A stretch of DNA of 64,000 nucleotides from Trichocoleus sp. FACHB-40 (GTDB lineage: Bacteria > Cyanobacteriota > Cyanobacteriia > Cyanobacteriales > FACHB-T130), in assembly GCF_014695915.1 (NCBI RefSeq), contig NZ_JACJPF010000057.1, positions 1 through 64,000 on the forward strand. The letters run 5' to 3'. A program made the position numbers and the translations under genes. Each line of letters begins with the position of its first letter. The stretch's first letter is position 1. The notes beneath the pieces were generated by a model. The model was not told the DNA's origin. It saw nothing but the letters and a program-made list of their open reading frames with translations, and ran no database searches. This document shows positions 1 through 64,000 of this stretch, piece after piece.

Positions 1-39
1 ATCATCGACGTGACAAAACAAAGCTTCTAAACTAAGCAT

Positions 40-96
40 GGGCGGGTAGATACTTGAGAACTCAGCACTTTCAGCGTATCTGCTCCGCCCTTTTTT
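40..96 (+). terminator. Rho-independent terminator of a gene left of the window
   Basis: A 14-15 nt G+C-rich arm at 40-53 pairs, with a small bulge, with 76-90 and is followed by six T residues at 91-96. No gene ends inside the window before it, so it probably terminates a plus-strand gene lying off the left edge. Confidence 0.65.
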
Positions 97-158
97 ATCC
101 CGAACTCACGTTATCTTAGGCTTGCAGGGTAGCCTAATTGTTTTTAGAGGATAATGTA

Positions 159-575
159 ATGCCAGTAGTACATAGTCAGATTCTTCATCAGATAGATATT
201 AAAAAAATTAAGAATATTTCTAATGTATCTATTGACTTTGAAGGCTCTCCCTTGATATCTCTCATGGGAGTAAACGGTAGTGGTAAATCAACAATACTTC
301 ATGCACTAGCCTGCGTATATAAACCTATAAATAAAGACCATGATAATTATAAGTTTCCTATGTTTTTTCCGCCAACTAATCACTTCGATTGGTCTGGCTC
401 AGACTTTTCAATAACTCACAGTTACGGGGATGGCAAGAATAATCACAAGAAAGTTTTAATGCAATACCAAAAAAAGGATAGATGGGTGATCTATGAAAGA
501 AGACCTGAAAGATACGTTAAGTTTCTAGGTATAAAAACCTGCGTTCCGGTAATTGAAACCGAAAAAAAGGTCTAA
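159..575 (+). CDS. OLD-like AAA ATPase, N-terminal part (frameshifted gene)
   Basis: This is the N-terminal part of an ATPase of the OLD/RecF-like AAA group. Residues near the start show the usual beta-strand entry (IKKIKNISNVSIDF) and a clear Walker A, GVNGSGKST, around residues 43-51. A TTG at 138 would add seven codons, but the ATG at 159 is the better start. The frame closes at TAA 573-575, just after a run of seven A. Reading on in the -1 frame continues without a stop into the C-terminal half (Walker B and TOPRIM-like part). Together they make about 497 codons, a normal size for a single-chain OLD-family protein. Either the gene is broken or it uses -1 frameshifting. OLD proteins act on DNA and several work in phage defence; the role here is not known. 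Confidence 0.7.
   Translation: MPVVHSQILHQIDIKKIKNISNVSIDFEGSPLISLMGVNGSGKSTILHALACVYKPINKDHDNYKFPMFFPPTNHFDWSGSDFSITHSYGDGKNNHKKVLMQYQKKDRWVIYERRPERYVKFLGIKTCVPVIETEKKV
562..569 (+). other. Possible -1 slippery site A AAA AAG
   Basis: In the frame of the upstream ORF the codons are AAA (564-566) and AAG (567-569), preceded by an A. This is the X XXY YYZ heptamer known from dnaX. A -1 slip here leads straight into the open frame that runs from 557 to 1651. No obvious stimulatory hairpin was seen downstream, where the sequence is very A+T-rich, so a simple indel in the A-run is equally possible. Confidence 0.45.
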
Positions 576-742
576 AAATTAAATATATTACAACAACACA
601 AACTACTTCAGTAGATAAACTAATTCGAGATAAAGCTGGATATGTTCTAAATAAAAACTACGATAGTTTACACGTACATGAGTATCGTAACCGAACTATT
701 CTAGGTGTTAAATCTGGTGCAACCCAATATTCCGCACTCACT

Positions 743-1651
743 ATGGGAGCAGGTGAACAAAGAGTGTTCGCAATCCTCGATACAGTTTTTAGGTCTCCAG
801 AAAACTATAGCTTAATTTTAATAGACGAAATTGACTTACTCATGCACCCTGATGCTCTCGAAAGATTAATTAATGTACTTTTTGAGCGAGCCAAAGACAA
901 GAATCATCAAATAATATTTACTTCTCATAATACTGAATTATTTGGACTTAAAGATAAAGTGCAATTGAGACATATTCATCAAACGAAAACCCGTACAGTT
1001 TGTATGCCAAATACAACTCCAGATATTACTCGTCGTATGACTGGCAAGGCAGTTAGATCGCTTGAAGTGTATGTTGAAGATGCTCTTGCAGAAGCAATAG
1101 TAAGACATATTGCAAGCTCACTTGGAATTTCTAAAGACGTACGGATTAATAAGTATGGTGCAGCCATAAATGTATTTACTGTTTCTGGCGGGCTTGCTCT
1201 TTCTAGTCAATCAATTAGTAATTCATTATTTGTACTAGACGGGGATGTGTATGTCACCTCTGAAGAAAAGAAAAAACAAATAGAAGGGGTGGTGACTGGA
1301 CATGGTTCAACAATAGAGGGAATAAGAGAGCAAGTATTAGAAAGTATGAAACAGTTTAATCTTGATCAGAATATGAAGCCTGAGGAATTTATCTTCAAAT
1401 TAATAAATGAATTGACAGAGCAAGCTAATCCAGAAAATGAAGAAATTAGGAGTATAGCATCTGATATTATTAATGCTGGCAATCATCACAATTTAGTTAA
1501 GCTACTCACTGAGCAGCTTGGATTTAATGAAGAAATTGCTTTAAATCGCCTCATTCAAGTTGCATCCCAATCTCATAGCTGGCAAGAGTTTTCTGCTCCA
1601 GTCTATGATTGGTTAGAAGCCAAAAAAACAGAATTACATTTAGGGGTGTGA
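743..1651 (+). CDS. OLD-like AAA ATPase/TOPRIM protein, C-terminal part
   Basis: This is the C-terminal part of the frameshifted OLD-like protein. The frame is open from 557; ATG 743 is only the first Met in it. Visible motifs are an ABC-signature-like MGAGEQR at the ATG, Walker B LILIDEID, a sensor-like TSHNTELF, then a TOPRIM-like domain with the acidic start VEDALAEAI and a DxD-type FVLDGD. These are the expected parts of OLD/GajA-type nucleases (ATPase followed by TOPRIM). The last 130 residues are helical and unassigned. No partner gene such as a UvrD-like helicase follows; the next gene is a convergent acetyl-CoA synthetase. It therefore looks like a solitary OLD protein. The family call is from motifs only. 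Confidence 0.7.
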   Translation: MGAGEQRVFAILDTVFRSPENYSLILIDEIDLLMHPDALERLINVLFERAKDKNHQIIFTSHNTELFGLKDKVQLRHIHQTKTRTVCMPNTTPDITRRMTGKAVRSLEVYVEDALAEAIVRHIASSLGISKDVRINKYGAAINVFTVSGGLALSSQSISNSLFVLDGDVYVTSEEKKKQIEGVVTGHGSTIEGIREQVLESMKQFNLDQNMKPEEFIFKLINELTEQANPENEEIRSIASDIINAGNHHNLVKLLTEQLGFNEEIALNRLIQVASQSHSWQEFSAPVYDWLEAKKTELHLGV

Positions 1652-1697
1652 ATATCTGGATTCTATTGACAAAATCTCTCGGAGAAGCCCTACCAGT

Positions 1698-1724
1698 AAG
1701 GAGTGGGCGGGATGCCCACCCCTT
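1698..1724. terminator. Inverted repeat between convergent genes
   Basis: An 11-nt arm at 1698-1708 pairs with 1714-1724 with one mismatch and a short loop. It lies between the stop of the OLD-like gene (1651) and the stop of the convergent acs (1769). There is no strong T-run, so a terminator role is inferred from position. Confidence 0.4.
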
Positions 1725-1768
1725 AGATGTTGCTACAAAGTTGAGATTATCTCGTCTTGATTGTTCAA

Positions 1769-3742
1769 TCAGGCTTCTTCTCGGAGTTTATCCAACACGC
1801 CACGATCCTCTAGCGTAGAGGTGTCGCCAGAGACTTCTTGACCAGAAGCGAGATTTCGCAACAAGCGCCGCATAATCTTACCCGAACGAGTTTTGGGTAA
1901 GGAGTCGGTGAAGCGAATTTCGCCAGGACGCGCGATCGCGCCGATCTCAGCTACAACGTGTTTTTTGAGTTCTTTACTCAGTTCCTCGCTGGCACTATAC
2001 GTACCCTCTAAAGTAACAAAAGCTACTACCTCTTCCCCTTTGAGTTCATCCGGCTTACCCACTACCGCAGCTTCAGCAACGGCAGGATGAGAAACTAAAG
2101 CGGATTCCACTTCCATTGTACCTAAGCGGTGTCCAGATACATTCAGCACATCGTCTACTCGTCCCATTACCCAGAAGTAACCATCCTCATCGCGTCTGGC
2201 ACCATCTCCAGCAAAGTAGACATACTGCCCATCTTTCGGGGGAATGTGTTCCCAGTAGGTGCGACGAAAGCGATCGGGGTCGCCGTAGACGGTTCGCATC
2301 ATCCCAGGCCAAGGATGCTTAACTACTAGATAGCCGCCTTCGTTGTTGGGGACTGTGTTGCCTTCCAAATCCACGACATCAGCGAGGATTCCAGGGAAGG
2401 GAAGGGTAGCAGAACCAGGCTTAGTGGAAATTGCCCCTGGTAGCGGCGTAATCATAATGCCAGCCGTCTCAGTTTGCCACCAGGTATCAACAATCGGACA
2501 CTTTTCGCCACCAATAACGCGGTGATACCACATCCACGCTTCCGGGTTAATCGGTTCTCCGACAGTTCCCAGCAATCGCAGAGAAGAGAGATTTCTGGCG
2601 TTGGGTAACTCTTCGCCCATCTTGATGAAAGCGCGGATTGCAGTCGGTGCGGTATAAAAAACGTTGACACCGTGCTTTTCAATCACATCCCAAAAACAGC
2701 CGGGATTTGAGGCACGCGGCGCACCTTCGTACATTACGGTGGTGGCACCGTTGGACAAGGGGCCATAGACAATGTAGCTGTGTCCGGTAATCCAGCCTAC
2801 GTCAGCGGTACACCAATAGACATCGGTATCTTGAAGGTCGAAGATCCACTTGGTGGTCATGTGGGTGTAGAGGTTATAACCAGCAGTGGTATGCACAACG
2901 CCTTTTGGCTTGCCTGTGCTGCCGCTGGTATAGAGGATGAACAGCATATCTTCGCTATCCATCGGTTCGGCAGGGCAATCGGCTGAGACAGTTGGCTGCA
3001 TCTCATGCCACCAATGGTCGCGTCCCCCGGTCTGCATATAAATTTCTTGTCCGGTGCGTTTGACAACTAGGACGTTTTGCACACTGGGGACAGCGCCATC
3101 GGCTAAAGCTTTATCGACTTGCTCCTTGAGGGGAACGATCGCATCTTTGCGCCAACCGCCGTCAGCAGTAATCACCACCTTGGCTTGTCCGTCGATTAAG
3201 CGATCGCGCAAAGCTTCGGCACTGAAACCGCCAAAAACGACGCTGTGGGCTGCACCAATTCTGGCACAAGCTAACATAGCGATCGCGGCTTCCGGAATCA
3301 TCGGCATATAAATCCCGACGCGATCGCCTTTTTCCACCCCTAACTGTTTCAAAGCATTGGCAAATTGACAAACTTCCCGATGCAACTGGGCATAAGTTAA
3401 AGTGCGCGAGTCTCCCGGTTCCCCTTCCCAAATTAAAGCGGCTTTGTTCTTGCGCCAAGTAGTTAAATGCCTATCCAAGCAGTTGTAGGAAATATTTGTT
3501 TTTCCCCCAACAAACCACTTGGCGAAAGGCGGTTGCCAATCCAGCACCGTATCCCACTTCTGGAACCAGTGCAACTCTTGATCTGCTAATTCCGCCCAAA
3601 ACTTCTGGGGATCGGCTTTAGCGCGATTATAAAGTTGCTGATATTCCTCCAGGCTTTTAATATGTGCCTTTTGTGAAAATTCAGCAGGCGGATTGAATAG
3701 GCGTTTTTCTTGCAGGATTGATTCTATCGTTGGCTGTGACAT
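1769..3742 (-). CDS. acs: Acetyl-CoA synthetase
   Basis: AMP-forming acetyl-CoA synthetase, which turns acetate, ATP and CoA into acetyl-CoA through acetyl-AMP in the cytoplasm. At 657 residues it has the standard full length. The adenylate-forming signature [12 protein letters not shown], the motif WWQTETAG, and the C-terminal [11 protein letters not shown] are all present. Lys622 in the last motif is the lysine that is acetylated to switch the enzyme off in other bacteria. The start fits the family. It is transcribed alone; a hairpin follows its stop and a repeat-rich gap precedes it. Nothing is missing from the active site, so it should be functional. Confidence 0.97.
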
Positions 3743-4142
3743 AGTTTTCGCAGTTACTTCTCCAAACCATTCTGAACGCCGATTCGCCCAAAAGTGTTTT
3801 TAGTTTCGTTAAGCCCGACGACTAAAGTCAGGGGCGAACAAACGAAGCTTGCCTGGGCGGACTACAATAAAGCTTTGCGGCTTCAGTTATAGGTTGGGTT
3901 TTCTTCCTCCGCAGGTTTGTATTGTTAGTTATAAGTAAACTGTATTGCGCCTGCGCGGACTACACTTATGAGATATTACCAGAAGTGAACCTGATTGATT
4001 TTGAGCTTGCAATTCAGTTTGTACAAGTTCTGAAAGCTATTTGCAAATTACAGAATGTTCAGTTGCAAACAGCATAGATAATATTTGGAAGTGATTCCTT
4101 CGCCTCAAACTTCTTCCTAAACACTCTTTTTCACCAGCTATT
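3743..4142. repeat. Gene-free stretch with dispersed palindromic repeat
   Basis: No gene is seen. About 3812-3965 holds a dispersed repeat with phrases such as CGACGACTAAAGTC, GGGCGGACTACA and CGCCTGCGCGGACTACA. Related phrases recur at 22121-22225, 54557-54690 and 56038-56140. The acs promoter must lie at the left end near 3743-3800, but no clear -10/-35 pair stands out. Confidence 0.5.
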
Positions 4143-5633
4143 TCAAGATATCGGCATTACCCATTCTTGAGTTGTACCATCAGGCATAGTTGCCCCTTGA
4201 AGCTGTGTTCTCAACATATCTGACGGGTGAAGTTTTGCTCCTTTTAAGTTCGCCCCACTAAAGGAAGCATCACACAAGTTTGCTCCACACAAATCAGCTT
4301 GGGCTAAGTTAGCTCCCCGAAGACAAGCATCACACAAATTTGCTTTGCGGAGATCGGCTTGAGTTAAGTTTGCACCTTCAAGGGATGCTTGATAGAAGTT
4401 TGCGCCACGCAGATCCGCAGCAATTAAGTCGGCTGCATCTAATTTAGCACTATGCAGTCTTGCTCCTCTGAGGTTAACTCTACTCAGATTTGCATATTTC
4501 AAGTTAACTCCTTCTAAGCATAGATCGCTTAACTTTGCGTCCGCTAAGTTAACTCCGGTAAAATCCCTTTCTCCAGCTTCATATCGCCTCACAAGTTCTT
4601 CAGCGTCTATAGCTGTAACTCTATTTTTTTTTGAAGAAGGGTTGTCAGTTTCCGGATTTATATCGGATGCACCATTCGAGGTATTTTCCCGACTAATTAC
4701 TTGCGTTTCTATCAATTCCGGCGATTGATATTCTATTCCTTCTTGACTTAATTCGGGGGAACTTTCAGTTTCCGAATTTATAGGAAAATTTTCAGTTTCC
4801 GGATTTATATCGGATGCACCATCCGAGCTATTTTCCAGATTAATTAATCGCGTTTCTATCAACTCCGGCGATTGATGTTCTATCTCTGTTTGGTTTAATT
4901 CGGTGGTATTTTGAGTTTCTGTATTTATATCAGATGCGCCATTGCGAATATTTTTCCAATTAATTAGTTGCGTTTCTATCAACTCCGGTGGTAGATTTTC
5001 ACTAGCTGTAACTGGACTGTTTTCTGGTAAAGAGTTGGAATCCGAATTAATTACTAGCGTTTGTGGGGAAGGCGGTAGTTGATTGAGTTTCTGATGCAGC
5101 TTTGCGATTCTTTGGGATAGTTGCACGTTAGCGTTGCTTAACGAAGTTATCGCATCCCGCAAACTTTCCTGCTGTTGTACCTGATTCTGCTCGTTAAACT
5201 GCTGAGTTAAAGTTTCCAATTGCTCTTTCATCGGTGCAATGGATTGCTCTAGAAAATCGAGCTGCGGTTGTAGATTCTGCATTGCCAAAACTAAATGCTC
5301 TATACCCTCAGTTGGCTGTGGATTTTGGGAATTTTGATTCAGATTTTGCATCGCGGTTTTTAATTCCTCAACCTGCTTCTCTATAAAGTCTTTTATTTTT
5401 GAAACTCTGGCGAGACTTTGGCGAGTCAGCCGATCTAACCGATAACGGTTATATATATTCAGTCCCATTAATGGAATCAGCGGTATAGCAGCCCAGATAA
5501 TTTCATCAAAAATTAACGCTATGAATGAGACAATTACAAAAACTACCAACAATCCCAATTCGACATTCTCTAGTAGATTGCGTTTGTGCCTTTTCTGGCT
5601 AGGAGCCGATAATAAGAAGTCCCTGATATTCAT
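4143..5633 (-). CDS. Membrane-anchored pentapeptide-repeat protein
   Basis: A 496-residue protein of unknown function with a clear layout. Two hydrophobic segments (about 25-42 and 45-60) place the N-terminus in a membrane. A Gln/Glu/Leu-rich stretch from about 75 to 200 looks like coiled coil. A linker from about 215 to 330 contains three to four copies of a unit with SPELIETQ, GASDINPET and related phrases. Residues about 345-480 are a run of pentapeptide repeats of A(D/N)Lxx type, which fold as a right-handed beta helix. The start ATG at 5633 is preceded by no strong ribosome site. Pentapeptide proteins have diverse roles and none can be assigned. A second pentapeptide protein is at 54.8 kb. 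Confidence 0.75.
   Translation of the reverse strand: MNIRDFLLSAPSQKRHKRNLLENVELGLLVVFVIVSFIALIFDEIIWAAIPLIPLMGLNIYNRYRLDRLTRQSLARVSKIKDFIEKQVEELKTAMQNLNQNSQNPQPTEGIEHLVLAMQNLQPQLDFLEQSIAPMKEQLETLTQQFNEQNQVQQQESLRDAITSLSNANVQLSQRIAKLHQKLNQLPPSPQTLVINSDSNSLPENSPVTASENLPPELIETQLINWKNIRNGASDINTETQNTTELNQTEIEHQSPELIETRLINLENSSDGASDINPETENFPINSETESSPELSQEGIEYQSPELIETQVISRENTSNGASDINPETDNPSSKKNRVTAIDAEELVRRYEAGERDFTGVNLADAKLSDLCLEGVNLKYANLSRVNLRGARLHSAKLDAADLIAADLRGANFYQASLEGANLTQADLRKANLCDACLRGANLAQADLCGANLCDASFSGANLKGAKLHPSDMLRTQLQGATMPDGTTQEWVMPIS
4625..4990 (-). repeat. Coding tandem repeat in the pentapeptide protein
   Basis: Within the linker-coding part, phrases TCCGGATTTATATCGGATGC and CGTTTCTATCAACTCCGG return three or four times at irregular spacing. 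They give the protein units with LIETxxI and GASDIN. The repeats have diverged, so they are older than the near-identical repeats in the peptidase gene at 53.4 kb. Confidence 0.7.
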
Positions 5634-5708
5634 GTTCAGCTTAGTTGAGGGTATCTATCGGAAAGCAGCGCCAAAGATGCTAAAGAACGAAAAAGCGATT
5701 TGTATAAT

Positions 5709-5991
5709 ATGAAATTCTACCTCAATATGGATGGCGACACCTCTGACACACGGACTGTATTAATTAATGCAAATGGTACTATTCAATTTGAGATACGATA
5801 TCACTTTGAAGCGTCGCCGTCAGATTTTGCTGCCAGCTTAGGGCAAATTTACCAGAATTACGGAGGGAAGTACAAGCGATCGCATCCCCCGCAACATCAG
5901 CCAAAACTTGCTAGACGCGATCGCTTTGCACAGTATTTCCGCTTCTTTAACCGATGAACAGCTTAAGCGCAACATGAAAGAAATCTCCTAG
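5709..5991 (+). pseudogene. Small hypothetical gene, probably frameshifted
   Basis: From ATG 5709 the frame encodes about 55 ordinary-looking residues (start MKFYLNMDGDTSDTRT), then changes at 5870-5880 into basic, low-quality sequence ending at 5957. The next frame (+1) from about 5872 to TAG 5989-5991 reads NISQNLLDAIALHSISAS and continues normally, which looks like the true C-terminus. The shift falls at or beside a GCGATCGC octamer at 5877-5884. The intact product would be about 94 residues. I do not recognise the family. Its 3' end overlaps the antisense HigA remnant, so one of the two is surely not functional. Confidence 0.4.
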
Positions 5992-6204
5992 AATCTCAGC
6001 CTGTCTTCGGCTAATACTTAGTTTGCCATTGATAACTCCTGAAGTAAAATCTAAAGCTCCAAAAATACTTACTAAATCGAATTCTTTGAGGTTACGCGCT
6101 TCCATTAAATGTTTGAGAGCCGATTGAGGAGTTGAGTAGATAAGGCGGATGCGATCGCTCAGTCGTACTCGCAAACGTGAAGATGCGATCGCGCTCCACA
6201 ACAT
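5947..6204 (-). pseudogene. HigA-type antitoxin remnant (C-terminal half)
   Basis: The last 60 codons resemble the C-terminal helix-turn-helix half of the HigA-like antitoxin group (COG5499). Recognisable pieces are ALKHLMEARNLKEFDLV, INGKLSISRRQAEILGDFF and the ending KLFIG. The usual N-terminal half of about 70 residues is absent; residues before STPQ are encoded by sequence rich in GCGATCGC and match nothing. No HigB toxin is next to it. I read it as the truncated remnant of a toxin-antitoxin module. Its open frame touches the stop of the Uma2 gene. Confidence 0.55.
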
Positions 6205-7055
6205 TAACCAAGATCGTCCAAGTCAATATTTAACTCGCGCAGTTTCGCCGCCAGTCGTTCAGCACGCTCCTCGGCTAACCTAGCTCGTTCTTGGGCGACG
6301 GTGGCTTCTTGTTGAGCGGCGGCGGCTTCTTGTTGAGCGGCGGCGGCTTCTTGTTGAGCGGCTGCATTTTCCTCTTCGGGAGTAGGAATCATCTCTCCCG
6401 ACTGTGTAAACCACCGTAACCAAATGCGGTTAACACCTTTATAAGTACCTTGCCACAAGCCAAAACTTAGCCCCAGTTCTGGAACCGGATACAGTCCCTC
6501 TTCATGTGGTGTCATAGGTTCATAATGACCGCCAACCAAGTGAAACGGTTGCAACTCATTCGTGTAGCGACTGAAAATAATGTAATAAGGAACGCGCAGA
6601 ATTTGCTCGTAAACTTGCCATTTAGTCGGCGGTTTCCCTGGCTGTTGCACAGTCCGACCTAAATCTTCATCTTCTGTACTGGGGGACAATAACTCTACTA
6701 TTACAAATGGGCTAACCAGTTCTTGCCATAATACATAACTCATTCGCAGGTCAAAACCTTCGTAGAGTCGGGAAACTCCTACAACGGCAAACCAATCTGG
6801 GCGTTTGTACCAGTTGGTGTGGTTAAGATTGTAGTAAATGTGTAAATCTGTAGCAGTTAATATCTCGTCAAAGTCATAGTTAGATGGCTTGAAGGTATCA
6901 TCTAAAATGTCTGGCTGATAACCGTGATACTGATCTGGCAAACGCTCTTCCTCTGGATCTTCGCTTGGTAGATCGTACATCGTCGGCAATGTTTGCCGAG
7001 GCGAAAGGGGTGGATCTATTTGAGGGATTTGACGAGTGGTGTTAGTCACGACCAA
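6204..7055 (-). CDS. Uma2 family (DUF820) nuclease-like protein
   Basis: A Uma2-family protein of up to 283 residues. The family has the PD-(D/E)XK nuclease fold, is highly expanded in cyanobacteria, and its biological role is unsettled. Family features are the proline-rich entry (PPLSPRQTLPTMYDLP), the core VVELLSPSTEDEDLGR with the acidic residue expected at the active site, and QVYEQILRVPYYIIF. The C-terminus is an Ala/Gln/Glu coiled coil built by a 21-bp tandem repeat, ending RELNIDLDDLG. The frame opens with TTG at 7055; GTG at 7049 is an alternative, so the exact start is uncertain. A second member lies at 25875-26597. Confidence 0.85.
   Translation of the reverse strand: MVVTNTTRQIPQIDPPLSPRQTLPTMYDLPSEDPEEERLPDQYHGYQPDILDDTFKPSNYDFDEILTATDLHIYYNLNHTNWYKRPDWFAVVGVSRLYEGFDLRMSYVLWQELVSPFVIVELLSPSTEDEDLGRTVQQPGKPPTKWQVYEQILRVPYYIIFSRYTNELQPFHLVGGHYEPMTPHEEGLYPVPELGLSFGLWQGTYKGVNRIWLRWFTQSGEMIPTPEEENAAAQQEAAAAQQEAAAAQQEATVAQERARLAEERAERLAAKLRELNIDLDDLG
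6304..6362 (-). repeat. 21-bp tandem repeat in the Uma2 coiled coil
   Basis: The unit GCTTCTTGTTGAGCGGCGGC plus one base is repeated almost three times without a mismatch in the first copies. It encodes repeated AAAAQQE heptads. Being a multiple of three, it changes coiled-coil length without breaking the frame. Confidence 0.85.
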
Positions 7056-7104
7056 TATTTAATGCGTATATAGTACAGGATATCAAGCAGGATTAGAGCG
7101 GGTT

Positions 7105-8385
7105 ATGAATCTCTACCTCGGCTTAGACTTCGGCACTTCTGGCGCACGGGCTATAGTAATTGACGCGGATGGTAATATCCATGCTGAGGCGCAATATCCT
7201 TTTGCAGCGGCGGCTGATTTAGCTGCAAGTTGGGAGAACGCTTTGTTTTCCCTGATTTCGCAAATTCCTGTAGAACTACGAAGGGAAATAAAAGCGATCG
7301 CGCTCAACGGAACTTCTTCTACTGTAATGTTATGCGATCACGCTGGCAATCCTGTTGTTGAACCTATCCTCTACAACGATGCGCGGGGGGTGGAAATGAT
7401 GGATAATTTGCAGAAAATTGCCCCACCTAATCACACAGTATTAAGCGCTACTTCCAGCCTGGCAAAACTTCTCTGGTATCTAAAGGCGCTCCCACCTGAG
7501 AAAGGGGAAAATAAGAAAAATTATTTCCTGCATCAGGCGGATTGGTTGGCGTTTTTGTTGCATGGAAAAATAGGAATAAGCGATTATCACAATGCTTTGA
7601 AATTGGGTTACGATGTCGAAATTTTGTGCTATCCTGAATGGCTGGAAAATCTGCAATTACCAGTTGATCTTCCCAAAGTTCTTGCCCCTGGTACACCTGT
7701 TGCTGAAATAAAATCTGAGATTTCTGCTAACTTTGAATTTCCGAAAGATTGCGTTGTATGTGCTGGCACAACTGATAGTATTGCGGCGTTTCTCGCCAGT
7801 GGTGCTAAGTCTCCCGGTGAAGCTAGTACCTCGCTAGGTTCTACTCTGGTGCTGAAGTTGTTGAGTAACACTCGTGTTGATGATGCGCGATATGGAATTT
7901 ACAGTCATCGACTAGGGAATTTGTGGTTAGTTGGCGGTGCGTCTAATACTGGTGGTGCGGTACTGCGAAAATTTTTTACTGATGCGGAGTTGGAAAGTCT
8001 TAGCTGTCAGATTGATGCAGAGAAAGAAAGTTTACTTGATTATTATCCGTTATTAAAAGAGGGCGATCGCTTCCCTATTAATGACCCCCATTTACCACCA
8101 AAACTAGAACCGCGTCCAGATAATCCAGTAGAATTTCTGCATGGTTTGTTGGAAAGTATTGCCCGAATTGAAGCACGAGGTTATCAATTATTACAACAGT
8201 TGGGTAGCACGCAGTTGAGTGGAGTTTATACCGCTGGGGGTGGTGCGAAAAATTCTGTTTGGACTGCAATTCGTGCGCGCTATCTTCAGGTGCCGATTGT
8301 TACACCAATTCATGCTGAAGCTGCTTATGGTAGTGCGCTTTTGGCTAGAGGTATAAATAGGAACAGCCCAGGCGCGGAGGAATGA
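7105..8385 (+). CDS. FGGY-family sugar kinase (D-ribulokinase-like)
   Basis: A 426-residue carbohydrate kinase of the FGGY family (xylulokinase group). It phosphorylates a pentulose with ATP in the cytoplasm. The phosphate-1 motif LGLDFGTSGARAIVID starts the protein, TSLGSTLVLK and GGASNTGG follow, and GVYTAGGGAKNSVW is the adenosine-binding part near the C-terminus. The length and motifs match the cyanobacterial and plant kinases shown to prefer D-ribulose, but the substrate cannot be proved from sequence. It diverges from the Uma2 gene, with 50 bp between starts, and is followed by a dispersed repeat. Confidence 0.88.
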   Translation: MNLYLGLDFGTSGARAIVIDADGNIHAEAQYPFAAAADLAASWENALFSLISQIPVELRREIKAIALNGTSSTVMLCDHAGNPVVEPILYNDARGVEMMDNLQKIAPPNHTVLSATSSLAKLLWYLKALPPEKGENKKNYFLHQADWLAFLLHGKIGISDYHNALKLGYDVEILCYPEWLENLQLPVDLPKVLAPGTPVAEIKSEISANFEFPKDCVVCAGTTDSIAAFLASGAKSPGEASTSLGSTLVLKLLSNTRVDDARYGIYSHRLGNLWLVGGASNTGGAVLRKFFTDAELESLSCQIDAEKESLLDYYPLLKEGDRFPINDPHLPPKLEPRPDNPVEFLHGLLESIARIEARGYQLLQQLGSTQLSGVYTAGGGAKNSVWTAIRARYLQVPIVTPIHAEAAYGSALLARGINRNSPGAEE

Positions 8386-8408
8386 ACCGCGTTGGCGGAT
8401 GTATATTT

Positions 8409-8527
8409 ATAGCGTTTCTCGGTTGGGTGGAATATATCGCGGTTGTTTTGTTTCCGCCACCTTGGTAGGGACATGGCATTGCCATGTCCCTACAGATGTA
8501 TCGCACCCAACCCTTGAATTGCTATAG
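8409..8527. repeat. Dispersed repeat family A, copy 1
   Basis: A 119-bp element bounded by TATAGC and GCTATA with inner inverted arms GGTTGGGT and ACCCAACC. It has a central hairpin GGGACATGGCATTGCCATGTCCC. A second copy, inverted, lies at 59094-59196, and a partial copy at 25341-25427. It sits between the stop codons of two convergent genes. Small size, ends in inverted repeat and no coding capacity suggest a MITE-like element. Confidence 0.75.
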
Positions 8528-10849
8528 CTACTCGACTCTTTGCAGTTTGGCAATTTTGGGATCGATGATTTTTTGCCCGACGCTTGGAAATTTAATTGCT
8601 ACAGAGATTTTGTTTCCTTGTCCGAAAATGTGGGTGATGTTACCAACGCCAAAGGCTGAGTGAAGAACGCGATCGCCTACTTTCCAATTATGATTACCAT
8701 TGGTTGTCGGCGTTTGGGATTTTGCCGGGGCGGTGGTGCGATTAACTTTCGTTATTCCACTTAGTAATTCTTTGGGTAACTCTTTGAGAAATTGCGAACT
8801 AACAGCAGGTTCGCGGGAACCCCATAGGCGACGTTCGCTGGCATGGGTGAGATACAATCTTTCTTGAGCGCGGGTGATGCCGACATAACACAAACGCCGT
8901 TCTTCTTCTAGTTGCGCTGGGTCGTTTAAGGTGCGCGTATGGGGTAGTAATCCCTGTTCCATTCCTACTAAAAACACTACTGGGAATTCTAGACCTTTGG
9001 CAGAGTGCAATGTCATCATGGAAAGGCGCGATTCTCCTTCTTTCAAATCATCTAAGTCAGAAGATAAGGAAGCATTTTGGAGGAAACTTTCTAATTTTGT
9101 GTCTTCATTTTCTTGTTCAAATTGTTGCACCGCGTTGAAAAGTTCTTGGACGTTTTCTAGTCGGTTTTGCGCTTCATCGGTGCCTTGGGTTTTCAAATCC
9201 TGAATATAACCAGAATCTTCCATTATTCCCTGAACAATTTCCGATGCTGGTAGGATTTCTAGTTGGTTCTGCCAGTGGCAAATCATTTCGACAAAACGTG
9301 CGATCGCTTTGGCAGCACGTCCAGCTAATGTGTTAACTGAAGTCTCATCCTTGAGGATTTCCCACATCGACACGCCTAACTCTTGGGAAACGCCCGCGAT
9401 CGCATCTAATGTAGCTTTGCCTATCCCACGTCGTGGTGTATTAATCACTCGCTGCAAACTAACTGTATCCGCAGGATTGACAATTAGACGCAAATATGCA
9501 ACCGCATCTTTAATTTCTTTCCGGTCGTAGAACTTCAAACCCCCGACTATTGTATAAGGTACACCGCCGCGCACCAAGCATTCTTCAAAAGCGCGAGATT
9601 GAGCGTTGGTGCGATAAAGTATGGCAAAGCTACCCCAATTTAATTCGGGATTTTGGTGTTCTAGATGGCGAATTTGAGTGACGACAAATTCGGCTTCGGC
9701 AATTTCATTGTCGCCTTTGTAACAAAAAATAAGTTCGCCAGCGCCGCGTGTTGCTTTTAACACTTTGTCAATGCGCTGAGTATTATTTTCAATCAACTGA
9801 TTAGCCGCTTGCAGAATATTTTCTCTGGAACGATAGTTTTCTTCCAGTTTTACCATTGTTCGGGTGTCGTCATCTGGCAAACCGTCGCCAAAGTTATCCT
9901 GAAATTCCAACAAAATTGTGAAATCTGCCATGCGGAAACTATAAATGGATTGATCCGCATCACCAACTACAAAAACCGAGCGATCGCGCCAACTCCATTC
10001 GCTTTTTTCCGTTTTTCCATCTGTTACTAACAAGCGAATCAAATCGTACTGAATTCGGTTGGTATCTTGATATTCATCTACTAGAATATGATGAAACTTG
10101 CGGTGCCAGTAACCTAAGACTTGCTCGTTTTGCTCAAACAATTTGACTGGAACCATAATCAAATCGTCAAAGTCTAGGGCGTTATTTTCTGCAAGTTTAT
10201 CTTGGTAGAGACTGTAAACTTGAGCAATCGTCCGTCCGCGAAAATTCGGTTGCTCGGCGGCAAACTCTTGAGGAGAAAATCCCTGATTTTTGGCGTTGCT
10301 GATGGTATAGCGCACCGAACGCGGTTCAAACTTTTTCTCATCCAAGTTTAGTTGTTTGGTGACAATCTCTTTTACCAAACTTTGAGAATCAGAATCGTCG
10401 AAAATGGAAAAATTTCGCGTCCACTTGCGTCCTTTCTCATCCTGATATTTCTCAATATCAAAGCGGAGAATCCGGGAAAAAAGACTGTGAAAGGTGCCAA
10501 TCCACAAATCTTTGATGTAAAGTTTGTAAACACGCGATCGCAACCGGGTTTGTTCATCCGCAGGTAACGCTGACAACGGCTTACCGTATTGCTTCTCCGC
10601 TAACTGCGCGGCGAACAGCTTTTCCATCCGTTCCTTCATTTCCCGTGCGGCTTTATTGGTAAAAGTCACCGCCAGGATATTTTCCGGATCTACCCCGTGC
10701 TGCAAAATTAGATTAGCAATTCGATAAGTTAGCGCTCGTGTTTTGCCGCTCCCTGCGCCAGCAACGACAAGCAAGGGGCCTTCGTAATGTTCGACGGCGA
10801 GGCGTTGACTGGGGTTGAGGTGGCTAAGGAAGTTAGTAGTGGTAGTCAT
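8528..10849 (-). CDS. pcrA: UvrD/PcrA-type ATP-dependent DNA helicase
   Basis: Superfamily 1A 3'-5' DNA helicase acting in repair and in clearing proteins from DNA. The first helicase motif VVAGAGSGKT is near residue 30. Others seen are AVTFTNKAAREM, VDEYQDTN (Walker B), VGDADQSIYSFR, TLHSAKGLEFPVVF and YVGITRAQERLYL. The C-terminal 50 residues (WKVGDRVLHSAFGVGNI) form the Tudor-like domain typical of PcrA. The frame opens at 10876, but MTTTTNFL at 10849 fits family starts better, giving 773 residues. The stop falls right at the end of repeat A. It is complete and looks functional. Confidence 0.94.
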   Translation of the reverse strand: MTTTTNFLSHLNPSQRLAVEHYEGPLLVVAGAGSGKTRALTYRIANLILQHGVDPENILAVTFTNKAAREMKERMEKLFAAQLAEKQYGKPLSALPADEQTRLRSRVYKLYIKDLWIGTFHSLFSRILRFDIEKYQDEKGRKWTRNFSIFDDSDSQSLVKEIVTKQLNLDEKKFEPRSVRYTISNAKNQGFSPQEFAAEQPNFRGRTIAQVYSLYQDKLAENNALDFDDLIMVPVKLFEQNEQVLGYWHRKFHHILVDEYQDTNRIQYDLIRLLVTDGKTEKSEWSWRDRSVFVVGDADQSIYSFRMADFTILLEFQDNFGDGLPDDDTRTMVKLEENYRSRENILQAANQLIENNTQRIDKVLKATRGAGELIFCYKGDNEIAEAEFVVTQIRHLEHQNPELNWGSFAILYRTNAQSRAFEECLVRGGVPYTIVGGLKFYDRKEIKDAVAYLRLIVNPADTVSLQRVINTPRRGIGKATLDAIAGVSQELGVSMWEILKDETSVNTLAGRAAKAIARFVEMICHWQNQLEILPASEIVQGIMEDSGYIQDLKTQGTDEAQNRLENVQELFNAVQQFEQENEDTKLESFLQNASLSSDLDDLKEGESRLSMMTLHSAKGLEFPVVFLVGMEQGLLPHTRTLNDPAQLEEERRLCYVGITRAQERLYLTHASERRLWGSREPAVSSQFLKELPKELLSGITKVNRTTAPAKSQTPTTNGNHNWKVGDRVLHSAFGVGNITHIFGQGNKISVAIKFPSVGQKIIDPKIAKLQRVE

Positions 10850-11048
10850 AGTTAGACTGGAGGGATGCGATCGCAAGTGCGCCTTTTCAGCATACGGGTA
10901 GAGTCGCTATTGGCAAGGCTACACTATGGTATCTAAACTCGGTTAAGAACGATTTACTTTTCTAGTTTGTCGGGGTGCAATAGGCTCTACACACCAAAAT
11001 AGCAATCTTGTCGGCACTAAACTTGTAGCAGTGGAGGAGGGAAGTGTA

Positions 11049-11819
11049 ATGGTCGAAAATTTTAATCAGCCTAGACCCGATGATTCAGGCATAGCTCCCA
11101 AAAAGATTCTTGTGGTTGATGACGATCCTGCTATTCGGAATTTAGTTTATCGCTTTTTAGGTCAGCAAAATTATTTAATGGAGTCCGCTGGAGACGGTAA
11201 GACGGCTTTGGCAAGGTTTGAACAATTCCAACCCGATTTGGTGATTCTAGATGTAATTTTGCCTGACATTATCGGCTATGAGGTTTGTCAGCAAATGAAA
11301 AAAAGCCGCACGGGTACTCTTGTCATGCTGCTGACCGGACTGGCGGATGTAGAACACCAAGTTACAGGATTAGAGTGGGCTGATGCCTATGTTACCAAGC
11401 CTTTCCATCTGCGACTACTGGAAAAACAAGTGCAGGCTCTTTTGCGTTTCCTCCAGCCTCCAGTCCATCCGGAGGAACGGAAGCGTTTCGTGTTTGAGAA
11501 GTTGGTGATTGACCCGGTGAGCCGTGAGGTAACGTTTGACAATCAAATTGTATCGTTAACCGCCTTGGAATTTGACCTGCTGCATTTTTTAGCGAAGCAT
11601 TCCAAACAGGCTTTGAGTCGCAAGGATCTGATTAGAGACGTTTGGGGTCATGAATTTGTCGCAGATGAACGGGTTGTTGACGTTCATATCGGTCAAATTC
11701 GCCGGAAGCTGGAACCGAATATTAGTAAGCCGATATTTATTCATACCGTCCGGGGTTTTGGCTACAAGTTTGAGCCTCCTAGCCCCACTCAGAATAAAAA
11801 TGTTCAATTAATGGGATAA
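11049..11819 (+). CDS. OmpR-family response regulator
   Basis: A two-component response regulator with receiver and winged-helix DNA-binding domains. In the receiver, the acidic pocket VVDDDP, phosphoacceptor Asp68 (VILDVILPD), Thr96 and Lys117 (VTKPF) are all present. The segment before the Lys reads GLEWADAYVTKPF, one residue shorter than the common GLELGADDYVTKPF. The C-terminal domain shows LTALEFDLL and the usual VRGFGYKFE ending. The ATG at 11049 is preceded by AGGAGG; a GTG at 11031 lies inside that ribosome site and is rejected. No histidine kinase is adjacent, so the partner is unknown. Confidence 0.93.
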   Translation: MVENFNQPRPDDSGIAPKKILVVDDDPAIRNLVYRFLGQQNYLMESAGDGKTALARFEQFQPDLVILDVILPDIIGYEVCQQMKKSRTGTLVMLLTGLADVEHQVTGLEWADAYVTKPFHLRLLEKQVQALLRFLQPPVHPEERKRFVFEKLVIDPVSREVTFDNQIVSLTALEFDLLHFLAKHSKQALSRKDLIRDVWGHEFVADERVVDVHIGQIRRKLEPNISKPIFIHTVRGFGYKFEPPSPTQNKNVQLMG

Positions 11820-11899
11820 GCAGGCGCGATCGCTTCTCACTGATATTGTGGTGACAGAGAGTGCGATCGCTCAAGAGAAAAACTTCTTAGCTTTTCAGA

Positions 11900-12739
11900 T
11901 TATCCTTCTGGTGGCATCACTACTCGTTGTGCCAAACCCAGCTTTTTCAGGATTGTAATCGCCCACCAAGTCATGTCGATTTCCCACCACTGCCATCCTG
12001 CCTTCGCCACATTCGGATAAGCATGGTGATTATTGTGCCATCCTTCGCCGTAGGTAAGCAATGCTGCCCACCAAAGATTACGGGAATTGTCCTCAGAGGT
12101 GAATGTGCGGTAGCCTGTCATGTGGGTTGCCGAATTAATCAACCAAGTGCTGTGCCACAGTAAAACTGCTCGCACAAATATGCCATAAATTACAAACGAC
12201 CAACCGCCAAGCAGGTAAAGTAAAAGTCCTAACGGCAGCTGAAGCAGCAAAAAGTTCTTATTCAGCCAACGGTAAAAGGGATCGCGATCTAAATCTGGAG
12301 CTAAGCGCTTGTAAGATTCATAGTCGAAAGTTTCTCCCTGCGGGTAAAACAACCACAGCATATGACTCCACCAAAATCCTCGTCGCGCAGAGTAAGGATC
12401 TTTATCCACATCCTCGGTGTGTAGGTGGTGCATCCGGTGTCCACCTACCCAAAAGATCGGCCCGCCTTGCAGTGCTAACGATCCGATGAAAGTAATTACA
12501 TACTCCAGAGGTTTTGGCACCTGCAAGCTGCGGTGCGTTAGCAATCGGTGATAACCCAAACAAATGCCAATACTCCCAAACAGCCAGTGTAAAAAAATCG
12601 CTACGCCCAGCGCCGACCAGGAAAAGAACCAAGGTGCTAATAATGCCAGTGCATGAAATGCACCGAAGAAGGCCACATTTATCCAAGACAGGGTGCCATA
12701 TTCACCCCTGTTGGGAGCCGTTTCCGTATTAGAAGTCAT
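11900..12739 (-). CDS. desC: Delta-9 acyl-lipid desaturase
   Basis: Membrane fatty acid desaturase that puts a double bond at carbon 9 of acyl chains bound to membrane lipids, using ferredoxin and a di-iron centre. The three histidine boxes are clear: HRLLTHRS, HRMHHLHTEDVDKDPY nearby, and GWHNNHHAYP. Four hydrophobic stretches fit the family's membrane layout. At about 279 residues it is of DesC size. The start is ATG 12739, preceded by GAGG; the TTG at 12751 upstream is rejected. It diverges from a TetR-type gene, and the 188-bp space between them contains three palindromes, which suggests control by that regulator. Confidence 0.94.
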   Translation of the reverse strand: MTSNTETAPNRGEYGTLSWINVAFFGAFHALALLAPWFFSWSALGVAIFLHWLFGSIGICLGYHRLLTHRSLQVPKPLEYVITFIGSLALQGGPIFWVGGHRMHHLHTEDVDKDPYSARRGFWWSHMLWLFYPQGETFDYESYKRLAPDLDRDPFYRWLNKNFLLLQLPLGLLLYLLGGWSFVIYGIFVRAVLLWHSTWLINSATHMTGYRTFTSEDNSRNLWWAALLTYGEGWHNNHHAYPNVAKAGWQWWEIDMTWWAITILKKLGLAQRVVMPPEG

Positions 12740-12823
12740 GAAAATCCTCAAAGGTGACTAACATCCATCAGCACCATTGAGTACAGCGCTGATTTCTGAT
12801 TTGCTCTCTTCACTGGCTGTACA

Positions 12824-12840
12824 CTTGCCGGTTTAGCAAG
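12824..12840. promoter_or_regulatory. Palindrome 1 in the desC/tetR space
   Basis: CTTGC and GCAAG arms, 7 bp apart, are flanked by TGTAC and GTACA, giving a longer near-palindrome over about 12818-12845. It is one of three elements here that share the CTTGC/GCAAG half-site. Confidence 0.45.
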
Positions 12841-12858
12841 GTACAGTGGAAAGAAGAG

Positions 12859-12877
12859 ATGCAAGTGCTACTTACAT
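12859..12877. promoter_or_regulatory. Palindrome 2 in the desC/tetR space
   Basis: ATGCAAGT-GCT-ACTTACAT, an 8+3+8 palindrome with one mismatch. It shares the TGCAAGT half with palindrome 3 and is a candidate operator for the adjacent TetR-type regulator. Confidence 0.5.
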
Positions 12878-12902
12878 TACTTTAACAACTTTTTGCAGTT
12901 TG

Positions 12903-12919
12903 TGCAAGTAACGCTTGCA
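12903..12919. promoter_or_regulatory. Palindrome 3, candidate TetR operator
   Basis: TGCAAG-N5-CTTGCA is a perfect inverted repeat ending 8 bp before the ATG of the TetR-type gene. A repressor bound here would block its own ribosome site or promoter, so autoregulation is likely. It is inferred from position and symmetry only. Confidence 0.55.
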
Positions 12920-12927
12920 TTGTATTT

Positions 12928-14154
12928 ATGTCAACTCCGCGAAATCCCACCCGGCAACGTTTAATCGATGCCGCATTAAAGCTATTTGCCGCCCAAGGCG
13001 TGACCGAAACGACTACCAAACAGATTGCAGAATTAGCAGATGTCAATGAAGTCACCCTGTTTCGTCACTTTGGCAATAAACACGGCTTGCTGTTAGCCGT
13101 AATTCAAGAAGCTGCGGTATTTGCCCAGTTAGGTCAAACGCTGGTGCAGCAGGCGAATCAAGCCAGTAGCCTAGAACAAGCTCTCAAAGAGTATGCCGAT
13201 GCTTGCTTGCAGGCGCTAGAACGAGTGCCAGAAATGGTACGTTCGGTCGTGGGTGAAGCCGGACAGTACCCAGCCGAGAACCGCGAGGCATTGGGACGCG
13301 GCTTTACCCAAGCTAATCGCTATGTGGCGGAATACCTCCAAGCCGTTATTGATGGCGGGCAATTGCAGGCGCACCTACCCGCCGAAAAACTTGCCAGTTT
13401 GCTCAATGGTATGTTGTTAGGATATGCCGTGATTGAATTCACCAGCGAATTTCACGATCTTTGGCAAGACAGGGAGGATTTCTTAAAAAATCTTGTGACT
13501 CTGTTTCTTCAGGGTGCAGTTGCGCCGAACCCGGTGACTCTTTCTCATGCAATTCAACTGGCATCTTTAGCAACCAATAAGATTGCAGATTTGCCTGCCC
13601 AACTGGTTCATAGTATTCTGCAAAAGGCTAAAAAGCAGGGTTTGCAGGAGTATGCTTTAGTTTACGTGCTGTTTGGTGCCGGATTGACTCCAGCAGAGAT
13701 TGCTCAGTTAGAGCGATCGCATTATATTAGCGATCGCGATCAACAGTTTTTACAAATTACTAAAGGGTTGATTCGCCAAGTTCCCGTCAATCAGTGGATT
13801 ATGGGGAAGCGCTATGGAACGTATCAGAAAAATCCGCTAACACAATGGTTGAGAAGTCGCAAAGATACACACTCTGCCTTGTTTATCAATGCCGCCCAAC
13901 AGCCTTTAACTGAAGCAGAAATTCGCCACCTGTGGCAGGAATTAACAACTGACTTGATTGCACCAGAAGGGCGATCGCCCACTATTGAGCAAGTCCAACA
14001 AACCTGGTGCGTCGAAATGTTAATGCGGGGAATGAATTTAGAAGATATGCAAATTCTGACAGGTTGGGAAAATCGCCAGCTTGAGCCTTATATCCAAAAA
14101 GCTAAAGAGAAAGCAGCTTTAGAACAAGCAATTCGCTTAGATCAAAAAACTTAA
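12928..14154 (+). CDS. TetR regulator fused to a tyrosine-recombinase-like domain
   Basis: A 408-residue protein in two parts. Residues 1-60 are a TetR DNA-binding domain (RQRLIDAALKLFAAQGV and VNEVTLFRHFGNK), and about 80-195 is its helical ligand-binding region. Residues about 220-390 resemble the catalytic domain of tyrosine recombinases: YALVYVLFGAGLTPAEIAQL matches the helix with the first catalytic Arg, QPLTEAEIRHLWQEL the next helix, and MLMRGMNLEDMQILTGW the helix before the last His and Tyr. The catalytic residues are mostly replaced (GLTP for GLR, no HxxR, Trp380 at the second His), although Tyr388 remains. It is therefore probably a DNA-binding fold, not an enzyme. It diverges from desC and probably regulates it and itself. 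The TetR part is certain, the second part is inference. Confidence 0.8.
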   Translation: MSTPRNPTRQRLIDAALKLFAAQGVTETTTKQIAELADVNEVTLFRHFGNKHGLLLAVIQEAAVFAQLGQTLVQQANQASSLEQALKEYADACLQALERVPEMVRSVVGEAGQYPAENREALGRGFTQANRYVAEYLQAVIDGGQLQAHLPAEKLASLLNGMLLGYAVIEFTSEFHDLWQDREDFLKNLVTLFLQGAVAPNPVTLSHAIQLASLATNKIADLPAQLVHSILQKAKKQGLQEYALVYVLFGAGLTPAEIAQLERSHYISDRDQQFLQITKGLIRQVPVNQWIMGKRYGTYQKNPLTQWLRSRKDTHSALFINAAQQPLTEAEIRHLWQELTTDLIAPEGRSPTIEQVQQTWCVEMLMRGMNLEDMQILTGWENRQLEPYIQKAKEKAALEQAIRLDQKT

Positions 14155-14351
14155 TTAGTTGGAATATCTTGTATAGATGTTGTCTGACATAATTTTCACT
14201 CAAAACCATACCAAAATTAAGCGTTTTTTCAGTAAGGCTCCCCAACGCCTGTTACTTGCTCATAAAATACATTATAAACAAGTACCTGTGCAGAATAAAT
14301 TACACAACTTTGCATTGCCAGATAAGGCTTTTAATAGCATTTGATGTGTAA

Positions 14352-15805
14352 TTAATTTCGGTTCTTCAGCACTTAGTATGCTAAATACATAGCCCAATAA
14401 GAAAAAGAGAGATAACTTTAGTGTATCTAATAGGGTATCAATCCCGATGGGTATTGACACATGAGGCGCATTTAGTATTGGCTATAGACAAAAGAAAAGA
14501 GCTGTTGGGATGCATTTACAGTTATGACCAGAAAAAAGGAAATCAAACTTCTAACGGAGCTTCTGAATATAGAGGGAATAAAAGTAATTTCGCAGCGCCA
14601 GCATGAAGGGATTGGGATAATTTTACAGCTTGAGCCAATCGAAAGAGAAAGTGTTTGTCCTCGTTGTGGAACAAAAAGTCATAGAGTTCATCAAAATCAT
14701 CGATATATAGTTAAAGATTTACCTTGGGGAGAAAAGCCAGTATTTTTAGAAATTAACAGGCGACAATTCAAATGTGAAAAATGTCGAAAGCCGTTTAGTG
14801 AAGACTTAGATTTTATCAGAAGAAGAAGGATTTACACAAAACTGCTAGCAAGTCTTATCCTACAAGAAGTACTAGAGAACGATATCCACAGTGTCGCGAA
14901 AAAAAGAGTAGTGACAACAGAAGAGATAGAAAGGATGTTAAAAGATGCAGCATCAGAACTATTAGGAGCAAAACCCACCGATTTGAAGAGATTAGGAATT
15001 GATGAAATAGCGCTAATCAAAGGAAAAGGAAATTACTGTGCAGTATTAATAGACTTAGATAAGTCTAAATTAATCGGTATTTTACCAGTCAGGACACAAT
15101 CAGAAATTAGTCAAGTAATGAGCGAATGGGGTACAGAGGTCTTAGAGAACATAGAAGAAGTAAGTATAGATTTATGGAAAGGTTACAAAAATTTAGTACT
15201 AAAACTAATGCCGAATGCTCAAGTAGTCGCAGATAGATTCCATGTGATGATACAAATAAATAAGGAGTTAGATATCGAAAGGAAGCGAGAGAAAAGAAAA
15301 ACAGAAGATTTGATTAAAACAGCAAAAACCTCAGAAGACAAAGCAGAAAATGAGCAAATATTAGAGGGGTTAAACAAAAGTAAATATGCCTTACTAAAGA
15401 ACGAGGAAGACCTGAGTGAAGAGCAAAAAAATAAACTTATCCAGGTTAAAGAGGTATCTGCTGAACTGAAAATAAGGCATGAATTAAAAGAGGAAATCCG
15501 CAAAGTTTTTGAGCAGAGTGATAATTGGTTAATGGGATTATTAAGGCTAGGGATATGGCTATCAAGGGCGAAAAAATATTTTCCCGACAGTCGGAACACT
15601 ATTATCCGTTGGTTGGATGAAATTATTGCTTACTTTGACAACCGAACTACGAGTGGTGTTGTTGAGGGTATCAACAATAAGCTCAAGTTGATTAAACGCT
15701 CTGCTTATGGGTTTAGAAATTTTGAAAATTACCGAATTAGATGCTTGCTTACTTGGCATTTTAATTATTGAACTAGCATACTAAGTACTGAAGAGCCTTA
15801 ATTTC
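14352..15805 (+). mobile_element. Complete ISL3-family insertion sequence with target duplication
   Basis: The element spans 14360-15797 (1438 bp). Its ends are 23-bp inverted repeats at 14360-14382 and 15775-15797 that differ at two positions and begin GGTTCTTCAG / GGCTCTTCAG. The flanking octamers at 14352-14359 and 15798-15805 are both TTAATTTC, a perfect 8-bp target duplication as expected of ISL3 elements. It holds one transposase gene. The insertion is in sequence with no recognisable gene, so no gene appears to be disrupted. Intact ends, gene and duplication point to a recent insertion. Confidence 0.95.
14524..15771 (+). CDS. ISL3-family transposase
   Basis: A 415-residue DDE transposase of the ISL3 family. 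The N-terminal zinc-binding part shows CPRCGTKSHRVH and later CEKCRKPF. The catalytic core has GIDEIALIKG (first Asp), VSIDLWKGYKNLV with VVADRFHV (second Asp region), and the ending SGVVEGINNKLKLIKR with the conserved Glu. A long charged helical insertion lies around residues 245-330. The gene fills the element from 164 bp inside the left end to just before the right inverted repeat, and its frame is intact. Confidence 0.95.
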   Translation: MTRKKEIKLLTELLNIEGIKVISQRQHEGIGIILQLEPIERESVCPRCGTKSHRVHQNHRYIVKDLPWGEKPVFLEINRRQFKCEKCRKPFSEDLDFIRRRRIYTKLLASLILQEVLENDIHSVAKKRVVTTEEIERMLKDAASELLGAKPTDLKRLGIDEIALIKGKGNYCAVLIDLDKSKLIGILPVRTQSEISQVMSEWGTEVLENIEEVSIDLWKGYKNLVLKLMPNAQVVADRFHVMIQINKELDIERKREKRKTEDLIKTAKTSEDKAENEQILEGLNKSKYALLKNEEDLSEEQKNKLIQVKEVSAELKIRHELKEEIRKVFEQSDNWLMGLLRLGIWLSRAKKYFPDSRNTIIRWLDEIIAYFDNRTTSGVVEGINNKLKLIKRSAYGFRNFENYRIRCLLTWHFNY

Positions 15806-15997
15806 TGATATCTACTTATCTTGCGCTTATTTATTTTTCTGCGACCTAAATCTTTACGTGATGTTCTCGCTCTGATGTACCCCTTGTCAACTATCCCCAC
15901 CTGAATCCTTACACCTTGCCTACCCTACGTTACTTCTGTACTGTAATGCTGGCGTGACGGATTAATTATTCCTGTCTACCTGCAATCCTAAGCTGAT

Positions 15998-16405
15998 TTA
16001 AGCTTTTTTCTGTATCTCGTCAATCCATAAATCGACTCTTTTTCTCCCTGTCTTAACAAAATGAGTTCCTACAGACGGCTCAATTCGTTTTTCAACATCT
16101 GAGAAAGTCTCATCTACGAAATACCGTTCAAGAGTCCACCACTTATCAAAAACCTCCAAGCTAATACAAGATTGCTCTAAAATTTTTTTATACAGATCGG
16201 TCGGTAAATATTCAGACATCAAATTTGCTATAAACAGCAGTTTAACTTCAATAATGTCATCTTCCGTATCGCCAGCCCGATGATAATTCCAAAATACAGT
16301 TTCAGATAAAATATCTACCAAATCCGGATCTAGGTCTAGATTAGCTAGTTTTTCTTTAAAAGCTACAGTCGGTTTGATGGCATAGTATGCAGGTATCAAT
16401 ATCAT
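15998..16405 (-). CDS. Hypothetical protein
   Basis: A 135-residue acidic protein I do not recognise. It starts MILIPAYYAIKPTVAF at ATG 16405, preceded by AAGGAG at good spacing; the open frame begins 16 codons earlier but has no such site. It has no signal peptide or membrane segment. The sequence is mostly helical with Glu/Asp/Lys-rich stretches (AGDTEDDIIEVKLL) and ends with the charged WIDEIQKKA. It stands alone between the ISL3 element and an A+T-rich gap. The good ribosome site and even composition support a real gene. Confidence 0.6.
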   Translation of the reverse strand: MILIPAYYAIKPTVAFKEKLANLDLDPDLVDILSETVFWNYHRAGDTEDDIIEVKLLFIANLMSEYLPTDLYKKILEQSCISLEVFDKWWTLERYFVDETFSDVEKRIEPSVGTHFVKTGRKRVDLWIDEIQKKA

Positions 16406-16793
16406 TCTGCTTTTCTCCTTATTGAAAATTTTTATATCAATTATAAGTTTCACTTAACTCATACTGAAAAAACTGACTTTCCTCAAACTTTTTTTGTGCG
16501 CTCCCCCCATAACCTTTTATACATTGCTGAGCGAAATCTTAATAGTTTGCATAGAATTAAAATTGAATGGCTAGACGCAATTCATATTCATAAACACCTT
16601 TTTGAAAATAGTTTCGGTATAATGCAAAATAGAAAAATATTAAGACAAGTAAGTAAATAAGCAAAATTAAATATATGTTTACTGCCTACGTTAATAAGCC
16701 CTTTATTTACATACTCTACTAGGCTTTTCCAATTCTCGTAAGCATCGGCTTCAATCCATTCATATTTGATAAATTTCCATCCGATTACTATTT
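16406..16793. other. A+T-rich gap
   Basis: I see nothing coding here. The sequence is A+T-rich, and probably holds the promoters of the hypothetical gene on the left and the pseudouridine synthase gene on the right. Confidence 0.4.
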
Positions 16794-18518
16794 ATGGTGG
16801 TTCTGCACGCAATTTCAGATTTCGTCGTCGATGGCAACTATGCGATCGCTAACTCATCTCCTAGTTATTGGTATGAAGGACATTCTCCTCATGGCGAGTT
16901 GCTGAGACTTCCGCGCACCCCAATGTCGGAAGCGATCGCCAGAAGTTTAATGCAACACCTTGCCAGGGATGAGAGTTATTCCCGTGAAGGCAAGATGTAC
17001 GGGATATTATTAATTGAACTACCAAATGGCGAACAACGCATACTCAAAGCATTCTCCGGACTGCTGAATGGTTGCAGTGCAGTTGAAGGCTGGGTACCGC
17101 CGATTCCCGGACGAGACGAGTATGCATTAGCCGAAGCCCGCACATTGGCTCAATTAGAAGCTATGAAGCAGGAACTGATTACCCTCAAGCAACTCAAAGA
17201 ACGGCAAGAGTACGAAACACTGTATCGCCAGCATGAGCAGCAGTTGCAAATTTTAAGCGATCGCCATCGAGATTGCAAACACCAACGACAGGAAAAACGT
17301 CAGATACTCTGCCAAACGCTGACAGGAGTTGCCCTTACTGTTGCTCTTGAACAGCTCGACGAAGAAAGCCGTCGGGAGGGGATTGAGAGGCGAACACTCA
17401 AACGCCGGCAAAGTCAAGCATTGCAGCCGCTGAAGCAGTTAATTGAAACAGCCGATGCGCGTCTAAGGGAACTGAAACAACAGCGTAAGCAACTATCCCG
17501 CCAACTCCAGGCGCAGATGCACGCTGCTTACAGCCTGACTAATTTTTCTGGGCAATCTTTATCGTTGCAGCAATTGATGCCAGGAGGCTCTATGCCCACT
17601 GGGACAGGAGACTGTTGCGCCCCCAAGCTACTGCATTATGCGGCAACGCATGGGCTTAAACCGCTGGCAATGGCGGAGTTTTGGTGGGGATCGTCTCAAG
17701 ACAAAATTCAGGGAGAGTTCTACGGAGCTTGTTTAGAACGCTGTCAGCCATTGATGGGGTTTCTACTGTCAGGATTGCCTCAGATGCCTACAGGCTATAA
17801 GCCTGGGGCTATACAAACTAAGCCTGAGTCGGCAGATTTAGTCTGTGTAGCCGCACCCTTGAGAGTATCCGCGATTGAGACAACGCTGACGCGATCGCTA
17901 CCCATTATTTATGAAGACGAATGGCTGATTGCGGTGAACAAACCCCCAGATTTACTATCAGTACCGGGGCGTTATAGCGATCGCCAAGACAGCGTTTTAG
18001 CCCGGTTGCGTAATCTGTTACCTGATGGCATGGAGATTACTGCCGCGCATCGGTTGGATCAAGAAACCTCTGGTATTCTCCTACTAGCACGCGATCGCCA
18101 AACCCATCGCCAACTAAGTTGGCAGTTTCAGCAGCGACAGGTTCACAAGGTTTATGAAGCTGTACTTTCCGGTTTAGTTACGGCTGACTCTGGCGCGATC
18201 GCACTACCCTTGTGGGGAGATCCCGATCGCCGTCCCTATCAGAAAGTCGATGAACAAGGGAAACCCAGCTTGACTAATTTTCGGGTGATGGCAAGGCAAG
18301 GATGCACCAGGGTAGAGTTTATACCACTAACAGGACGCACCCATCAGATCCGAGTTCATGCTGCTGATGCCAGAGGACTTGGGATACCTATTTTAGGCGA
18401 TCGCCTCTATGGATGCCGTGCAGGGGCAAATCGGCTACATCTGCACGCCAGAGAACTTCGTTTTGAGCATCCCCAGTTAAGAGAAACTCTCCACATACAG
18501 GCAAAAACGCCATTTTGA
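16794..18518 (+). CDS. RluA-family pseudouridine synthase with long N-terminal region
   Basis: The C-terminal 215 residues (about 360-574) are an RluA-type pseudouridine synthase, which converts uridine to pseudouridine in rRNA or tRNA. The active site AAHRLDQETSGILLLA has its catalytic Asp near residue 421, and LTGRTHQIRVH follows. The first 350 residues are unusual for RluA: a small domain (about 1-120) starting MVVLHAISDF, a Gln/Arg/Lys-rich coiled coil (about 125-255), and a segment with TGTGDCCAPKLLHYAA and FWWGSS. Similar two-part proteins are found in cyanobacteria and some proteobacteria. The RNA target cannot be told. A hairpin terminator follows at 18583. Confidence 0.9.
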   Translation: MVVLHAISDFVVDGNYAIANSSPSYWYEGHSPHGELLRLPRTPMSEAIARSLMQHLARDESYSREGKMYGILLIELPNGEQRILKAFSGLLNGCSAVEGWVPPIPGRDEYALAEARTLAQLEAMKQELITLKQLKERQEYETLYRQHEQQLQILSDRHRDCKHQRQEKRQILCQTLTGVALTVALEQLDEESRREGIERRTLKRRQSQALQPLKQLIETADARLRELKQQRKQLSRQLQAQMHAAYSLTNFSGQSLSLQQLMPGGSMPTGTGDCCAPKLLHYAATHGLKPLAMAEFWWGSSQDKIQGEFYGACLERCQPLMGFLLSGLPQMPTGYKPGAIQTKPESADLVCVAAPLRVSAIETTLTRSLPIIYEDEWLIAVNKPPDLLSVPGRYSDRQDSVLARLRNLLPDGMEITAAHRLDQETSGILLLARDRQTHRQLSWQFQQRQVHKVYEAVLSGLVTADSGAIALPLWGDPDRRPYQKVDEQGKPSLTNFRVMARQGCTRVEFIPLTGRTHQIRVHAADARGLGIPILGDRLYGCRAGANRLHLHARELRFEHPQLRETLHIQAKTPF

Positions 18519-18582
18519 CGATGAAACCCTTGAGAAAAGAGCCTTACCTGGAGAAAATATCTCGATTAATCCACGATATTGA

Positions 18583-18612
18583 TAGAAAATTTAGTTATCA
18601 CTAAATTTTCTA
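18583..18612 (+). terminator. Hairpin after the pseudouridine synthase gene
   Basis: A perfect 12-bp stem TAGAAAATTTAG / CTAAATTTTCTA with the 6-nt loop TTATCA. It lies 65 bp after the stop codon. There is no long T-run, but position and symmetry suit a terminator. Confidence 0.5.
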
Positions 18613-18761
18613 GTTATTTGTAGGCAGCAATGTTGAATCTCGATACAAAGACTCAACCAACATTAGATGTTTAGTTTAATTATGTCTACCTGATTAATAT
18701 TTCTATGGCTGCTGTAAAGTTAATCAGGCTACAACTATTTTGAACTAGAGAAAAAAGCAGT

Positions 18762-19241
18762 ATGGAAAAAGCCACGTTTGCAGCAGGTTGTTTTTGGAAA
18801 GTAGAAGACGCTTTTCGCACCGTTAAAGGTGTTTCCTCTACATCTGTGGGATATACAGGGGGACACTGGGCTAACCCTTGCTATTTAGACGTGTGTGCAA
18901 GGGTTACGGGTCATGCTGAAGCTGTGCAGATTGAATATAACCCAATGCAAGTTAGTTATGAGGAACTGTTGGAGGTATTCTGGAATTGTCACGATCCCAC
19001 CCAGCTCAACCGACAAGGGACAGACCGAGGCGAACAGTACCGTTCTGTGATTTTCTTCCATACGCCAGAGCAAGAGAAAGCTGCCACAGCTTCTAAGGAA
19101 AAGTTACAACAATCGGGCAGCTATGACAAGCAGATTGTGACGTTTATTCAACCAGCTAACGAGTTCTACCTAGCAGAGGAATATCATCAGCAATATTTGT
19201 TGAAAAAACGGCAAAATTTGAAAGGTTCAGAAGCCTTTTAG
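18762..19241 (+). CDS. msrA: Peptide methionine sulfoxide reductase A
   Basis: MsrA reduces the S form of methionine sulfoxide in proteins, repairing oxidative damage. The catalytic motif GCFW is at residues 9-12 with nucleophile Cys10. Further family signatures are [30 protein letters not shown] and [14 protein letters not shown]-type sequence, and the product has the usual length (159 residues). It starts at ATG 18762 with AGAAAAAAGCAG before it. The protein has additional cysteines in the [10 protein letters not shown] part; recycling Cys positions were not assigned. A strong bidirectional hairpin follows. Confidence 0.95.
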
Positions 19242-19278
19242 CTGGGAAATTAGAATAGTTAATCCCTTTTTTGACCAA

Positions 19279-19313
19279 CTAGGAAGCAAAAAATATCACT
19301 TTTTGCTTCCTAG
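19279..19313. terminator. Bidirectional terminator between msrA and the SPL-type gene
   Basis: A perfect 14-bp stem (CTAGGAAGCAAAAA / TTTTTGCTTCCTAG) with a 7-nt loop. It has A and T runs on both sides, so it can serve both convergent transcripts. Confidence 0.7.
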
Positions 19314-19463
19314 CTATCCTCAATAGAGGCTTCACTTCTACTGCAATCCTAATTCATTTATAAACTCTCTTTTTTCTCTTGCTCTGAGTTCCTCTTTTAC
19401 CTCAGCGGTTCGTTTAAAAAAGTAGCTTTCATAAATCAAAGAGGATTGCTATAGCTTAGCCGC

Positions 19464-20573
19464 TTATGTCCAGTAGAGAATTTTGGCAACAGGAAAACGC
19501 TTAGCAATCTGGCTCTCAAAAAAGCGGCGGAGTTTCTTCATTGTGTCAGCGTCATAAACGTACTTAATCCCACCAAATTTATTACGCTTGACACTGCGGT
19601 TTTCTTCATCCATATCCAGCTTGTTATGAGGGTACCACTGCATCAGCACTTCCTTCGAGCTGGGAGTGAATCGGTGAGAAATTAGCTCAAACGTCAAGTC
19701 GCAGTCGAAATCTAAAGCAGCGCTGATATCATCAAACAAGCGAGTGTAATGCAACTCCCAATCTTCAATTGGCATAATTGGTGCAATCACCAAACCAACC
19801 GGATAACCTCCACCTCCTTGAGAGTGAGGCAAAGCTAATCGTCGCAATGCTTGCAGCCGGGAAGTAACAGATGCGGTACCGCCCTCAAATTTACCGGAAA
19901 TCAAAGCTGCATTCACGCTGATTCGACAACGAGTGCGGCTGTTATGAGGCAAAGAAAGTAACTCTGAAACACCGTCAAACTTGGATACCCAACGTAACTG
20001 AGTGTTTTCGCGAGTACCGAAGTAGCGAATGCACTCAGCTAAACTACCTGTAAGATGTTCAATGCCAAGCGGGTCGGTGTAGCAACTTACCTCAAACGTT
20101 GTCACCTCAGAAGGACGTTCGTAACTAACTAAGTTATCTAAAATCTGCGGCAGGTTGGCAAATACTCGAATTACGGGTGGCCCGCTAAGGCTACCTGCTA
20201 GATAACAATATTGGCAATGGGCAGGACAACCCTCAGCAATGTGGAACTGCCAATCGGCAGAAGGTGGAATGGGACTGAGTTTGAAGCTGCTTGGGGGTGC
20301 GGTTACAACTGCAAGGGTGCGCTTAGAAATATCGTAAGTTTCGCGCTCATTTTCCCCTCGCAGTCCGGTGAGGCGGTTGCGAGGAAGTTCTTCCACAGGT
20401 AGATTGAGCGATCGCACTCGTGATAAAATTTGCTGTCCCCAAGGTTCATCTAGAGCAGCCGGGGTGAATATAACTCGCTCTGGCATCCACAAACGCGCCT
20501 TGTGGGTGCTTGGCTCGGATAAAATAACGTCATTGGAAATCGTGGAATTAGCGATCGCGGTTGGTAAGGACAA
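19464..20573 (-). CDS. SPL-family radical SAM protein
   Basis: A 369-residue radical SAM protein of the spore photoproduct lyase-like group, which is common in cyanobacteria that do not sporulate. The cluster-binding motif is CPAHCQYCYL (C-x3-C-x2-C) around residues 114-121. Other group features are RVIFTPAALDEPWGQQI near the N-terminus, EVSCYTDPLGIEHLTGSL, and the C-terminal YWTP-like ending (ILYWT). The frame opens with TTG at 20573, which has GGAG 8 nt before it. ATG 20486 lacks a ribosome site, so the TTG is preferred. Function in non-sporulating bacteria is not established; DNA repair is only a guess from the family name. Confidence 0.85.
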   Translation of the reverse strand: MSLPTAIANSTISNDVILSEPSTHKARLWMPERVIFTPAALDEPWGQQILSRVRSLNLPVEELPRNRLTGLRGENERETYDISKRTLAVVTAPPSSFKLSPIPPSADWQFHIAEGCPAHCQYCYLAGSLSGPPVIRVFANLPQILDNLVSYERPSEVTTFEVSCYTDPLGIEHLTGSLAECIRYFGTRENTQLRWVSKFDGVSELLSLPHNSRTRCRISVNAALISGKFEGGTASVTSRLQALRRLALPHSQGGGGYPVGLVIAPIMPIEDWELHYTRLFDDISAALDFDCDLTFELISHRFTPSSKEVLMQWYPHNKLDMDEENRSVKRNKFGGIKYVYDADTMKKLRRFFESQIAKRFPVAKILYWT

Positions 20574-21059
20574 AATCGATTCTCCACATTCAATCTATCC
20601 TTATTGTCGCTCAGTACAAACGGAACCAATAATCATACACACAGCGGATTCCACGCCATTATAGGTAGAGGTTTCCCGATGGATAAGTGCTTGTCACAAG
20701 CTGCTGAAGCTGGTTGAAATTGGCAAGCGTACAAGCTCGCTACGAACCCATTCCGGAAGCGTTAGCCAATCAACCTCAGGACTTACGCACTTGCCGTGAA
20801 CTAAAGTTCCGGCTCAAAGCCCAAACCCATTGAAATGGGTTGGTTTGAGGTTTTTTAGTCAGTTTCAACCCACTTGGGCTTTGGGCCAGGAAATTGATTT
20901 CCTTCTAGTGCGTAAATGCTAAACCTGAATCTACTGTCAGCCAAGAATCACTATCATTGATTTTGTCAGCTTTTCTTAGCTTCAAAATTTCTCTGTCACC
21001 CTTTTCGACAGGCGTAGGCAGTTAAAATCTACAAAGTTGTGACTACTCCCTAGAGTCTA
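20574..21059. repeat. Gap with a dispersed hairpin repeat
   Basis: No gene seen. At about 20793-20905 is a repeat with nested hairpins: AAGCCCAAACCCATT...GGGTTGG and CAACCCACTTGGGCTTTGGGCC. It resembles in style the element at 29005-29110 (phrases with AACCTGTTAAAACAGGTT). The promoter for the J-domain gene should lie in 20940-21050. Confidence 0.45.
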
Positions 21060-22112
21060 ATGCCACGGAAGAAACAAGCACCGCAAACCCCCAACCCCTC
21101 ATCAACCGCTATATTGGCGCTCTCGGAACTCCACTTTCGCGCTGAGGCTTTGGAGAAAGAGCGTCAATGGCTCTTGAAGCAAATTAAGCGAAAACGAACC
21201 GAACTGAACAACTTTGTCGAACAGATGCGCTCAGTGGCTACTGAAATTTTTCATCGCGGTACTCCTGCGTTCAAGAAGCTAACCTCTATTGAGCAAGAAA
21301 TTCACGCCCTGTTCGATGAAATTCTCAGCACCAGGAAGTTTGGGGTGCAAACTCGGCAAGATATCCTGAAAGTTTATCGCAATCTCCAGATGGCGGGGAT
21401 AATTAGCCCAAAATCTCTCGAATCTGAAGATGATGCTGAATTAGACGAACTATTTGAACCCCAAGATTGCGAAGATAACTCCCGCGACGATACAGATAGC
21501 TACCATCAACATCAGACCCCTGTTCCACAGGAACCCGCCAGAACTGAGGACTCTAGAAAAATTCGGCAAACCTTTTTGAAATTAGCAGAAATCTTTCACC
21601 CAGATAAGGTCGCTGACAGTGAAACTCAGATGCGCCACACGGAAATTATGAAAGAAGTTAACAGAGCTTACCAAGATGGGGATTTGGCGAGACTGCTAGA
21701 GATTGAGCAGCAATATAACGCGGGAGAGAGTCTTGATAATTTAAGTGAAGATGATTTGAGCCGAAAATGCCAAAGTCTGGAACAACATAACTTAATTTTA
21801 AAAAATCAATATGAAAACCTCAAAATGGAATTGAGATTGGTGAAAAGTACCCCAGAAGGAACGCTTGTTTCTGAATATCGGCAAGCGACACGAGCAGGAA
21901 TTGATCCCTTAGCACAGATGCTGGCTCAGGTGGAGCAAGAAATGCAAATTATCGAAGAAATTCGGGATTTTGTCAAAAACTTTCGGGATAAAAAAATTAC
22001 CATTAAAGACTTTCTGCGGGGGCCAGCTTGTTTAGTTAGTATGAGTCAAAGTATCCAAGAAAAAATTTTAGAGGAGATGTTCGGCATACCAATGACAAAC
22101 ATCCAATTCTAG
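21060..22112 (+). CDS. J-domain (DnaJ-like) coiled-coil protein
   Basis: A 350-residue protein with a short J-domain in the middle. Around residues 170-225 FLKLAEIFHPDKVADSE contains the HPD tripeptide that stimulates DnaK ATPase. The N-terminal 120 residues are a charged coiled coil (EKERQWLLKQIKRKR), followed by an acidic linker. The C-terminal part is again helical (SLEQHNLILKNQYENLKMEL). There is no Gly/Phe region or zinc finger, so it is a J-protein of the DnaJC type. It probably recruits DnaK to an unknown client. It stands alone between repeat-rich gaps. Confidence 0.8.
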   Translation: MPRKKQAPQTPNPSSTAILALSELHFRAEALEKERQWLLKQIKRKRTELNNFVEQMRSVATEIFHRGTPAFKKLTSIEQEIHALFDEILSTRKFGVQTRQDILKVYRNLQMAGIISPKSLESEDDAELDELFEPQDCEDNSRDDTDSYHQHQTPVPQEPARTEDSRKIRQTFLKLAEIFHPDKVADSETQMRHTEIMKEVNRAYQDGDLARLLEIEQQYNAGESLDNLSEDDLSRKCQSLEQHNLILKNQYENLKMELRLVKSTPEGTLVSEYRQATRAGIDPLAQMLAQVEQEMQIIEEIRDFVKNFRDKKITIKDFLRGPACLVSMSQSIQEKILEEMFGIPMTNIQF

Positions 22113-22120
22113 TAAAAATG

Positions 22121-22225
22121 TCCGACGACTAAAGTCACGGCTAAACAAACAAAGCCTGTTAACGCAGACTAATATAAAATTGTTGCGTTAGCAGGCTTGG
22201 TTGTTCTAGCATCGAGGCTTATATG
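22121..22225. repeat. Dispersed palindromic repeat
   Basis: Begins CGACGACTAAAGTCACGGC, shared with 3810-3830. The arms AAGCCTGTTAACGCA and TGCGTTAGCAGGCTT pair. It is followed by GCATCGAGGCTT, which recurs at 56128. No gene is seen in 22113-22411; the rest is presumably the promoter region of the next gene. Confidence 0.55.
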
Positions 22226-22411
22226 TGCACTCAACAGGATACTCTCGTTTCAACATAGGTATGGCTACTGTTACTGATATCGTAACCGCTAGAAGGGGAT
22301 GAATCGAAGCTTCGAATCCCAGCACTATTAAGTTTCCAAAAATGTAACCTAAACTACTACTCTCCGATTCAATGCCAGATTAGGAACACGCTATCAATTG
22401 TGTTCTTAATT

Positions 22412-23152
22412 ATGAAACTTTCTCTCTCCTCTAGTGGCTGGAATCCGTTAAAAATTGTCTTTTTAACTTTGGGTGTAGTTAGTCTAAGTGCGTGTCAAGC
22501 TGTTCCGACTGCGGATAAATTACCGAGAACCCTCACCGTCTCTGGAAAAGGAGATGTTAACATCCCCGCAACCATGACGAAAGTAAGCCTTGGCGTTCAG
22601 GTTCAGGGTAAAACTACCCAGGAGGTGCAACAGCAGGTAGCTGAAAAATCATCTGCGGTGGTGGCGTTGCTGAAGTCGCGCAAGGAAGTGGAAAAGCTGG
22701 AAACAACTGGTATCAGCCTCAACCCAGTTTATAGTTATAAAAATGGTCAGCAGAAGATAGAGGGATATTCGGGAACTAATAACGTTAGCTTTCGGATTGA
22801 AACTCAGAAAGCTGGGACGCTGTTAGATGACGCTGTTAAGGTGGGTGCAACCCAAATTAATGGTATAAGTTTAGTAGCTTCAGAAAGCGCGATCGCTCAA
22901 GCACAAAAAGAAGCCATCAAGGAAGCTGCTGAAGATGCCAGAAAGCAAGCTGATGCCCTTCTGGCTGCCTTAAATCTCAACCAGCGGGAAATTGTGAGCA
23001 TTCAAATTAATGATGCCAATCCGCCTCTGCCATTGCAACGAGCGATCGCAACTGAGAATGCACAAGCAAGTGCTGGTAAACTAGCAGATACCCCAATTGT
23101 AGGTGGCGAACAGGAAGTACAAGCAGCCGTCACTCTGCAAATTCGCTACTAA
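22412..23152 (+). CDS. SIMPL-domain (DUF541) lipoprotein
   Basis: A secreted or membrane-anchored protein with a SIMPL domain (DUF541). The N-terminus from ATG 22412 is a lipoprotein signal: a basic start, hydrophobic stretch VFLTLGVVSLSACQ, and lipobox LSAC with Cys as the lipidated residue. The domain follows from TLTVSGKGDVNIPATMTKV, with GVQVQGKTTQEVQQ and the ending AAVTLQIRY. The GTG at 22400 in the same frame is less likely to be the start. SIMPL proteins, for example E. coli YggE, are linked to stress but no activity is settled. Confidence 0.85.
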   Translation: MKLSLSSSGWNPLKIVFLTLGVVSLSACQAVPTADKLPRTLTVSGKGDVNIPATMTKVSLGVQVQGKTTQEVQQQVAEKSSAVVALLKSRKEVEKLETTGISLNPVYSYKNGQQKIEGYSGTNNVSFRIETQKAGTLLDDAVKVGATQINGISLVASESAIAQAQKEAIKEAAEDARKQADALLAALNLNQREIVSIQINDANPPLPLQRAIATENAQASAGKLADTPIVGGEQEVQAAVTLQIRY

Positions 23153-23220
23153 GCTTCAGCTAAAAGAAACATCTTAGCCCCTCCCAGTTGACCAGTCGGG
23201 GGTTGAGGGTGGGATTCTTC

Positions 23221-23604
23221 TTACCTTTTCAGGGTGCGTGCTACCCAAAGCGCGATCGCAATCCCCAGCAAAAACCAGATTGCCACAATAATAACAGCAA
23301 CGCTCCAATTTGTGGGTTTATCGGATGTGATCGCAGCTGTTGCTTTTTCCCGACACTCAACCATCACCGTCGGCGGAATCATTTTCAGTAGCAGCCAAAT
23401 TCCCACTGGCACGATAATAATATCGTCAAGATAGCCGATAATTGGGATAAAATCGGGAATCAAATCTATCGGGCTAAAGGCATAAGCAACAACGAAACCA
23501 GCCAACAACCTCGCATACCAAGGAACTCTTGTGTCCTTACAAGCTAAATAGATAGCGTAGGTTTCTTTTTTTAGTTTCTTTAGCTGTTGCTGCCATCCCT
23601 GCAT
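23221..23604 (-). CDS. YkvA family (DUF1232) small membrane protein
   Basis: A 127-residue inner membrane protein with the DUF1232 signature AYAFSPIDLIPDFIPIIGYLDD, followed by a hydrophobic segment (IIIVPVGIWLLLKMIPP). A second membrane segment near the C-terminus (VAVIIVAIWFLLGIAIALWV) is additional. The function of the family is unknown. It is convergent with the SIMPL gene and lies downstream of metK on the same strand, separated by two hairpins, so it is likely transcribed on its own. Confidence 0.85.
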   Translation of the reverse strand: MQGWQQQLKKLKKETYAIYLACKDTRVPWYARLLAGFVVAYAFSPIDLIPDFIPIIGYLDDIIIVPVGIWLLLKMIPPTVMVECREKATAAITSDKPTNWSVAVIIVAIWFLLGIAIALWVARTLKR

Positions 23605-23640
23605 TTGAGTAACTATAAATAGAGAAATTAAATAGTAATA

Positions 23641-23685
23641 AGGTAAAAGGTAAATTTGAATAAAAAAATCTACCTTTTACCTTTT
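23641..23685. repeat. A/T-rich hairpin upstream of the YkvA gene
   Basis: AGGTAAAAGGTA pairs with TACCTTTTACCT across a loop of about 18 nt. Similar low-complexity hairpins occur elsewhere in the window, for example at 31001-31058. Confidence 0.5.
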
Positions 23686-23698
23686 CTCAACTTGATAG

Positions 23699-23734
23699 AT
23701 TTTAGATTTTGAGGAACCCTTCAAAATCTAAAAT
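23699..23734 (-). terminator. metK: Likely metK terminator
   Basis: A perfect 14-bp stem (ATTTTAGATTTTGA / TCAAAATCTAAAAT) with an 8-nt loop, 14 bp after the metK stop. There is no clean T-run on the minus strand, but the stem strength and place fit a terminator. Confidence 0.6.
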
Positions 23735-23747
23735 CCCAAAGTTCCAA

Positions 23748-25013
23748 CTATACAGAAGCCGAAAGCGGCTGACTGACTGCTTCCTTCAACAGTGCAGCCT
23801 TATCGGTGCGCTCCCAAGGCAAGTCTAAATCAGTGCGTCCAAAGTGACCGTAAGCAGCGACATCTTGGAAGAAACGACCGCCGCGTTCACCAGGAAGGTG
23901 ACACAAACTGAATTTTTGGATAATTCCCGCCGGACGCAGTTCAAAATGCTGCTTCACTAATTCCAGCAGCACCTCATCGTCCACCTTCCCAGTGCCGAAG
24001 GTTTCCACCAGAATGCTCACGGGTCGGGCCACCCCGATAGCATAACTCAGCTGGACTTCACATTTTTCAGCTAACCCTGCCGCCACAATATTTTTAGCTG
24101 CATAGCGACAAGCATAAGCCGCACTACGGTCTACTTTTGTGGGATCTTTGCCGGAGAAAGCACCGCCGCCGTGACGGGAGTACCCGCCGTAGGTGTCAAC
24201 AATGATTTTACGACCAGTCAGACCAGAGTCTCCCTGAGGGCCACCGATGACGAATTTGCCAGTAGGATTGACCAAAAAGCGAGTTTCCTCGTCTGGCTGG
24301 ATTTCCATATCGGCAAAAATGGGTAGCACCACCGTACTCCAAAGGTCTTCTTTGATTTTGGCTTGGACGGCATCTTGTTCTGTGATGTCGCCAATGGTGG
24401 CGGTGTGCTGGGTGGAAACCAGGATAGTATCAATGCCTACAGGTTTGCCATCTTCGTAGGTGACAGTGACTTGAGTTTTGCCATCGGGACGCAGGTAAGG
24501 CAACTGTCCGGTTTTTCGCACCGCAGCAAGGCGGCGAGAAATACGGTGAGAGAGACTGATGGGCAATGGCATCAGTTCTGGTGTTTCGTTGCAGGCGAAG
24601 CCAAACATTAAGCCTTGGTCACCAGCACCAATGGCATCTAATTCGTCATCACTTGCTTCTTCGCGGGTTTCTTGGGCGGTAGTAACGCCTTGGGCAATGT
24701 CTGGAGATTGTTCATCCAGAGCCACTAAAACTGCACAACTGTTGGCAGAGAAGCCGTTATCGGCATCGGTGTAGCCAATGTCGGCAATTTTTTTCCGGGC
24801 AATATCAACGTAATTGACTTGCGCTTTGGTGGTGATTTCACCAGTAATTAGCACTAAGCCAGTGTTGACAACGACTTCAGCGGCGACGCGGCTCTTGGGG
24901 TCTTGGGCGAGTAGCGCATCTAAAATGGTGTCGGAAATCTGATCGCAGATTTTATCAGGATGGCCTTCGGTAACAGATTCAGAGGTAAACAGGTAGCGAC
25001 GAGACAACGGCAA
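23748..25013 (-). CDS. metK: S-adenosylmethionine synthetase
   Basis: MetK joins methionine and ATP to make S-adenosylmethionine, the cell's main methyl donor. The protein of 421 residues is complete. Signatures are [19 protein letters not shown] at the start, [12 protein letters not shown] in the middle, the phosphate-binding GGGAFSGKD loop, and [10 protein letters not shown]. The start ATG 25013 is preceded on its strand by GGGAGGAATTGCCG, with GGAGGA well placed. It is on the same strand as the HAD, S1, nrdR, psbT and psbB genes, but separated from them by an Uma2 gene of opposite strand. Confidence 0.98.
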
Positions 25014-25246
25014 TTCCTCCCTGGGATAGTGGCTGTTGCTGACGGAGTTGGCGAGATAAGTTCAGCTATTTTAACCTGCGATCATAACCTGATTTAGATG
25101 CGATCGCTCTAAGGGTGACTATTACTGTTTGAAGATTTGCCTCAATTATGATTTTTTCACAATTGCCAATTTAGCTGGATGTAAGGCCCAGCTTCAGATG
25201 GGCTAAGGGCGCGAGTGCCTTCTCTCTCCCAAATATAAAAAAAATC

Positions 25247-25663
25247 TTAGCTTTGTGAATTTTTGATGAAGACTGGAGTAGGAGATTTTTTTACCTCAAC
25301 AATGCCTAAAGTTTTCCCCTCAACGGTTGTCACGCCCAATTTAGGGACATGGCAATGCCATGTCCTTACCAACGTGGGCTGAACGTTAGAACCGCGATTT
25401 ATTCCACCCAACTGAGAAACGCTATATCTCCTACAGTAAATTAAGTTGTGCCGTCGTAGGTTGGCTATCTGATTTGGTGATAGTCCAAATTGCTGAAAGC
25501 TGGGAAATAAATTCGCTCCATCTTTTGAAAATTTGCCCCCAGTGATATCAAGGCTGTTTCCATTTGGAGCGACAATTATCCCAGTGCCATCTGAGGCTGA
25601 GATTATAGATTGAGCTTGTAGTGTATTAAATATTGCTACTAAGAAAAAAACTGTTAGTAACAA
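25247..25663 (-). pseudogene. Remnant of a filamentous-haemagglutinin-type (TpsA) exoprotein
   Basis: The N-terminal 65 residues look like the start of a two-partner-secretion exoprotein. There is a signal peptide ending in LQAQ, then [20 protein letters not shown], and [14 protein letters not shown], the conserved FxxF-type segment. After that, sequence of dispersed repeat family A (25341-25427) is read through as meaningless residues and the frame ends 30 codons later. A working TpsA protein would have many hundreds more residues. The gene is therefore a truncated remnant, interrupted by the repeat. Confidence 0.55.
25341..25427. repeat. Dispersed repeat family A, partial copy
   Basis: Matches the reverse complement of 8409-8490: TAGGGACATGGCAATGCCAT, ACCGCGAT, ATTCCACCCAACTGAGAAAC and GCTATA. 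The outer part with GGGTTGGGTGCGATAC is missing. It lies inside the TpsA remnant. Confidence 0.7.
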
Positions 25664-25874
25664 GATAATTATCTCACCTAATTTGATGTAGCTGCACTAT
25701 ATTGCAATTGTTCCACGTTTTTAGCACAACATGGAAAATTATTACTTTGGTAAATATTTGGTATTTTTGTTTGGCTTTGGCGAACGCGATCACGTACTTT
25801 TTTCTGGGGCTTCTAGAAAGAAATATAGTATTACGGTAATCGTTTACGCTTTGGTAAATTAAAATAAATTAATC

Positions 25875-26597
25875 ATGCCTCACGGTGCGACCATGACAGC
25901 TATATTACCCAAAACCCAATCCGCAGAAATATTCTACCCTAGTTCAGACGGTGAACCATTGGCAGAAACCTACGATCATCTGTACGCAATATTAACAACG
26001 TTGGAAGTTTTGAAACAATATCTAGCTCTTCGTCAAGCGACTGTGCTAGCAGACCAGTTTCTTTACTATTCGCAAGGCTTTCCTAAACTACGAGTAGCTC
26101 CCGATGTGATGGTGATTTTCGATGTGGCACCAGGGGGACGAGATAACTATAAAATATGGGAAGAAGGTCAAGTTCCAGTTGTAATTTTCGAGATAACTTC
26201 CCCCGGAACAAGACAACAAGATGAAAGTTTGAAAAAAACTTTATACGAGCAGTTGGAAGTCAAAGAATACTGGCAATTTGACCCCAGAGGCGAATGGATA
26301 GAAGAAAAGTTGCGCGGCTATCGTTTGCGAGGCGAAATTTATGAGCCAATTACAGATAATCGCAGCGAACCCTTACAATTGCGTTTAGCAGTAGAAGGGA
26401 AAATTATCGGTTTTTATCGAGAAGATACTGGGGAAAAATTGTTGATTCCCGATGAGCTAGCGCAGGCATTACAGCAGGAAACTCAAAGACGACAGGAGGC
26501 GGAGGAACGCGCTGAACAAGCGCAGCAACAGCTTGCTGAAATGGAAAACCTACTTGCTCGTTATCGCGATCGCTTCGGGGAATTGTCTGATAGCTAA
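25875..26597 (+). CDS. Uma2 family (DUF820) nuclease-like protein
   Basis: A second Uma2 protein, 240 residues from ATG 25875 (or 234 from ATG 25893, MTAILPKTQ). It has the family core: RVAPDVMVIFDV, VVIFEITSPGTRQQDE, LYEQLEVKEYWQFDP and GYRLRGEIYEPI. The fold is that of PD-(D/E)XK nucleases with Asp and Glu in PDVMV and VIFEI as candidate metal ligands. The C-terminus is a Gln/Glu/Arg coiled coil ending MENLLARYRDRFGELSDS. It is the only plus-strand gene between metK and the HAD gene, as if inserted into that block. Function unknown. Confidence 0.88.
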   Translation: MPHGATMTAILPKTQSAEIFYPSSDGEPLAETYDHLYAILTTLEVLKQYLALRQATVLADQFLYYSQGFPKLRVAPDVMVIFDVAPGGRDNYKIWEEGQVPVVIFEITSPGTRQQDESLKKTLYEQLEVKEYWQFDPRGEWIEEKLRGYRLRGEIYEPITDNRSEPLQLRLAVEGKIIGFYREDTGEKLLIPDELAQALQQETQRRQEAEERAEQAQQQLAEMENLLARYRDRFGELSDS

Positions 26598-26657
26598 TCC
26601 AATCATGCCTAATTGCTCATAGCGGTTCTTCCCAATTAGCCATGATTGGATTAGCTA
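26591..26657. terminator. Large inverted repeat covering two convergent stops
   Basis: A perfect 17-bp repeat TAGCTAATCCAATCATG / CATGATTGGATTAGCTA, with inner arms CTAATTG / CAATTAG. It contains the stop codons of both the Uma2 gene (26597) and the convergent HAD gene (26651). It probably ends both transcripts. Confidence 0.6.
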
Positions 26658-27394
26658 TTACCTATAATTTGAATTTCATCAAGTTGCGAAATTGCTACAT
26701 CTGCTGTTTCTAGGTGCGCCGCCTCTGGTTTTCCCCAACAAATACCAATACAACCCGCAGCACCCGCTTCTCGCGCCATCTGGATATCACCCGCAGAATC
26801 TCCCACCATCAAAGTCGCACCCGGTTCTACTCCCAGTCTCTGGCAAGCTTGCAAAAATAACGCTGGATCTGGTTTACTGTAATCTTCATCGCCTCCCATC
26901 TCTAGCTGGATGTAATCGCTGAGCTGATGTCGCTTGACAAATGCTTTAACTCGTGAGGTGGTGGCAGCTGAGAGAATGCCTAATTTTAAGCCAGCTAAGA
27001 AGAGAAATTGCAACACTTCCAGCGAACCGACAAATAGAGGGGAAGGCGCAGCATCTTTGAGAAATTGGTCGGATTCTTCAAACGCGCGACGAGCGATCGC
27101 TCTTGACTCCAACCACCCCCGTCCAGTTTCAGCAATATACGCGGCGGCGGCTATTTCATTTTCCAGGGAACTGCCAACAGCCATTAACCCGGTAGGATCG
27201 AGTTTATCCCCATTGATGCCAAATGCCATCAACAAGGGATCTCCAATACCGGGAATTTGGGCATCAATGATACGCGATCGCTTTTGTCCGAGGTTTCTTA
27301 AAAATGACTCGGAATCTTCCAGAGTGCCGTCTTTGTCAAAAATCACAGCCTGGATATTCTCAAATGTGACATCCTTACAGCGAATTGTTACCAT
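26651..27394 (-). CDS. HAD-family hydrolase (phosphatase)
   Basis: A haloacid-dehalogenase phosphatase of the phosphoglycolate-phosphatase-like type. Motif I is AVIFDKDGTLEDSE with the two catalytic Asp residues. A helical cap follows, then LGILSAATTSRVKAF (motif II), a Lys in YSKPDPALF, and motif IV GDSAGDIQMAREAGA. The start is ATG 27394, preceded by GGAGGGG; the open frame extends 23 codons upstream without a ribosome site. The gene is downstream of rps1 but separated from it by a terminator. Substrate not known. Confidence 0.87.
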   Translation of the reverse strand: MVTIRCKDVTFENIQAVIFDKDGTLEDSESFLRNLGQKRSRIIDAQIPGIGDPLLMAFGINGDKLDPTGLMAVGSSLENEIAAAAYIAETGRGWLESRAIARRAFEESDQFLKDAAPSPLFVGSLEVLQFLFLAGLKLGILSAATTSRVKAFVKRHQLSDYIQLEMGGDEDYSKPDPALFLQACQRLGVEPGATLMVGDSAGDIQMAREAGAAGCIGICWGKPEAAHLETADVAISQLDEIQIIGNS

Positions 27395-27423
27395 TTGCCC
27401 CTCCAAATTCACAAAAAACTCCC

Positions 27424-27450
27424 ATAAAAAAAGAGGGAATTTCCCTCTTT
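27424..27450 (-). terminator. Rho-independent terminator of rps1
   Basis: Read on the minus strand, AAAGAGGGAAATTCCCTCTTT is followed by a run of seven T. It lies 70 bp downstream of the S1 stop and upstream of the HAD start. Confidence 0.8.
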
Positions 27451-27487
27451 GGTCATTGGTCATTAGTCAGGCGTCATTAGTCAGTTG
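27451..27487. repeat. Short tandem heptamer repeat
   Basis: Heptamers of the type GGTCATT / AGTCAGG / CGTCATT / AGTCAGT follow each other. Similar heptamer tracts occur at 36950, 38490, 39180 and 57342. Such short tandem repeats are a hallmark of filamentous cyanobacteria. Confidence 0.6.
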
Positions 27488-27520
27488 TAACAAGCAACAA
27501 ACTGTTGACTACTAACAAAA

Positions 27521-28705
27521 TTAATCTTCTTGTGTAGCTGGTTGCAGCTCATCTTCAGGAACGGCGTCCTCAATAGCAGCAGGAACTTCGTCCTCAATAG
27601 CAGCAGGAACTTCGGCGTCCTCCATAGCAGAAGGAACGTCGTCGTCAATTGCAGCAGGAGCGTCGTCGTCGGTAGCAGCAGGAGCGTCGTCGTCAATAGC
27701 AGGAGGAACTTCGGCGTCCTCCATAGCAGAAGGAACGTCGTCGTCGTCGATAGCAGCAGAAACGTCATCGTCCGCAGGAGCAGCCACGGCAGTTGCACCT
27801 TGTTGCTTAGCTCGCATCTGCTCTCGATACTTAGCTGCCATTTCTTCAGCCATATCATAGACGCGATCGCGGTTCTTAATCATGTCCCCAGGCTCTGGCT
27901 CTAGCTGCTTGGTGGACAGCGAAATGCGTCCTCGTTCAGCATCCAAGTCAATGATCATCACTTTCACTTCATCATTGACATTGAAGACACTGTGTGGAGT
28001 GTCGATGTGGTCGTGGGAAATCTCCGAAATGTGCAATAGACCGCTGACACCGCCAATATCGATGAATGCACCGTAAGGCTTGATGCCTCGGACTGCACCG
28101 ATAACGACTTCGCCGACTTCCAAGCGGTTCATCTTACGCTCAACCAGCGCCCGTCGATGCGATAACACCAGACGGTTGCGGTCTTCGTCTACCTCTAAAA
28201 ATTTTAGCGGTAGTTCTTCTCCTACCAAATCTTCTTTAGGTTTGCGAGTGCTGATGTGAGAACCAGGGATAAAACCGCGCAAGCCTTCAATCCGCACCAG
28301 CGCTCCACCTCTATTTGTCGCAAAGACAAGCGATCGCACTGTAGCGTCTTCTGTCTGCAACTGCCTTACCCGCTCCCATGCACGCATATACTCAATGCGT
28401 CGGATGGAAAGAGTTAGCTGTCCATCTTCATTCTCGTCAGTCAGAATAAAGAATTCCCGCGTCTCGTTCGACTGCAACACCTCTTCGGGAGCGTCAACAC
28501 GGTTGATTGACATTTCCTGAATCGGAATATAAGCAGCTGTTTTAGCGCCAATGTCAATCAGAGCGCCCCTTGGCTCCAAACTGAACACGGTTCCGGCGAC
28601 AATATCACCGGGATTAAAGTGATAGTCATATTTATCGAGTAGGGCCGCAAAATCTTCGTGAGAAAAGCCAATATCTGCTGTAGCGGTTGTTTTCTGATTG
28701 ACCAT
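27521..28705 (-). CDS. rpsA: 30S ribosomal protein S1
   Basis: Ribosomal protein S1 of cyanobacterial type, helping mRNA binding by the 30S subunit. Three S1 domains are clear: GDIVAGTVFSLEPRGALIDIG (about 32-100), ATVRSLVFATNRGGALVRI (about 118-185) and VGEVVIGAVRGIKPYGAFID (about 200-270), ending ISLSTKQLEPEPGDM. The normal length is about 330 residues; here 394. The additional 75 C-terminal residues are a tandem acidic repeat of the form PAAIDDD / PSAMEDAEV. The start ATG is at 28705. It has its own terminator and is upstream of the HAD gene. Confidence 0.93.
   Translation of the reverse strand: MVNQKTTATADIGFSHEDFAALLDKYDYHFNPGDIVAGTVFSLEPRGALIDIGAKTAAYIPIQEMSINRVDAPEEVLQSNETREFFILTDENEDGQLTLSIRRIEYMRAWERVRQLQTEDATVRSLVFATNRGGALVRIEGLRGFIPGSHISTRKPKEDLVGEELPLKFLEVDEDRNRLVLSHRRALVERKMNRLEVGEVVIGAVRGIKPYGAFIDIGGVSGLLHISEISHDHIDTPHSVFNVNDEVKVMIIDLDAERGRISLSTKQLEPEPGDMIKNRDRVYDMAEEMAAKYREQMRAKQQGATAVAAPADDDVSAAIDDDDVPSAMEDAEVPPAIDDDAPAATDDDAPAAIDDDVPSAMEDAEVPAAIEDEVPAAIEDAVPEDELQPATQED
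27556..27780 (-). repeat. Minisatellite encoding the acidic tail of S1
   Basis: Repeated blocks around GTCGTCGTCAATAGCAGCAG and GCGTCCTCCATAGCAGAAGG stand in tandem. One block of about 60 bp (GGAACTTCGGCGTCCTCCAT onward) occurs twice nearly unchanged. The unit lengths are multiples of three, so copy changes lengthen or shorten the acidic tail in frame. Confidence 0.85.
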
Positions 28706-29127
28706 GCGAATGTTTCCTGGTAGTTATCTCCGTATTAACTGTGCCTCCTGCGGATGTACGCGCACGGAAAGCCTCGTGCTGTTTACACCTACATTGCTCT
28801 CTCGCCAACCTTATTGTATGAGATTTTTAGATACGAGTGAGTGTCCAGACAGACCATTATAACCCAAAATGGACTTCCTCTAACGTTATTATTGATTAGT
28901 TATCAGCCGAATGACTAATAACCTTGAATCTGTTCCCGTTGGGTTGAGGCAGGAAACCCAACATACATGACTAATAGACTTCTTGTATTCATTGCCTTGA
29001 AATAAATTTTAGGCTAAAAGCTTAAACCTGTTAAAACAGGTTGAAACATTTAGACAGGAATCGTGACGATGACTTTAGCTACGAAGCCCCGAACTTTAGT
29101 TTAGGGCTTTTGCAAGAAGTGTAATAA
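28706..29127. repeat. Gap with dispersed hairpin repeat
   Basis: The part next to 28705 must hold the rps1 promoter and leader. About 29005-29110 is a dispersed repeat with AACCTGTTAAAACAGGTT as a near-perfect hairpin, followed by GACTTTAGCTACGAAGCCCC and a second hairpin. No gene is seen. Confidence 0.5.
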
Positions 29128-29988
29128 CTAATGATTAATTTGGTACTTTGCCGCCATTTCCTCAGCTTTTTCATAAACTTTCTGAGGATTTTTCAGCATA
29201 TGACCTGGTTCTGGTTCCAGTGCTTTTGTAGAGAGTGAGATCAGGCCCCTCTGAGTATCCACATCAAGAATCATTGCCTTCACTTCGTCATTGACCTTGA
29301 GGTAGTGGTATAGAAGTAGTGATAAATCCGCTTTCACCCCTACCGTACAAGGCTTTGAGCATTGAATATCACTACCTGTTTACCACTATCGACCTTGAAA
29401 ACACTATGAGGCGTATCTAAATGAGCATGGGAAATTTCAGGAATACGTAGCAGACCTCTAATGCTTTATCTGCTCGTCAAGAGCCAAGGCTCCACTATAG
29501 CTTAGGAGCAGACGGTTAAGGTGTTCATCCACCTTCAAAATCTTTATAAACAGTTCTTCTCCAATTAACTGTCCGTTGAGTTCACGGCTACAAAGGTAAT
29601 AATTGTAAATTGTGCCGTACAACCCTTCAATCTCTACCAATACGCTGTATCGCTTAGCTTCAATAACTCTCGCGTATACAGTGACGTTTTCGGCTTGCAT
29701 TTGACACACCCGCTCCCAAGCCAGCTTTTTCTCCAGTTGTCGAAGGGAGAGGGAAACCATCAAATTACCCTCTATATCGTAGTCATTTACAACCACCAAG
29801 AATTCGCGGGTTTCATTTAGCTGCAAGACTTCTTCTGGAGAGTCAATCTCATTAATTGACATTTCCCAAATTGGGAGAAAAATAGCTGTTGGAGCGCCAA
29901 TGTCAATCAAAGCGCCTCCCGGCTCCAAACTGACGACTTTACCAATTACAATGTCGCCCGGACTCAAGCTAGATAAATTTGAGTTCAA
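29128..29988 (-). pseudogene. Decayed second copy of ribosomal protein S1
   Basis: From 29988 the frame reads like S1 domain 1 and 2: GDIVIGKVVSLEPGGALIDIG, MSINEIDSPEEVLQLNETRE, LAWERVCQMQAENVTV. It stops at 29458 after DEQIKH. Another frame then shows IPEISHAHLDTPHSVFKV, part of domain 3, and after about 75 bp of foreign sequence 29337-29128 resumes with [20 protein letters not shown] and EEMAAKY. Domain 3 has lost its first strand region and there are stop codons. The order of parts is that of the intact gene just downstream, so it is a decayed tandem duplicate. An unbroken two-domain product of 176 residues could still be made from 29988-29458. Confidence 0.8.
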
Positions 29989-30082
29989 AAATGTTCGGCT
30001 GTAACTACCGCATATCTAATTCATACCATAGCACTTTTGTCAATAGTCAGCCACGAAGTATTCAAAAGCTATTAGCCAATTA

Positions 30083-30646
30083 TTAATGACCAATCACCAA
30101 AGAAGCTTGGTTTTCGGTTTCATCAAACTCAAGTAAGGAAAGTTGATTATTTTCGGCAGTATTTGTGACGTCGGCAGCTTCTGACTGGCGACTGCTGTAA
30201 CTTTCGAGGTGATTCAGAGTATCCACAAAATCGCGGATACCTTGAAATTTCCGATAGACAGATGCAAAGCGGACATAGGCGACTTCGCTGAGAGTTTGCA
30301 GACGCTGGAGAACCAATTCACCAATTTCTTGACTGGTGACTTCTCTGATGATGCGCTGTTGTAATTCAGCTTCAATCTCATCGACCAAAACTTCTAGGTG
30401 TCCTTGAGGAATACCCGTTTTTTCGCAAGCGCGAACAATTCCCCGCACTAACTTGGAACGGTCAAAAGAGTCCCGTTGACCTCCCCGCTTAATGACGGTA
30501 ATCGGAACAAATTCAATGCGTTCGTAAGTGGTGAAACGATGATTGCACTTCAAACACTCGCGCCGTCGCCGGATACTTTGTCCGGCTTCTGTGGAACGGG
30601 ACTCAAGGACGCGGCTATCGGTGTGCTGACATAAAGGACATTGCAT
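30083..30646 (-). CDS. nrdR: Transcriptional repressor NrdR
   Basis: NrdR is the zinc-ribbon/ATP-cone repressor of ribonucleotide reductase genes. It has the ribbon Cys3, Cys6, Cys31, Cys34 (MQCPLCQ, ECLKCNH) and the ATP-cone core [19 protein letters not shown]. The start is ATG 30646, as in the whole family; the open frame goes on upstream by 37 codons without meaning. The protein has about 187 residues, with a C-terminal extension after residue 160 that is common in cyanobacteria. It lies between psbT and the S1 genes on one strand. Confidence 0.96.
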
Positions 30647-30851
30647 TTTTAAGAGTCCTCGCTTGCTGGGTAGATGAGCGTGAGGAAGCAATAAACTTGA
30701 ATTTGAAAGAGTTAAAATACCTAAAATGGGAGAAACTGAGCCGTTGTTTGTCTTCAACTGTCGTTAAATACGACGGTTGGGACAATTGCGGCTCAGTGGA
30801 TCTCCCAAATTATATTAAGTTGTGACGATCGCACTCATCAAACGCGATCGC

Positions 30852-30947
30852 TTACTTTTGAATCCGAGGCGGTTCGCGAAATGCGATCGCAAAGAATAGC
30901 GTACCCAATGCCAGGGCTAACACCAAGATATAAGCAGCAGCTTCCAT
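30852..30947 (-). CDS. psbT: Photosystem II protein PsbT
   Basis: A 31-residue single-span membrane protein of photosystem II. The N-terminus is [16 protein letters not shown], the membrane segment continues LFFAIAF, and the soluble end is REPPRIQK. PsbT sits near the D1 quinone site and the dimer interface and helps repair of the centre. Start ATG 30947 and stop TAA 30852-30854 were read directly. It follows psbB on the same strand by about 115 bp, as in other cyanobacteria and chloroplasts. A strong hairpin stands between them. Confidence 0.96.
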
Positions 30948-31000
30948 GTCACAATTTCCTGATTATCAGCTTTACTACCAGTCTACCAACTAAGTCAAAA

Positions 31001-31058
31001 GTAAAAAGGAAAAAGGCAAAAATAAAAAGAATCTTTATTTTTGCCTTTTTCCTTTTAC
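31001..31058. terminator. Long A/T-rich hairpin between psbB and psbT
   Basis: Arms of about 25 nt (GTAAAAAGGAAAAAGGCAAA and on, 31001-31026) pair with 31034-31058 around a short loop. It begins 4 bp after the psbB stop. It may end most psbB transcripts, or protect their 3' ends while some RNA runs on into psbT. Confidence 0.65.
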
Positions 31059-31062
31059 CTTA

Positions 31063-32592
31063 TTAGACTACTTCCTTCTTACGGGTACTCTTGTCACCCA
31101 GTTTCTGGAACAGACCCCACTCGACCTGCTCTTCCAAATCTGCCTCGACCCCGGCAAACACGTCGCGGAACAGAGTCCGAGAACCATGCCACAAGTGACC
31201 GAAGAAGAACAACAGAGCAAATACAGCGTGTCCGAAGGTGAACCAGCCACGAGGACTGGTGCGGAATACACCGTCAGAATTCAGGGTTTCGCGGTCAAAT
31301 TCAAACGGCTCACCCAATTGAGCTTTCCGAGCAAACTGCTTGACTTTGGCTGGGTCATCAAAAGTTTTCCCTGCCAAAGCGCCACCGTAGAAGGTAGCAG
31401 TTACACCAACTTGCTCAAAGCTATTTTTCGATTCTGCCCGACGGAACGGAATATCGGCGCGAAGCACACCGTCTTTATCGGTCAAAATCACTGGGAATGT
31501 TTCAAAGAAGTTGGGCAAACGACGCACTGTCAATTCCCGACCTTCTGAATCTTTGAATAGCGGATGACCTAGCCAAGCTTGAGCTATGCCATCTCCCTTA
31601 TTCATTTGACCTGTGCGGAACAAGCCACCCTTAGCGGGGCTGTTACCCACATAGTCGTAGAAAGCCAGCTTCTCAGGAATTTCTGACCAAGCTTCAGTAG
31701 CACTATTCCCTTCAGCCACAGATTCTTGAATCCGACGGTCAATTTCCTGGTGGAAATAACCGCTGTCCCACTGATAGCGGGTGGGGCCAAATAGTTCAAT
31801 TGGAGTAGTGGCGCTGCCGTACCACATCGTACCCGCCACCACGAAGGCGGCAAAAAATACGGCGGCAATACTGCTTGAAAGTACGGTTTCAATGTTCCCC
31901 ATCCGTAGCGCTTTGTAAAGTCGCTCTGGTGGTCGAACACTTAGGTGGAACAAACCAGCGATGATGCCAACAACACCCGCCGCGATATGGTGCGCGACCA
32001 CGCCGCCAGCGTTGAACGGGTTAAACCCAGCAGGCCCCCATTCCGGTGCCACAGGTTGAACGCTGCCAGTTAAACCGTAGGGGTCAGAAACCCACATACC
32101 AGGGCCAAATAGCCCCGAAAGGTGGAATGCACCGAACCCAAAGCAGAGAAGACCAGACAAGAACAGGTGAATGCCAAACATTTTTGGCAAGTCGAGAGCT
32201 GGTTCGCCAGTGCGGGGATCTCTAAAGAGTTCCAAATCCCAGTAAACCCAGTGCCAGCAGGCAGCTAGGAACAGCAGACCGGAAAGAACGATATGAGCGG
32301 CAGCAACGCCTTCAAATGACCAGAAACCAGGGTTGTTTGCTGGGCCACCAGTGATGCTCCAACCGCCCCAGGATTGTGTTACACCCAGGCGAGCCATGAA
32401 GGGCATCACAAACATACCCTGCCGCCACATGGGGTTAAGTATGGGGTCGCTGGGGTCAAAAATTGCTAGTTCGTACAAAGCCATCGAACCAGCCCAGCCT
32501 GCCACGAGGGCAGTGTGCATTAGGTGTACTGCAATCAACCGTCCTGGATCATTCAGAACAACTGTATGTACTCGGTACCAGGGTAGTCCCAT
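31063..32592 (-). CDS. psbB: Photosystem II CP47 chlorophyll-binding protein
   Basis: CP47 is the inner antenna protein of photosystem II, with six membrane helices and a large lumenal loop, and binds about 16 chlorophylls. The 509-residue protein starts [17 protein letters not shown] and keeps the helix histidines ([52 protein letters not shown]). The lumenal loop contains [18 protein letters not shown]. It is complete, starting at ATG 32592. The upstream space of 430 bp must hold its promoter. It is followed by a hairpin and psbT. Confidence 0.99.
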
Positions 32593-33023
32593 TGACTACG
32601 CTCCTCCTAAGATAGATTAAGTGTCTACGACGCTTCTTTTTTAATGTGCTGGATTTCGCCTTTTTTTGCCACAACCCTTGCAAAGAAACTCTTCAGCAAG
32701 ATGTTGGGACAGCAGCGCCAGCTTTTGCTGAAAATGAAAGTTTATCTGGGCTACTCTTGGCGCTCTCGAAGAGCGATGTCGCTTTCCAAAAGAACCTGAG
32801 AGTTCTGCGTAATTTATGTTTTACCTCGGCAGATATGATTCAACAGTTTGTATCCTCACATCAGGTTCACGCCATCCCTAGCCCGGAAGACCGAGGTTAA
32901 TTACCATTTAAAGAAGTGTAACTATTGTTAGAATCCAATGCAAGCAGGTTGGCAGTTAGAATCTCGCTGTTTATTGTACTTTTTCGGGTGCGGTGCTTCT
33001 CTGTGAAGGTCTTTTCAACCAAA
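32593..33023. other. psbB upstream region
   Basis: About 430 bp with no supported gene. The psbB leader and promoter lie here. An open frame of 84 codons on the plus strand (32646-32900) has no family resemblance or ribosome site and was rejected. No -10/-35 pair could be called with confidence. Confidence 0.4.
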
Positions 33024-33326
33024 TTACTGCGGAGTCAATGCTGTACTCAATCGCTCAATGGCATCCTCGGCACTGATGAGGCGTTTTAACACAACTTGAC
33101 CAATATTCTTGGCTGAGTCAGACGAGGCATCATCTAGGGGTCTGACTTCGACCATGAGAACAGCTTCTTCCACCCGGTACAGCCATAGTTTTTCCCCTTG
33201 CTCGAAGATGCAAAGGTTCGTTTGCTGAATTTCGGGTTTTCGTCGCCAGGAATTTTCGTTCCACAAGCCGCCGAACTCCCACACCCTACCTACAGTCCAT
33301 CCATTAGAAAGGAAAAAATACTTCAC
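33024..33326 (-). CDS. Conserved cyanobacterial protein of unknown function
   Basis: A 100-residue protein of a type I recall as conserved in cyanobacteria, starting MKYFFLSNGWTVGRVWEFGG and containing EIQQTNLCIFEQGEKLWLY, VEDAVLMVEV-like sequence and QVVLKRLISAEDAIERL. It has no signal peptide or membrane segment; the N-terminal half is rich in Trp and likely beta, the C-terminus helical. Its role is not known. It points the same way as psbB, 430 bp upstream of it. The call of conservation is from memory of the sequence pattern, not from a search. Confidence 0.75.
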   Translation of the reverse strand: MKYFFLSNGWTVGRVWEFGGLWNENSWRRKPEIQQTNLCIFEQGEKLWLYRVEEAVLMVEVRPLDDASSDSAKNIGQVVLKRLISAEDAIERLSTALTPQ

Positions 33327-33772
33327 AAATTTTCTTTTTTCTTTATATAGGCGTTCTCTTGAAAGAAACTTCTTATTTATCGTTATTTATACCATTTCGC
33401 TCTATTTTGGTGTCTAGCATGATATAATTTTCAGCTTTGACGAAGTGAAAGCTAAGCATTGAAGCGATCGCCTTGAACCCCATCTAGAGATTGAAATTAC
33501 CATGAAATACCACTTTTGGCACCCAGCAGCGATCGCGATCACCCTGCTAACCCGAAAACGCGATAAGTTTTAGTTATAGTTTATTGCCTGTCGCTATAGT
33601 GGAACTGAGGGTTTTGAGATGCGATCGCTTTTCAGCTTGGCTTCCGTTGGGGAAAGCATACAACAGTTAACTTAGACCATCTTCTTTAAAAGAATTGTCA
33701 AACAAGTTGGTGTTGGGCGACTTGGCAATATATTAAGAGGAGCAGCCACTCACTCTGAGTGTTTCCACTCAA
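33327..33772. other. Gap with a possible gene fragment
   Basis: No full gene. At 33502-33573 an ATG opens a 23-codon frame (MKYHFWHPAAIAITLL) that looks like the first part of a signal peptide and ends early at TAG; it could be the remnant of an exported-protein gene. The rest contains GCGATCGC octamers and no other signal. Confidence 0.3.
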
Positions 33773-34660
33773 TTAAATTCCAGATCCTGTAGAAACTCTC
33801 CAACTGAACACCTCAACCAATAGAGGAGTAATTCCAGGTACAATATCAATTACGTAGGCCTTGTTTTCAGGGTAATCGAATGGACGAACCTTAATAACAT
33901 ATTTATCACCAATAGCCTGAAATTCAAGTTTCCCTCGAAAATCGCTCTTGTGTCGAAAGTTGAACGGGGCGCGGCAAATAAGCAGTTTCAAGGGGCTTCC
34001 CATTAAAAAATTTCTTAGTACAGGAAATTCTTCCGGGGAAACGTGAGTAATTAAAATATCTACTCCCCAAAGTTGATTCAGTCTTTTCTCGTATTCGGAT
34101 TCAGCCATTTCGTAAGGTGAAATTTCAACAACCCCCTTGAAGGGATGAACAGTGTTAGGAACGCCGCCTATTCCACCTATACGAATACCGTCTTTTTCAA
34201 AAAAGTCATTATCAATTTGATGAAGCCGGGGCGAATTGATTGTCAAATTTCCGCTGAGAGACGGGTAATCCATATTGCCAGGAATGAAGTATAGGTCGCT
34301 ATTCTCAAGTGATGTCTCTAAGTTCGCAAAAAGTGTTTTGTATCGTTGCCAAGCTATATGTTTTGCTTCGTAAAAACGATTACCTGTTAATGAAAACATA
34401 TTTTTTAAGGGTTCAATAAACAGAGAATTATGAGTATCACGAAAATGGCTGTTTACCAAGTTATCCATTCCTTCAAATATTAAATTACCGTATAACTGGT
34501 AAAAAATAGAGCCTTCTAAATTTTCGCCTGGTTCGGGAAAAATATTTAATAAGTCGCCAGCCACCAAAAAGTTGATATCAGGATAAGCAGCAATGGCAGC
34601 ACTGATAAAATTTGGAAATGCGGGGTGTTCTAAAATGTTAGAAGCTAAAACAAACTTCAT
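33773..34660 (-). CDS. Metallophosphoesterase-like protein
   Basis: A 295-residue protein with the motifs of the calcineurin-like phosphoesterase fold: VAGDLLN (second motif), YFIPGNMDYP (GNHD motif with His replaced by Met), GIGGVPN, and ILITHVSPEE. The first motif DxH is not found; the protein starts MKFVLASNILEHP. Loss of the first metal ligand and of the GNHD histidine suggests a changed or weak metal site. It would act in the cytoplasm; substrate not known. Start ATG 34660 has a weak ribosome site. It diverges from mnmG. Confidence 0.7.
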   Translation of the reverse strand: MKFVLASNILEHPAFPNFISAAIAAYPDINFLVAGDLLNIFPEPGENLEGSIFYQLYGNLIFEGMDNLVNSHFRDTHNSLFIEPLKNMFSLTGNRFYEAKHIAWQRYKTLFANLETSLENSDLYFIPGNMDYPSLSGNLTINSPRLHQIDNDFFEKDGIRIGGIGGVPNTVHPFKGVVEISPYEMAESEYEKRLNQLWGVDILITHVSPEEFPVLRNFLMGSPLKLLICRAPFNFRHKSDFRGKLEFQAIGDKYVIKVRPFDYPENKAYVIDIVPGITPLLVEVFSWRVSTGSGI

Positions 34661-34924
34661 TTGACTGCTCCAGTGAGGGTTAAATTTGTCTGTTAAAACT
34701 TACATCAAATATACTGTCCAGAGGTCATGACGAACAGTTCATTTTTAAACGCAATTTGCAAAAATAGTATGGTTAAGCTGATAACCCGATATCGTAAATC
34801 ATCGAGTCTTGCCAGAAAACTTCTACGTTCAGACCTGTTTGGGAATGGGTTGCTGAAATGCCATGCAACCAAGACTATAACTTCGCTAGGATTGAATATA
34901 AGTAATTACTGCTTAGGTTGAGGA

Positions 34925-36841
34925 ATGGCCATCAATTCGACCGTTGAATTTCAAGATGCTTTTGATGTAATTGTTGTTGGTGCTGGACACGCCGGATGCG
35001 AAGCTGCGCTGGCTACAGCACGCCTCGGCTGTCGGACGCTGCTGCTGACACTCAACCTAGACAAAATTGCTTGGCAACCTTGTAACCCAGCGGTGGGAGG
35101 GCCAGCTAAGTCACAGCTAACTCATGAAGTCGATGCGCTGGGCGGGGAAATTGGCAAAATGGCAGACCGCACCTACTTACAAAAGCGGGTGCTGAACAAC
35201 TCCAGAGGCCCTGCGGTTTGGGCATTGCGGGCGCAGACGGATAAGCGGGAATATGCGGCGGTGATGAAGGGGATTGTCGAAAACCAGGAAAACTTGACAA
35301 TTCGCGAAAGTATGGTGACGGATTTGGTGCTTGGTGCCAATGATGAAGTTATTGGTGTCGAAACTTATTTTGGCGTTGGGTTCCAGTGTAAGGCGGTGGT
35401 GCTGACGACTGGCACGTTCTTGGGCGGTAAAATTTGGGTTGGTAATAAGTCGATGTCAGCGGGACGGGCGGGGGAATTTGCCGCCGTTGGGTTGACGGAA
35501 ACGTTGAATAAATTGGGTTTTGAAACTGGGCGACTGAAGACGGGAACCCCGGCACGAGTTGATAAGCGATCGCTAGATTATACTAATCTGGAACCCCAGC
35601 CTGGTGATGAGGAGGTGCGGTGGTTCAGCTTTGACCCGGCAGTTTGGGTGGAACGGGAGCAAATGCCTTGTTATCTGACCCGGACGACACCTGAAACTCA
35701 TCGGATAATTCGGGAAAATCTGCACTTGTCGCCAGTATACGGCGGCTGGGTGGATGCCAAGGGGCCGCGTTATTGTCCGAGTATTGAAGATAAGATTGTC
35801 CGCTTTGCCGATAAGGAAAGCCACCAGATTTTTATTGAACCAGAAGGGCGGGATATCCCAGAACTGTATATCCAAGGGTTTTCTACGGGTTTGCCGGAAA
35901 ACTTGCAGTTACAAATGTTGCGAAGTCTCCCCGGTTTGGAAAATTGCGTGATGCTGCGTCCAGCCTATGCTGTGGAGTATGATTATTTACCTGCAACTCA
36001 GTGTTATCCCACACTAATGACGAAGAAGATTGAGGGGTTGTTCTCGGCTGGGCAAATCAACGGAACAACAGGTTATGAAGAAGCTGCGGCTCAGGGAATT
36101 GTGGCGGGAATTAATGCAGCGAGATATGTGCAGCATCAGGAAATGATAGTTTTCCCCCGCGAACAAAGTTACATCGGTACGTTGGTTGATGACTTATGTA
36201 CCAAAGATTTGCGGGAACCTTACCGGGTGCTAACTTCGCGTTCTGAGTATAGATTATTACTGCGTTCGGATAATGCGGATCAGCGTCTCACGCCGTTGGG
36301 AAGGGAAATTGGCTTAATTGATGATCGTCGATTCTCGTTGTTCCAAGACAAGCAAGCGAATATTGTGGCGGAGAAGGAACGGTTACACTCGACGCGGGTG
36401 AAGGAAAATGAGGAGATTGGGATTGCGATCGCATCCAACGCCGGACAAACCATCAAAGGCTCAATTACCCTAGCTGAGTTGCTGCGCCGTCCAGGTTTCC
36501 ACTACGTTGACTTAGATCGCTACGGACTCGGAAACCCCAGTCTAGAACAACCCGAAAGAGAAGGCGCAGAAATTGATATCAAATACTCTGGCTATCTCCA
36601 GCGTCAGCAGTACCAAATTGACCAAGTAAGCCGTCACGCCAACCGCCAGTTGCCGCCGGATCTAGATTATGCGGCAATTGAAACTCTCTCGAAAGAGTCT
36701 CGTGAAAAGCTCTCGCAGGTGAAACCCCTAACTATTGGTCAAGCGGCGCGAATTGGCGGCGTAAACCCCGCTGATATCAACGCTTTGCTGATATATCTGG
36801 AACTGCGTTCAAGACAAATGAGTTTGGCCAGGGGCCAGTAG
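34925..36841 (+). CDS. mnmG: tRNA uridine-5-carboxymethylaminomethyl modification enzyme
   Basis: MnmG (GidA) is the FAD protein that, with MnmE, adds a carboxymethylaminomethyl group to U34 of certain tRNAs. The FAD-binding start [20 protein letters not shown] is at residues 14-33. Family signatures KTGTPARVD and [16 protein letters not shown] follow, and the C-terminal helical part ends with EQI-type helices. At 638 residues it is complete. ATG 34925 is the start. A hairpin at 36878 probably ends the transcript. MnmE is not in the window. Confidence 0.98.
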
Positions 36842-36877
36842 TCCCTTGAAATGTACCCTTTGGGGTCGCCCGTTGCG

Positions 36878-36922
36878 GTAGGAATTCTTGGTACAGGAAT
36901 TTGTTCTACCGAGAATTCCTAC
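36878..36922 (+). terminator. Hairpin after mnmG
   Basis: Perfect 11-bp arms GTAGGAATTCT / AGAATTCCTAC with inner GGTA / TACC pairing. It lies 37 bp after the mnmG stop. The gap from 36842 to 37171 otherwise holds only heptamer-like ACTAATG repeats at about 36945 and the leader of the next gene. Confidence 0.55.
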
Positions 36923-37171
36923 CCAACCTGGGAACGTTTCCATAACTAATGACTAATGAGTTAATTCGCCAATTTATAGTCACCCAATCAAAAATTGGTA
37001 TAAACTTTCTAAGTTAGCCTTGGGCGAAACTGGTGAGTCAGGGAACATCTACAACTGACTGCCTTAGGGTAGGATCTCCCAATTAAAGAAATTTTTCACC
37101 AACGTAAGCGCTATCAATTGCTTTAAGGCTTATCGTTAATTCAGTCTAGGCACGAAAGTGAGCAGCAATCC

Positions 37172-38479
37172 ATGTCTCAGGATGTCAGCAATAACCAGAG
37201 GGAATCAGAGGCATTAGCCAATTCCAGTTCTATCAAACCCTGGTCGGTTGAAGCTTATGCCGATCATTTAATGGACGATTTGTTTGCAGACATCGACCGG
37301 GTGCTGGAGGGCGGAAGCGTATCGCCTCCAGAACAGCCGTCCACAGAATACGTCTCGTTACAGCCTGTAAAAGTTCCGCAAGCAACTCTGCCCCCGACGT
37401 GGGTACCGCCTCACGATCTCCTACCACCACGGCAACAAGACAATACACCGCGTAGTATTGTGCAAATGCCTGTCGCGATTGATGTCAGGGTGGAGGATGT
37501 TGAACCCGAAGAGAGCGAAAAGAGTGGTAAGAGTCAATCTTTTGATAAATTGCTGTTCGGATTTGCCTTGGCATCGGTCTTGGTGACTGTGCTGCTATGG
37601 GCGGCTTCTCAGGATAGACTCAAGTGGCTATTTTCGCGTGAAATACCGGCTGCACAAGTAACACAAGAGGCTCAGCCTAAGGTAGATGAGCAATTTGTTA
37701 ACTATATGGAGCGATCGCTCGAATCAATCGAGCGCAAGGCAGAAGCCAACAAACAAAATGCGACAAGGGCTAACGTGCCACCGACAAATAATCTGCCGTC
37801 GGTTTCCGGTGTCCCTGGCAATGGATCTGGAGGAGCTAACCGATCCTCAGTTATGGAAAGAGTCTATATCCCCATCTATCCATCGCCCTCAAGCCAGCTG
37901 GGTACATCAGGGACAGGCTTAGGGTTACAAAGTATTGCGCCCTTAGCACGTCCCCAGCTCGCTCCGGCACTGCCAATGCGTCCAATCCGTCCGGTGCCGC
38001 AAATCCTTCCTGTACCATCAGTCCGTCCGGCACCGCCAGCTCGTCCTAAACCTCAAGCCCGTCTGGTGCCGCCAGTCAGTCTGACATCGCCAATGCGTTT
38101 GACACCGCCGCCAATGCGTTTGGCAGCGCCAGCCAAGTCTGCACCCCCGATGCGTCCTGCGCCTGCCCCTAAACCTCCAGTGGCTGCCACAATACCTCAA
38201 CCTCAACTTCCGCCACCACCGCCGCCCTCAGCACTACCTGAACTCTCAGCTGCCACCGCACCTGCACCAGTGGCAGAGGCTATACACACGCTTGTAGGAG
38301 TTCTGGAATTGGGCAATCGCTCGGCTGCCCTATTTAGTATCAATGGCGTTACCAAGCGTCTCCAAGTGGGGGAAAATATTGGCTCTAGTGGCTGGACGTT
38401 GGTATCCGTAGACAATCAGGAAGCCATTATCCGACGAAATGGAGAAGTTCGCTCAATTTATGTAGGGCAGAAGTTTTGA
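37172..38479 (+). CDS. Membrane protein with Pro-rich linker and PilP/GspC-like end
   Basis: A 435-residue bitopic membrane protein. Residues 1-120 are acidic and cytoplasmic, one membrane segment (LLFGFALASVLVTVLLWAAS) is near 125-145, and a long Pro/Ala/Arg-rich linker with repeated RPxPP-type units covers about 235-350. The last 65 residues (LVGVLELGNRSAALFSINGV, LQVGENIGSSGWTLVSV and the ending SIYVGQKF) look like the small beta domain of GspC/PilP proteins, which connects inner and outer parts of secretion and type IV pilus machines. Pilus or secretion involvement is inference. It may form a unit with the coiled-coil gene after it. Confidence 0.65.
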   Translation: MSQDVSNNQRESEALANSSSIKPWSVEAYADHLMDDLFADIDRVLEGGSVSPPEQPSTEYVSLQPVKVPQATLPPTWVPPHDLLPPRQQDNTPRSIVQMPVAIDVRVEDVEPEESEKSGKSQSFDKLLFGFALASVLVTVLLWAASQDRLKWLFSREIPAAQVTQEAQPKVDEQFVNYMERSLESIERKAEANKQNATRANVPPTNNLPSVSGVPGNGSGGANRSSVMERVYIPIYPSPSSQLGTSGTGLGLQSIAPLARPQLAPALPMRPIRPVPQILPVPSVRPAPPARPKPQARLVPPVSLTSPMRLTPPPMRLAAPAKSAPPMRPAPAPKPPVAATIPQPQLPPPPPPSALPELSAATAPAPVAEAIHTLVGVLELGNRSAALFSINGVTKRLQVGENIGSSGWTLVSVDNQEAIIRRNGEVRSIYVGQKF

Positions 38480-38597
38480 ATTAGTATATTGCTAATGGCT
38501 AATAGCTAATTGCAAAAGAAAAAGTGCATAATTCTTTTTTGCATGAGAGCCTTTTACATGATTGCCTTTTTAACTGAGAAGCGTGGGGGTTTTTGCA

Positions 38598-39176
38598 GTG
38601 GGTCTATTTGACGATTTCAACCGATTTCTGGAAACCCGATTAGAAGAATTTTTGCGAAATAATCCCCATCTAGAGTTACAGGCGCTAGAGGAACAGCTGC
38701 GGGAACAGGAAGAAGATGCCCTACGGCTGATTGCAGACCTGAATCTGCAAGAACAAAAATTACAGGATGAAATTCTCTCAACTGCACAAGAAGTCCAGCG
38801 CTGGCATATTCGGATTGAAAAGGCAAAAGCGGCTAACAGGCTTGATTTAGCCGAGCCTGCTCAAGAGCGAGAGGCCGCTTTGCTACGTCAAGGAAATCAG
38901 CTTTGGGGACAGATGCAAGGGCTGAAACAGCGCAAAGAGCAAGCTAAGCAGCTACAGCGTCAGATCCAGCAGCGCCGACAGGAAGTTCACACTAAAGCAG
39001 TCCAAGCTGAGGCGGCGCGTACTAACGCTCAAGCTCAGCAGCGAGCAACGACTGGCTGGAATCAAAGTTACAAGGGCAATATCAAAAGCGGGCCAGACTT
39101 ATTAGATGATAAATTTAAGCGTTGGGAAACGGACGATGAGCTAGATCAGCTAAAGCGAAATATTGGAAATAGGTAA
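38598..39176 (+). CDS. Conserved cyanobacterial coiled-coil protein (TIGR04376-like)
   Basis: A protein of about 192 residues from GTG 38598, starting (M)GLFDDFNRFLETRLEEFL. The open frame reaches back to a GTG at 38583, but the GLFDDF start is the better one. Nearly the whole protein is a Glu/Gln/Arg-rich coiled coil, followed by a short end with a GW(N/D)xxYKG-type segment and LLDDKFKRWETDDELDQLK. I recall this pattern as cyanobacterial family TIGR04376, of unknown role. It follows the PilP-like gene on the same strand. Confidence 0.7.
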   Translation: MGLFDDFNRFLETRLEEFLRNNPHLELQALEEQLREQEEDALRLIADLNLQEQKLQDEILSTAQEVQRWHIRIEKAKAANRLDLAEPAQEREAALLRQGNQLWGQMQGLKQRKEQAKQLQRQIQQRRQEVHTKAVQAEAARTNAQAQQRATTGWNQSYKGNIKSGPDLLDDKFKRWETDDELDQLKRNIGNR

Positions 39177-39216
39177 TGGCTTGTAACAATTAGCCATTAG
39201 CCATTAGGCAAAAATT

Positions 39217-39972
39217 ATGACTTTTCCGGTTTATTTGTGGCTGGGGTCGGTGAGGATTCATCCTCATATTTTGTTTGAGTCTTTAGCTTATGCGATCGCT
39301 TTCCGTTTATTAATCAAAAATTCTCGCAAAGATTCTATCGCACCCACGCAACGCAGTTCGGTAATTGTCGGTGGCTTGGTAGGGGCGCTAGCTGGTGCGA
39401 AGCTGCTGGTTTTGGTACAGCATATTGATTTACTTTTTTCAAATTGGCAACAATTATTTTTACTTTTACTTCAGGGCAAAACTGTTGTAGGAGCGCTTTT
39501 GGGCGGGCTGATTGGTGTGGAAATAACCAAAAAAATTATCGGTGTAAATCGCTCAACAGGGGATGTTTTCGTTTATCCGTTGATTGTGGGAACAGCGGTA
39601 GGACGCATTGGTTGTTTTTTGACAGGATTAAGCGATCGCACTTACGGCATTGCCACTAATTTACCTTGGGGGATCGATTTTGGCGATCGCATTCTTCGAC
39701 ATCCGACTCAAATTTATGAAATTATATTTTTGTTAATTTTAATTATATTTTTAAAAATCCGCAGCCGCTACCATCGACAAGAAGGCGATTTATTTAAGTT
39801 CTATATGGTGGCATATCTAAGCTTTCGCCTGCTAATTGATTTCCTTAAGCCAGATTTTCATCCCATCTTCGGGCTAAGTGCCATTCAGATTGCTTGTTTA
39901 CTGGGACTGTTATATTATCACCGTAGTATTCCCCAAATGTTTAATTTTAATCGTCCTGCGAATACTTGGTAG
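39217..39972 (+). CDS. Lgt-like membrane protein (diacylglyceryl transferase paralogue)
   Basis: A 251-residue protein with about seven membrane segments that resembles prolipoprotein diacylglyceryl transferase. Lgt moves diacylglycerol from phosphatidylglycerol to a lipoprotein Cys. The signature region reads VGRIGCFLTGL, then TNLPWGIDFGD and RHPTQIYE, matching the Lgt order, with the conserved Arg kept and the usual Asn replaced by Cys. The N-terminal part has IHPHILFESLAY. It is 73 bp before the Tes-like radical SAM gene on the same strand. A lipid headgroup or glycerol transfer in membrane-lipid modification is possible. Whether the genome has another, housekeeping Lgt cannot be seen. Confidence 0.8.
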   Translation: MTFPVYLWLGSVRIHPHILFESLAYAIAFRLLIKNSRKDSIAPTQRSSVIVGGLVGALAGAKLLVLVQHIDLLFSNWQQLFLLLLQGKTVVGALLGGLIGVEITKKIIGVNRSTGDVFVYPLIVGTAVGRIGCFLTGLSDRTYGIATNLPWGIDFGDRILRHPTQIYEIIFLLILIIFLKIRSRYHRQEGDLFKFYMVAYLSFRLLIDFLKPDFHPIFGLSAIQIACLLGLLYYHRSIPQMFNFNRPANTW

Positions 39973-40045
39973 GTTAAACATTTTCTTCCAAGTTCTCTCC
40001 CCATCCACCCTGAGAACCAGAAAAAAACCCTTTAAATTATATAAT

Positions 40046-41464
40046 ATGCCTACTCGAAACTACCTTTTCTATGCCTTAACTAACAGCGTTTGCTCTAAAT
40101 GTCTTATCAAAGTCGAAGCGAAGATTCTCTTTCGAGACGATTGCGTTTACTTGGTTAAACATTGTCCAACTCACGGACATCAAGAAGTTTTAATTGCCGA
40201 TGATATTGAATATTACAAACAATCCCTGGAATTTATCAAGCCTGGGGATATGCCGCTCAAATTTAATACCCCAATAAAATATGGCTGTCCTTATGACTGC
40301 GGACTTTGCCCAGATCACGAACAGCATAGTTGTTTGACTTTAGTAGAAGTGACGGACAGATGCAATCTTTCCTGTCCAATTTGTTATGCCGATTCAGGTA
40401 CAGAAGAGGTTTTTCAAAATTCTAATCAATATCGTCGCCACCGCAGTTTAGAGCAAATTGAAATGATGTTAGATGCGGTAGTGGCGAATGAGGGAGAACC
40501 TCAAATTGTCCAAATTAGCGGAGGTGAACCAACGATTCATCCAGAGTTTTTTAAAATTCTGGATATTGCCAAAAGCAAGCCAATTCGACACTTAATGATT
40601 AATACCAATGGTGTCAGAATTGCTAAAGACCGAAATTTTTGCGATCGCTTAAGCCAATATATGCCTGGAATTGAAGTTTATCTGCAATTTGATAGCTTTG
40701 AGGCGGCGGCGTTGGAGGAGTTGCGCGGGGCAGATTTGCGAGAAGTTCGCCAGAATGCGATCGCTCACCTCAATGAGTTTAACATCTCAACAACGCTGGT
40801 CGTTACCCTGAAAAAGGGGCTAAATGACGGCGAAATCGGCAAAATTATTGAATACGCCTTGCAGCAGAAATGCGTCCGGGGTGTCACCTTTCAACCAATC
40901 CAAGCAGCAGGACGTTTGGAAGGATTTGAGCATGAACGCGATCGCTACACTCTTACAGAAGTCCGCCGCTCAATTTTACAGCAGAGTCCCTATTTCAAAC
41001 CAGAAGATATTCTCCCAGTGCCTTGTCATCCAGACTGTTTAGCAATGGCTTATGCGCTAAAAATTAAGGGCAAAGTGATACCCTTAACTGGGCTTTTTGA
41101 GCCAAATACCTTTGTGAAAATGATGCCCAATTCTGTCCTTTACGAGCAGAATGATGAACTAAAGCGTAATATTTTTAATTTATTTTCCACTAGCCATTCA
41201 CCCGCATCTTCGGCAACATCTTTAAAACAATTGCTGTGTTGTTTACCGATGTTACCTGTTCCAGATGGTATTACTTACGAAAATATATTTCGGGTAATGA
41301 TTGTACAATTTCTCGACTCCTTTAACTTCGATGTCCGTTCTGTGAAGCGCTCCTGCATTCACATTGTGCATCCTGATGGTAGGATTATTCCATTTGATAC
41401 TTTTAATATGTTTTACCGCGAGGGTAGCGCTGGGCATCACTTAGTTAATAACCGTTTAGCCTGA
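40046..41464 (+). CDS. Radical SAM protein of the Tes / MJ0619 type
   Basis: A 472-residue radical SAM protein like archaeal tetraether synthase Tes (MJ0619 group). The start ATG 40046 gives MPTRNYLFYALTNSVCSKC, a rubredoxin-like end with CSKC and CPTHG. Next comes GCPYDCGLCPDHEQHSC, then the radical SAM motif TDRCNLSCPICYADSG (C-x3-C-x2-C), QISGGEPTIHPEF, and further Cys in PVPCHPDC and RSCIHIVHPDGRIIPFD. These additional Cys sets fit the auxiliary clusters of Tes. Tes joins lipid tails by C-C bonds between unactivated carbons. In a cyanobacterium the substrate is unknown. The open frame reaches back into the Lgt-like gene, but homology begins at 40046. Confidence 0.88.
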   Translation: MPTRNYLFYALTNSVCSKCLIKVEAKILFRDDCVYLVKHCPTHGHQEVLIADDIEYYKQSLEFIKPGDMPLKFNTPIKYGCPYDCGLCPDHEQHSCLTLVEVTDRCNLSCPICYADSGTEEVFQNSNQYRRHRSLEQIEMMLDAVVANEGEPQIVQISGGEPTIHPEFFKILDIAKSKPIRHLMINTNGVRIAKDRNFCDRLSQYMPGIEVYLQFDSFEAAALEELRGADLREVRQNAIAHLNEFNISTTLVVTLKKGLNDGEIGKIIEYALQQKCVRGVTFQPIQAAGRLEGFEHERDRYTLTEVRRSILQQSPYFKPEDILPVPCHPDCLAMAYALKIKGKVIPLTGLFEPNTFVKMMPNSVLYEQNDELKRNIFNLFSTSHSPASSATSLKQLLCCLPMLPVPDGITYENIFRVMIVQFLDSFNFDVRSVKRSCIHIVHPDGRIIPFDTFNMFYREGSAGHHLVNNRLA

Positions 41465-41539
41465 TATCAACTATCTAACTCTAGAAGCGATTATTAATAT
41501 TTTTGATACAGAAACAAACACTATTTTAAATAAAAGCAA

Positions 41540-41854
41540 ATGCGAGCAAGAAATGAAGGTTTACAGATAGTTTTAGGTTTCTTACTACTATTGGTAATAC
41601 ATATTGCAGTAATTGCTATATTGGCATTAATTACATACAAAACGAGAAAATCTGGTGGATCAAGTATTATTGAACCAATTTGGTTGATTTCAGTTTTTTA
41701 CATTGGCTTATTCCAAACTTTGTATGTAATTCCACTTGTTATTTGGCTGCAATTGCAAGGACGGTGGGGATTGATGAAAGGGGTGATTATCGGTGCAGTT
41801 ATCACCGCTTTGTTGAATGGTGGCTGCTTTTTATGGGTGTTCTCAGGATGGTAG
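41540..41854 (+). CDS. Small three-span membrane protein
   Basis: A 104-residue hydrophobic protein I do not recognise. Membrane segments are near 10-35 (IVLGFLLLLVIHIAVIAILALI), 45-68 (IWLISVFYIGLFQTLYVIPL) and 78-102 (GVIIGAVITALLNGGCFLWV). It follows the Tes-like gene by 75 bp on the same strand, so it may be the third gene of the Lgt/Tes group. Its 3' end is repeated, diverged, just downstream at 41885-41940. No conserved polar motif stands out. Confidence 0.6.
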   Translation: MRARNEGLQIVLGFLLLLVIHIAVIAILALITYKTRKSGGSSIIEPIWLISVFYIGLFQTLYVIPLVIWLQLQGRWGLMKGVIIGAVITALLNGGCFLWVFSGW

Positions 41855-41886
41855 TAAATTTTAAAATTATACTAATCGAGAAGTAA

Positions 41887-42219
41887 TCACTTTGTTGACT
41901 GGCGGCTGCTTTTTATGGCATCTCTGGCTGTCTTCTCAATTTTGAAAGAAACTGATTGACGCGATCGCGTGGTTGGATTTTGCTGAGATTGGCTATTGAC
42001 GGGAGATACCACTGGCGGTGTTTCGTTTTTAATTGCAGTCAGTGTAGCGTCCTCTGTCTGCTGGAAGGGAAGGAGACCGCGTTTGTCTAAGTTGGATGCG
42101 ATCGCTAAAAATGCTCCACCCAAAATATACACGGGTAACGGCAGCGTAAACTGTTTTGCCCACTGGTACATTTCTGCCAAGCCAAACAGCACCACAAAAC
42201 TAACCAGCCACACTCTCAT
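41887..42219 (-). CDS. Conserved cyanobacterial membrane protein
   Basis: A 110-residue protein with one or two membrane segments at the start (MRVWLVSFVVLFGLAEMYQW and LPLPVYILGGAFLAIASN) and a polar tail rich in Ser, Thr and Gln. The first 50 residues have a pattern I recall from many cyanobacteria; the tail is variable. The last 15 codons overlap, on the opposite strand, a diverged copy of the end of the preceding gene. Function unknown. Confidence 0.7.
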   Translation of the reverse strand: MRVWLVSFVVLFGLAEMYQWAKQFTLPLPVYILGGAFLAIASNLDKRGLLPFQQTEDATLTAIKNETPPVVSPVNSQSQQNPTTRSRQSVSFKIEKTARDAIKSSRQSTK

Positions 42220-42464
42220 GCTTGTAACCCAACGCCGTATCGAAATTTCTATCTCTATTTAAACTGATATTTGCATCATTCAAGGGCAATGGGGAGCTTC
42301 AAATTCTTAATCTTCGTTACCAGGCTCAATGAACCGCGAAAATGATGTCTTCCCTGCTGTTCCCTCCATAGGCAATGGTTATAATTTTTTTAGAAAATGA
42401 TAATTAAAACCCTAAAAATGAATTATAACCGCTGAAACATTGACAGGCTGTGAGTTGCGTGAGT

Positions 42465-43316
42465 TTAATTAGCCTGCGATCGCAAAGCATCTCTTTCAGA
42501 AACTTGCTTTCTCCGTTTTGACCTAATTCCCATCATACTTAGCAACCCGACGCAACTTAAAGCTAGAGTGCCTGATGGTTCAGGAGTTTTAACTTCGGCA
42601 TAATTTAGCTGGTTTCCTATTAACTTTAAACGGGTTTTGTTAGCGAAATTACGCGAATAGTTACCCACAACAGAACCACTAAGAAGTTTTTCTCCTTCTA
42701 AACTATTATCCAGAACCTTATCCTCTAAATCAAAGCTGACGTATTGGCTTTTTTGGATACTAAAAAACTCATCCGATAAATTTCTTAGACCAGCCAAGAT
42801 GCTAAAAGAATCTAAGAGTACAGGCTGCTTACGGTTCGTGATATCGAACAAGGAAAAAGATAGTTTTCCATCAGCCCGTGCAACCTCGCTGGGAGAATTA
42901 TCAGTTGAAGTTAATAAAATCAAAGAGGCGATAAAATCAAAAGAGAAAGATTGATTCTTTCTTATCAAAAATTCCTCAACAATTCCCGCCTGACTTTTGG
43001 CATTACCTCTGTAGATTCTACCTGTTCCAGAAGATTCGCTTACAGATGTATTAAACGAAAAAAGTGGCTCGTCTGAAAAAATTGCTTCAGCATCAGCAAA
43101 AGCATCCACTGAACCATGTTTTGCATTTGTCAGAGTATCAGTATCAGTGCAAGTCTTAGCAATGTCAGGATTTTGGCTGTAGTTATTAATGACTAACGTC
43201 CCCCTGGAAAAGGCAAGAGTAGCAGCTAAACTAGGCGAGACGGCGACGCTTAAGCCAGTTACTAAAGGTGTAAAGAACAGCAAGAATTGTTTGACAATGC
43301 TGCGGTTTAATAGCAT
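42465..43316 (-). CDS. PEP-CTERM sorting-signal protein
   Basis: A 283-residue exported protein. It has a signal peptide (about 1-31, ending SLA-AT) and a C-terminal PEP-CTERM tail: VKTPEPSGTLALSCVG, a hydrophobic segment, and the basic cluster RSKRRK. Such tails are cut by exosortase so that the protein reaches the cell surface or extracellular matrix. The body is Ser/Asn-rich with no cysteine pair pattern and no recognised domain (GTGRIYRGNAKSQAGIVEEF is a repeated type among cyanobacterial PEP-CTERM proteins). No exosortase gene is in the window. It diverges from the metalloprotease gene. Confidence 0.85.
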   Translation of the reverse strand: MLLNRSIVKQFLLFFTPLVTGLSVAVSPSLAATLAFSRGTLVINNYSQNPDIAKTCTDTDTLTNAKHGSVDAFADAEAIFSDEPLFSFNTSVSESSGTGRIYRGNAKSQAGIVEEFLIRKNQSFSFDFIASLILLTSTDNSPSEVARADGKLSFSLFDITNRKQPVLLDSFSILAGLRNLSDEFFSIQKSQYVSFDLEDKVLDNSLEGEKLLSGSVVGNYSRNFANKTRLKLIGNQLNYAEVKTPEPSGTLALSCVGLLSMMGIRSKRRKQVSERDALRSQAN

Positions 43317-43642
43317 AGTTTTCTCCTTTAATTTCAGATATTGAGGTATTATAAGCAGCCTAAGCTTGCAGGTGCAGCCTTGAAAAACAGCGGTATAAGC
43401 AAAAGACTGCCATCGCTTCAGATGAACAGTTTTAAGAGCAGATGTAAGTTATATTATCGAAATTAAATTGTGTCAATGTAAAAGGACTGGTGCAGAAATT
43501 GCTAATGCAATATAGCCAGTAACACCAGAGGTAAAATATTTAAGTAATCATACTAATGCCATAGTAAGAGATTTAATGTAAAGCTAAAGTAAGTATGCGG
43601 AAAAAGAGTTTGAAGATTGTGTAAATTAATAGCCGTAATTAG
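43317..43642. other. Divergent promoter region
   Basis: About 326 bp between two divergent genes of exported proteins. AAGGAGAAAAC just left of 43330 is the ribosome site of the PEP-CTERM gene. I see no palindrome or repeat. Confidence 0.4.
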
Positions 43643-46540
43643 ATGACCGAGAAGATGAGAAGATTGCCAGTATTTATATTTGCTCTACAAGGATTATTGT
43701 TTGCTGAGCCACAGCTAGCCGCGCAGCCGTTACCTATGGAGGTTTCGTTAGGCGATCGCGTCCCCAAGACTCAGCCTTCTGACTTGATTCCCAATTCCTA
43801 CGTATGGGTAATCAAGGATAGGCAACAACAGCCAGAACAGCAACCCTACTTATGGATAGTTAAAGATACCAACAAGCAGTTGCGACTTCTTAAAGATATC
43901 AACAAGCCAGAGACTCGTCAGACAGGGTCAAAACCCAAAGACCCCAAAAAGCCAGCTTCATCGGGGTTCGATGAAATCGTAAAAGATACCGAGAAGTTAG
44001 AGGGGATGTTCACCCTTTACCGCAACAAGGAAAAAGGAAAAGTTTATCTAGAAATCAAGCCGGAACAGCTAAATAAAAACTTCCTTGGAACTGTGACGAT
44101 GGAATCCGGTATTGGTGAACGAGGGATTTACAGCGGACTACCGCTGAATGATTTTTTATTCTACTTTCGTCACGTAAACAATAATTTACAGTTTGTTATT
44201 CGCAATGTGAATTTTCGCACCACTCCCGGCGATCCGCAAGAGCGATCGCTAGATCGAGCATTTAGCGATTCCGTCCTCTACTCCCTAGACATCAAAAGCA
44301 CCCACCCGCAACGCAAAACTCTACTCATCGATCTGAGTGACTTACTACTTGCAGATTTGCCTGGGTTAACCCCAATTTTAAAGGAATTTTTGGGCAGTCC
44401 CTACCGACTCGACAGCAGCAAGTCGTCTTTTGACACAGTGAAAGCCTTCCCCTTAAATATAGAAGTTTCTTCAATTTACGGCTTCTCGTCTGCGAATAGC
44501 CAGGATCTACCGCCCAATTTAGACACCTTAGCTGATAGCCGTGCGCTCAGCATCAAAGTACATTACAGTTTGTCTCAGCTACCAGAAAATAACGGCTATA
44601 TTCCCCGTTTAGCTGACGACAGAATTGGCTACTTTATCACAGCTTACAAAGACTTTTCTAACGACAACTTTAGAGAACCCTTTGTTCGTTATATTCATCG
44701 CTGGCATCTGGAAAAGCAAGACCCAAAAGCACCCCTTTCTCCACCCAAGAAACCGATAGTTTTCTGGATTGAGAATACTGTACCGTTGGAATACCGCGAT
44801 GCTGTCCGCGAAGGCATTCTAATGTGGAACAAAGCTTTTGAGAAAGCAGGATTTAAGGATGCGATTGAAGTGCGGCAGATGCCTGATAATGCCACCTGGA
44901 GTCCGGGTGATGTGCGTTACAACACGATTCGCTGGATCAATTCTTTGGATGGATTTTCTGCCAGAGGCCCATCACGGGTTAACCCCCTGACTGGAGAAAT
45001 CTTAGACGCAGATATCATTGTGGATGCTAATATGCTGCGCTCTATTAAGCAAAGATATCGCAATTTAATAGAACCTACGCAGTCGCAGGAAATGGGGTTG
45101 TTGGGACAAGGAAATTTATGTAACCTCACGTCCTCGCCTGTACAGGGAGAGGGAAGTAATTTGGGCAGGCGAGACGCAAGTCGCAATTCCAAATTCTTGC
45201 AACTTCTGCAAGACCAGGATATCTGCTATGGGATGGAATCTACAATGCAGACAGCGATGGGAGCGATCGCATTATCCCTTTTTCACAATGTCTCGCCCAC
45301 AAGCAACAAGATGAAAGAGTATGTGAATCAATATTTGCGTCACCTCATCGCCCACGAAGTCGGACACACTCTAGGGTTGCGGCACAACTTCCACGGCAGC
45401 ACTTTAAATGGGCCGGAGGAATTAAACAATACAGAAATTACCCGCACTAGAGGAATGGTTAGTTCCGTGATGGACTACGTTCCGGTAAACCTTGCCCCCC
45501 AAGGCACCAAGCAAGGGGACTATTACCCGGCTAATATTGGCCCTTACGATGAATGGGCAATTGAGTATGGTTATAAACCCAGCGGGGCAATCAGTTCTAT
45601 AGCCGAGAGACGGTTTCTAGACCAAATTGCCGGACAATCGTCGAAACCGGAATATGCTTATGCTACCGATGAAGATATCTTGGATCTCGATCCGGGTGCA
45701 AATCTTTGGGATTTAAGCGGCAACGTGCTACTTTACTCGCAGTGGCAGATGGACAACGCCCGTACCATGTGGGAGCGTTTGAATAAGCGTTCTCCGTCCA
45801 GTGGTGACTATACAGAAATGCGGGTGTTGTTCAACACCGTACTTAACTACTATTTCAACAACGCGAATCTGTTAGCGCAATACGTCGGCGGTCAGTCGTT
45901 CAGTCGCGATCGTGCCGGGACTCCTAACGGACGTTTGCCGTTTACACCCGTGCCGTTAGAAAAACAACGTGAAGCATTGACAAATATAGGGAAATATGTA
46001 TTTGCAGCAGACGCTTTCAATTTTTCGCCGCAACTGCTGAATCAGTTAGCGCCGTCGCGCTGGAGACACTGGGGAAATCCGATCCCGATTTTGCGACTGG
46101 ATTATCCAATTCATGAAAACTTGCTGTCGCAGCAAAGTCGAGTGTTGCAAAGTCTTTTAGGTAGCGATCGCCTAAATCGTCTGCGCGATATTGAACTGAA
46201 ATCGAAGCCGGGAGAAGCACTGACGTTACCGGAACTGTTTGAAACTCTGCAAAATAGTATTTGGACAGAGGTACAAGATGGTAAACCGGAGAATATTTCC
46301 AGCCTGCGCCGTTCCTTGCAGCGCGAACATTTGGAGATTTTGCTAGAAATGGTGTTGCGGACTTCTCCTGTGCCAGAAGATGCTCGTACCCTAGCATGGT
46401 ACGAACTGCGACAACTGAGAAAATCGCTAGATGCTTCGCTGAGGAAGCAAGACAAACTCGATACCTATACGAAAGCCCATTTAGCAGAAACACGCGATCG
46501 CATCGACAAAGCCTTAACCGCGCGATTGGAATCGAAGTAA
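43643..46540 (+). CDS. Large exported zinc metalloprotease (DUF5117/DUF4953 type)
   Basis: A 965-residue metzincin-like protease. It has a short signal peptide, either from residue 1 or from Met5 (MRRLPVFIFALQGLLF), ending near AAQ. A DUF5117-like beta-rich region covers about 130-330. The zinc site HEVGHTLGLRHNFHGS lies near residue 571, in a longer catalytic part with the Met-turn-like SSVMDYVP. The C-terminus is helical. At about residues 493-510 the frame contains SSPVQGEGSNLGRR, encoded by a dispersed GGAGAGGG-type repeat and apparently inserted in frame in a loop before the zinc site. Probably periplasmic or extracellular; substrate not known. Confidence 0.88.
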   Translation: MTEKMRRLPVFIFALQGLLFAEPQLAAQPLPMEVSLGDRVPKTQPSDLIPNSYVWVIKDRQQQPEQQPYLWIVKDTNKQLRLLKDINKPETRQTGSKPKDPKKPASSGFDEIVKDTEKLEGMFTLYRNKEKGKVYLEIKPEQLNKNFLGTVTMESGIGERGIYSGLPLNDFLFYFRHVNNNLQFVIRNVNFRTTPGDPQERSLDRAFSDSVLYSLDIKSTHPQRKTLLIDLSDLLLADLPGLTPILKEFLGSPYRLDSSKSSFDTVKAFPLNIEVSSIYGFSSANSQDLPPNLDTLADSRALSIKVHYSLSQLPENNGYIPRLADDRIGYFITAYKDFSNDNFREPFVRYIHRWHLEKQDPKAPLSPPKKPIVFWIENTVPLEYRDAVREGILMWNKAFEKAGFKDAIEVRQMPDNATWSPGDVRYNTIRWINSLDGFSARGPSRVNPLTGEILDADIIVDANMLRSIKQRYRNLIEPTQSQEMGLLGQGNLCNLTSSPVQGEGSNLGRRDASRNSKFLQLLQDQDICYGMESTMQTAMGAIALSLFHNVSPTSNKMKEYVNQYLRHLIAHEVGHTLGLRHNFHGSTLNGPEELNNTEITRTRGMVSSVMDYVPVNLAPQGTKQGDYYPANIGPYDEWAIEYGYKPSGAISSIAERRFLDQIAGQSSKPEYAYATDEDILDLDPGANLWDLSGNVLLYSQWQMDNARTMWERLNKRSPSSGDYTEMRVLFNTVLNYYFNNANLLAQYVGGQSFSRDRAGTPNGRLPFTPVPLEKQREALTNIGKYVFAADAFNFSPQLLNQLAPSRWRHWGNPIPILRLDYPIHENLLSQQSRVLQSLLGSDRLNRLRDIELKSKPGEALTLPELFETLQNSIWTEVQDGKPENISSLRRSLQREHLEILLEMVLRTSPVPEDARTLAWYELRQLRKSLDASLRKQDKLDTYTKAHLAETRDRIDKALTARLESK
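45126..45185 (+). repeat. Dispersed repeat inserted in frame in the protease gene
   Basis: CCTCGCCTGTACAGGGAGAG and following bases resemble the CTCTCCTGCAAGGAGAGGGG units at 53449-53540 and 59258-59295. The reading frame is kept, giving SSPVQGEGS. Confidence 0.5.
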
Positions 46541-46902
46541 GCCAGATAAGACGCGATCGCATCAGCTGGGGCATTTGAAGTCTGCAAGCGATCGCTCTTC
46601 AGGAGGGGTTTGCCACATCAAATCCATCTAATTGCTCACAATACAAAGAAACCCACTCTCAACCCCAACAGAGCAAGCCCACCGGGGAGCCAGAGCCGCA
46701 GAGCTTTCTTGGGTTTCTTTTATTATGGGTATCATTTGATATCAGGGGGCTTCGTCCACTTTTTTAACGCCAAGGGCAGGAGCTTTCTCACTCATCTAGT
46801 GTTAAAACCAATAATATTGCCCGATTCCTCAAGGACGGGTGCGAAGTTAAGTTTAAGCTACTCAATGACGGATTTCGCAAGCTCTTTAGGAGAAGTTAGG
46901 AG
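46541..46902 (+). other. Gap with a structured element (46645-46723)
   Basis: No gene. At 46645-46655 AAAGAAACCCA pairs with TGGGTTTCTTT at 46710-46720, closing a G+C-rich interior of 54 nt with GAGCAAGCCCACCGGGGAGC and possible inner stems. It ends in TTTTATT. It may be the terminator of the protease gene or a small RNA with its own terminator. The rest is the leader of the LCIB-like gene, with AGGAGAAGTTAGGAG before its start. Confidence 0.45.
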
Positions 46903-47715
46903 ATGACCCATCACGTCAATCAGCTTGGCGAAACTATCCCCCAAACGCTTAATGGATATGACCCTAACGTGTTTCCAGCATTTCATGAAACGCTGCAAAC
47001 TCACTTTCCAGGGGCAGTCCCCATGAGCAAGTACATGAGAAAGACTTTCCAAAGCTTGAGTTCCTACGGTTTTTGTGACGAAAACACGATGGGAATGATA
47101 GCAATTTGTCGGGATGAAGTCGCCGAACCCCTATTTATTGAAGTAATTCGATACTGGGGGAAAACTTTTAATTGTTGCAGCTTAGCCGGGTTCGTCATGA
47201 TGGGGAAAACTGGGTTAGCCGCTGCAACTGACCATACCCCTATCGTTGATGGTATCCGTCGTTTTACCTTCTATGCTATGCCCCATATCGCTATTTCTAG
47301 ACATGGCGAGATTGGTAAGGTTTATCGAGATGGCGTTCAAAAAGTTTCCCACGCCTGCGGAGCATTAGAAACAGTTGTCAAAGAATTGGCATCTGGTCAT
47401 CTGAAACTAGAAATGGATATGCAGGATATTGAACAAACAATTATCCGGCAGAAAATTCTTTCATCCCTTACCTATGGCGACAAACCCGATTTGATAGAAG
47501 TTACAAAATTGGCATCTAAAATTATTTCCCACGATGTCGAAACTCTCTTAAATACTCTGGATCAATCCGTCTTTAACTACGCCGTCATGACCGGAATTCA
47601 AATTCATGGCCCTCTAGGTACGCACTGGATTTATCCACAAGATTTTTATGTCGTCGGCTCTGACCTTCCTGGGGGAAAGGAAAATATAGAAGCGTTTCAG
47701 CAGGCGCAAAATTAA
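46903..47715 (+). CDS. LCIB-type beta-carbonic-anhydrase homologue
   Basis: A 270-residue protein resembling the algal LCIB/LCIC family (limiting-CO2-inducible), an offshoot of beta-carbonic anhydrases that interconverts CO2 and bicarbonate. The expected zinc ligands are present: Cys69 in MIAICRDEV, His128 in FYAMPHIAIS, and Cys152 in SHACGALETV. Asp71 next to Arg70 gives the Asp-Arg pair of the beta type. Other shared phrases are GLAGFVMMGKTGLAAA and VDGIRRF. Start ATG 46903 has AGGAG before it. It is not near carboxysome genes. After the stop the same frame stays open for over 70 codons. The family call is from memory and motifs. Confidence 0.7.
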   Translation: MTHHVNQLGETIPQTLNGYDPNVFPAFHETLQTHFPGAVPMSKYMRKTFQSLSSYGFCDENTMGMIAICRDEVAEPLFIEVIRYWGKTFNCCSLAGFVMMGKTGLAAATDHTPIVDGIRRFTFYAMPHIAISRHGEIGKVYRDGVQKVSHACGALETVVKELASGHLKLEMDMQDIEQTIIRQKILSSLTYGDKPDLIEVTKLASKIISHDVETLLNTLDQSVFNYAVMTGIQIHGPLGTHWIYPQDFYVVGSDLPGGKENIEAFQQAQN

Positions 47716-47961
47716 AAAGGTAATGACAATGCGATCGCTATAACAGAAAGTAATCTGTCACATCCCAAAGTCGCCAGTTTCTTCGATAAGATGAAGCAAG
47801 AAAAGCGCTTCTTAAGCGACGTTTGGGTTGTGCAGTTGCACTTCAAGCAAGTTATCAAACAAGTGCAAAAAGACAACTACTTTAAAGCTGAACGCTGGCG
47901 CGATCACGTGCATCAGTCGGCTGATGCACGTGATCGGTTAAAGAGGCGATGCAACCGTTGA
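47716..47961 (+). pseudogene. Open frame relic after the LCIB-like gene
   Basis: Directly after the TAA of the LCIB-like gene, the same frame stays open to TGA at about 47959-47961. It reads like real protein: [20 protein letters not shown] and [19 protein letters not shown]. There is no good start codon. It may be the tail of a decayed gene or an extension lost by a stop mutation. Family not recognised. Confidence 0.4.
47901..47936. repeat. Perfect 16-bp hairpin
   Basis: CGATCACGTGCATCAG, loop TCGG, then the exact reverse complement CTGATGCACGTGATCG. No T-run follows, so a simple terminator is unlikely. It lies within the relic frame above. Confidence 0.85.
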
Positions 47962-48038
47962 GTGTCTAAAATTTGGGATTTCAGTCAAAGATATTAGAAG
48001 CTAGAACTTATATCCAGAAGTTTCCTAGCTTATGAATT

Positions 48039-48876
48039 ATGACAGAATTCGCAAGTTTCTTTCGTGTTACAACTGGTGCTACAAGATTTTCTAGTTATCA
48101 AAAGCTGTATGAGTATTTGGCCTGAAAACTTTTTTGACTTTGCTTTCATACCTGATATTGCTGGTAGTCTTGAGGAACTTGCCCAAGAGGCAGAGCCGGA
48201 AGACTGGAGCTATCATTACACCTTTAGTGAATATTCTCTCCCAATCCTTTACAACTATATCCGATATACCTACCGACGACTTGCTGAAGAGCGAAAGTTA
48301 GCTCTCTCTGATGATGGTCAGTATTGCTGTTTTAACACAGGTCTTGTGACGCAAAATCAAGAGCCTATCTATGCTTCATTTGAAGTTAATCGCAAATCTG
48401 ATGCACAATCCTGGTATTTCAAAGGATGGTTTCGCCGAGGTCGATGGGAGTTAAATATATTTCCAGAACTTCCAGACTTAGCACACTACTTCGACGACCC
48501 TTCCTGCTTAGTCTTCGATACACGCAAAGATATACGGGTCAACGTCGAACACATGATTGAAGAGAATAAAGAGCGTTTCCCAGAGGCATATAAATCAAGG
48601 AACAACTATGAGTTACAGACCTCCCTTTCGGGAGCCATCAACAACGTAAAAGACAGAGTTCGTCGTAGCTATAAAACTGCAATTCCGCAGTATTACAGGG
48701 GTCAAATTCAGTTATTACTACCTCTTTGCCTTAGCAATCCTAGCCGAGCTGATTTGGCATTAGTTGTTGAGAAGCACTCAACCTTTTACCGTGCTTCAAC
48801 TTGCCTTACTCTTGACATGGCGTACAATAATGCACGCCAACTGACTAGACCCGACCGTGACTGGCTCCAGCCTTAA
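48039..48876 (+). CDS. DUF3825-type protein with an early frameshift
   Basis: Two frames together make one protein. ATG 48039 starts MTEFASFFRVTTGATRFSSY...YEYLA and hits TGA at 48123-48125. The +1 frame then reads ENFFDFAFIPDIAGSLEELA to the stop at 48876. The downstream part has the look of DUF3825: LPILYNYIRYTYRRLAEE, CCFNTGLVTQNQEPIYASF, WYFKGWFRRGRWEL and a C-terminal PQYYRGQIQLLLPLCL. If the frame with its own Met is used (48064 or 48109), a product without the true N-terminus is made. One surplus T (48123) explains the shift. DUF3825 has no established activity; it probably binds nucleotides or nucleic acid. Confidence 0.6.
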
Positions 48877-48883
48877 TATTGAA

Positions 48884-48974
48884 CGCCCTTTCAACCAAAC
48901 AGGAATGTACCGAAACACGCCACAGATTAAGCGATCGCATTCTTTTCCTCTCTTTGGTTTAGATGCGATCTCAA
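48884..48974. repeat. Direct repeat left of the toxin-antitoxin pair
   Basis: About 90 bp beginning CGCCCTTTCAACCAAA, with AAGCGATCGCATTCTTTT, matching 49813-49904 with scattered differences. The two copies flank the PIN toxin-antitoxin genes. Confidence 0.7.
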
Positions 48975-49012
48975 TTTATCAGATTCGTATGTTCAATAAG
49001 TTAATGTAAACG

Positions 49013-49441
49013 TCACAAGTTCACAAACCAGTTCTCTATCTGAATTCCCTGAAAATCAGCATAATCTGCCTCGTTATTTGTAACCAAAACAAGATTATTG
49101 ACAACAGCGATCGCTGCAATCTGGGTGTCAACATAAGATGGAGTTTTGCCTAACCCAACTAATCTTGCTCTCTCAAAAGCGTGCCATTTGGCGGCTTCTG
49201 TGCTGTAAGGCAAAAGTAGCAACTTCGCTTCAACTTCTTCTCTAAGATAAGCTTCTATGGCTTGACGTTTTCGAGAATTAGGTAGACGATAGCAGCCATA
49301 GAGCATCTCATGAAATACAACCGTAGCTGTTGCAGTCAAACCGCTATACATAACCAACAACTCCATCACGCGAGGGTTTGGGATTGGACGCAAAGGTTCG
49401 GACAAGATGTTGGTATCCAATAAAAATTGAGGATTGCTCAA
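49013..49441 (-). CDS. vapC: VapC-type PIN-domain ribonuclease toxin
   Basis: A 142-residue PIN-domain protein, the toxin of a type II pair. VapC toxins are metal-dependent RNases that cut tRNA or rRNA. The four acidic positions are seen: FLLDTNILSE (first Asp), FHEMLYG (Glu), SYVDTQIAAIAV (Asp) and VTNNEADYADF (last acidic pair). It begins 4 bp inside the antitoxin gene, so the two are translated together. The pair lies between two 90-bp direct repeats. It looks complete and active. Confidence 0.92.
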   Translation of the reverse strand: MSNPQFLLDTNILSEPLRPIPNPRVMELLVMYSGLTATATVVFHEMLYGCYRLPNSRKRQAIEAYLREEVEAKLLLLPYSTEAAKWHAFERARLVGLGKTPSYVDTQIAAIAVVNNLVLVTNNEADYADFQGIQIENWFVNL

Positions 49442-49719
49442 AAGCTGACCTCTCGACCTGGGGAGCGATCGCGAACATCGTTGAATACTGCATCCAGATC
49501 GATATCCAATTTCTGGATCTGGTACTTCTGACGAAATTGGGCTAAATCCCCACCAAATCCTACCTTCTGGGAGGTTAGGCGTTGATATTCGTCAAGCGAT
49601 AACACGACAGCTACAGGCTTGCCTTGTCGCATAATCTGAACAGACTTACCATTTTCTGCATCGTGAATAATTTCAGCAAAGCGATCGCGGGCTTGGGCAA
49701 TTGAATACTGGTCAGACAT
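49438..49719 (-). CDS. Phd/YefM-type antitoxin
   Basis: A 93-residue antitoxin of the Phd/YefM group: SIAQARDRFAEIIHDAENG and QIMRQGKPVAVVLSLDEYQRL are the typical DNA-binding N-terminal half. The C-terminal part (KYQIQKLDIDLDAVFNDVRD) would wrap the toxin. It overlaps the vapC-type gene by 4 bp. Such antitoxins repress their own operon; I saw no clear operator palindrome between 49720 and 49810. Confidence 0.92.
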   Translation of the reverse strand: MSDQYSIAQARDRFAEIIHDAENGKSVQIMRQGKPVAVVLSLDEYQRLTSQKVGFGGDLAQFRQKYQIQKLDIDLDAVFNDVRDRSPGREVSF

Positions 49720-49812
49720 CGTTTGGTTTTCCAGCTAAATGGCTATGTTTATGGCTATATTTTAGTCTTTAAGATGTAGATTAAATAGGCATCAATGATT
49801 CAACTCAATCAA

Positions 49813-49904
49813 TGCCCTTTCAACCAAAGTGGAATGCCGCGAGAGACATCATAGATTGAGCGATCGCATTCTTTCGCTGACCTGGGGTTACGTGCGATCG
49901 CAAA
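49813..49904. repeat. Direct repeat right of the toxin-antitoxin pair
   Basis: Starts TGCCCTTTCAACCAAA and contains GAGCGATCGCATTCTTTC and GTGCGATCGCAAAT. It is the second copy of the repeat at 48884-48974, in the same orientation. Confidence 0.7.
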
Positions 49905-50022
49905 TGAGATGGCGCTCTTTTTGGTTGGAGATACGGTAATCACTGCACTCCCAGCTACCCCCACTGCTAAAAAATTTGGTCAAGATAGAAGTATATTTAC
50001 ATTTCTCTTAAGGATGAACGCT

Positions 50023-50205
50023 ATGTTTCCGTTTTGGGGTAGTACCTGCTGGGGATCTGAACCTGTTTCCAGTAAAGCCTATCAGGAACGCAAACTTCGA
50101 TTCCTGAAATCGATGCGAAACGATCTAGAGGCAAGATTGGCAGGGCTTAATGCTGCGATTGAAACCATTGAGCGTCAGATCAGTCGGGAAGATTCAATAA
50201 TTTAG
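50023..50205 (+). CDS. Small protein, DUF5320-like
   Basis: From ATG 50023 a 60-residue protein starting MFPFWGSTCWGSEPVSSKAY, then a helix KLRFLKSMRNDLEARLAGLN with AAIETIERQIS. The pattern of a Gly/Trp-rich start and one long helix resembles DUF5320 small proteins, of unknown role. AAGG lies 9 nt before this ATG. The frame is open from 49909, but the earlier part shows nothing. The call is tentative. Confidence 0.5.
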   Translation: MFPFWGSTCWGSEPVSSKAYQERKLRFLKSMRNDLEARLAGLNAAIETIERQISREDSII

Positions 50206-50406
50206 TGCATCAATTGCCGATTGCATATTGTTGTCGGTTGTAACAAAGCGATCGCACTGAGTTAAAAATTCCTCTGTTGAAAGCGTCTACTTCTGAAGTA
50301 GGCGCTATATTTTTATAGTTAACCCCAAAGTATTGGGAGTATTTCTAGAATGCAGAATTCAGAAGGCAAAATATTTCTTCTGAATTCTGCATTTATGCTT
50401 CTCAAC

Positions 50407-51900
50407 TCAACGGTTACTGCTCTTTGGCGTTGGAATCGAAATATCTACCGACGTGACATTTGGTGTAAGACTTGTCAGAGGCGGATTAATTTCGGTAGCA
50501 TTTCCAACTACCAGAGTCACAATGTTCTCTGGCTGGAGGTATTTTTGGGCAACCCGCTGCACATCCTCAATCGTTGTTGCTTCCAAAGCTTTCCGATAGC
50601 GGAAGATAAAATCTGGCGGGTAGCCGTAATATTCGTATCGCATCAATCGCGATAGAGTTTGGCTGGGATCTTGGAACTTGAAGACAAAAGAATTGAGTTC
50701 TGATTCTTTGGCATAAGCAAGTTCTGCTGGAGTAACTGAAGACGTGCGGATGCGTTCAATTTCAGCTAAAACGCCCTTAATGAAAGGCACAGTCGCATCA
50801 GAACGAGTTTGTCCGCCAGCCAGAAACGTACCAGGATAGTCAAATTGGGGACTCCAATAACCGTAGACCGAGTATGCTAAACCTTGACGCGATCGCACTT
50901 CGTTAAACAGCCGTCCCCCAAAACCATTTAATACCCCATTGAGAACTTCCAGCGCTGCAAAATCAGGACTATTCAGCTGACCGCCCAGATGACCCATGAG
51001 AACATTACTCTGGGTCAGCTGCGGCTGATTCACCATAAAAATCCCGCCTTTCTTCGCTTGAGATGCACTTGGTATTGGTGGTTCCTGTTTAACTCCCGAC
51101 GGCTTCCAGTTGCCAAACTTTTCCTCAATCAACTGGCGCATCGCAGACTTATCAAAATCCCCCACAATACCCAGAATCACATTGCTGGGTAAGAAATATT
51201 TCTGGTAGAAACTTACCAAATCCTCGCGGGTGATATTATCCAGAGTCTGATACTCAACAGTTCGCGCATAAGGACTACTATCGCCGTAGATTAACTTCTG
51301 AAATTCGCGAGAAGCAATATCACCAGGATCGTCATTGCGACGGGCAATTTCACCACGCCGCTGAGTCTTAGCTAAAGCCAGCTTTTCTTGGGCGAAAACT
51401 GGCTCTTTAATCACCTCAGCGAATAGACTAAACACCTCATTCAAGTCTTCACTGAGGGAACTAAAGTTAGCAGAACCAACAGTAGTATTAATGCTAGTTT
51501 CCACAGAAGCTGCTCTTTGTTCTAACAGCTCATTTAACTCATTACCAGAGTGCTTCGCAGTTCCCCCAGTTCGCAATACTTCCCCGACCAAACCAGCTAA
51601 ACCGATCTTCTCACCAGGTTCCAAGCGATCGCCTGTGCGAATCAATGCCGTACCGCTAACCAAAGGAAGCTCCCGATCCTGCATCAAATAAACAATCATC
51701 CCATTGTCCATCTGATACCGCGTATATTCCGGCACCTTAACTTCTGGTACAGGCGAAAACTTCAACTCAGTGTAATGCCGCGCCGTGTCCGCCACAGCTG
51801 GCAACAAAAAAGAAAAAAGTAAAAAAGCAAAAGAAAAAAGAAACACGAAATAATGCTTCCTTCTTCCTTCCTTACCCCTCAAATGCCCAAACCACTGCAT
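50407..51900 (-). CDS. M16-family peptidase-like protein without zinc motif
   Basis: A 497-residue M16 (insulinase/processing-peptidase) protein. The signal peptide covers about residues 15-37 (FVFLFSFAFLLFSFLLPAVA). The first domain lacks HxxEH: the place reads GLVGEVLRTGG. The C-terminal domain keeps the M16 pattern YSVYGYWSPQFDYPGTF and YLQPENIVTLVVG. It thus looks like the non-catalytic, substrate-binding partner of the active M16 gene 43 bp upstream of it on the same strand. Such pairs form a clam-shell heterodimer. Expected outside the cytoplasmic membrane. Confidence 0.9.
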   Translation of the reverse strand: MQWFGHLRGKEGRRKHYFVFLFSFAFLLFSFLLPAVADTARHYTELKFSPVPEVKVPEYTRYQMDNGMIVYLMQDRELPLVSGTALIRTGDRLEPGEKIGLAGLVGEVLRTGGTAKHSGNELNELLEQRAASVETSINTTVGSANFSSLSEDLNEVFSLFAEVIKEPVFAQEKLALAKTQRRGEIARRNDDPGDIASREFQKLIYGDSSPYARTVEYQTLDNITREDLVSFYQKYFLPSNVILGIVGDFDKSAMRQLIEEKFGNWKPSGVKQEPPIPSASQAKKGGIFMVNQPQLTQSNVLMGHLGGQLNSPDFAALEVLNGVLNGFGGRLFNEVRSRQGLAYSVYGYWSPQFDYPGTFLAGGQTRSDATVPFIKGVLAEIERIRTSSVTPAELAYAKESELNSFVFKFQDPSQTLSRLMRYEYYGYPPDFIFRYRKALEATTIEDVQRVAQKYLQPENIVTLVVGNATEINPPLTSLTPNVTSVDISIPTPKSSNR

Positions 51901-51943
51901 ACTAATTTTTCCTCTTCCTCTGCACTCTCAGTGTCTCTGCGGT

Positions 51944-53686
51944 TTATCCCTCTTTAGGCAAAATGCGCCCAACAGTGCGATTTTCCGACTGGAAAGTTTC
52001 CCGCGCCACCCGCTGAATATCTCCAGGTGTCACAGAAGCGATCGCATCTAGCTGCTTAAACAGATTTCGCCAAGAACCAGTCTTCACCTCATACTCCACC
52101 AGAGAAGTAGCCATGCCCATATTAGAATCGAGCGATCGCAACAACTCAGCTCTAGCCTGAGTCTTCACCCTCTCCAACTCTTTAGCTGAAACAGGTTCCG
52201 ATTTAAGCCGCTCAATCTCCTTACTCAAAGACTGCTGCACCTCATCAACCGTATGACCGGGAGCTGTAAGCGCGTAGAACAGCATCAAATTCGGGTACTT
52301 ATCCCCCGGAAAGCCACTGAAACCCTGAGCCGCCAGAGCCACTTGCTGCTCTTCTACCAAAGACCTATACAGGCGAGATGTGCGCCCATCGCTCAGCAAA
52401 CGACCGATAATTTCATAAATCGCATTATCAGGATGACTCATTGCTGGACGATGATAACCTTCCAGATACCAAGGCTGAGATGGTAGCCGCAAAGTCACTT
52501 CCTGCGCTTGGGTTTGCTTTGGTTCCACCGCTGTTAACTTCGGCGGTGCAGGCGCAGCCTTGTAGCGACCAAAGTAAGTCTGAGCCAGCCGTTTAACTTC
52601 CGCTGGGTCAACATCTCCCACAATCCCGATTGTCAAATTATTGGGGACGTAGTAGGTATCGAAAAACTTCTGCACATCCTCGCGGGTGAGATTGCGGATA
52701 TCTTCGTTGTAGCCAATCACCGGACGACGATAAGGATGCACTTTGAAAGCTTTGTCAATAAAAGCTTCAATCATTTGACCAATCGGAGAATTATCAGTCC
52801 GCAGCCGTCGTTCTTCCAGAATTACCTGCTGCTCTTTATAAAACTCCCGAAAAACTGGATCTAAAAACCGCTCCGACTCCAGCGACATCCAGAGTTCCAG
52901 CTTGTTAGCCGGAAAGCTGAAGAAGTACATTGTGGCATCTGTAGACGTTGCTGCATTCAGCCCCACGCCTCCAGCTTGCTCTACAATTTGACCCAGCTCA
53001 TTTTGCTTGGCAAATTTAGTAGCCTCAGCCTCAACTTTGGCAAACTCAGCTTCCAAAGATGCTACCTCTGCCTCTTTTTTAGCCGCTTTGGCTGCCCGAA
53101 TTTGTTTAGCCAACTCATCCAAGCGGTCTAAAAGCGGCTTTTCTTGCTGGTAATTTCGCGTTCCGATGCGCGTAGTTCCCTTAAAAGCCAAATGCTCTAG
53201 AAAGTGAGCCACGCCTGTTTGACCATCGGGTTCGTTAGCACCGCCGACATCAGCGTAGGTGAAAAACGAAACTACAGGCGCTTCGTGCCGTTCCAGCACA
53301 ATAAACTTCAGACCATTATCCAGCTTAAATTCAGTCACCTTCTCGATGACGCGATCTAGGTAGGGCTGGATAGATTGAGCAGTAGATGGAGGTGTCTGGG
53401 TACTTTTCGGATCAAGCTGACCTAACCCCCCTAGCCCCCCTTCCCTCGCAGGGAAGGGGGGAGAATTACTCCCCTCTCCTGCAAGGAGAGGGGCTGGGGG
53501 AGAATTACTCCCCTCTCCTGCAAGGAGAGGGGCTGGGGGAGAGGTATCCCTTGAAGTATTGGGAGGTGTCTGGGTACGAGCCACAGCCGCCTCTGGGAGC
53601 ATTCCCCACGAGAGGAGAAAAACTAGCAAAAATGCCAAAAGAGCCGAACAGTGGCGTTTTGTTGACCATTTGGGGACTGGTTTCAT
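51944..53686 (-). CDS. M16-family zinc peptidase, catalytic subunit
   Basis: A protein of about 580 residues with the inverted zinc motif HFLEHLAFKG and the downstream Glu region expected of M16 peptidases. It starts at ATG 53686 (MKPVPKWSTKRH), just after GGGAGG, with a signal peptide to about residue 37 (MLPEAAVA). The frame extends further upstream without need. A helical insertion of about 45 Ala/Lys/Glu-rich residues follows the zinc site. Between signal and catalytic domain is a low-complexity linker made by a 39-bp DNA repeat, SPPAPLLAGEGSN twice. It forms an operon with the M16 partner gene. Confidence 0.92.
   Translation of the reverse strand: MKPVPKWSTKRHCSALLAFLLVFLLSWGMLPEAAVARTQTPPNTSRDTSPPAPLLAGEGSNSPPAPLLAGEGSNSPPFPAREGGLGGLGQLDPKSTQTPPSTAQSIQPYLDRVIEKVTEFKLDNGLKFIVLERHEAPVVSFFTYADVGGANEPDGQTGVAHFLEHLAFKGTTRIGTRNYQQEKPLLDRLDELAKQIRAAKAAKKEAEVASLEAEFAKVEAEATKFAKQNELGQIVEQAGGVGLNAATSTDATMYFFSFPANKLELWMSLESERFLDPVFREFYKEQQVILEERRLRTDNSPIGQMIEAFIDKAFKVHPYRRPVIGYNEDIRNLTREDVQKFFDTYYVPNNLTIGIVGDVDPAEVKRLAQTYFGRYKAAPAPPKLTAVEPKQTQAQEVTLRLPSQPWYLEGYHRPAMSHPDNAIYEIIGRLLSDGRTSRLYRSLVEEQQVALAAQGFSGFPGDKYPNLMLFYALTAPGHTVDEVQQSLSKEIERLKSEPVSAKELERVKTQARAELLRSLDSNMGMATSLVEYEVKTGSWRNLFKQLDAIASVTPGDIQRVARETFQSENRTVGRILPKEG
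53420..53550 (-). repeat. 39-bp tandem repeat of a dispersed hairpin in the M16 gene
   Basis: Two identical 39-bp units containing CTCCCCTCTCCTGCAAGGAG and GGGCTGGGGG, plus a diverged third (CCTTCCCTCGCAGGGAAGGG). Each unit is a hairpin. They add 13 residues each in frame. Related hairpins are at 45126 and 59258. Confidence 0.88.
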
Positions 53687-53849
53687 AGCCTCCCGTAATA
53701 GTTGCTCGGTTTTTGGGATTGGGATAAACAGGAATCGACAAAACTGGCTCATACGGTACAAAAATCAAGCAGCGCTAATTCCAAGATATTGACTTTAACG
53801 TGGATTGCGTGCTGTTAACAATGTGTGAAGCTTTGAGCGATCGCGCAAC

Positions 53850-53862
53850 TGTGCATTGCACA
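53850..53862. promoter_or_regulatory. Palindrome upstream of the TetR gene
   Basis: TGTGCA-T-TGCACA, perfect, 49 bp before the TetR start and between the divergent M16 and TetR genes. Outer arms GGATTGC (53802) and GCAATCC (53883) are also inverted. A candidate operator for autoregulation. Confidence 0.45.
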
Positions 53863-53910
53863 ATAGCATTAACGTGTAAGTGGCAATCCATTAATCTAAT
53901 TCTTCTCAAT

Positions 53911-54546
53911 ATGGGAATTTTTAACCGGAAATCCGTAGGGGCGACCAAGCAAGTTGCTCGTACAGAGGACGATACGCACACCAAGATTTTGAGCGCAGCC
54001 CAGCGGTTGTTTGCCCGTCAGGGATATGAGGGGACAACGACTCGCGATCTCGCCGCCGCCGCTGGGGTTGCCGAAGGTACGCTGTTTCGTCATTTTCCGA
54101 CTAAAAAAGCCATTTTGATTGAGGTGGCGACGCAAGGCTGGGTGGAAATTCTCACGGATTTGTTGACAGAATTGAGCGAAATGGGCAGCTATAAAGCTGT
54201 GGCGCAAGTGATGCACCGCCGGATGATGAATTTGCATGAAAATGCAGATATGCTGCGGGTTTGTTTTACGGAGGCGCAGTTTCATCCAGAGTTACGCGAT
54301 CGCATCCAAGTTGAAGTTATTGTCAAGATGACCGACGTTGCTGAAGCTTTTTTTCAAACAGCAATGGATAAAGGGATCTATCGTCGCACAAATCCCCGAA
54401 TTGTCGCCCAAGTTTTCTTAGGAATGTTCACAATTGCAGGTTTTAGCCAAGATACGCTGATGGGGGGTAGTTCTTCTCCTAAAGCAATGCAGGAAATGGC
54501 TGAAGGTTTGGCTGATATTTTTCTCAATGGTGTGTTGGCGAAATAA
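53911..54546 (+). CDS. TetR/AcrR-family transcriptional regulator
   Basis: A 211-residue TetR-type repressor from ATG 53911 (MGIFNRKSVGATKQ). The frame is open from 53800, but the upstream part is not protein-like. The DNA-binding domain is ILSAAQRLFARQGYEGTTTRDLAAAAGVAEGTLFRHFPTKKAIL at about 26-70 (parts given as seen). The C-terminal helices would bind an unknown ligand. It diverges from the M16 operon, and a 13-bp palindrome lies between, so it may control itself and the peptidases. Confidence 0.92.
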   Translation: MGIFNRKSVGATKQVARTEDDTHTKILSAAQRLFARQGYEGTTTRDLAAAAGVAEGTLFRHFPTKKAILIEVATQGWVEILTDLLTELSEMGSYKAVAQVMHRRMMNLHENADMLRVCFTEAQFHPELRDRIQVEVIVKMTDVAEAFFQTAMDKGIYRRTNPRIVAQVFLGMFTIAGFSQDTLMGGSSSPKAMQEMAEGLADIFLNGVLAK

Positions 54547-54556
54547 ATTCACCCTG

Positions 54557-54690
54557 CCATTAACTGGGCGGTTGAAACCGCGTCTATACAGACAAAACCC
54601 GCCTGCGCGGGTTTCAAAACTTTTGATTTGTCTTGAGTCCGCGCAGGCGGACTTAGTTTGTGAAGCCGCGATTTCTAATCGCCAGGGCTT
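54557..54690. repeat. Dispersed palindromic repeat
   Basis: Contains AACCCGCCTGCGCGGGTTT (a hairpin), GTCCGCGCAGGCGGACTTAG (a hairpin) and GAAGCCGCGATTTC with matching GAAACCGCG upstream. It belongs with the elements at 3812 and 56038. Confidence 0.7.
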
Positions 54691-54790
54691 ATTGTGATTT
54701 GGGCTATTAGACTTGGAACAAATTCCAAGGCGGTACTGAAACAAAGGGGTAGACTGATGCAAGAATGTAAAGGCGATCGCTAAACCAACA

Positions 54791-56032
54791 ATGGACGCTG
54801 AAGAACTTCTAAAAAGATACGCCCAACGCGAACGGAACTTTCAAGGAGCAAAACTAAGTGGGATACAGCTCCCAGGTGCAAACCTAAGTGGTATAGACCT
54901 ACAGAATGCAGATTTGACCGGAGCTGAGTTAAATCAGACAAACTTGGCTAATGCCAACCTCACTGGCGCAAAATTTAGCAGAGTATCCTTAATTGGAGCA
55001 AATCTGAGTGGGGTGCAAGCTTCTTCAGTAAATTTGGGTTTGGCAGAACTCAGCGGTGCCAACCTCAGTAAGGCAAACTTGATTGGTGTTAACTTTAATA
55101 ATGCCAACCTAGACAATGCAAACCTAAGTGATGCTCAACTAAATGGTGCCAACCTAACTAAAGCCTCTTTAAGTCAAGCCAACCTTGTTAGAGCAAACTT
55201 GAGTAGTGCGAGGCTAACGGGTGCAAACTTAGCTGAAGCTGACTTAAGTCGGGCAGAATTAGCTGGTGTTAACATCCAAGATGCCAATCTCCAGGGAGCC
55301 AAGCTCCGGGGTGTCAAGTTGCCCAGCTATAATTTGTCAGGTATGAATTTTGCTGAGGTAGATTTGGGCGCAGCAGAACTGACAAACATACAGTTTAGAA
55401 AAGCCTGTCTGCGAGGGATAAATTTAGAGAGAGCAGGTCTGCAAGGATCAAATTTCATGGGGGCAAACCTGAATGGAGCCAACCTGAAAAAAGCAGATTT
55501 GACTGATGCAAACCTTTATGGAGCAAGCATCAAGGGTGCGGACTTCACGGGCGCGATAATGCCCGATGGAGAAATATACAAGCCGGAAGCCTCCGATACA
55601 GAACGCCGCAAACAGGAAACATCGTTACCAACACAAATAGCAATGATTCGCAAAGTAATTCGTACAGAAAACGCACCAGCACCAGTCGGGCCGTATAATC
55701 AAGCGATCGCTGCTTCTGGTCAAATGATCTTCGTCGCTGGTCAAATTGCCATCGACCCCAGAATAGGCGATATTGTCTACACCGACGATGTAGCTAAACA
55801 AACAGAACAGGTAATGGCTCATCTTGAAGCTATTCTGACTGCTGGGGGTGCTAATTGGCAAAATGTGGTAAAAACCACCGTTTTTCTCAAAGATATGAAT
55901 GATTTTGCCGCGATGAATGCGGTTTATGGTAAATATTTTGATGCCGAAACAGCTCCCGCCCGTGCTTGCGTAGAAGTAGCTCGTCTCCCCAAAGATGTAC
56001 TGGTAGAAATTGACTGTATTGCCGTGATTTAA
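54791..56032 (+). CDS. Pentapeptide-repeat protein fused to a RidA domain
   Basis: A 413-residue fusion. Residues 1-22 ([20 protein letters not shown]) match the start of many cyanobacterial pentapeptide proteins, and up to about 258 follow pentapeptides of A(N/D)L type. Residues about 285-413 are a complete RidA (YjgF) domain: [29 protein letters not shown], and [20 protein letters not shown] with the Arg that binds the carboxylate. RidA removes reactive enamines formed by PLP enzymes. Met285 could be an internal start giving free RidA, but no strong ribosome site is seen (CAACACAAATAGCA). The linker is about 25 residues. The fusion is unusual. Confidence 0.88.
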
Positions 56033-56037
56033 ATGGT

Positions 56038-56140
56038 GCGGCCCTAAAGGGTGGCGCTACATAAACAAAGCCTCCTGACCCAGGCTTTTGCTTTTTTAAG
56101 TCCGCCAAGGCGGACTTAGTTTTTGGAGCATCGAGGCTTT
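56038..56140. repeat. Dispersed palindromic repeat
   Basis: GGCCCTAAAGGGTGGCGC, AAGCCTCCTGACCCAGGCTT (hairpin) and AAGTCCGCCAAGGCGGACTT (hairpin), then GCATCGAGGCTTTAGCCT. It may also end transcription of the pentapeptide-RidA gene. Confidence 0.65.
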
Positions 56141-56215
56141 AGCCTGCGGGCGATCTGTGGGATACGTATACTGTGGGTATCTTTTAGCGATCGCACCATA
56201 ATAATATATTTAATC

Positions 56216-56250
56216 TTATTGACTTTTTTTCCTAAAAGTTATTGACTTTT
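56216..56250 (+). promoter_or_regulatory. Direct repeat upstream of phnD
   Basis: TTATTGACTTTT occurs at 56216-56227 and again at 56239-56250, 23 bp apart (about two helical turns). It lies 100 bp before phnD. It is not a clear Pho box. It may bind a regulator such as a LuxR- or OmpR-type protein, or provide a -35 element (TTGACT). Confidence 0.4.
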
Positions 56251-56349
56251 GCTGTCAAACGTTTAAGACTTTACTAAGTGCTTGTTGCCACTATTTCTCT
56301 ATAAACAGTGGCATAGTCTTTTTTTTTCAACGGAGCGTTCAAAATAATT

Positions 56350-57321
56350 GTGAAGAAGAACATTTTACTTGGTGCAGGTGCTGTAGCGGTAGCACTGGCA
56401 GGTTTGGCTATCAACACGGTTGCAAAAATGCCACAGGCGTTGGCAGACAACTCCGCCAACAACCAAGTGCAAAGTCCCATTGCTCAAGCTCGTGTTAGGC
56501 GTTTGACAGTTGCTTTCCCCGGACGAGGAGATACCGCAGATTTACAAAACAAGGCAAATGCTGTAGCGCAGTTTTTGTCAAGAGAGCTGGGAATGCCAGT
56601 TGACGCATTTGTTGCTGATGATACATCTGCTGTGGAAGCCTTGAGAGCCAACAAAGCTGATGTTGCCTTCTTAAGCAGTCGTCCCGCTTTGAAAGCTCAG
56701 CAGTTGGCAAATGCCAGATTGTACCTAGCCGAGGTGCGTCCAAATTATTCTGGAAGACACACTTATAGATCCGTTTTTGTAGTACCCGTTAATAGCCCGC
56801 TGAAAAGCCAAGCAACAGCTAAGCAGACGCTGGAACAACTGCGCGGCAAAAAAATGGCTTTCACTTCCCCCACCTCTGGATCTGGATTTATTTTCCCAGT
56901 CGGTGAGATGGTAAGACAGAGATTGGTGCCGAATCGCGATCGCTTAAACAATTTCTTCGGGCAAATCTCATACGGTAACAACTACAGCGGAGCTTTGCAA
57001 GCTGTTCTGAGAGGTCAGGCAGATGTAGCCGCAGTCTCAGAATACGCCCTTTTCCCCCCATATATCACCGCAGAAGAAGCCAAAAAACTGCGGGTTCTTC
57101 ATGGAATTTCTGGCGTACCTGCTCACGGTGTCGCCATTGATGATGACGTACCAAACCCCATGCGGGAAAGAATCATCAACGCCATGCTGAAGTTGAATCA
57201 GCCAGCGAATAATCAACTGCTAAAAAACCTGTATAACTCTACTGAATTAGTTAGAGTTAACGGCAATCAGCATTTACAACCAATGCGCGAAGCTCTAAGT
57301 CGTGCTGGATTTGAACCATAG
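56350..57321 (+). CDS. phnD: Phosphonate/phosphite ABC transporter, binding protein
   Basis: A 323-residue substrate-binding protein of the PhnD group. It starts with GTG 56350 and a signal peptide (about 1-33). The mature part begins RRLTVAFPGRGDTADLQNKA. Family features are ADVAFLSSRPAL, TYRSVFVVPVNSPL, GKKMAFTSPTSGSGFIFPVG and the ligand-loop Ser/Thr residues in it. PhnD proteins bind phosphonates, phosphite or similar anions. phnC and phnE follow, so the three form one import system. No C-P lyase or phosphite dehydrogenase is near, and the ligand is open. Confidence 0.9.
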   Translation: MKKNILLGAGAVAVALAGLAINTVAKMPQALADNSANNQVQSPIAQARVRRLTVAFPGRGDTADLQNKANAVAQFLSRELGMPVDAFVADDTSAVEALRANKADVAFLSSRPALKAQQLANARLYLAEVRPNYSGRHTYRSVFVVPVNSPLKSQATAKQTLEQLRGKKMAFTSPTSGSGFIFPVGEMVRQRLVPNRDRLNNFFGQISYGNNYSGALQAVLRGQADVAAVSEYALFPPYITAEEAKKLRVLHGISGVPAHGVAIDDDVPNPMRERIINAMLKLNQPANNQLLKNLYNSTELVRVNGNQHLQPMREALSRAGFEP

Positions 57322-57341
57322 AAATTTGTTAATTGCTAATA

Positions 57342-57392
57342 GTTGATAGCAATTAGCAATTAGCAACTAGCAATTAGCAATTAGCAATTAGC
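57342..57392 (+). repeat. Tandem AATTAGC heptamer repeat
   Basis: About seven near-perfect copies of AATTAGC fill the space between phnD and phnC. This is typical of cyanobacterial short tandem repeats. It leaves the operon order intact. Confidence 0.9.
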
Positions 57393-57401
57393 AATCCTGC
57401 A

Positions 57402-58118
57402 ATGACCATTGAATGCCAAGACTTAGAAACGCCCTATGCAGCATCTTTGAATCGTCCGATTCTAAACCGGATTAATTGCAAGATTGGGCAGGGTGAATTT
57501 GTCGCTTTGCTAGGACTCAATGGGGCGGGAAAGTCCACACTGTTGCGATCGCTAGTTGGGCTAGTTCCAGTGCAGCGGGGAGAGATTCGCATCAACGGTG
57601 TAGCGGTGACTCCCCGCACCTTGCCTAGAATTCGGCGAGACGTAGGCATGATTTTTCAAGGCGGAGGGCTGATTCGACAACTCACCGCCTTGGAAAACGT
57701 GCTTGTGGGACGTTTGGGAACGTTGTCAACTTGGCAAAGCTTGTGGGGATTTAAGCCACGCGATCGCCGTCAAGCTTTAGAACTCTTGAGTCAGTTGGGG
57801 TTGCAAGATCAGGCTTATCAAAAAACTGGTCAACTCAGCGGCGGACAGCAACAACGGGTAGCGATCGCCCGCGCCCTCATCCAATCCCCACAAATCCTCT
57901 TAGCAGACGAACCCATCGCTGGGTTGGATATCATGGCTTCCCGACAAGTGATGCAAACCTTCGCCCAGTTACATCGCGATCGCCAGATGACGATTGTAGT
58001 AGTTCTGCACGATTTGAGCATCGCCGCCGCCTACGCCCAACGAGCTATCGTCCTTGATACAGGTCGTATAGTCCACGATGGCGACTGCGAAAACTTACCA
58101 TCCCAATTTTCAAGATAA
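57402..58118 (+). CDS. phnC: Phosphonate ABC transporter, ATP-binding protein
   Basis: The 238-residue ATPase of the PhnDCE importer. Walker A LGLNGAGKST, Q-loop MIFQGGGLIRQLTALENV, signature LSGGQQQRVAIARAL and Walker B ILLADEPIAGLD are complete, and the H-loop VVVLHDLS follows. The VGRLG segment after the Q-loop is typical for PhnC. It lies 80 bp after phnD, separated by a heptamer repeat, and 84 bp before phnE. It would work at the inner face of the membrane. Confidence 0.94.
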   Translation: MTIECQDLETPYAASLNRPILNRINCKIGQGEFVALLGLNGAGKSTLLRSLVGLVPVQRGEIRINGVAVTPRTLPRIRRDVGMIFQGGGLIRQLTALENVLVGRLGTLSTWQSLWGFKPRDRRQALELLSQLGLQDQAYQKTGQLSGGQQQRVAIARALIQSPQILLADEPIAGLDIMASRQVMQTFAQLHRDRQMTIVVVLHDLSIAAAYAQRAIVLDTGRIVHDGDCENLPSQFSR

Positions 58119-58202
58119 AGAAATTAAACGCAAAGGATCGCACAGGTATTCGCGTACCTTTGCGCTTTCCTTTGCTACATAGAGCGTTTAAAAAACAAAT
58201 TT

Positions 58203-58991
58203 ATGAAAAACTTTGCGACTTTCTGGAAACGCTACACCTGGGTTAATCGCCTAATTATACTGATTCTTATTGTTTTGGTATATGCTTGGGCGTTGCAAGG
58301 CTTAAAAGTAGATTTAGCACTCCTTAAGGATAGCTGGCCCTACGTAACTGATTTTATAACCCGTTTATGGCCTCCCAATTTTGACGTTTTAGATGTGGCG
58401 ATTGAGAGGCTAATTGAGACAATTCAAATGTCTTTGTGGGGAACCACTATTGGCGCAATTATTTCCTTGCCAGTTGCGATTTTCTCCGCCCGAAATTTGG
58501 CACCTGGTTGGTTACGATTCTGGGCTAATTTTCTGCAAAATGCCGTGCGTTCTATTCCCTCAATTGTTCTGGGGCTACTTTTTGTAGCCGCAACTGGACT
58601 AGGCGCACCAGCCGGAACTTTAGCATTAGGCATCTACACTGTGGGCTATCTTGGTAAATTTTATCAAGAAGCAATTGAAGCTGTCGATCAACGCTCTATC
58701 GAATCTTTGCAAGTTGCTGGTGCTTCTTGGCTGCAAATTGCCCAATACGGAATTTTGCCACAAGTAATGCCTTTGGGATTGGGCTATACCTTGTATATGT
58801 TTGAGTATAATATTCGCGCCGCCTCGGTGTTGGGTGTCGTTGGTGCGGGTGGCATTGGTTTTGAGTTGGTTAACTACATCCGTGGCTTTGAATACAACAA
58901 GGCAACGACGATGATGTTGGTGCTGTTGGTAGTCGTCACCGCAATTGATGCCCTCAGTAGTAAGCTGCGTCAACGGCTAGAGGCAATGTAG
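58203..58991 (+). CDS. phnE: Phosphonate ABC transporter, permease
   Basis: A 262-residue permease of the PhnE type with about six membrane segments. The EAA loop is seen in GKFYQEAIEAVDQRSIESLQVAGASWLQIAQYGILPQ (parts), which contacts PhnC. Other family phrases are FSARNLAPGWLRFW and RAASVLGVVGAGGIGFEL. It is the last gene of the phnDCE unit. A Zur/Fur-like box lies 59 bp after its stop, so the next transcription unit begins there. Confidence 0.94.
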   Translation: MKNFATFWKRYTWVNRLIILILIVLVYAWALQGLKVDLALLKDSWPYVTDFITRLWPPNFDVLDVAIERLIETIQMSLWGTTIGAIISLPVAIFSARNLAPGWLRFWANFLQNAVRSIPSIVLGLLFVAATGLGAPAGTLALGIYTVGYLGKFYQEAIEAVDQRSIESLQVAGASWLQIAQYGILPQVMPLGLGYTLYMFEYNIRAASVLGVVGAGGIGFELVNYIRGFEYNKATTMMLVLLVVVTAIDALSSKLRQRLEAM

Positions 58992-59049
58992 CAATCTATT
59001 GCACTCGAAACTGTATAACACCCTGCCCGAAATCAGTTTAGTAGTATAA

Positions 59050-59064
59050 TGATAATCATTGTCA
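59050..59064 (+). promoter_or_regulatory. Zur/Fur-like box
   Basis: TGATAATCATTGTCA is one mismatch from the perfect palindrome TGATAATnATTATCA recognised by cyanobacterial Zur (and close to Fur boxes). It lies 310 bp before the DUF1636 gene, with repeats between. The downstream genes fit a zinc regulon. Confidence 0.65.
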
Positions 59065-59093
59065 ACAAATATGCGATCGCGTTCCTGCATCGT

Positions 59094-59310
59094 CTATAGT
59101 AATTCGAGGGTTGGGTGCGATACACCTGTAGGGACATTCCCATGTCCCTACCAAGGTGGCGATAACGTCAAAACCGCGATATATAGCGGTTCTCGGTTGG
59201 ATGAGGTAAACTCTGACCTCTCTCCAAAGCTCTTTCCTACAAAGAGAGAGGCTTTGATTCTTACTCCCCTTCCCTATAAGGGAAGGGGTTGGGGGTTAGG
59301 TTATTCTGAT
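59094..59310. repeat. Repeat family A copy 2 and a GGAGAGGG-type hairpin
   Basis: 59094-59196 is repeat A in the orientation opposite to copy 1: CTATAGTAATTCGAGGGTTG, GGGACATTCCCATGTCCC, ACCGCGATATATAGCGG. Then 59215-59310 has CTCTCTTTGTAGGAAAGAG-like and CCCCTTCCCTATAAGGGAAG hairpins, related to those in the M16 and protease genes. A further scrap of repeat A (AACTGAGAAACACTATATTC) is at 59322-59342. The block stands between the Zur-like box and DUF1636. Confidence 0.75.
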
Positions 59311-59375
59311 GTACTTCACGCAACTGAGAAACACTATATTCCACCCAATTTAGTTTCTCTAATAATATTATTCCC

Positions 59376-59771
59376 ATGACTGAACACGTTTTATTTGTTT
59401 GCAAATCCTGTTCATTTTCGTCAACCGAACGAAAACACATGAACCAGACTGGGGGCGATCATTTACTGACTCAGCTATCGGATTTGTATGAAAATTGGTC
59501 TTTGCAATCAGAGTTTGCGATTCAAGAAGTTGAGTGTCTAAGTGGATGCGATCGCTCGTGTACTATTGCCTTTTCTGCTCCCAATAAAGCTACCCTCATG
59601 TTTGGCGATTTACCACCTTTAGAGAGTGCGGCAGAAATCCTCAAATTCAGCGAACAATACTTTACCAGTGCCACAGGTATCATCCCACGACAAGAACGAC
59701 CAGAAGCACTAAAAAAAGGCATTCTTGCTCGAATTCCGCCTTTACCCCAGGCTACTCAGGCTAGTTTTTAA
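59376..59771 (+). CDS. DUF1636 protein (thioredoxin-like ferredoxin fold)
   Basis: A 131-residue Cys-rich protein starting MTEHVLFVCKSCSFSS. The Cys pattern CKSC and CLSGCDRSC is that of DUF1636, related to small thioredoxin-like ferredoxins, and could bind an iron-sulphur cluster or zinc. The family often appears with metal-uptake and COG0523 genes, which is the case here. Its usual promoter may be the Zur-like box at 59050, now separated by repeats. Role not known. Confidence 0.85.
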   Translation: MTEHVLFVCKSCSFSSTERKHMNQTGGDHLLTQLSDLYENWSLQSEFAIQEVECLSGCDRSCTIAFSAPNKATLMFGDLPPLESAAEILKFSEQYFTSATGIIPRQERPEALKKGILARIPPLPQATQASF

Positions 59772-59774
59772 GTA

Positions 59775-59792
59775 TGATAAGAACCATTATCA
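59775..59792 (+). promoter_or_regulatory. Second Zur/Fur-like palindrome
   Basis: TGATAA-N6-TTATCA, perfect arms, 12 bp before the start of the sufE pseudogene. The arms are those of the Zur box, but the spacing is 3 bp longer than the usual form, so the assignment is less sure. It would control the sufE remnant and the COG0523 gene. Confidence 0.5.
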
Positions 59793-59804
59793 GAAGCCTC
59801 TATC

Positions 59805-60024
59805 ATGTCGTCCACCGCTTCCCCATTACCAAATTTCCTAGCACCAATTGTAGAACGCTTCTAGCGCCAAGCCGATCCCAAGTGACGCTATAAACAACTA
59901 ATTTGGTACGCGAAGCGGCTAAAAGAATTTCCATCTGACACCTTCTCGCGCCAATGGTTTTTACAACATTTTCCAAACCATGCAGAAAAAGGCTTGGGAA
60001 TATCAATTACAAATCTCCGATTAG
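59805..60024 (+). pseudogene. sufE-like pseudogene
   Basis: From ATG 59805 the frame reads MSSTASPLPNFLAPIVERF, stop, RQADPK, stop, RYKQLIWYAKRLKEFP. This is the N-terminus of cyanobacterial SufE, the sulphur acceptor of cysteine desulphurase. The stops TAG (59862) and TGA (59883) stand where SufE has Gln and Arg, so each is explained by one C-to-T change. After LKEFP about 75 residues, including the catalytic Cys, are missing, and in another frame the C-terminus follows: LTPSRANGFYNIFQTMQKK, ending ISD at 60024. The gene is dead by two nonsense changes and an internal deletion. Confidence 0.8.
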
Positions 60025-60046
60025 CTCAATTAACAAAGAAAGAGCA

Positions 60047-61045
60047 ATGACAAATATCACAGCAACAACACCAGACGCAATATTGGATATTCCTAAACGG
60101 GGAATGCCTGTAACGATTATTACAGGCTTCTTGGGTAGTGGCAAGACAACGCTGCTAAACCATATTTTACAAAATCGCCAAGACTTGAAGGTGGCAGTTT
60201 TAGTTAATGAGTTTGGCGATATTAATATTGACAGCCAGTTGTTGATTTCGATTGATGAAACCATGATGGAATTAACTAATGGCTGTATTTGCTGCACGAT
60301 TAACGATGGATTACTCGATGCAGTTCACAAGGTGATGGAAAGAAGCGATCGCATCGACTACTTAATTGTTGAAACAACCGGAGTCGCCGATCCATTACCA
60401 ATTGCCCTAACCTTTATTAGTACAGATTTGCGGGATTTAACCAGGATTGATTCTATCTTAACTTTGGTGGATGTTGAAACATTTACACCAGAGCATTTTG
60501 AAAGCGATGCCGCCCTCAATCAAGTTTCTTATGGTGACATCATTCTGCTAAATAAAACCGATTTGGTTCCAGAAGAGAAAGTCAAGGAATTAGAAGAATA
60601 CATTCGCACAGTGAAAGTAGGTGCGAGAGTTTTGCGAACCTCCTACGGACAAGTTCCTTTGCCACTAATTTTAGATGTGGGATTTTCCCAAGCGGAATCT
60701 TATGCAGCTAAAGAGGAATCCAGCCACCATCATCATCATCACGATCATTCCCACCACTTAGAAAATGATGGTTTTATGTCATTTTCTTTTCAGAGCGATC
60801 GCCCTTTCCTCTTAGAGAAATTTCAATACCTTTTAACTGACCAATTGCCCGATGATGTCTTTCGCGCCAAAGGGTTACTCTGGTTTAAGGAAAGCAGTTT
60901 ACGTCACATCTTTCAACTGTGCGGCAAACGAATTGAGTTGAAAACTGATAAGTGGTCTTCTCAGAAAAGCAATCAGCTGGTATTTATTGGGCGTAACTTG
61001 AACATAGCCCAAATTCAACAGCAGTTAAAAAACTGCCTTGAGTAA
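60047..61045 (+). CDS. COG0523 (CobW/ZNG1-type) metal GTPase
   Basis: A 332-residue GTPase of the COG0523 family, which delivers zinc or cobalt to target proteins. Walker A GFLGSGKTT, the metal motif GCICC, LIVETTGVADPLP (Walker B and switch) and LLNKTDLV (base recognition) are complete. A His-rich loop with HHHHHHDHSHH around residue 230 marks the metal-binding type. The start is ATG 60047; the longer frame from 59954 runs through the sufE remnant and is rejected. Its place downstream of Zur-like boxes supports a zinc-limitation role. Confidence 0.93.
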   Translation: MTNITATTPDAILDIPKRGMPVTIITGFLGSGKTTLLNHILQNRQDLKVAVLVNEFGDINIDSQLLISIDETMMELTNGCICCTINDGLLDAVHKVMERSDRIDYLIVETTGVADPLPIALTFISTDLRDLTRIDSILTLVDVETFTPEHFESDAALNQVSYGDIILLNKTDLVPEEKVKELEEYIRTVKVGARVLRTSYGQVPLPLILDVGFSQAESYAAKEESSHHHHHHDHSHHLENDGFMSFSFQSDRPFLLEKFQYLLTDQLPDDVFRAKGLLWFKESSLRHIFQLCGKRIELKTDKWSSQKSNQLVFIGRNLNIAQIQQQLKNCLE

Positions 61046-61111
61046 ATAATAAGGGATTATTCAATCCTATCATTCTCAAATTCAACAACAGCGCTTACTA
61101 AAGCGTAAGTT

Positions 61112-62116
61112 CTACCTAGCATTCACAAACACGCTTTTTGAGGAAACTAATTTATTAATAGCAACCGACCCCTGGTTAGTTGCTAGTTGATTAGCTTCAT
61201 ACCCAATTGTGTCACGAGAGACTTTCTTCAAGTTAGGGAAAGTCATATAAGGCTTTTCCATTGGTACTTTGAGAGTATTCCCAAGAATTTCATTCTCTAC
61301 TACAGACACATTCTTCATTAGGTTGGTAATGATTTGTCTACCAGAGGGCGTTACCTCCAAGTAGCGTACCCCTTGTTGTATATAACGATAAACAACATTC
61401 CAGAAAAAGTTTGGGAAACCTAAACGCAAGTCCTCTGGATGATGGTAGCCCAAATTTTTATTGACACCCGTTTCTTCAAACTCGTAGAACAGTGCTGTAA
61501 TTTTTTGCAAGTATTGCGGGTCTGAAAGCTGACCGATTAAATCAGCAGCGCGAACTAGACCGGGATAGTTAACAGTATCTTGATGTTCCTCATCAGGGGG
61601 AACTGGGAAACGGGTCAACTCAATGTTGTGCTTAATCACTTCCACATCAATCAGTGGATGACCCGAAAAACACTCCTCAACAAACAATTTCCCCCGGTCT
61701 ACATGATAAGGAGTTAGGCTTGCATCGGTGGAACCAAGTGGTAAAGAAATTATCTCACCTTTTATTCCCTTAGCATACAACCTCTCATTAAGTTGGTCTT
61801 GACGACAGACACGCTTAACATAGCCAATGTCATGACACAGCAAAGAAATTATTGTATGCAACCAATCCTCACAGGAAACACTTCCTTCACTTTGGTGCTT
61901 CCCTTGCAAAATTTCTTGTCCTACTAAAGTCACAAGGATAGTGTGTTCAACGTTGTGATACAAGGCGTTGCTAGTAGCAATATTTTCCAGCGCCATATTT
62001 GCGACCCAGCTAATCAGGTCAACATAATCGGGTTTAAGATTTCCGTAAGTCTGGCGATAACCAGCTTGGAGGCGTTCAACGCAAGTACCAATCATTGCCT
62101 TTGTGAGACTAAACAT
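61112..62116 (-). CDS. HD-domain phosphohydrolase-like protein
   Basis: A 334-residue cytoplasmic protein with an HD metal site: YHNVEHTILVTLVG, then LLCHDIGYVKR with the HD pair, and a later IKHNIELTRFPVP. This suits a metal-dependent phosphohydrolase acting on nucleotides. The middle segment LVRAADLIGQLSDPQYL is common to the group. It starts at ATG 62116 with GGGGAAGAGCA before it. No second-messenger domain is attached. Convergent with the COG0523 gene. Substrate not known. Confidence 0.82.
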   Translation of the reverse strand: MFSLTKAMIGTCVERLQAGYRQTYGNLKPDYVDLISWVANMALENIATSNALYHNVEHTILVTLVGQEILQGKHQSEGSVSCEDWLHTIISLLCHDIGYVKRVCRQDQLNERLYAKGIKGEIISLPLGSTDASLTPYHVDRGKLFVEECFSGHPLIDVEVIKHNIELTRFPVPPDEEHQDTVNYPGLVRAADLIGQLSDPQYLQKITALFYEFEETGVNKNLGYHHPEDLRLGFPNFFWNVVYRYIQQGVRYLEVTPSGRQIITNLMKNVSVVENEILGNTLKVPMEKPYMTFPNLKKVSRDTIGYEANQLATNQGSVAINKLVSSKSVFVNAR

Positions 62117-62637
62117 TGCTCTTCCCCTGATTTCATTAGTAGCTTTTGAAATAAATACACACTTATGCTGTCAATCTTTTAAATAGGCTATTGGGTAATT
62201 CTTTTCATTCAAGTAGTTAAGAGGGAAACCCTTATTACAATCTTGATGCCTAGTTCATAAGAAAGCAACCAGAAAAACTCATCGATTTTTAGCTTTCCTC
62301 AAATTAGTTCACAAGAATCAGGCTAAATAATTGATGTAAAAAATAGAACCTTCATAAAACCTCAGAAAATATCAGGCTAACCTCACAAAAATCTATAAAT
62401 CTACTATTCTCTAATATCGCGCGTTTCTCCCTCTAAATAGTGTGATCGTTTCAATCGGTAAGTTGTGATAATTACTGGCTGATAGTTGTGATGATAAATG
62501 CAACTTTATGGTGACAGAATAAGACGATATTTGTGATATAGGTTACAGACTGATATTAAAAAATGTAGGGTGAGCTATTAAAAATCCCGTCCACTTGTAG
62601 GCAGAGATGAGAACTAGCAGTCAGTAGCTTGCTTGTG
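62117..62637. other. Divergent promoter region without genes
   Basis: About 520 bp, A+T-rich, no coding frame. TTGTGAT-type words recur at about 62463, 62486 and 62532 (GTTGTGATAAT, GTTGTGATGAT, TTTGTGATATA). They could be binding sites, but the pattern is weak. It holds the promoters of the HD gene and of the small ORF plus DJ-1 gene. Confidence 0.35.
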
Positions 62638-62769
62638 ATGGACATCGCACCAGAGAGAAAAAAGTACCTGGTTTTAATTAACACTCCTCAGGCATACGCC
62701 CAGAAGAAGGTCAAGGCTTTAGAATTGACAGCAACCGGACTTTCTCCCTATCAAGAGCAGCTTTTATGA
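62638..62769 (+). CDS. Small ORF coupled to the DJ-1 gene
   Basis: A 43-residue frame from ATG 62638, beginning MDIAPERKKYLVLIN and ending TGLSPYQEQLL. Its stop overlaps the start of the DJ-1/PfpI gene as ATGA, which is typical of translational coupling. It is not recognised; it could be a small protein or the C-terminal remnant of a larger one. Composition is protein-like. Confidence 0.45.
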   Translation: MDIAPERKKYLVLINTPQAYAQKKVKALELTATGLSPYQEQLL

Positions 62770-63431
62770 GCGACCAGAAAAATATTCTGATAATTGTGAC
62801 CAGCCACAACCAAATTGATGCCGACCATCCAACAGGATTGTGGTTAGAAGAGTTCGTGATTCCTTTTCAATTGTTTCGTCAACACACGTATACAGTCACA
62901 GTTGCCAGTCCTCTAGGCGGGATAGCACCAATTGATCCCCGTAGCTTGTCTACATCTGAGCCAGCTGAAGCTCATGGTGATGCACTGCAAGCTCTACAGT
63001 ATACGGAACCATTGAATAGCGTAAATATTGACGACTACGATGCAGTCTTTTTCCCTGGCGGACATGGGACAATGTACGACTTACCTATTCCTGAAGTGGG
63101 TCGGGTGGTCAGCCAGTTTTTCGATGCTCAAAAGGTGGTAGCGGCGGTTTGTCATGGCCCTGCTGCATTTGTGCAAGCAACGCAATCAGATGGTACGCCG
63201 ATTGTAAAAGGGCGAAAAGTCACTGGTTTTACCAACGAAGAAGAAGAGGAAGTTAAGTTAGCTCAATTGATGCCTTTCTTACTCGAATCGCGGTTGCAGG
63301 AACTCGGAGCTAAGTTTGAAAAGGCATCTATGTGGAGTGACTATGTAGTTGTAGATGGCAAGCTAATTACAGGTCAGAATCCCCAATCGAGTGCTAGTGT
63401 AGCTAAGGCAGTGATTGAAGCACTTGCGTGA
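62766..63431 (+). CDS. DJ-1/PfpI-family protein (class I glutamine-amidotransferase-like)
   Basis: A 221-residue DJ-1/PfpI protein of the Hsp31/YajL side. The nucleophile elbow is AAVCHGPAAF, with Cys and His in line, and the acidic partner is in the loop FFPGGHGTMYDLP. The N-terminus ILIIVTSHNQIDADHPTGLW and the C-terminal DYVVVDGKLITGQNPQSS are typical. Members act as glyoxalases, deglycases or chaperones; which applies is not known. The start overlaps the stop of a small ORF. Confidence 0.92.
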   Translation: MSDQKNILIIVTSHNQIDADHPTGLWLEEFVIPFQLFRQHTYTVTVASPLGGIAPIDPRSLSTSEPAEAHGDALQALQYTEPLNSVNIDDYDAVFFPGGHGTMYDLPIPEVGRVVSQFFDAQKVVAAVCHGPAAFVQATQSDGTPIVKGRKVTGFTNEEEEEVKLAQLMPFLLESRLQELGAKFEKASMWSDYVVVDGKLITGQNPQSSASVAKAVIEALA

Positions 63432-63474
63432 ACTACCTAAGCAGATAGGCTAAGACAGCATAAAGTTAAACAAC

Positions 63475-64000
63475 TCAGTTAACACTCACAACTTCAACCA
63501 AAGAATCTCCCACCGCCGCCACTCGGCCCAAATCAGCAAAAGCAGATGAAGTTGCCGCATTTACAGTATTCGCTGCGTGAGAAAGCTTGCGCCAGTAACC
63601 TAGAGGCGCAACTACTACACCTGGTCGCGTAATGTCGCTAACATGAGCCGGAACCTGAAACGCTCCCCGGTCGTTGAACACTTTCACTAACTGCCCCTCG
63701 ACGATACCACGAGCCGCGGCATCGGATGGATGGACAATTACCCTTGGTTCTCTCTGTAGTTTGCGGTGCTTAGGCAAATTGGCGAAGCAGGAATTAATAA
63801 ACTGATGCGGTTTAGCTGATAACAAACTTAGAGGATAACGCTCTTTTAGCGTCGGATTGCTAATCGGTGACTCCCTTTGCGGAGTATAAGTAGGCAACGG
63901 GTCTACTGGCGTTCCAGGTTGAAATTCTTCACAGCCTTGGCGAAATGCTGGTAAAACATAGTTGCTGTCCACAGCCATAGATGACAGGAACTCGCATTTC
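63475..64000 (-). CDS. Molybdopterin oxidoreductase, C-terminal part (runs off the window)
   Basis: The C-terminal end of a molybdopterin-dependent oxidoreductase. Visible is the dinucleotide-binding domain: RYPLSLLSAKPHQFINSCF, VIVHPSDAAARGIVEGQLVK, VFNDRGAFQVPAHVS and GVVVAPLGYWRK. A Met codon is at 63978, but the frame stays open to the window edge (KCEFLSS), so the start lies outside. A stretch of about 22 residues before DPLPTYTPQRES appears additional to the usual sequence. Substrate unknown. Confidence 0.85.
   Translation of the reverse strand, partial: KCEFLSSMAVDSNYVLPAFRQGCEEFQPGTPVDPLPTYTPQRESPISNPTLKERYPLSLLSAKPHQFINSCFANLPKHRKLQREPRVIVHPSDAAARGIVEGQLVKVFNDRGAFQVPAHVSDITRPGVVVAPLGYWRKLSHAANTVNAATSSAFADLGRVAAVGDSLVEVVSVN

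Follow-up and report, generated by a model that had tools for sequence, protein, structure and literature searches.

A conserved bacterial cassette of an Lgt-like protein, a Tes-like radical SAM protein and a small cysteine-bearing membrane protein, possibly acting in protein lipidation

The transferase Lgt of E. coli carries the signature GRxGNFxNGE, and His103 of its HGGL motif is described as essential and as the proposed site for the lipobox peptide (PMC4728403). In the tetraether synthase Tes (GDGT-MAS; MJ0619; PDB 7TOL and 7TOM; NCBIfam NF045702), which joins lipid tails in archaea, Met439 of the C-terminal cluster and Tyr459 are both reported to be invariant among 1000 archaeal homologues (PMC9433317). 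The bacterial membrane-spanning lipid synthase Mss is presented in published descriptions as joining fatty-acyl tails and as having a modelled Tes-like architecture (PMC13274423, PMC11868695), and bacterial 'Tes homologues' have been read as candidate makers of brGDGT climate lipids (PMC8941075, PMC10087280, PMC11868695).

Here we analyzed a window of 64,000 nucleotides, the whole stretch of DNA under study, from the cyanobacterium Trichocoleus sp. FACHB-40 (contig NZ_JACJPF010000057.1), in which genes for relatives of Lgt and Tes lie next to each other and are followed by a gene for a small membrane protein (Table 1). No description of such a cassette was found in the open-licence PMC literature. 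The three open reading frames, the 73 bp gap between the first two genes and the motifs GRIGCF, CPYDCGLC, CNLSCPIC, PVPCHPDC and RSCIH were present as given in a first-pass annotation of this DNA. The program-listed reading frame of the radical SAM protein begins too early, at 39878, and its start was taken as 40046. The Lgt-like protein is termed LgtL in the following.

Table 1. Features of the three-gene cassette, with positions in the window
Feature	Position	Strand	Properties and basis
LgtL	39217..39972	+	Divergent second Lgt-family membrane protein, 251 aa; PF01790 96.9 bits
LgtL signature GRIGCF	39601..39618	+	R130 retained (R143 in E. coli Lgt); C133 replaces N146
Tes-like radical SAM protein	40046..41464	+	472 aa; Pfam, NCBIfam, PDB and fold matches
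Rubredoxin-like / zinc-ribbon N-terminal domain (C16, C19, C40, H43)	40067..40198	+	PF23545 60.3 bits
CPYDCGLC, N-terminal auxiliary cluster motif (with H91)	40286..40309	+	Alignments
CNLSCPIC, radical SAM cluster motif (CX3CX2C)	40361..40384	+	Alignments
PVPC-HPD-C (C327, C331)	41024..41038	+	Alignments
C398-C399	41237..41242	+	Invariant across 40 members; Tes 7TOL lacks an equivalent
C437 (RSCIH)	41354..41356	+	Aligned position in Tes: second Cys of RCCIH
Small membrane protein, putative substrate	41540..41854	+	104 aa; three hydrophobic spans seen on inspection
Cys96 codon, proposed modification site (K-GVIIGAVITALLNGG-C-F)	41825..41827	+	Cys in 16/16 aligned

Divergent relatives of Lgt and Tes

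The claimed likeness of the first gene product to Lgt was confirmed by an HMM search, in which it scored 96.9 bits against the LGT family (PF01790; cut-off 24.9). Its best PDB sequence match is E. coli Lgt (5AZB, E 2.3e-6), which is also the sole fold match of the predicted model at E ≤ 0.001 (E 3.9e-7, TM about 0.5). In contrast to Lgt itself, LgtL stays far below the lgt equivalog cut-offs (TIGR00544, 54.6 of 118.9 bits; NF000778, 77.6 of 334 bits); the canonical Lgt of the same genome, with 277 bits, is encoded elsewhere. Residues R130, R204, Y200 and E168, corresponding to R143, R239, Y235 and E202 in the donor pocket of E. coli Lgt, are present in 50 of 50 aligned LgtL sequences, and these include the counterparts of the two essential residues Arg143 and Arg239. 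Unlike E. coli Lgt, LgtL has neither the His103 of the HGGL motif nor Asn146. The His103 position is occupied by Val in 42, Met in four, Leu in two and Ala in two of the 50 sequences and by His in none, the Asn146 position is C133 in all 50, and the signature takes a GRxGCFLTGLxDxTYG-like form. Invariant residues of LgtL are E102, K105, D116, C133 and D157. Judged by these alignments, LgtL is a divergent Lgt with the donor-site residues kept and an apparently changed acceptor site. Because E. coli Lgt cannot do without His103, LgtL may not catalyze the same reaction.

The second gene product scored above the Pfam cut-offs for both Radical_SAM (81.5 bits) and Zn_ribbon_HMPTM (60.3 bits). Tes 7TOL is its best PDB sequence match (E 1.6e-61) as well as the top fold match of the predicted model (Foldseek, E 2.6e-38, TM about 0.8), which places it with Tes and not in an unrelated structural group; the next fold matches were the radical SAM peptide maturases SkfB and SuiB (E 2.0e-10). 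Three metal sites align with those of Tes (C16/C19/C40/H43, C81/C85/C88/H91 and C106/C110/C113), and the ligands of these rubredoxin-like, N-auxiliary and radical SAM sites are invariant across 40 family members. The first-pass annotation credited the protein with the Cys sets of tetraether synthase, which is correct for these three of the four sites but not for the C-terminal one. There, Met439 and Tyr459 of Tes are replaced by Val420 and Ile440, the latter being invariant across the 40 members, and the Tes motifs RCCIH and PFC read RSCIH and PFD. Cysteines gained relative to Tes are C327, which is invariant in the 40 members and Ser in Tes 7TOL, C398 and C399; C331 aligns with a Cys of Tes and is variable within the family.

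An assignment of the protein to Tes or TrsS proper was rejected, because the protein reaches neither family cut-off (279.1 of 450 bits for Tes, 317 of 490 bits for TrsS) and because its family forms a clade separate from both in the tree. Family HMM scores were bimodal, with at least 623 bits for members and at most 464 bits for other radical SAM loci, and the sequences mostly group by phylum in the tree. TrsS (NF045646) is the top-scoring NCBIfam model and covers nearly the whole protein, but a TrsS-type sequence above the cut-off (L137, 670 bits) falls into another clade, and no Lgt-like gene was found within 1.5 kb on either side of it. From archaeal Tes the protein differs further in its bacterial origin and in its two partners, LgtL and a small Cys protein. 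TGA codons had been reported inside the relatives L130, L136 and L174. Selenocysteine was rejected for L130 and L136, because both translate without a stop if cut just before the TGA, which was therefore taken as an ordinary terminal stop; in L136 it ends the listed reading frame.

Conservation of the gene cluster

Loci with at least 800 bp of upstream sequence were regarded as testable, and a same-strand LgtL gene within 1.3 kb was counted as a neighbour. Among the matches listed, the radical SAM gene is immediately preceded by LgtL at 109 of 118 testable family loci, which argues against a chance association, and LgtL is the upstream neighbour at one of 47 other radical SAM loci. This conserved neighbourhood bears out the earlier suggestion of one cluster of lipid-type enzymes. 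The cluster is not confined to cyanobacteria, as the same gene order was found in at least nine phylum-level groups. The distance between the two genes, with approximate starts, is within 100 bp in 91 pairs, and 44 pairs overlap (among the matches listed); on the Persicobacter plasmid pPP1, a locus picked up later with the radical SAM protein as sole query, all three genes overlap, and the small protein ends in ...IGTGICGSLLS. At two of the nine loci without an LgtL neighbour (L018, L044), LgtL is located farther away, 3.2 kb upstream or 2-5 kb downstream, and of the remaining seven genomes five carry LgtL elsewhere, one as a contig-end fragment.

The loci taken from the scan were the best 80 of at least 585 rows and not a random sample. 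Duplicates (L003, L108, L134, L161) were left out of the family counts, the split gene of G185 was represented by one half (L009, with L014 left out of all counts), and L168 and L169, from two genomes with equal match scores, were both kept. The 50 other radical SAM loci include a remote radical SAM protein with 56 bits (L016). Phylum subsamples comprised 386 genomes of Cyanobacteria, 296 of Bacteroidota, 299 of Bacillota and 199 of Acidobacteriota. Across cyanobacteria, the radical SAM family is present in 10 of the 386 genomes and LgtL in nine, all among those 10, and in none of the 386 was LgtL found without the radical SAM gene (Fisher 2e-17, phylogeny not corrected). Genome G004 has the radical SAM gene and the small Cys protein, but no LgtL. 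In Acidobacteriota the family occurs in at least 12 of the 199 genomes, the query genome counted, and a thirteenth match (G1161) is an 80-residue piece. LgtL and the radical SAM gene nearly always occur together, and the three genes almost certainly form a functional module.

The gene upstream of the cassette (TIGR04376 family, 38583-39176) was rejected as a further member, because it had no match in the loci searched in other genomes (1.5 kb flanks in part). Distant plasmid matches from mycobacteria, actinobacteria and haloarchaea (28-38% identity; one neighbourhood inspected) were likewise rejected as family members.

A conserved cysteine in variable small membrane proteins

The small protein occurs once in this genome, at this locus, matches no Pfam family above cut-off and had no match on plasmids. 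The first-pass annotation had correctly described it as a small membrane protein but treated it as a bystander, whereas its Cys proved to be the best clue. This Cys is residue 96 of 104, and the protein does not start with a lipobox-terminated signal peptide. The small proteins beside the cassettes differ widely and belong to separate BLAST families in different phyla. An end-of-helix, lipobox-like Cys in a small membrane ORF was nevertheless found at 103 of 123 family loci (among the matches listed). At the 80 scan loci (the best of at least 585 rows), a strict motif rule picked 79 of 104 small membrane ORFs nearby versus 22 of 368 farther away; this rule was devised after the sequences had been seen, and its hydropathy part is not specific (with Leu replacing Cys 100 of 121 pass, with Cys 106 of 121). 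Some of the 122 motif ORFs are probably not genes (e.g., L006 'up', L065 'up' and the 48-aa ORF of L119). As the proteins in the subfamily alignments had been picked by their Cys, the 'invariant Cys' in them is not independent. To offset this, the count was repeated without a Cys rule: the first downstream small membrane ORF, available at 83 of 123 loci among the matches listed, has the end Cys in 81 of the 83 cases, and within four BLAST-defined families it is present in 47 of 49 members.

At 20 of the 123 family loci (among the matches listed) the filter yielded no small Cys protein. For nine of them (L010-L012, L019, L044, L055, L057, L122, L164) a Cys protein came to light when the search was widened, or the locus is truncated at a contig end; at 11 (L008, L018, L079, L085, L114, L165, L167-L171) none was found in the stretch examined. 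Some second tandem copies have no Cys (L065, L110).

As in a prolipoprotein lipobox, positive residues precede a hydrophobic helix with mostly small residues before a Cys at its predicted outer end; the excess of K/R over D/E before the helix (330:50) predicts that the Cys lies outside. Unlike the lipobox Cys, it is usually located not in an N-terminal signal but on the last helix near the C-terminus, followed by a median of 9 residues (n = 122 proteins), and in some proteins it ends the first helix. Exceptions with an N-terminal Cys are found in Acidobacteriota and in L010-L012, whose small ORFs (FASEAC, FATQAC) resemble ordinary lipoprotein signals. The window-type small protein is present in 8 of the 386 cyanobacterial genomes. 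Six of these have both enzymes and the Cys, and in the other two, one of which is 73% complete, the enzymes are absent and the Cys is lost, as expected of a substrate site, a comparison comprising two genomes only.

Proposed lipidation of the small protein and other readings

From these data we infer a cassette for lipid modification of the small membrane protein, which itself would be the substrate, and we give this overall reading an even chance of being right. The last helix of the protein would cross the membrane outward from the cytosol, with the lipobox-like Cys at its outer end. LgtL would attach a glycerolipid to the thiol of this Cys, and the group transferred would most likely be the diacylglyceryl of phosphatidylglycerol. 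Either before or after this transfer, the radical SAM protein would modify the tails of the lipid, most probably abstracting hydrogen at a tail end and forming a C-C or C-S bond. The product would be a small protein with an unusual, possibly cross-linked or membrane-spanning anchor. The Cys is probably the modified site; its lipidation by LgtL could equally well prove true or false, and a radical step on the tails is a tentative assignment. Rather unlikely, though conceivable, is a new kind of protein lipidation spread over nine or ten phylum-level groups of bacteria, in which the lipobox has been relocated to where the last helix of a small multi-span membrane protein ends, an Lgt offshoot lipidates its Cys, and a Tes-like radical enzyme couples the tails to a tail-joined, possibly membrane-spanning lipid that holds the protein. 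Radical SAM enzymes act in the cytosol, and this location, together with the predicted outside position of the Cys, speaks against the cassette reading.

The first-pass annotation had offered an unusual membrane lipid or processing of the lipid part of lipoproteins as possible functions. The second guess comes nearer, because the Cys makes the small protein look like a substrate and protein lipidation is then likelier than free-lipid synthesis. Synthesis of a free unusual membrane lipid, such as a tail-coupled or sulfur-bearing phosphatidylglycerol derivative, is a rather unlikely alternative, in which the small protein would be an accessory serving as carrier, anchor or sensor, with a Cys that is redox-active or binds an intermediate. 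Both Tes and Lgt handle phospholipids, Tes is reported to have bound E. coli phospholipids and to have yielded a sulfur-bearing lipid in vitro (PMC9433317), and membrane-spanning bacterial lipids with phosphatidylglycerol head groups have been described (PMC13274423). A mere accessory, however, would have been swapped among separate BLAST families across phyla and yet have kept a Cys in its setting, at the end of the last or the first helix, and the loss of this Cys in the two enzyme-less genomes also argues against this explanation.

The small, variable and at times tandem proteins resemble peptide precursors, and SkfB and SuiB follow Tes among the fold matches. This would fit a radical SAM protein that modifies the small protein itself, as peptide maturases do, by forming a thioether or another kind of radical cross-link at the Cys, with LgtL adding a lipid or merely presenting a substrate. 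Such a role is improbable given the far stronger match to Tes (E 2.6e-38 versus 2.0e-10) and the position of the Cys, which terminates a hydrophobic helix and is predicted to lie outside.

That LgtL is a spare transferase for ordinary prolipoproteins, with the radical SAM protein in an unrelated pathway, agrees with its LGT family membership and the lipoprotein-like signals of L010-L012. We consider it very improbable, because at least one further Lgt-family gene was present in 18 of 18 genomes tested for one besides LgtL, all 50 aligned sequences deviate from E. coli Lgt at both the His103 and the Asn146 position, and the gene pairing is nearly complete. A chance or hitch-hiking association, as the patchy occurrence in 10 of 386 cyanobacterial genomes might suggest, has practically no probability in view of the shared gene order in at least nine phylum-level groups, with sequences mostly clustering by phylum, and the 44 overlapping gene pairs (among the matches listed).

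If lipidation of the small protein is confirmed, radical chemistry would enter protein lipidation, Lgt-type lipid attachment would extend beyond N-terminal signal peptides, and proteins annotated by superfamily alone would gain a testable joint role. The radical SAM family also bears on the search for brGDGT producers. With 7TOL used in place of the Tes query of the brGDGT papers and the database size set to 1.7e10 residues, 40 of 40 family members tested matched Tes at E < 1e-50. Considering this and the occurrence of the family in Acidobacteriota, lists of brGDGT candidates may include cassette enzymes that make no tetraethers.

The gene set and its relatives

All three genes that the first-pass annotation had proposed as a set, encoding a divergent Lgt-family membrane protein (LgtL), a radical SAM protein resembling archaeal tetraether synthase (Tes) and a small hydrophobic protein, are present in the window, with spacings of 73 and 75 bp, respectively. 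Family searches and predicted structures were concordant for these genes. The LgtL model (mean pLDDT 89.9) has an Lgt fold, its sole PDB match at E ≤ 0.001 being 5AZB (E 3.9e-7, TM about 0.5), and the radical SAM model (mean pLDDT 82.6, residues 351-407 below 50) has a Tes fold, with 7TOL and 7TOM as top two matches (E 2.6e-38, TM about 0.8). Both proteins belong to known superfamilies. No NCBIfam model named any of the three proteins above its cut-off, and the radical SAM protein scored below the curated thresholds of Tes (279 of 450 bits) and of TrsS (317 of 490). The Trichocoleus genome contains a single radical SAM gene of this type. Besides LgtL (96.5 bits) it has one further Lgt-family gene, which is canonical (277 bits) and located elsewhere; at least two Lgt-family genes were present in all 18 genomes searched with the Pfam family.

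Features of the cassette, its surroundings and one related locus
Feature	Position	Strand	Residues	Remarks
LgtL	39217-39972	+	251	
Radical SAM protein	40046-41464	+	472	
Small membrane protein	41540-41854	+	104	
Protein ending TPEPSGTLALSCVGLLSMMGIRSKRRKQ...	42465-43316	-	283	PEP-CTERM sorting tail-like by eye
Met-zincin (DUF4953, DUF5117, DUF5118)	43643-46540		965	zinc peptidase-like; 1.8 kb downstream of cassette
LCIB-type beta carbonic anhydrase-like protein	46903-47715			PF18599, 220 bits
Three tandem zinc-ribbon-like membrane proteins, then LgtL	L044:10214-11755			Planctomycetales; LgtL downstream of radical SAM gene

A scan of named genomes with a seven-sequence alignment showed that at least 558 of at least 585 candidate stretches encode relatives of the radical SAM protein. 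The best 80 loci were kept (57-88% identity) and include Cyanobacteria, Melainabacteria, Bacillota (mostly Paenibacillaceae), Bacteroidota, Acidobacteriota, Planctomycetota, Verrucomicrobiota, Spirochaetota, Myxococcota and Pseudomonadota. In subsampled phylum searches, with the query's own genome counted in each figure, the family of close relatives was found in 10 of 386 cyanobacterial genomes (an eleventh had 30-32% relatives only), 22 of 296 Bacteroidota genomes (at least 61% identity), 2 of 299 Bacillota genomes and at least 12 of 199 Acidobacteriota genomes. The family HMM scores were bimodal, with none below 623 bits for the 123 family loci and none above 464 for the 50 remaining radical SAM loci, which are mostly Tes- or TrsS-like. 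A 60-protein tree placed its 40 family members in one clade (100/100) separate from Tes and TrsS, subject to a long-branch warning for the outgroup, and phyla mostly grouped together within it.

The adjacency of the Lgt-like and radical SAM genes noticed in the window is conserved. Of the 118 family loci with enough upstream sequence, 109 have LgtL on the same strand no more than 1.3 kb upstream (91 of them no more than 100 bp, 44 with overlap), compared with 1 of 47 other radical SAM loci. The 109 loci span nine phylum-level groups, the Myxococcota locus being outside the tested set. Nine loci lack an LgtL neighbour. Two of them (L018, L044) have LgtL further away. Of the remaining seven genomes, four encode a full-length LgtL at another place (293-323 bits), which in G1045 is about 2.6 kb away; in a fifth, a fragment at a contig end scores 189 bits, a sixth has no more than other Lgt-like genes, at 185 and 196 bits (among them L222 with a GCCFG motif), and the seventh is G004. 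LgtL (E ≤ 1e-40) occurs in 9 of 386 cyanobacterial genomes, each also with the radical SAM gene; G004 is the sole one with the radical SAM gene in which a search for LgtL found none (best score 79 bits). The pair is nearly obligate across the family loci.

Retained and altered active-site residues

LgtL was aligned to E. coli Lgt and conservation counted in 50 LgtL sequences. Arg143, Arg239, Tyr235 and Glu202 of E. coli Lgt contribute to the lining of a phosphatidylglycerol pocket; the corresponding LgtL residues (R130, R204, Y200 and E168) are present in 50/50, as are E102, K105, D116 and D157. The Glu243 position is Asp in 30 and Glu in 20 sequences, the Arg246 position Lys in 48 and Arg in 2. 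The changed active site reported from the window proved general: His103 of the HGGL motif is replaced by Val, Met, Leu or Ala, and Asn146 of the signature by Cys, in all 50. In PMC4728403, Arg143, Arg239 and His103 are described as essential, and the lipobox peptide is proposed to bind at HGGL. LgtL keeps the donor-site residues of Lgt, whereas the acceptor site is changed; the simplest reading is that LgtL would use the same donor and a different acceptor.

The radical SAM protein had been described as keeping the Cys sets of Tes. With the metal-site assignments of PMC9433317, this holds for the rubredoxin-like, N-terminal auxiliary and radical SAM cluster ligands, which are invariant in 40/40 family members, but not for the C-terminal site, at which Tes is proposed to bind its substrate through a sulfur-carbon intermediate. 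Tes Met439 and Tyr459 correspond to V420 and I440 (the latter invariant in the 40 members), RCCIH and PFC of Tes are RSCIH and PFD in the window protein, and C327, C398 and C399, likewise invariant, are gained relative to Tes. We infer the exact ligand swap at this cluster between Tes and the family. Since Tes variants at Met439 and Tyr459 remained active (PMC9433317), loss of these residues alone does not exclude Tes-like chemistry.

The small membrane protein and its cysteine

The third gene is the best clue to the role of the cassette. In Cyanobacteria, in Bacilli and in most Bacteroidota loci it comes directly after the radical SAM gene; many Acidobacteriota, as well as L123-L126 (Bacteroidota), have it between the two enzyme genes, and some Paenibacillaceae just ahead of LgtL. 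The types are separate BLAST families that differ in length: 104 residues for the window protein, 55-67 for those of Flavobacteriia, about 88 for that of Chitinophaga and as many as 144 in Paenibacillus. Their common feature is a helix terminating in Cys and preceded by Lys/Arg. At least one such protein occurs in 103 of 123 family loci, and two or three in 17 (by filter). In 122 small proteins, position -2 from the Cys is Gly, Ala, Ser or Thr in 107 and position +1 Gly or Phe in 76; a median of 17 uncharged residues (range 9-50) precedes the Cys, 9 residues (1-77) follow it, and the Lys/Arg to Asp/Glu ratio before the helix is 330:50.

In the best 80 scan loci, 79 of 104 small membrane ORFs close to the pair, vs. 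22 of 368 distant ones, satisfied a strict Cys rule whose hydropathy part is not specific on its own (Fisher 8e-47), some of the 22 resembling ordinary lipoproteins. Because the rule was devised after viewing the sequences, a recount was made without any Cys rule. The first downstream small membrane ORF, present in 83 of 123 loci, had an end-of-helix Cys in 81; the exceptions were L020 (Cys kept, Asp nearby) and L053 (an ORF of another kind). Four families defined by BLAST only had it in 47 of 49 members, the others being the L020 protein and that of L019, interrupted by a contig end. A locus found later with the radical SAM protein alone as query, on plasmid pPP1 of Persicobacter psychrovividus, carries three overlapping genes: LgtL with GRIGCF, the radical SAM gene and one for a 59-residue protein whose sequence closes with IGTGICGSLLS.

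Among ten small proteins tested, the only Pfam match above cut-off was to PF00643, a B-box-like zinc finger, in the type represented by L047 (25.3 bits, cut-off 24.1). In eight Paenibacillaceae loci (L043, L047, L048, L053, L054, L056, L059, L135) the small Cys protein, upstream of LgtL, has a Cys-rich, B-box-like N-terminus; L047 is the one checked against PF00643.

The window-type protein is found at the cassette in 10/10 genomes with the system (with one remote extra copy, in G129). Of the 386 cyanobacterial genomes, 8 encode it. In six of these, both enzymes occur and the Cys is retained. The other two, G360 (99% complete) and G038 (73% complete), lack both enzymes and score at most 27 bits against the radical SAM profile. 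The G360 protein reads '...LLNLGAWFLMQA' where others have '...LLNGGCFLWVF', the Cys being gone, with a Cys elsewhere in the first span; the two tandem copies of G038 also lack the end-of-helix Cys. Where the enzymes are present, remote copies retain this Cys (L211, 'VANCF'; L215, 'NGGCW', broken frame). Loss of the Cys without the enzymes is what a substrate site predicts, in a small sample of 2 vs. 6 genomes.

Proposed lipidation, alternatives and related neighbourhoods

With Lys/Arg ahead of it, the helix would begin in the cytosol and present its Cys at the outer face, as in a lipobox; the LgtL site would also face outward if it resembles that of E. coli Lgt. In the proposed mechanism, LgtL would move a diacylglyceryl group to the Cys thiol. 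The radical SAM protein would approach the ends of the lipid tails from the cytosol, like Tes, and join the tails or alter them in another way, either before transfer or on the anchored lipid.

Several loci count against this reading: second tandem copies lack the Cys in L065 and L110, G004 keeps a small protein with a Cys and has no LgtL, and L010-L012 encode a small protein with an N-terminal signal-like sequence that canonical Lgt could serve. Eleven family loci had no small Cys protein in the stretches examined. Both enzymes might instead form a free-lipid pathway with the small protein as accessory, which we consider possible and rather unlikely, the Cys loss in G360 and G038 being what a substrate site predicts. 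Modification of the small protein itself by the radical SAM protein appears unlikely.

The proposed lipidation of the small protein by the cassette could plausibly be protein lipidation of a new kind, Lgt- and Tes-type lipid modification itself being known. No description of the cassette, the small proteins or the Cys motif was found in searches of the open-licence PMC literature, and Pfam has no family of their own for the window's small protein and ten others.

Sisters of the family in the tree are L130, L131 and L136. Downstream of these and of L174 there is a different Lgt-like gene, which may point to a second pathway combining Lgt and Tes-like enzymes. This gene carries GRIGCL in L136 and L174; in L130 and L131 it runs off the end of the locus. 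In L131, an ICMT/PEMT-like methyltransferase and a DUF4395-like protein (named by eye) are encoded between the two genes. Another Tes/TrsS-like neighbourhood is L217 on a plasmid of Mycolicibacterium vanbaalenii JOB5, where a radical SAM protein of 38% identity neighbours a methyltransferase, CcdA and a disulfide oxidoreductase.
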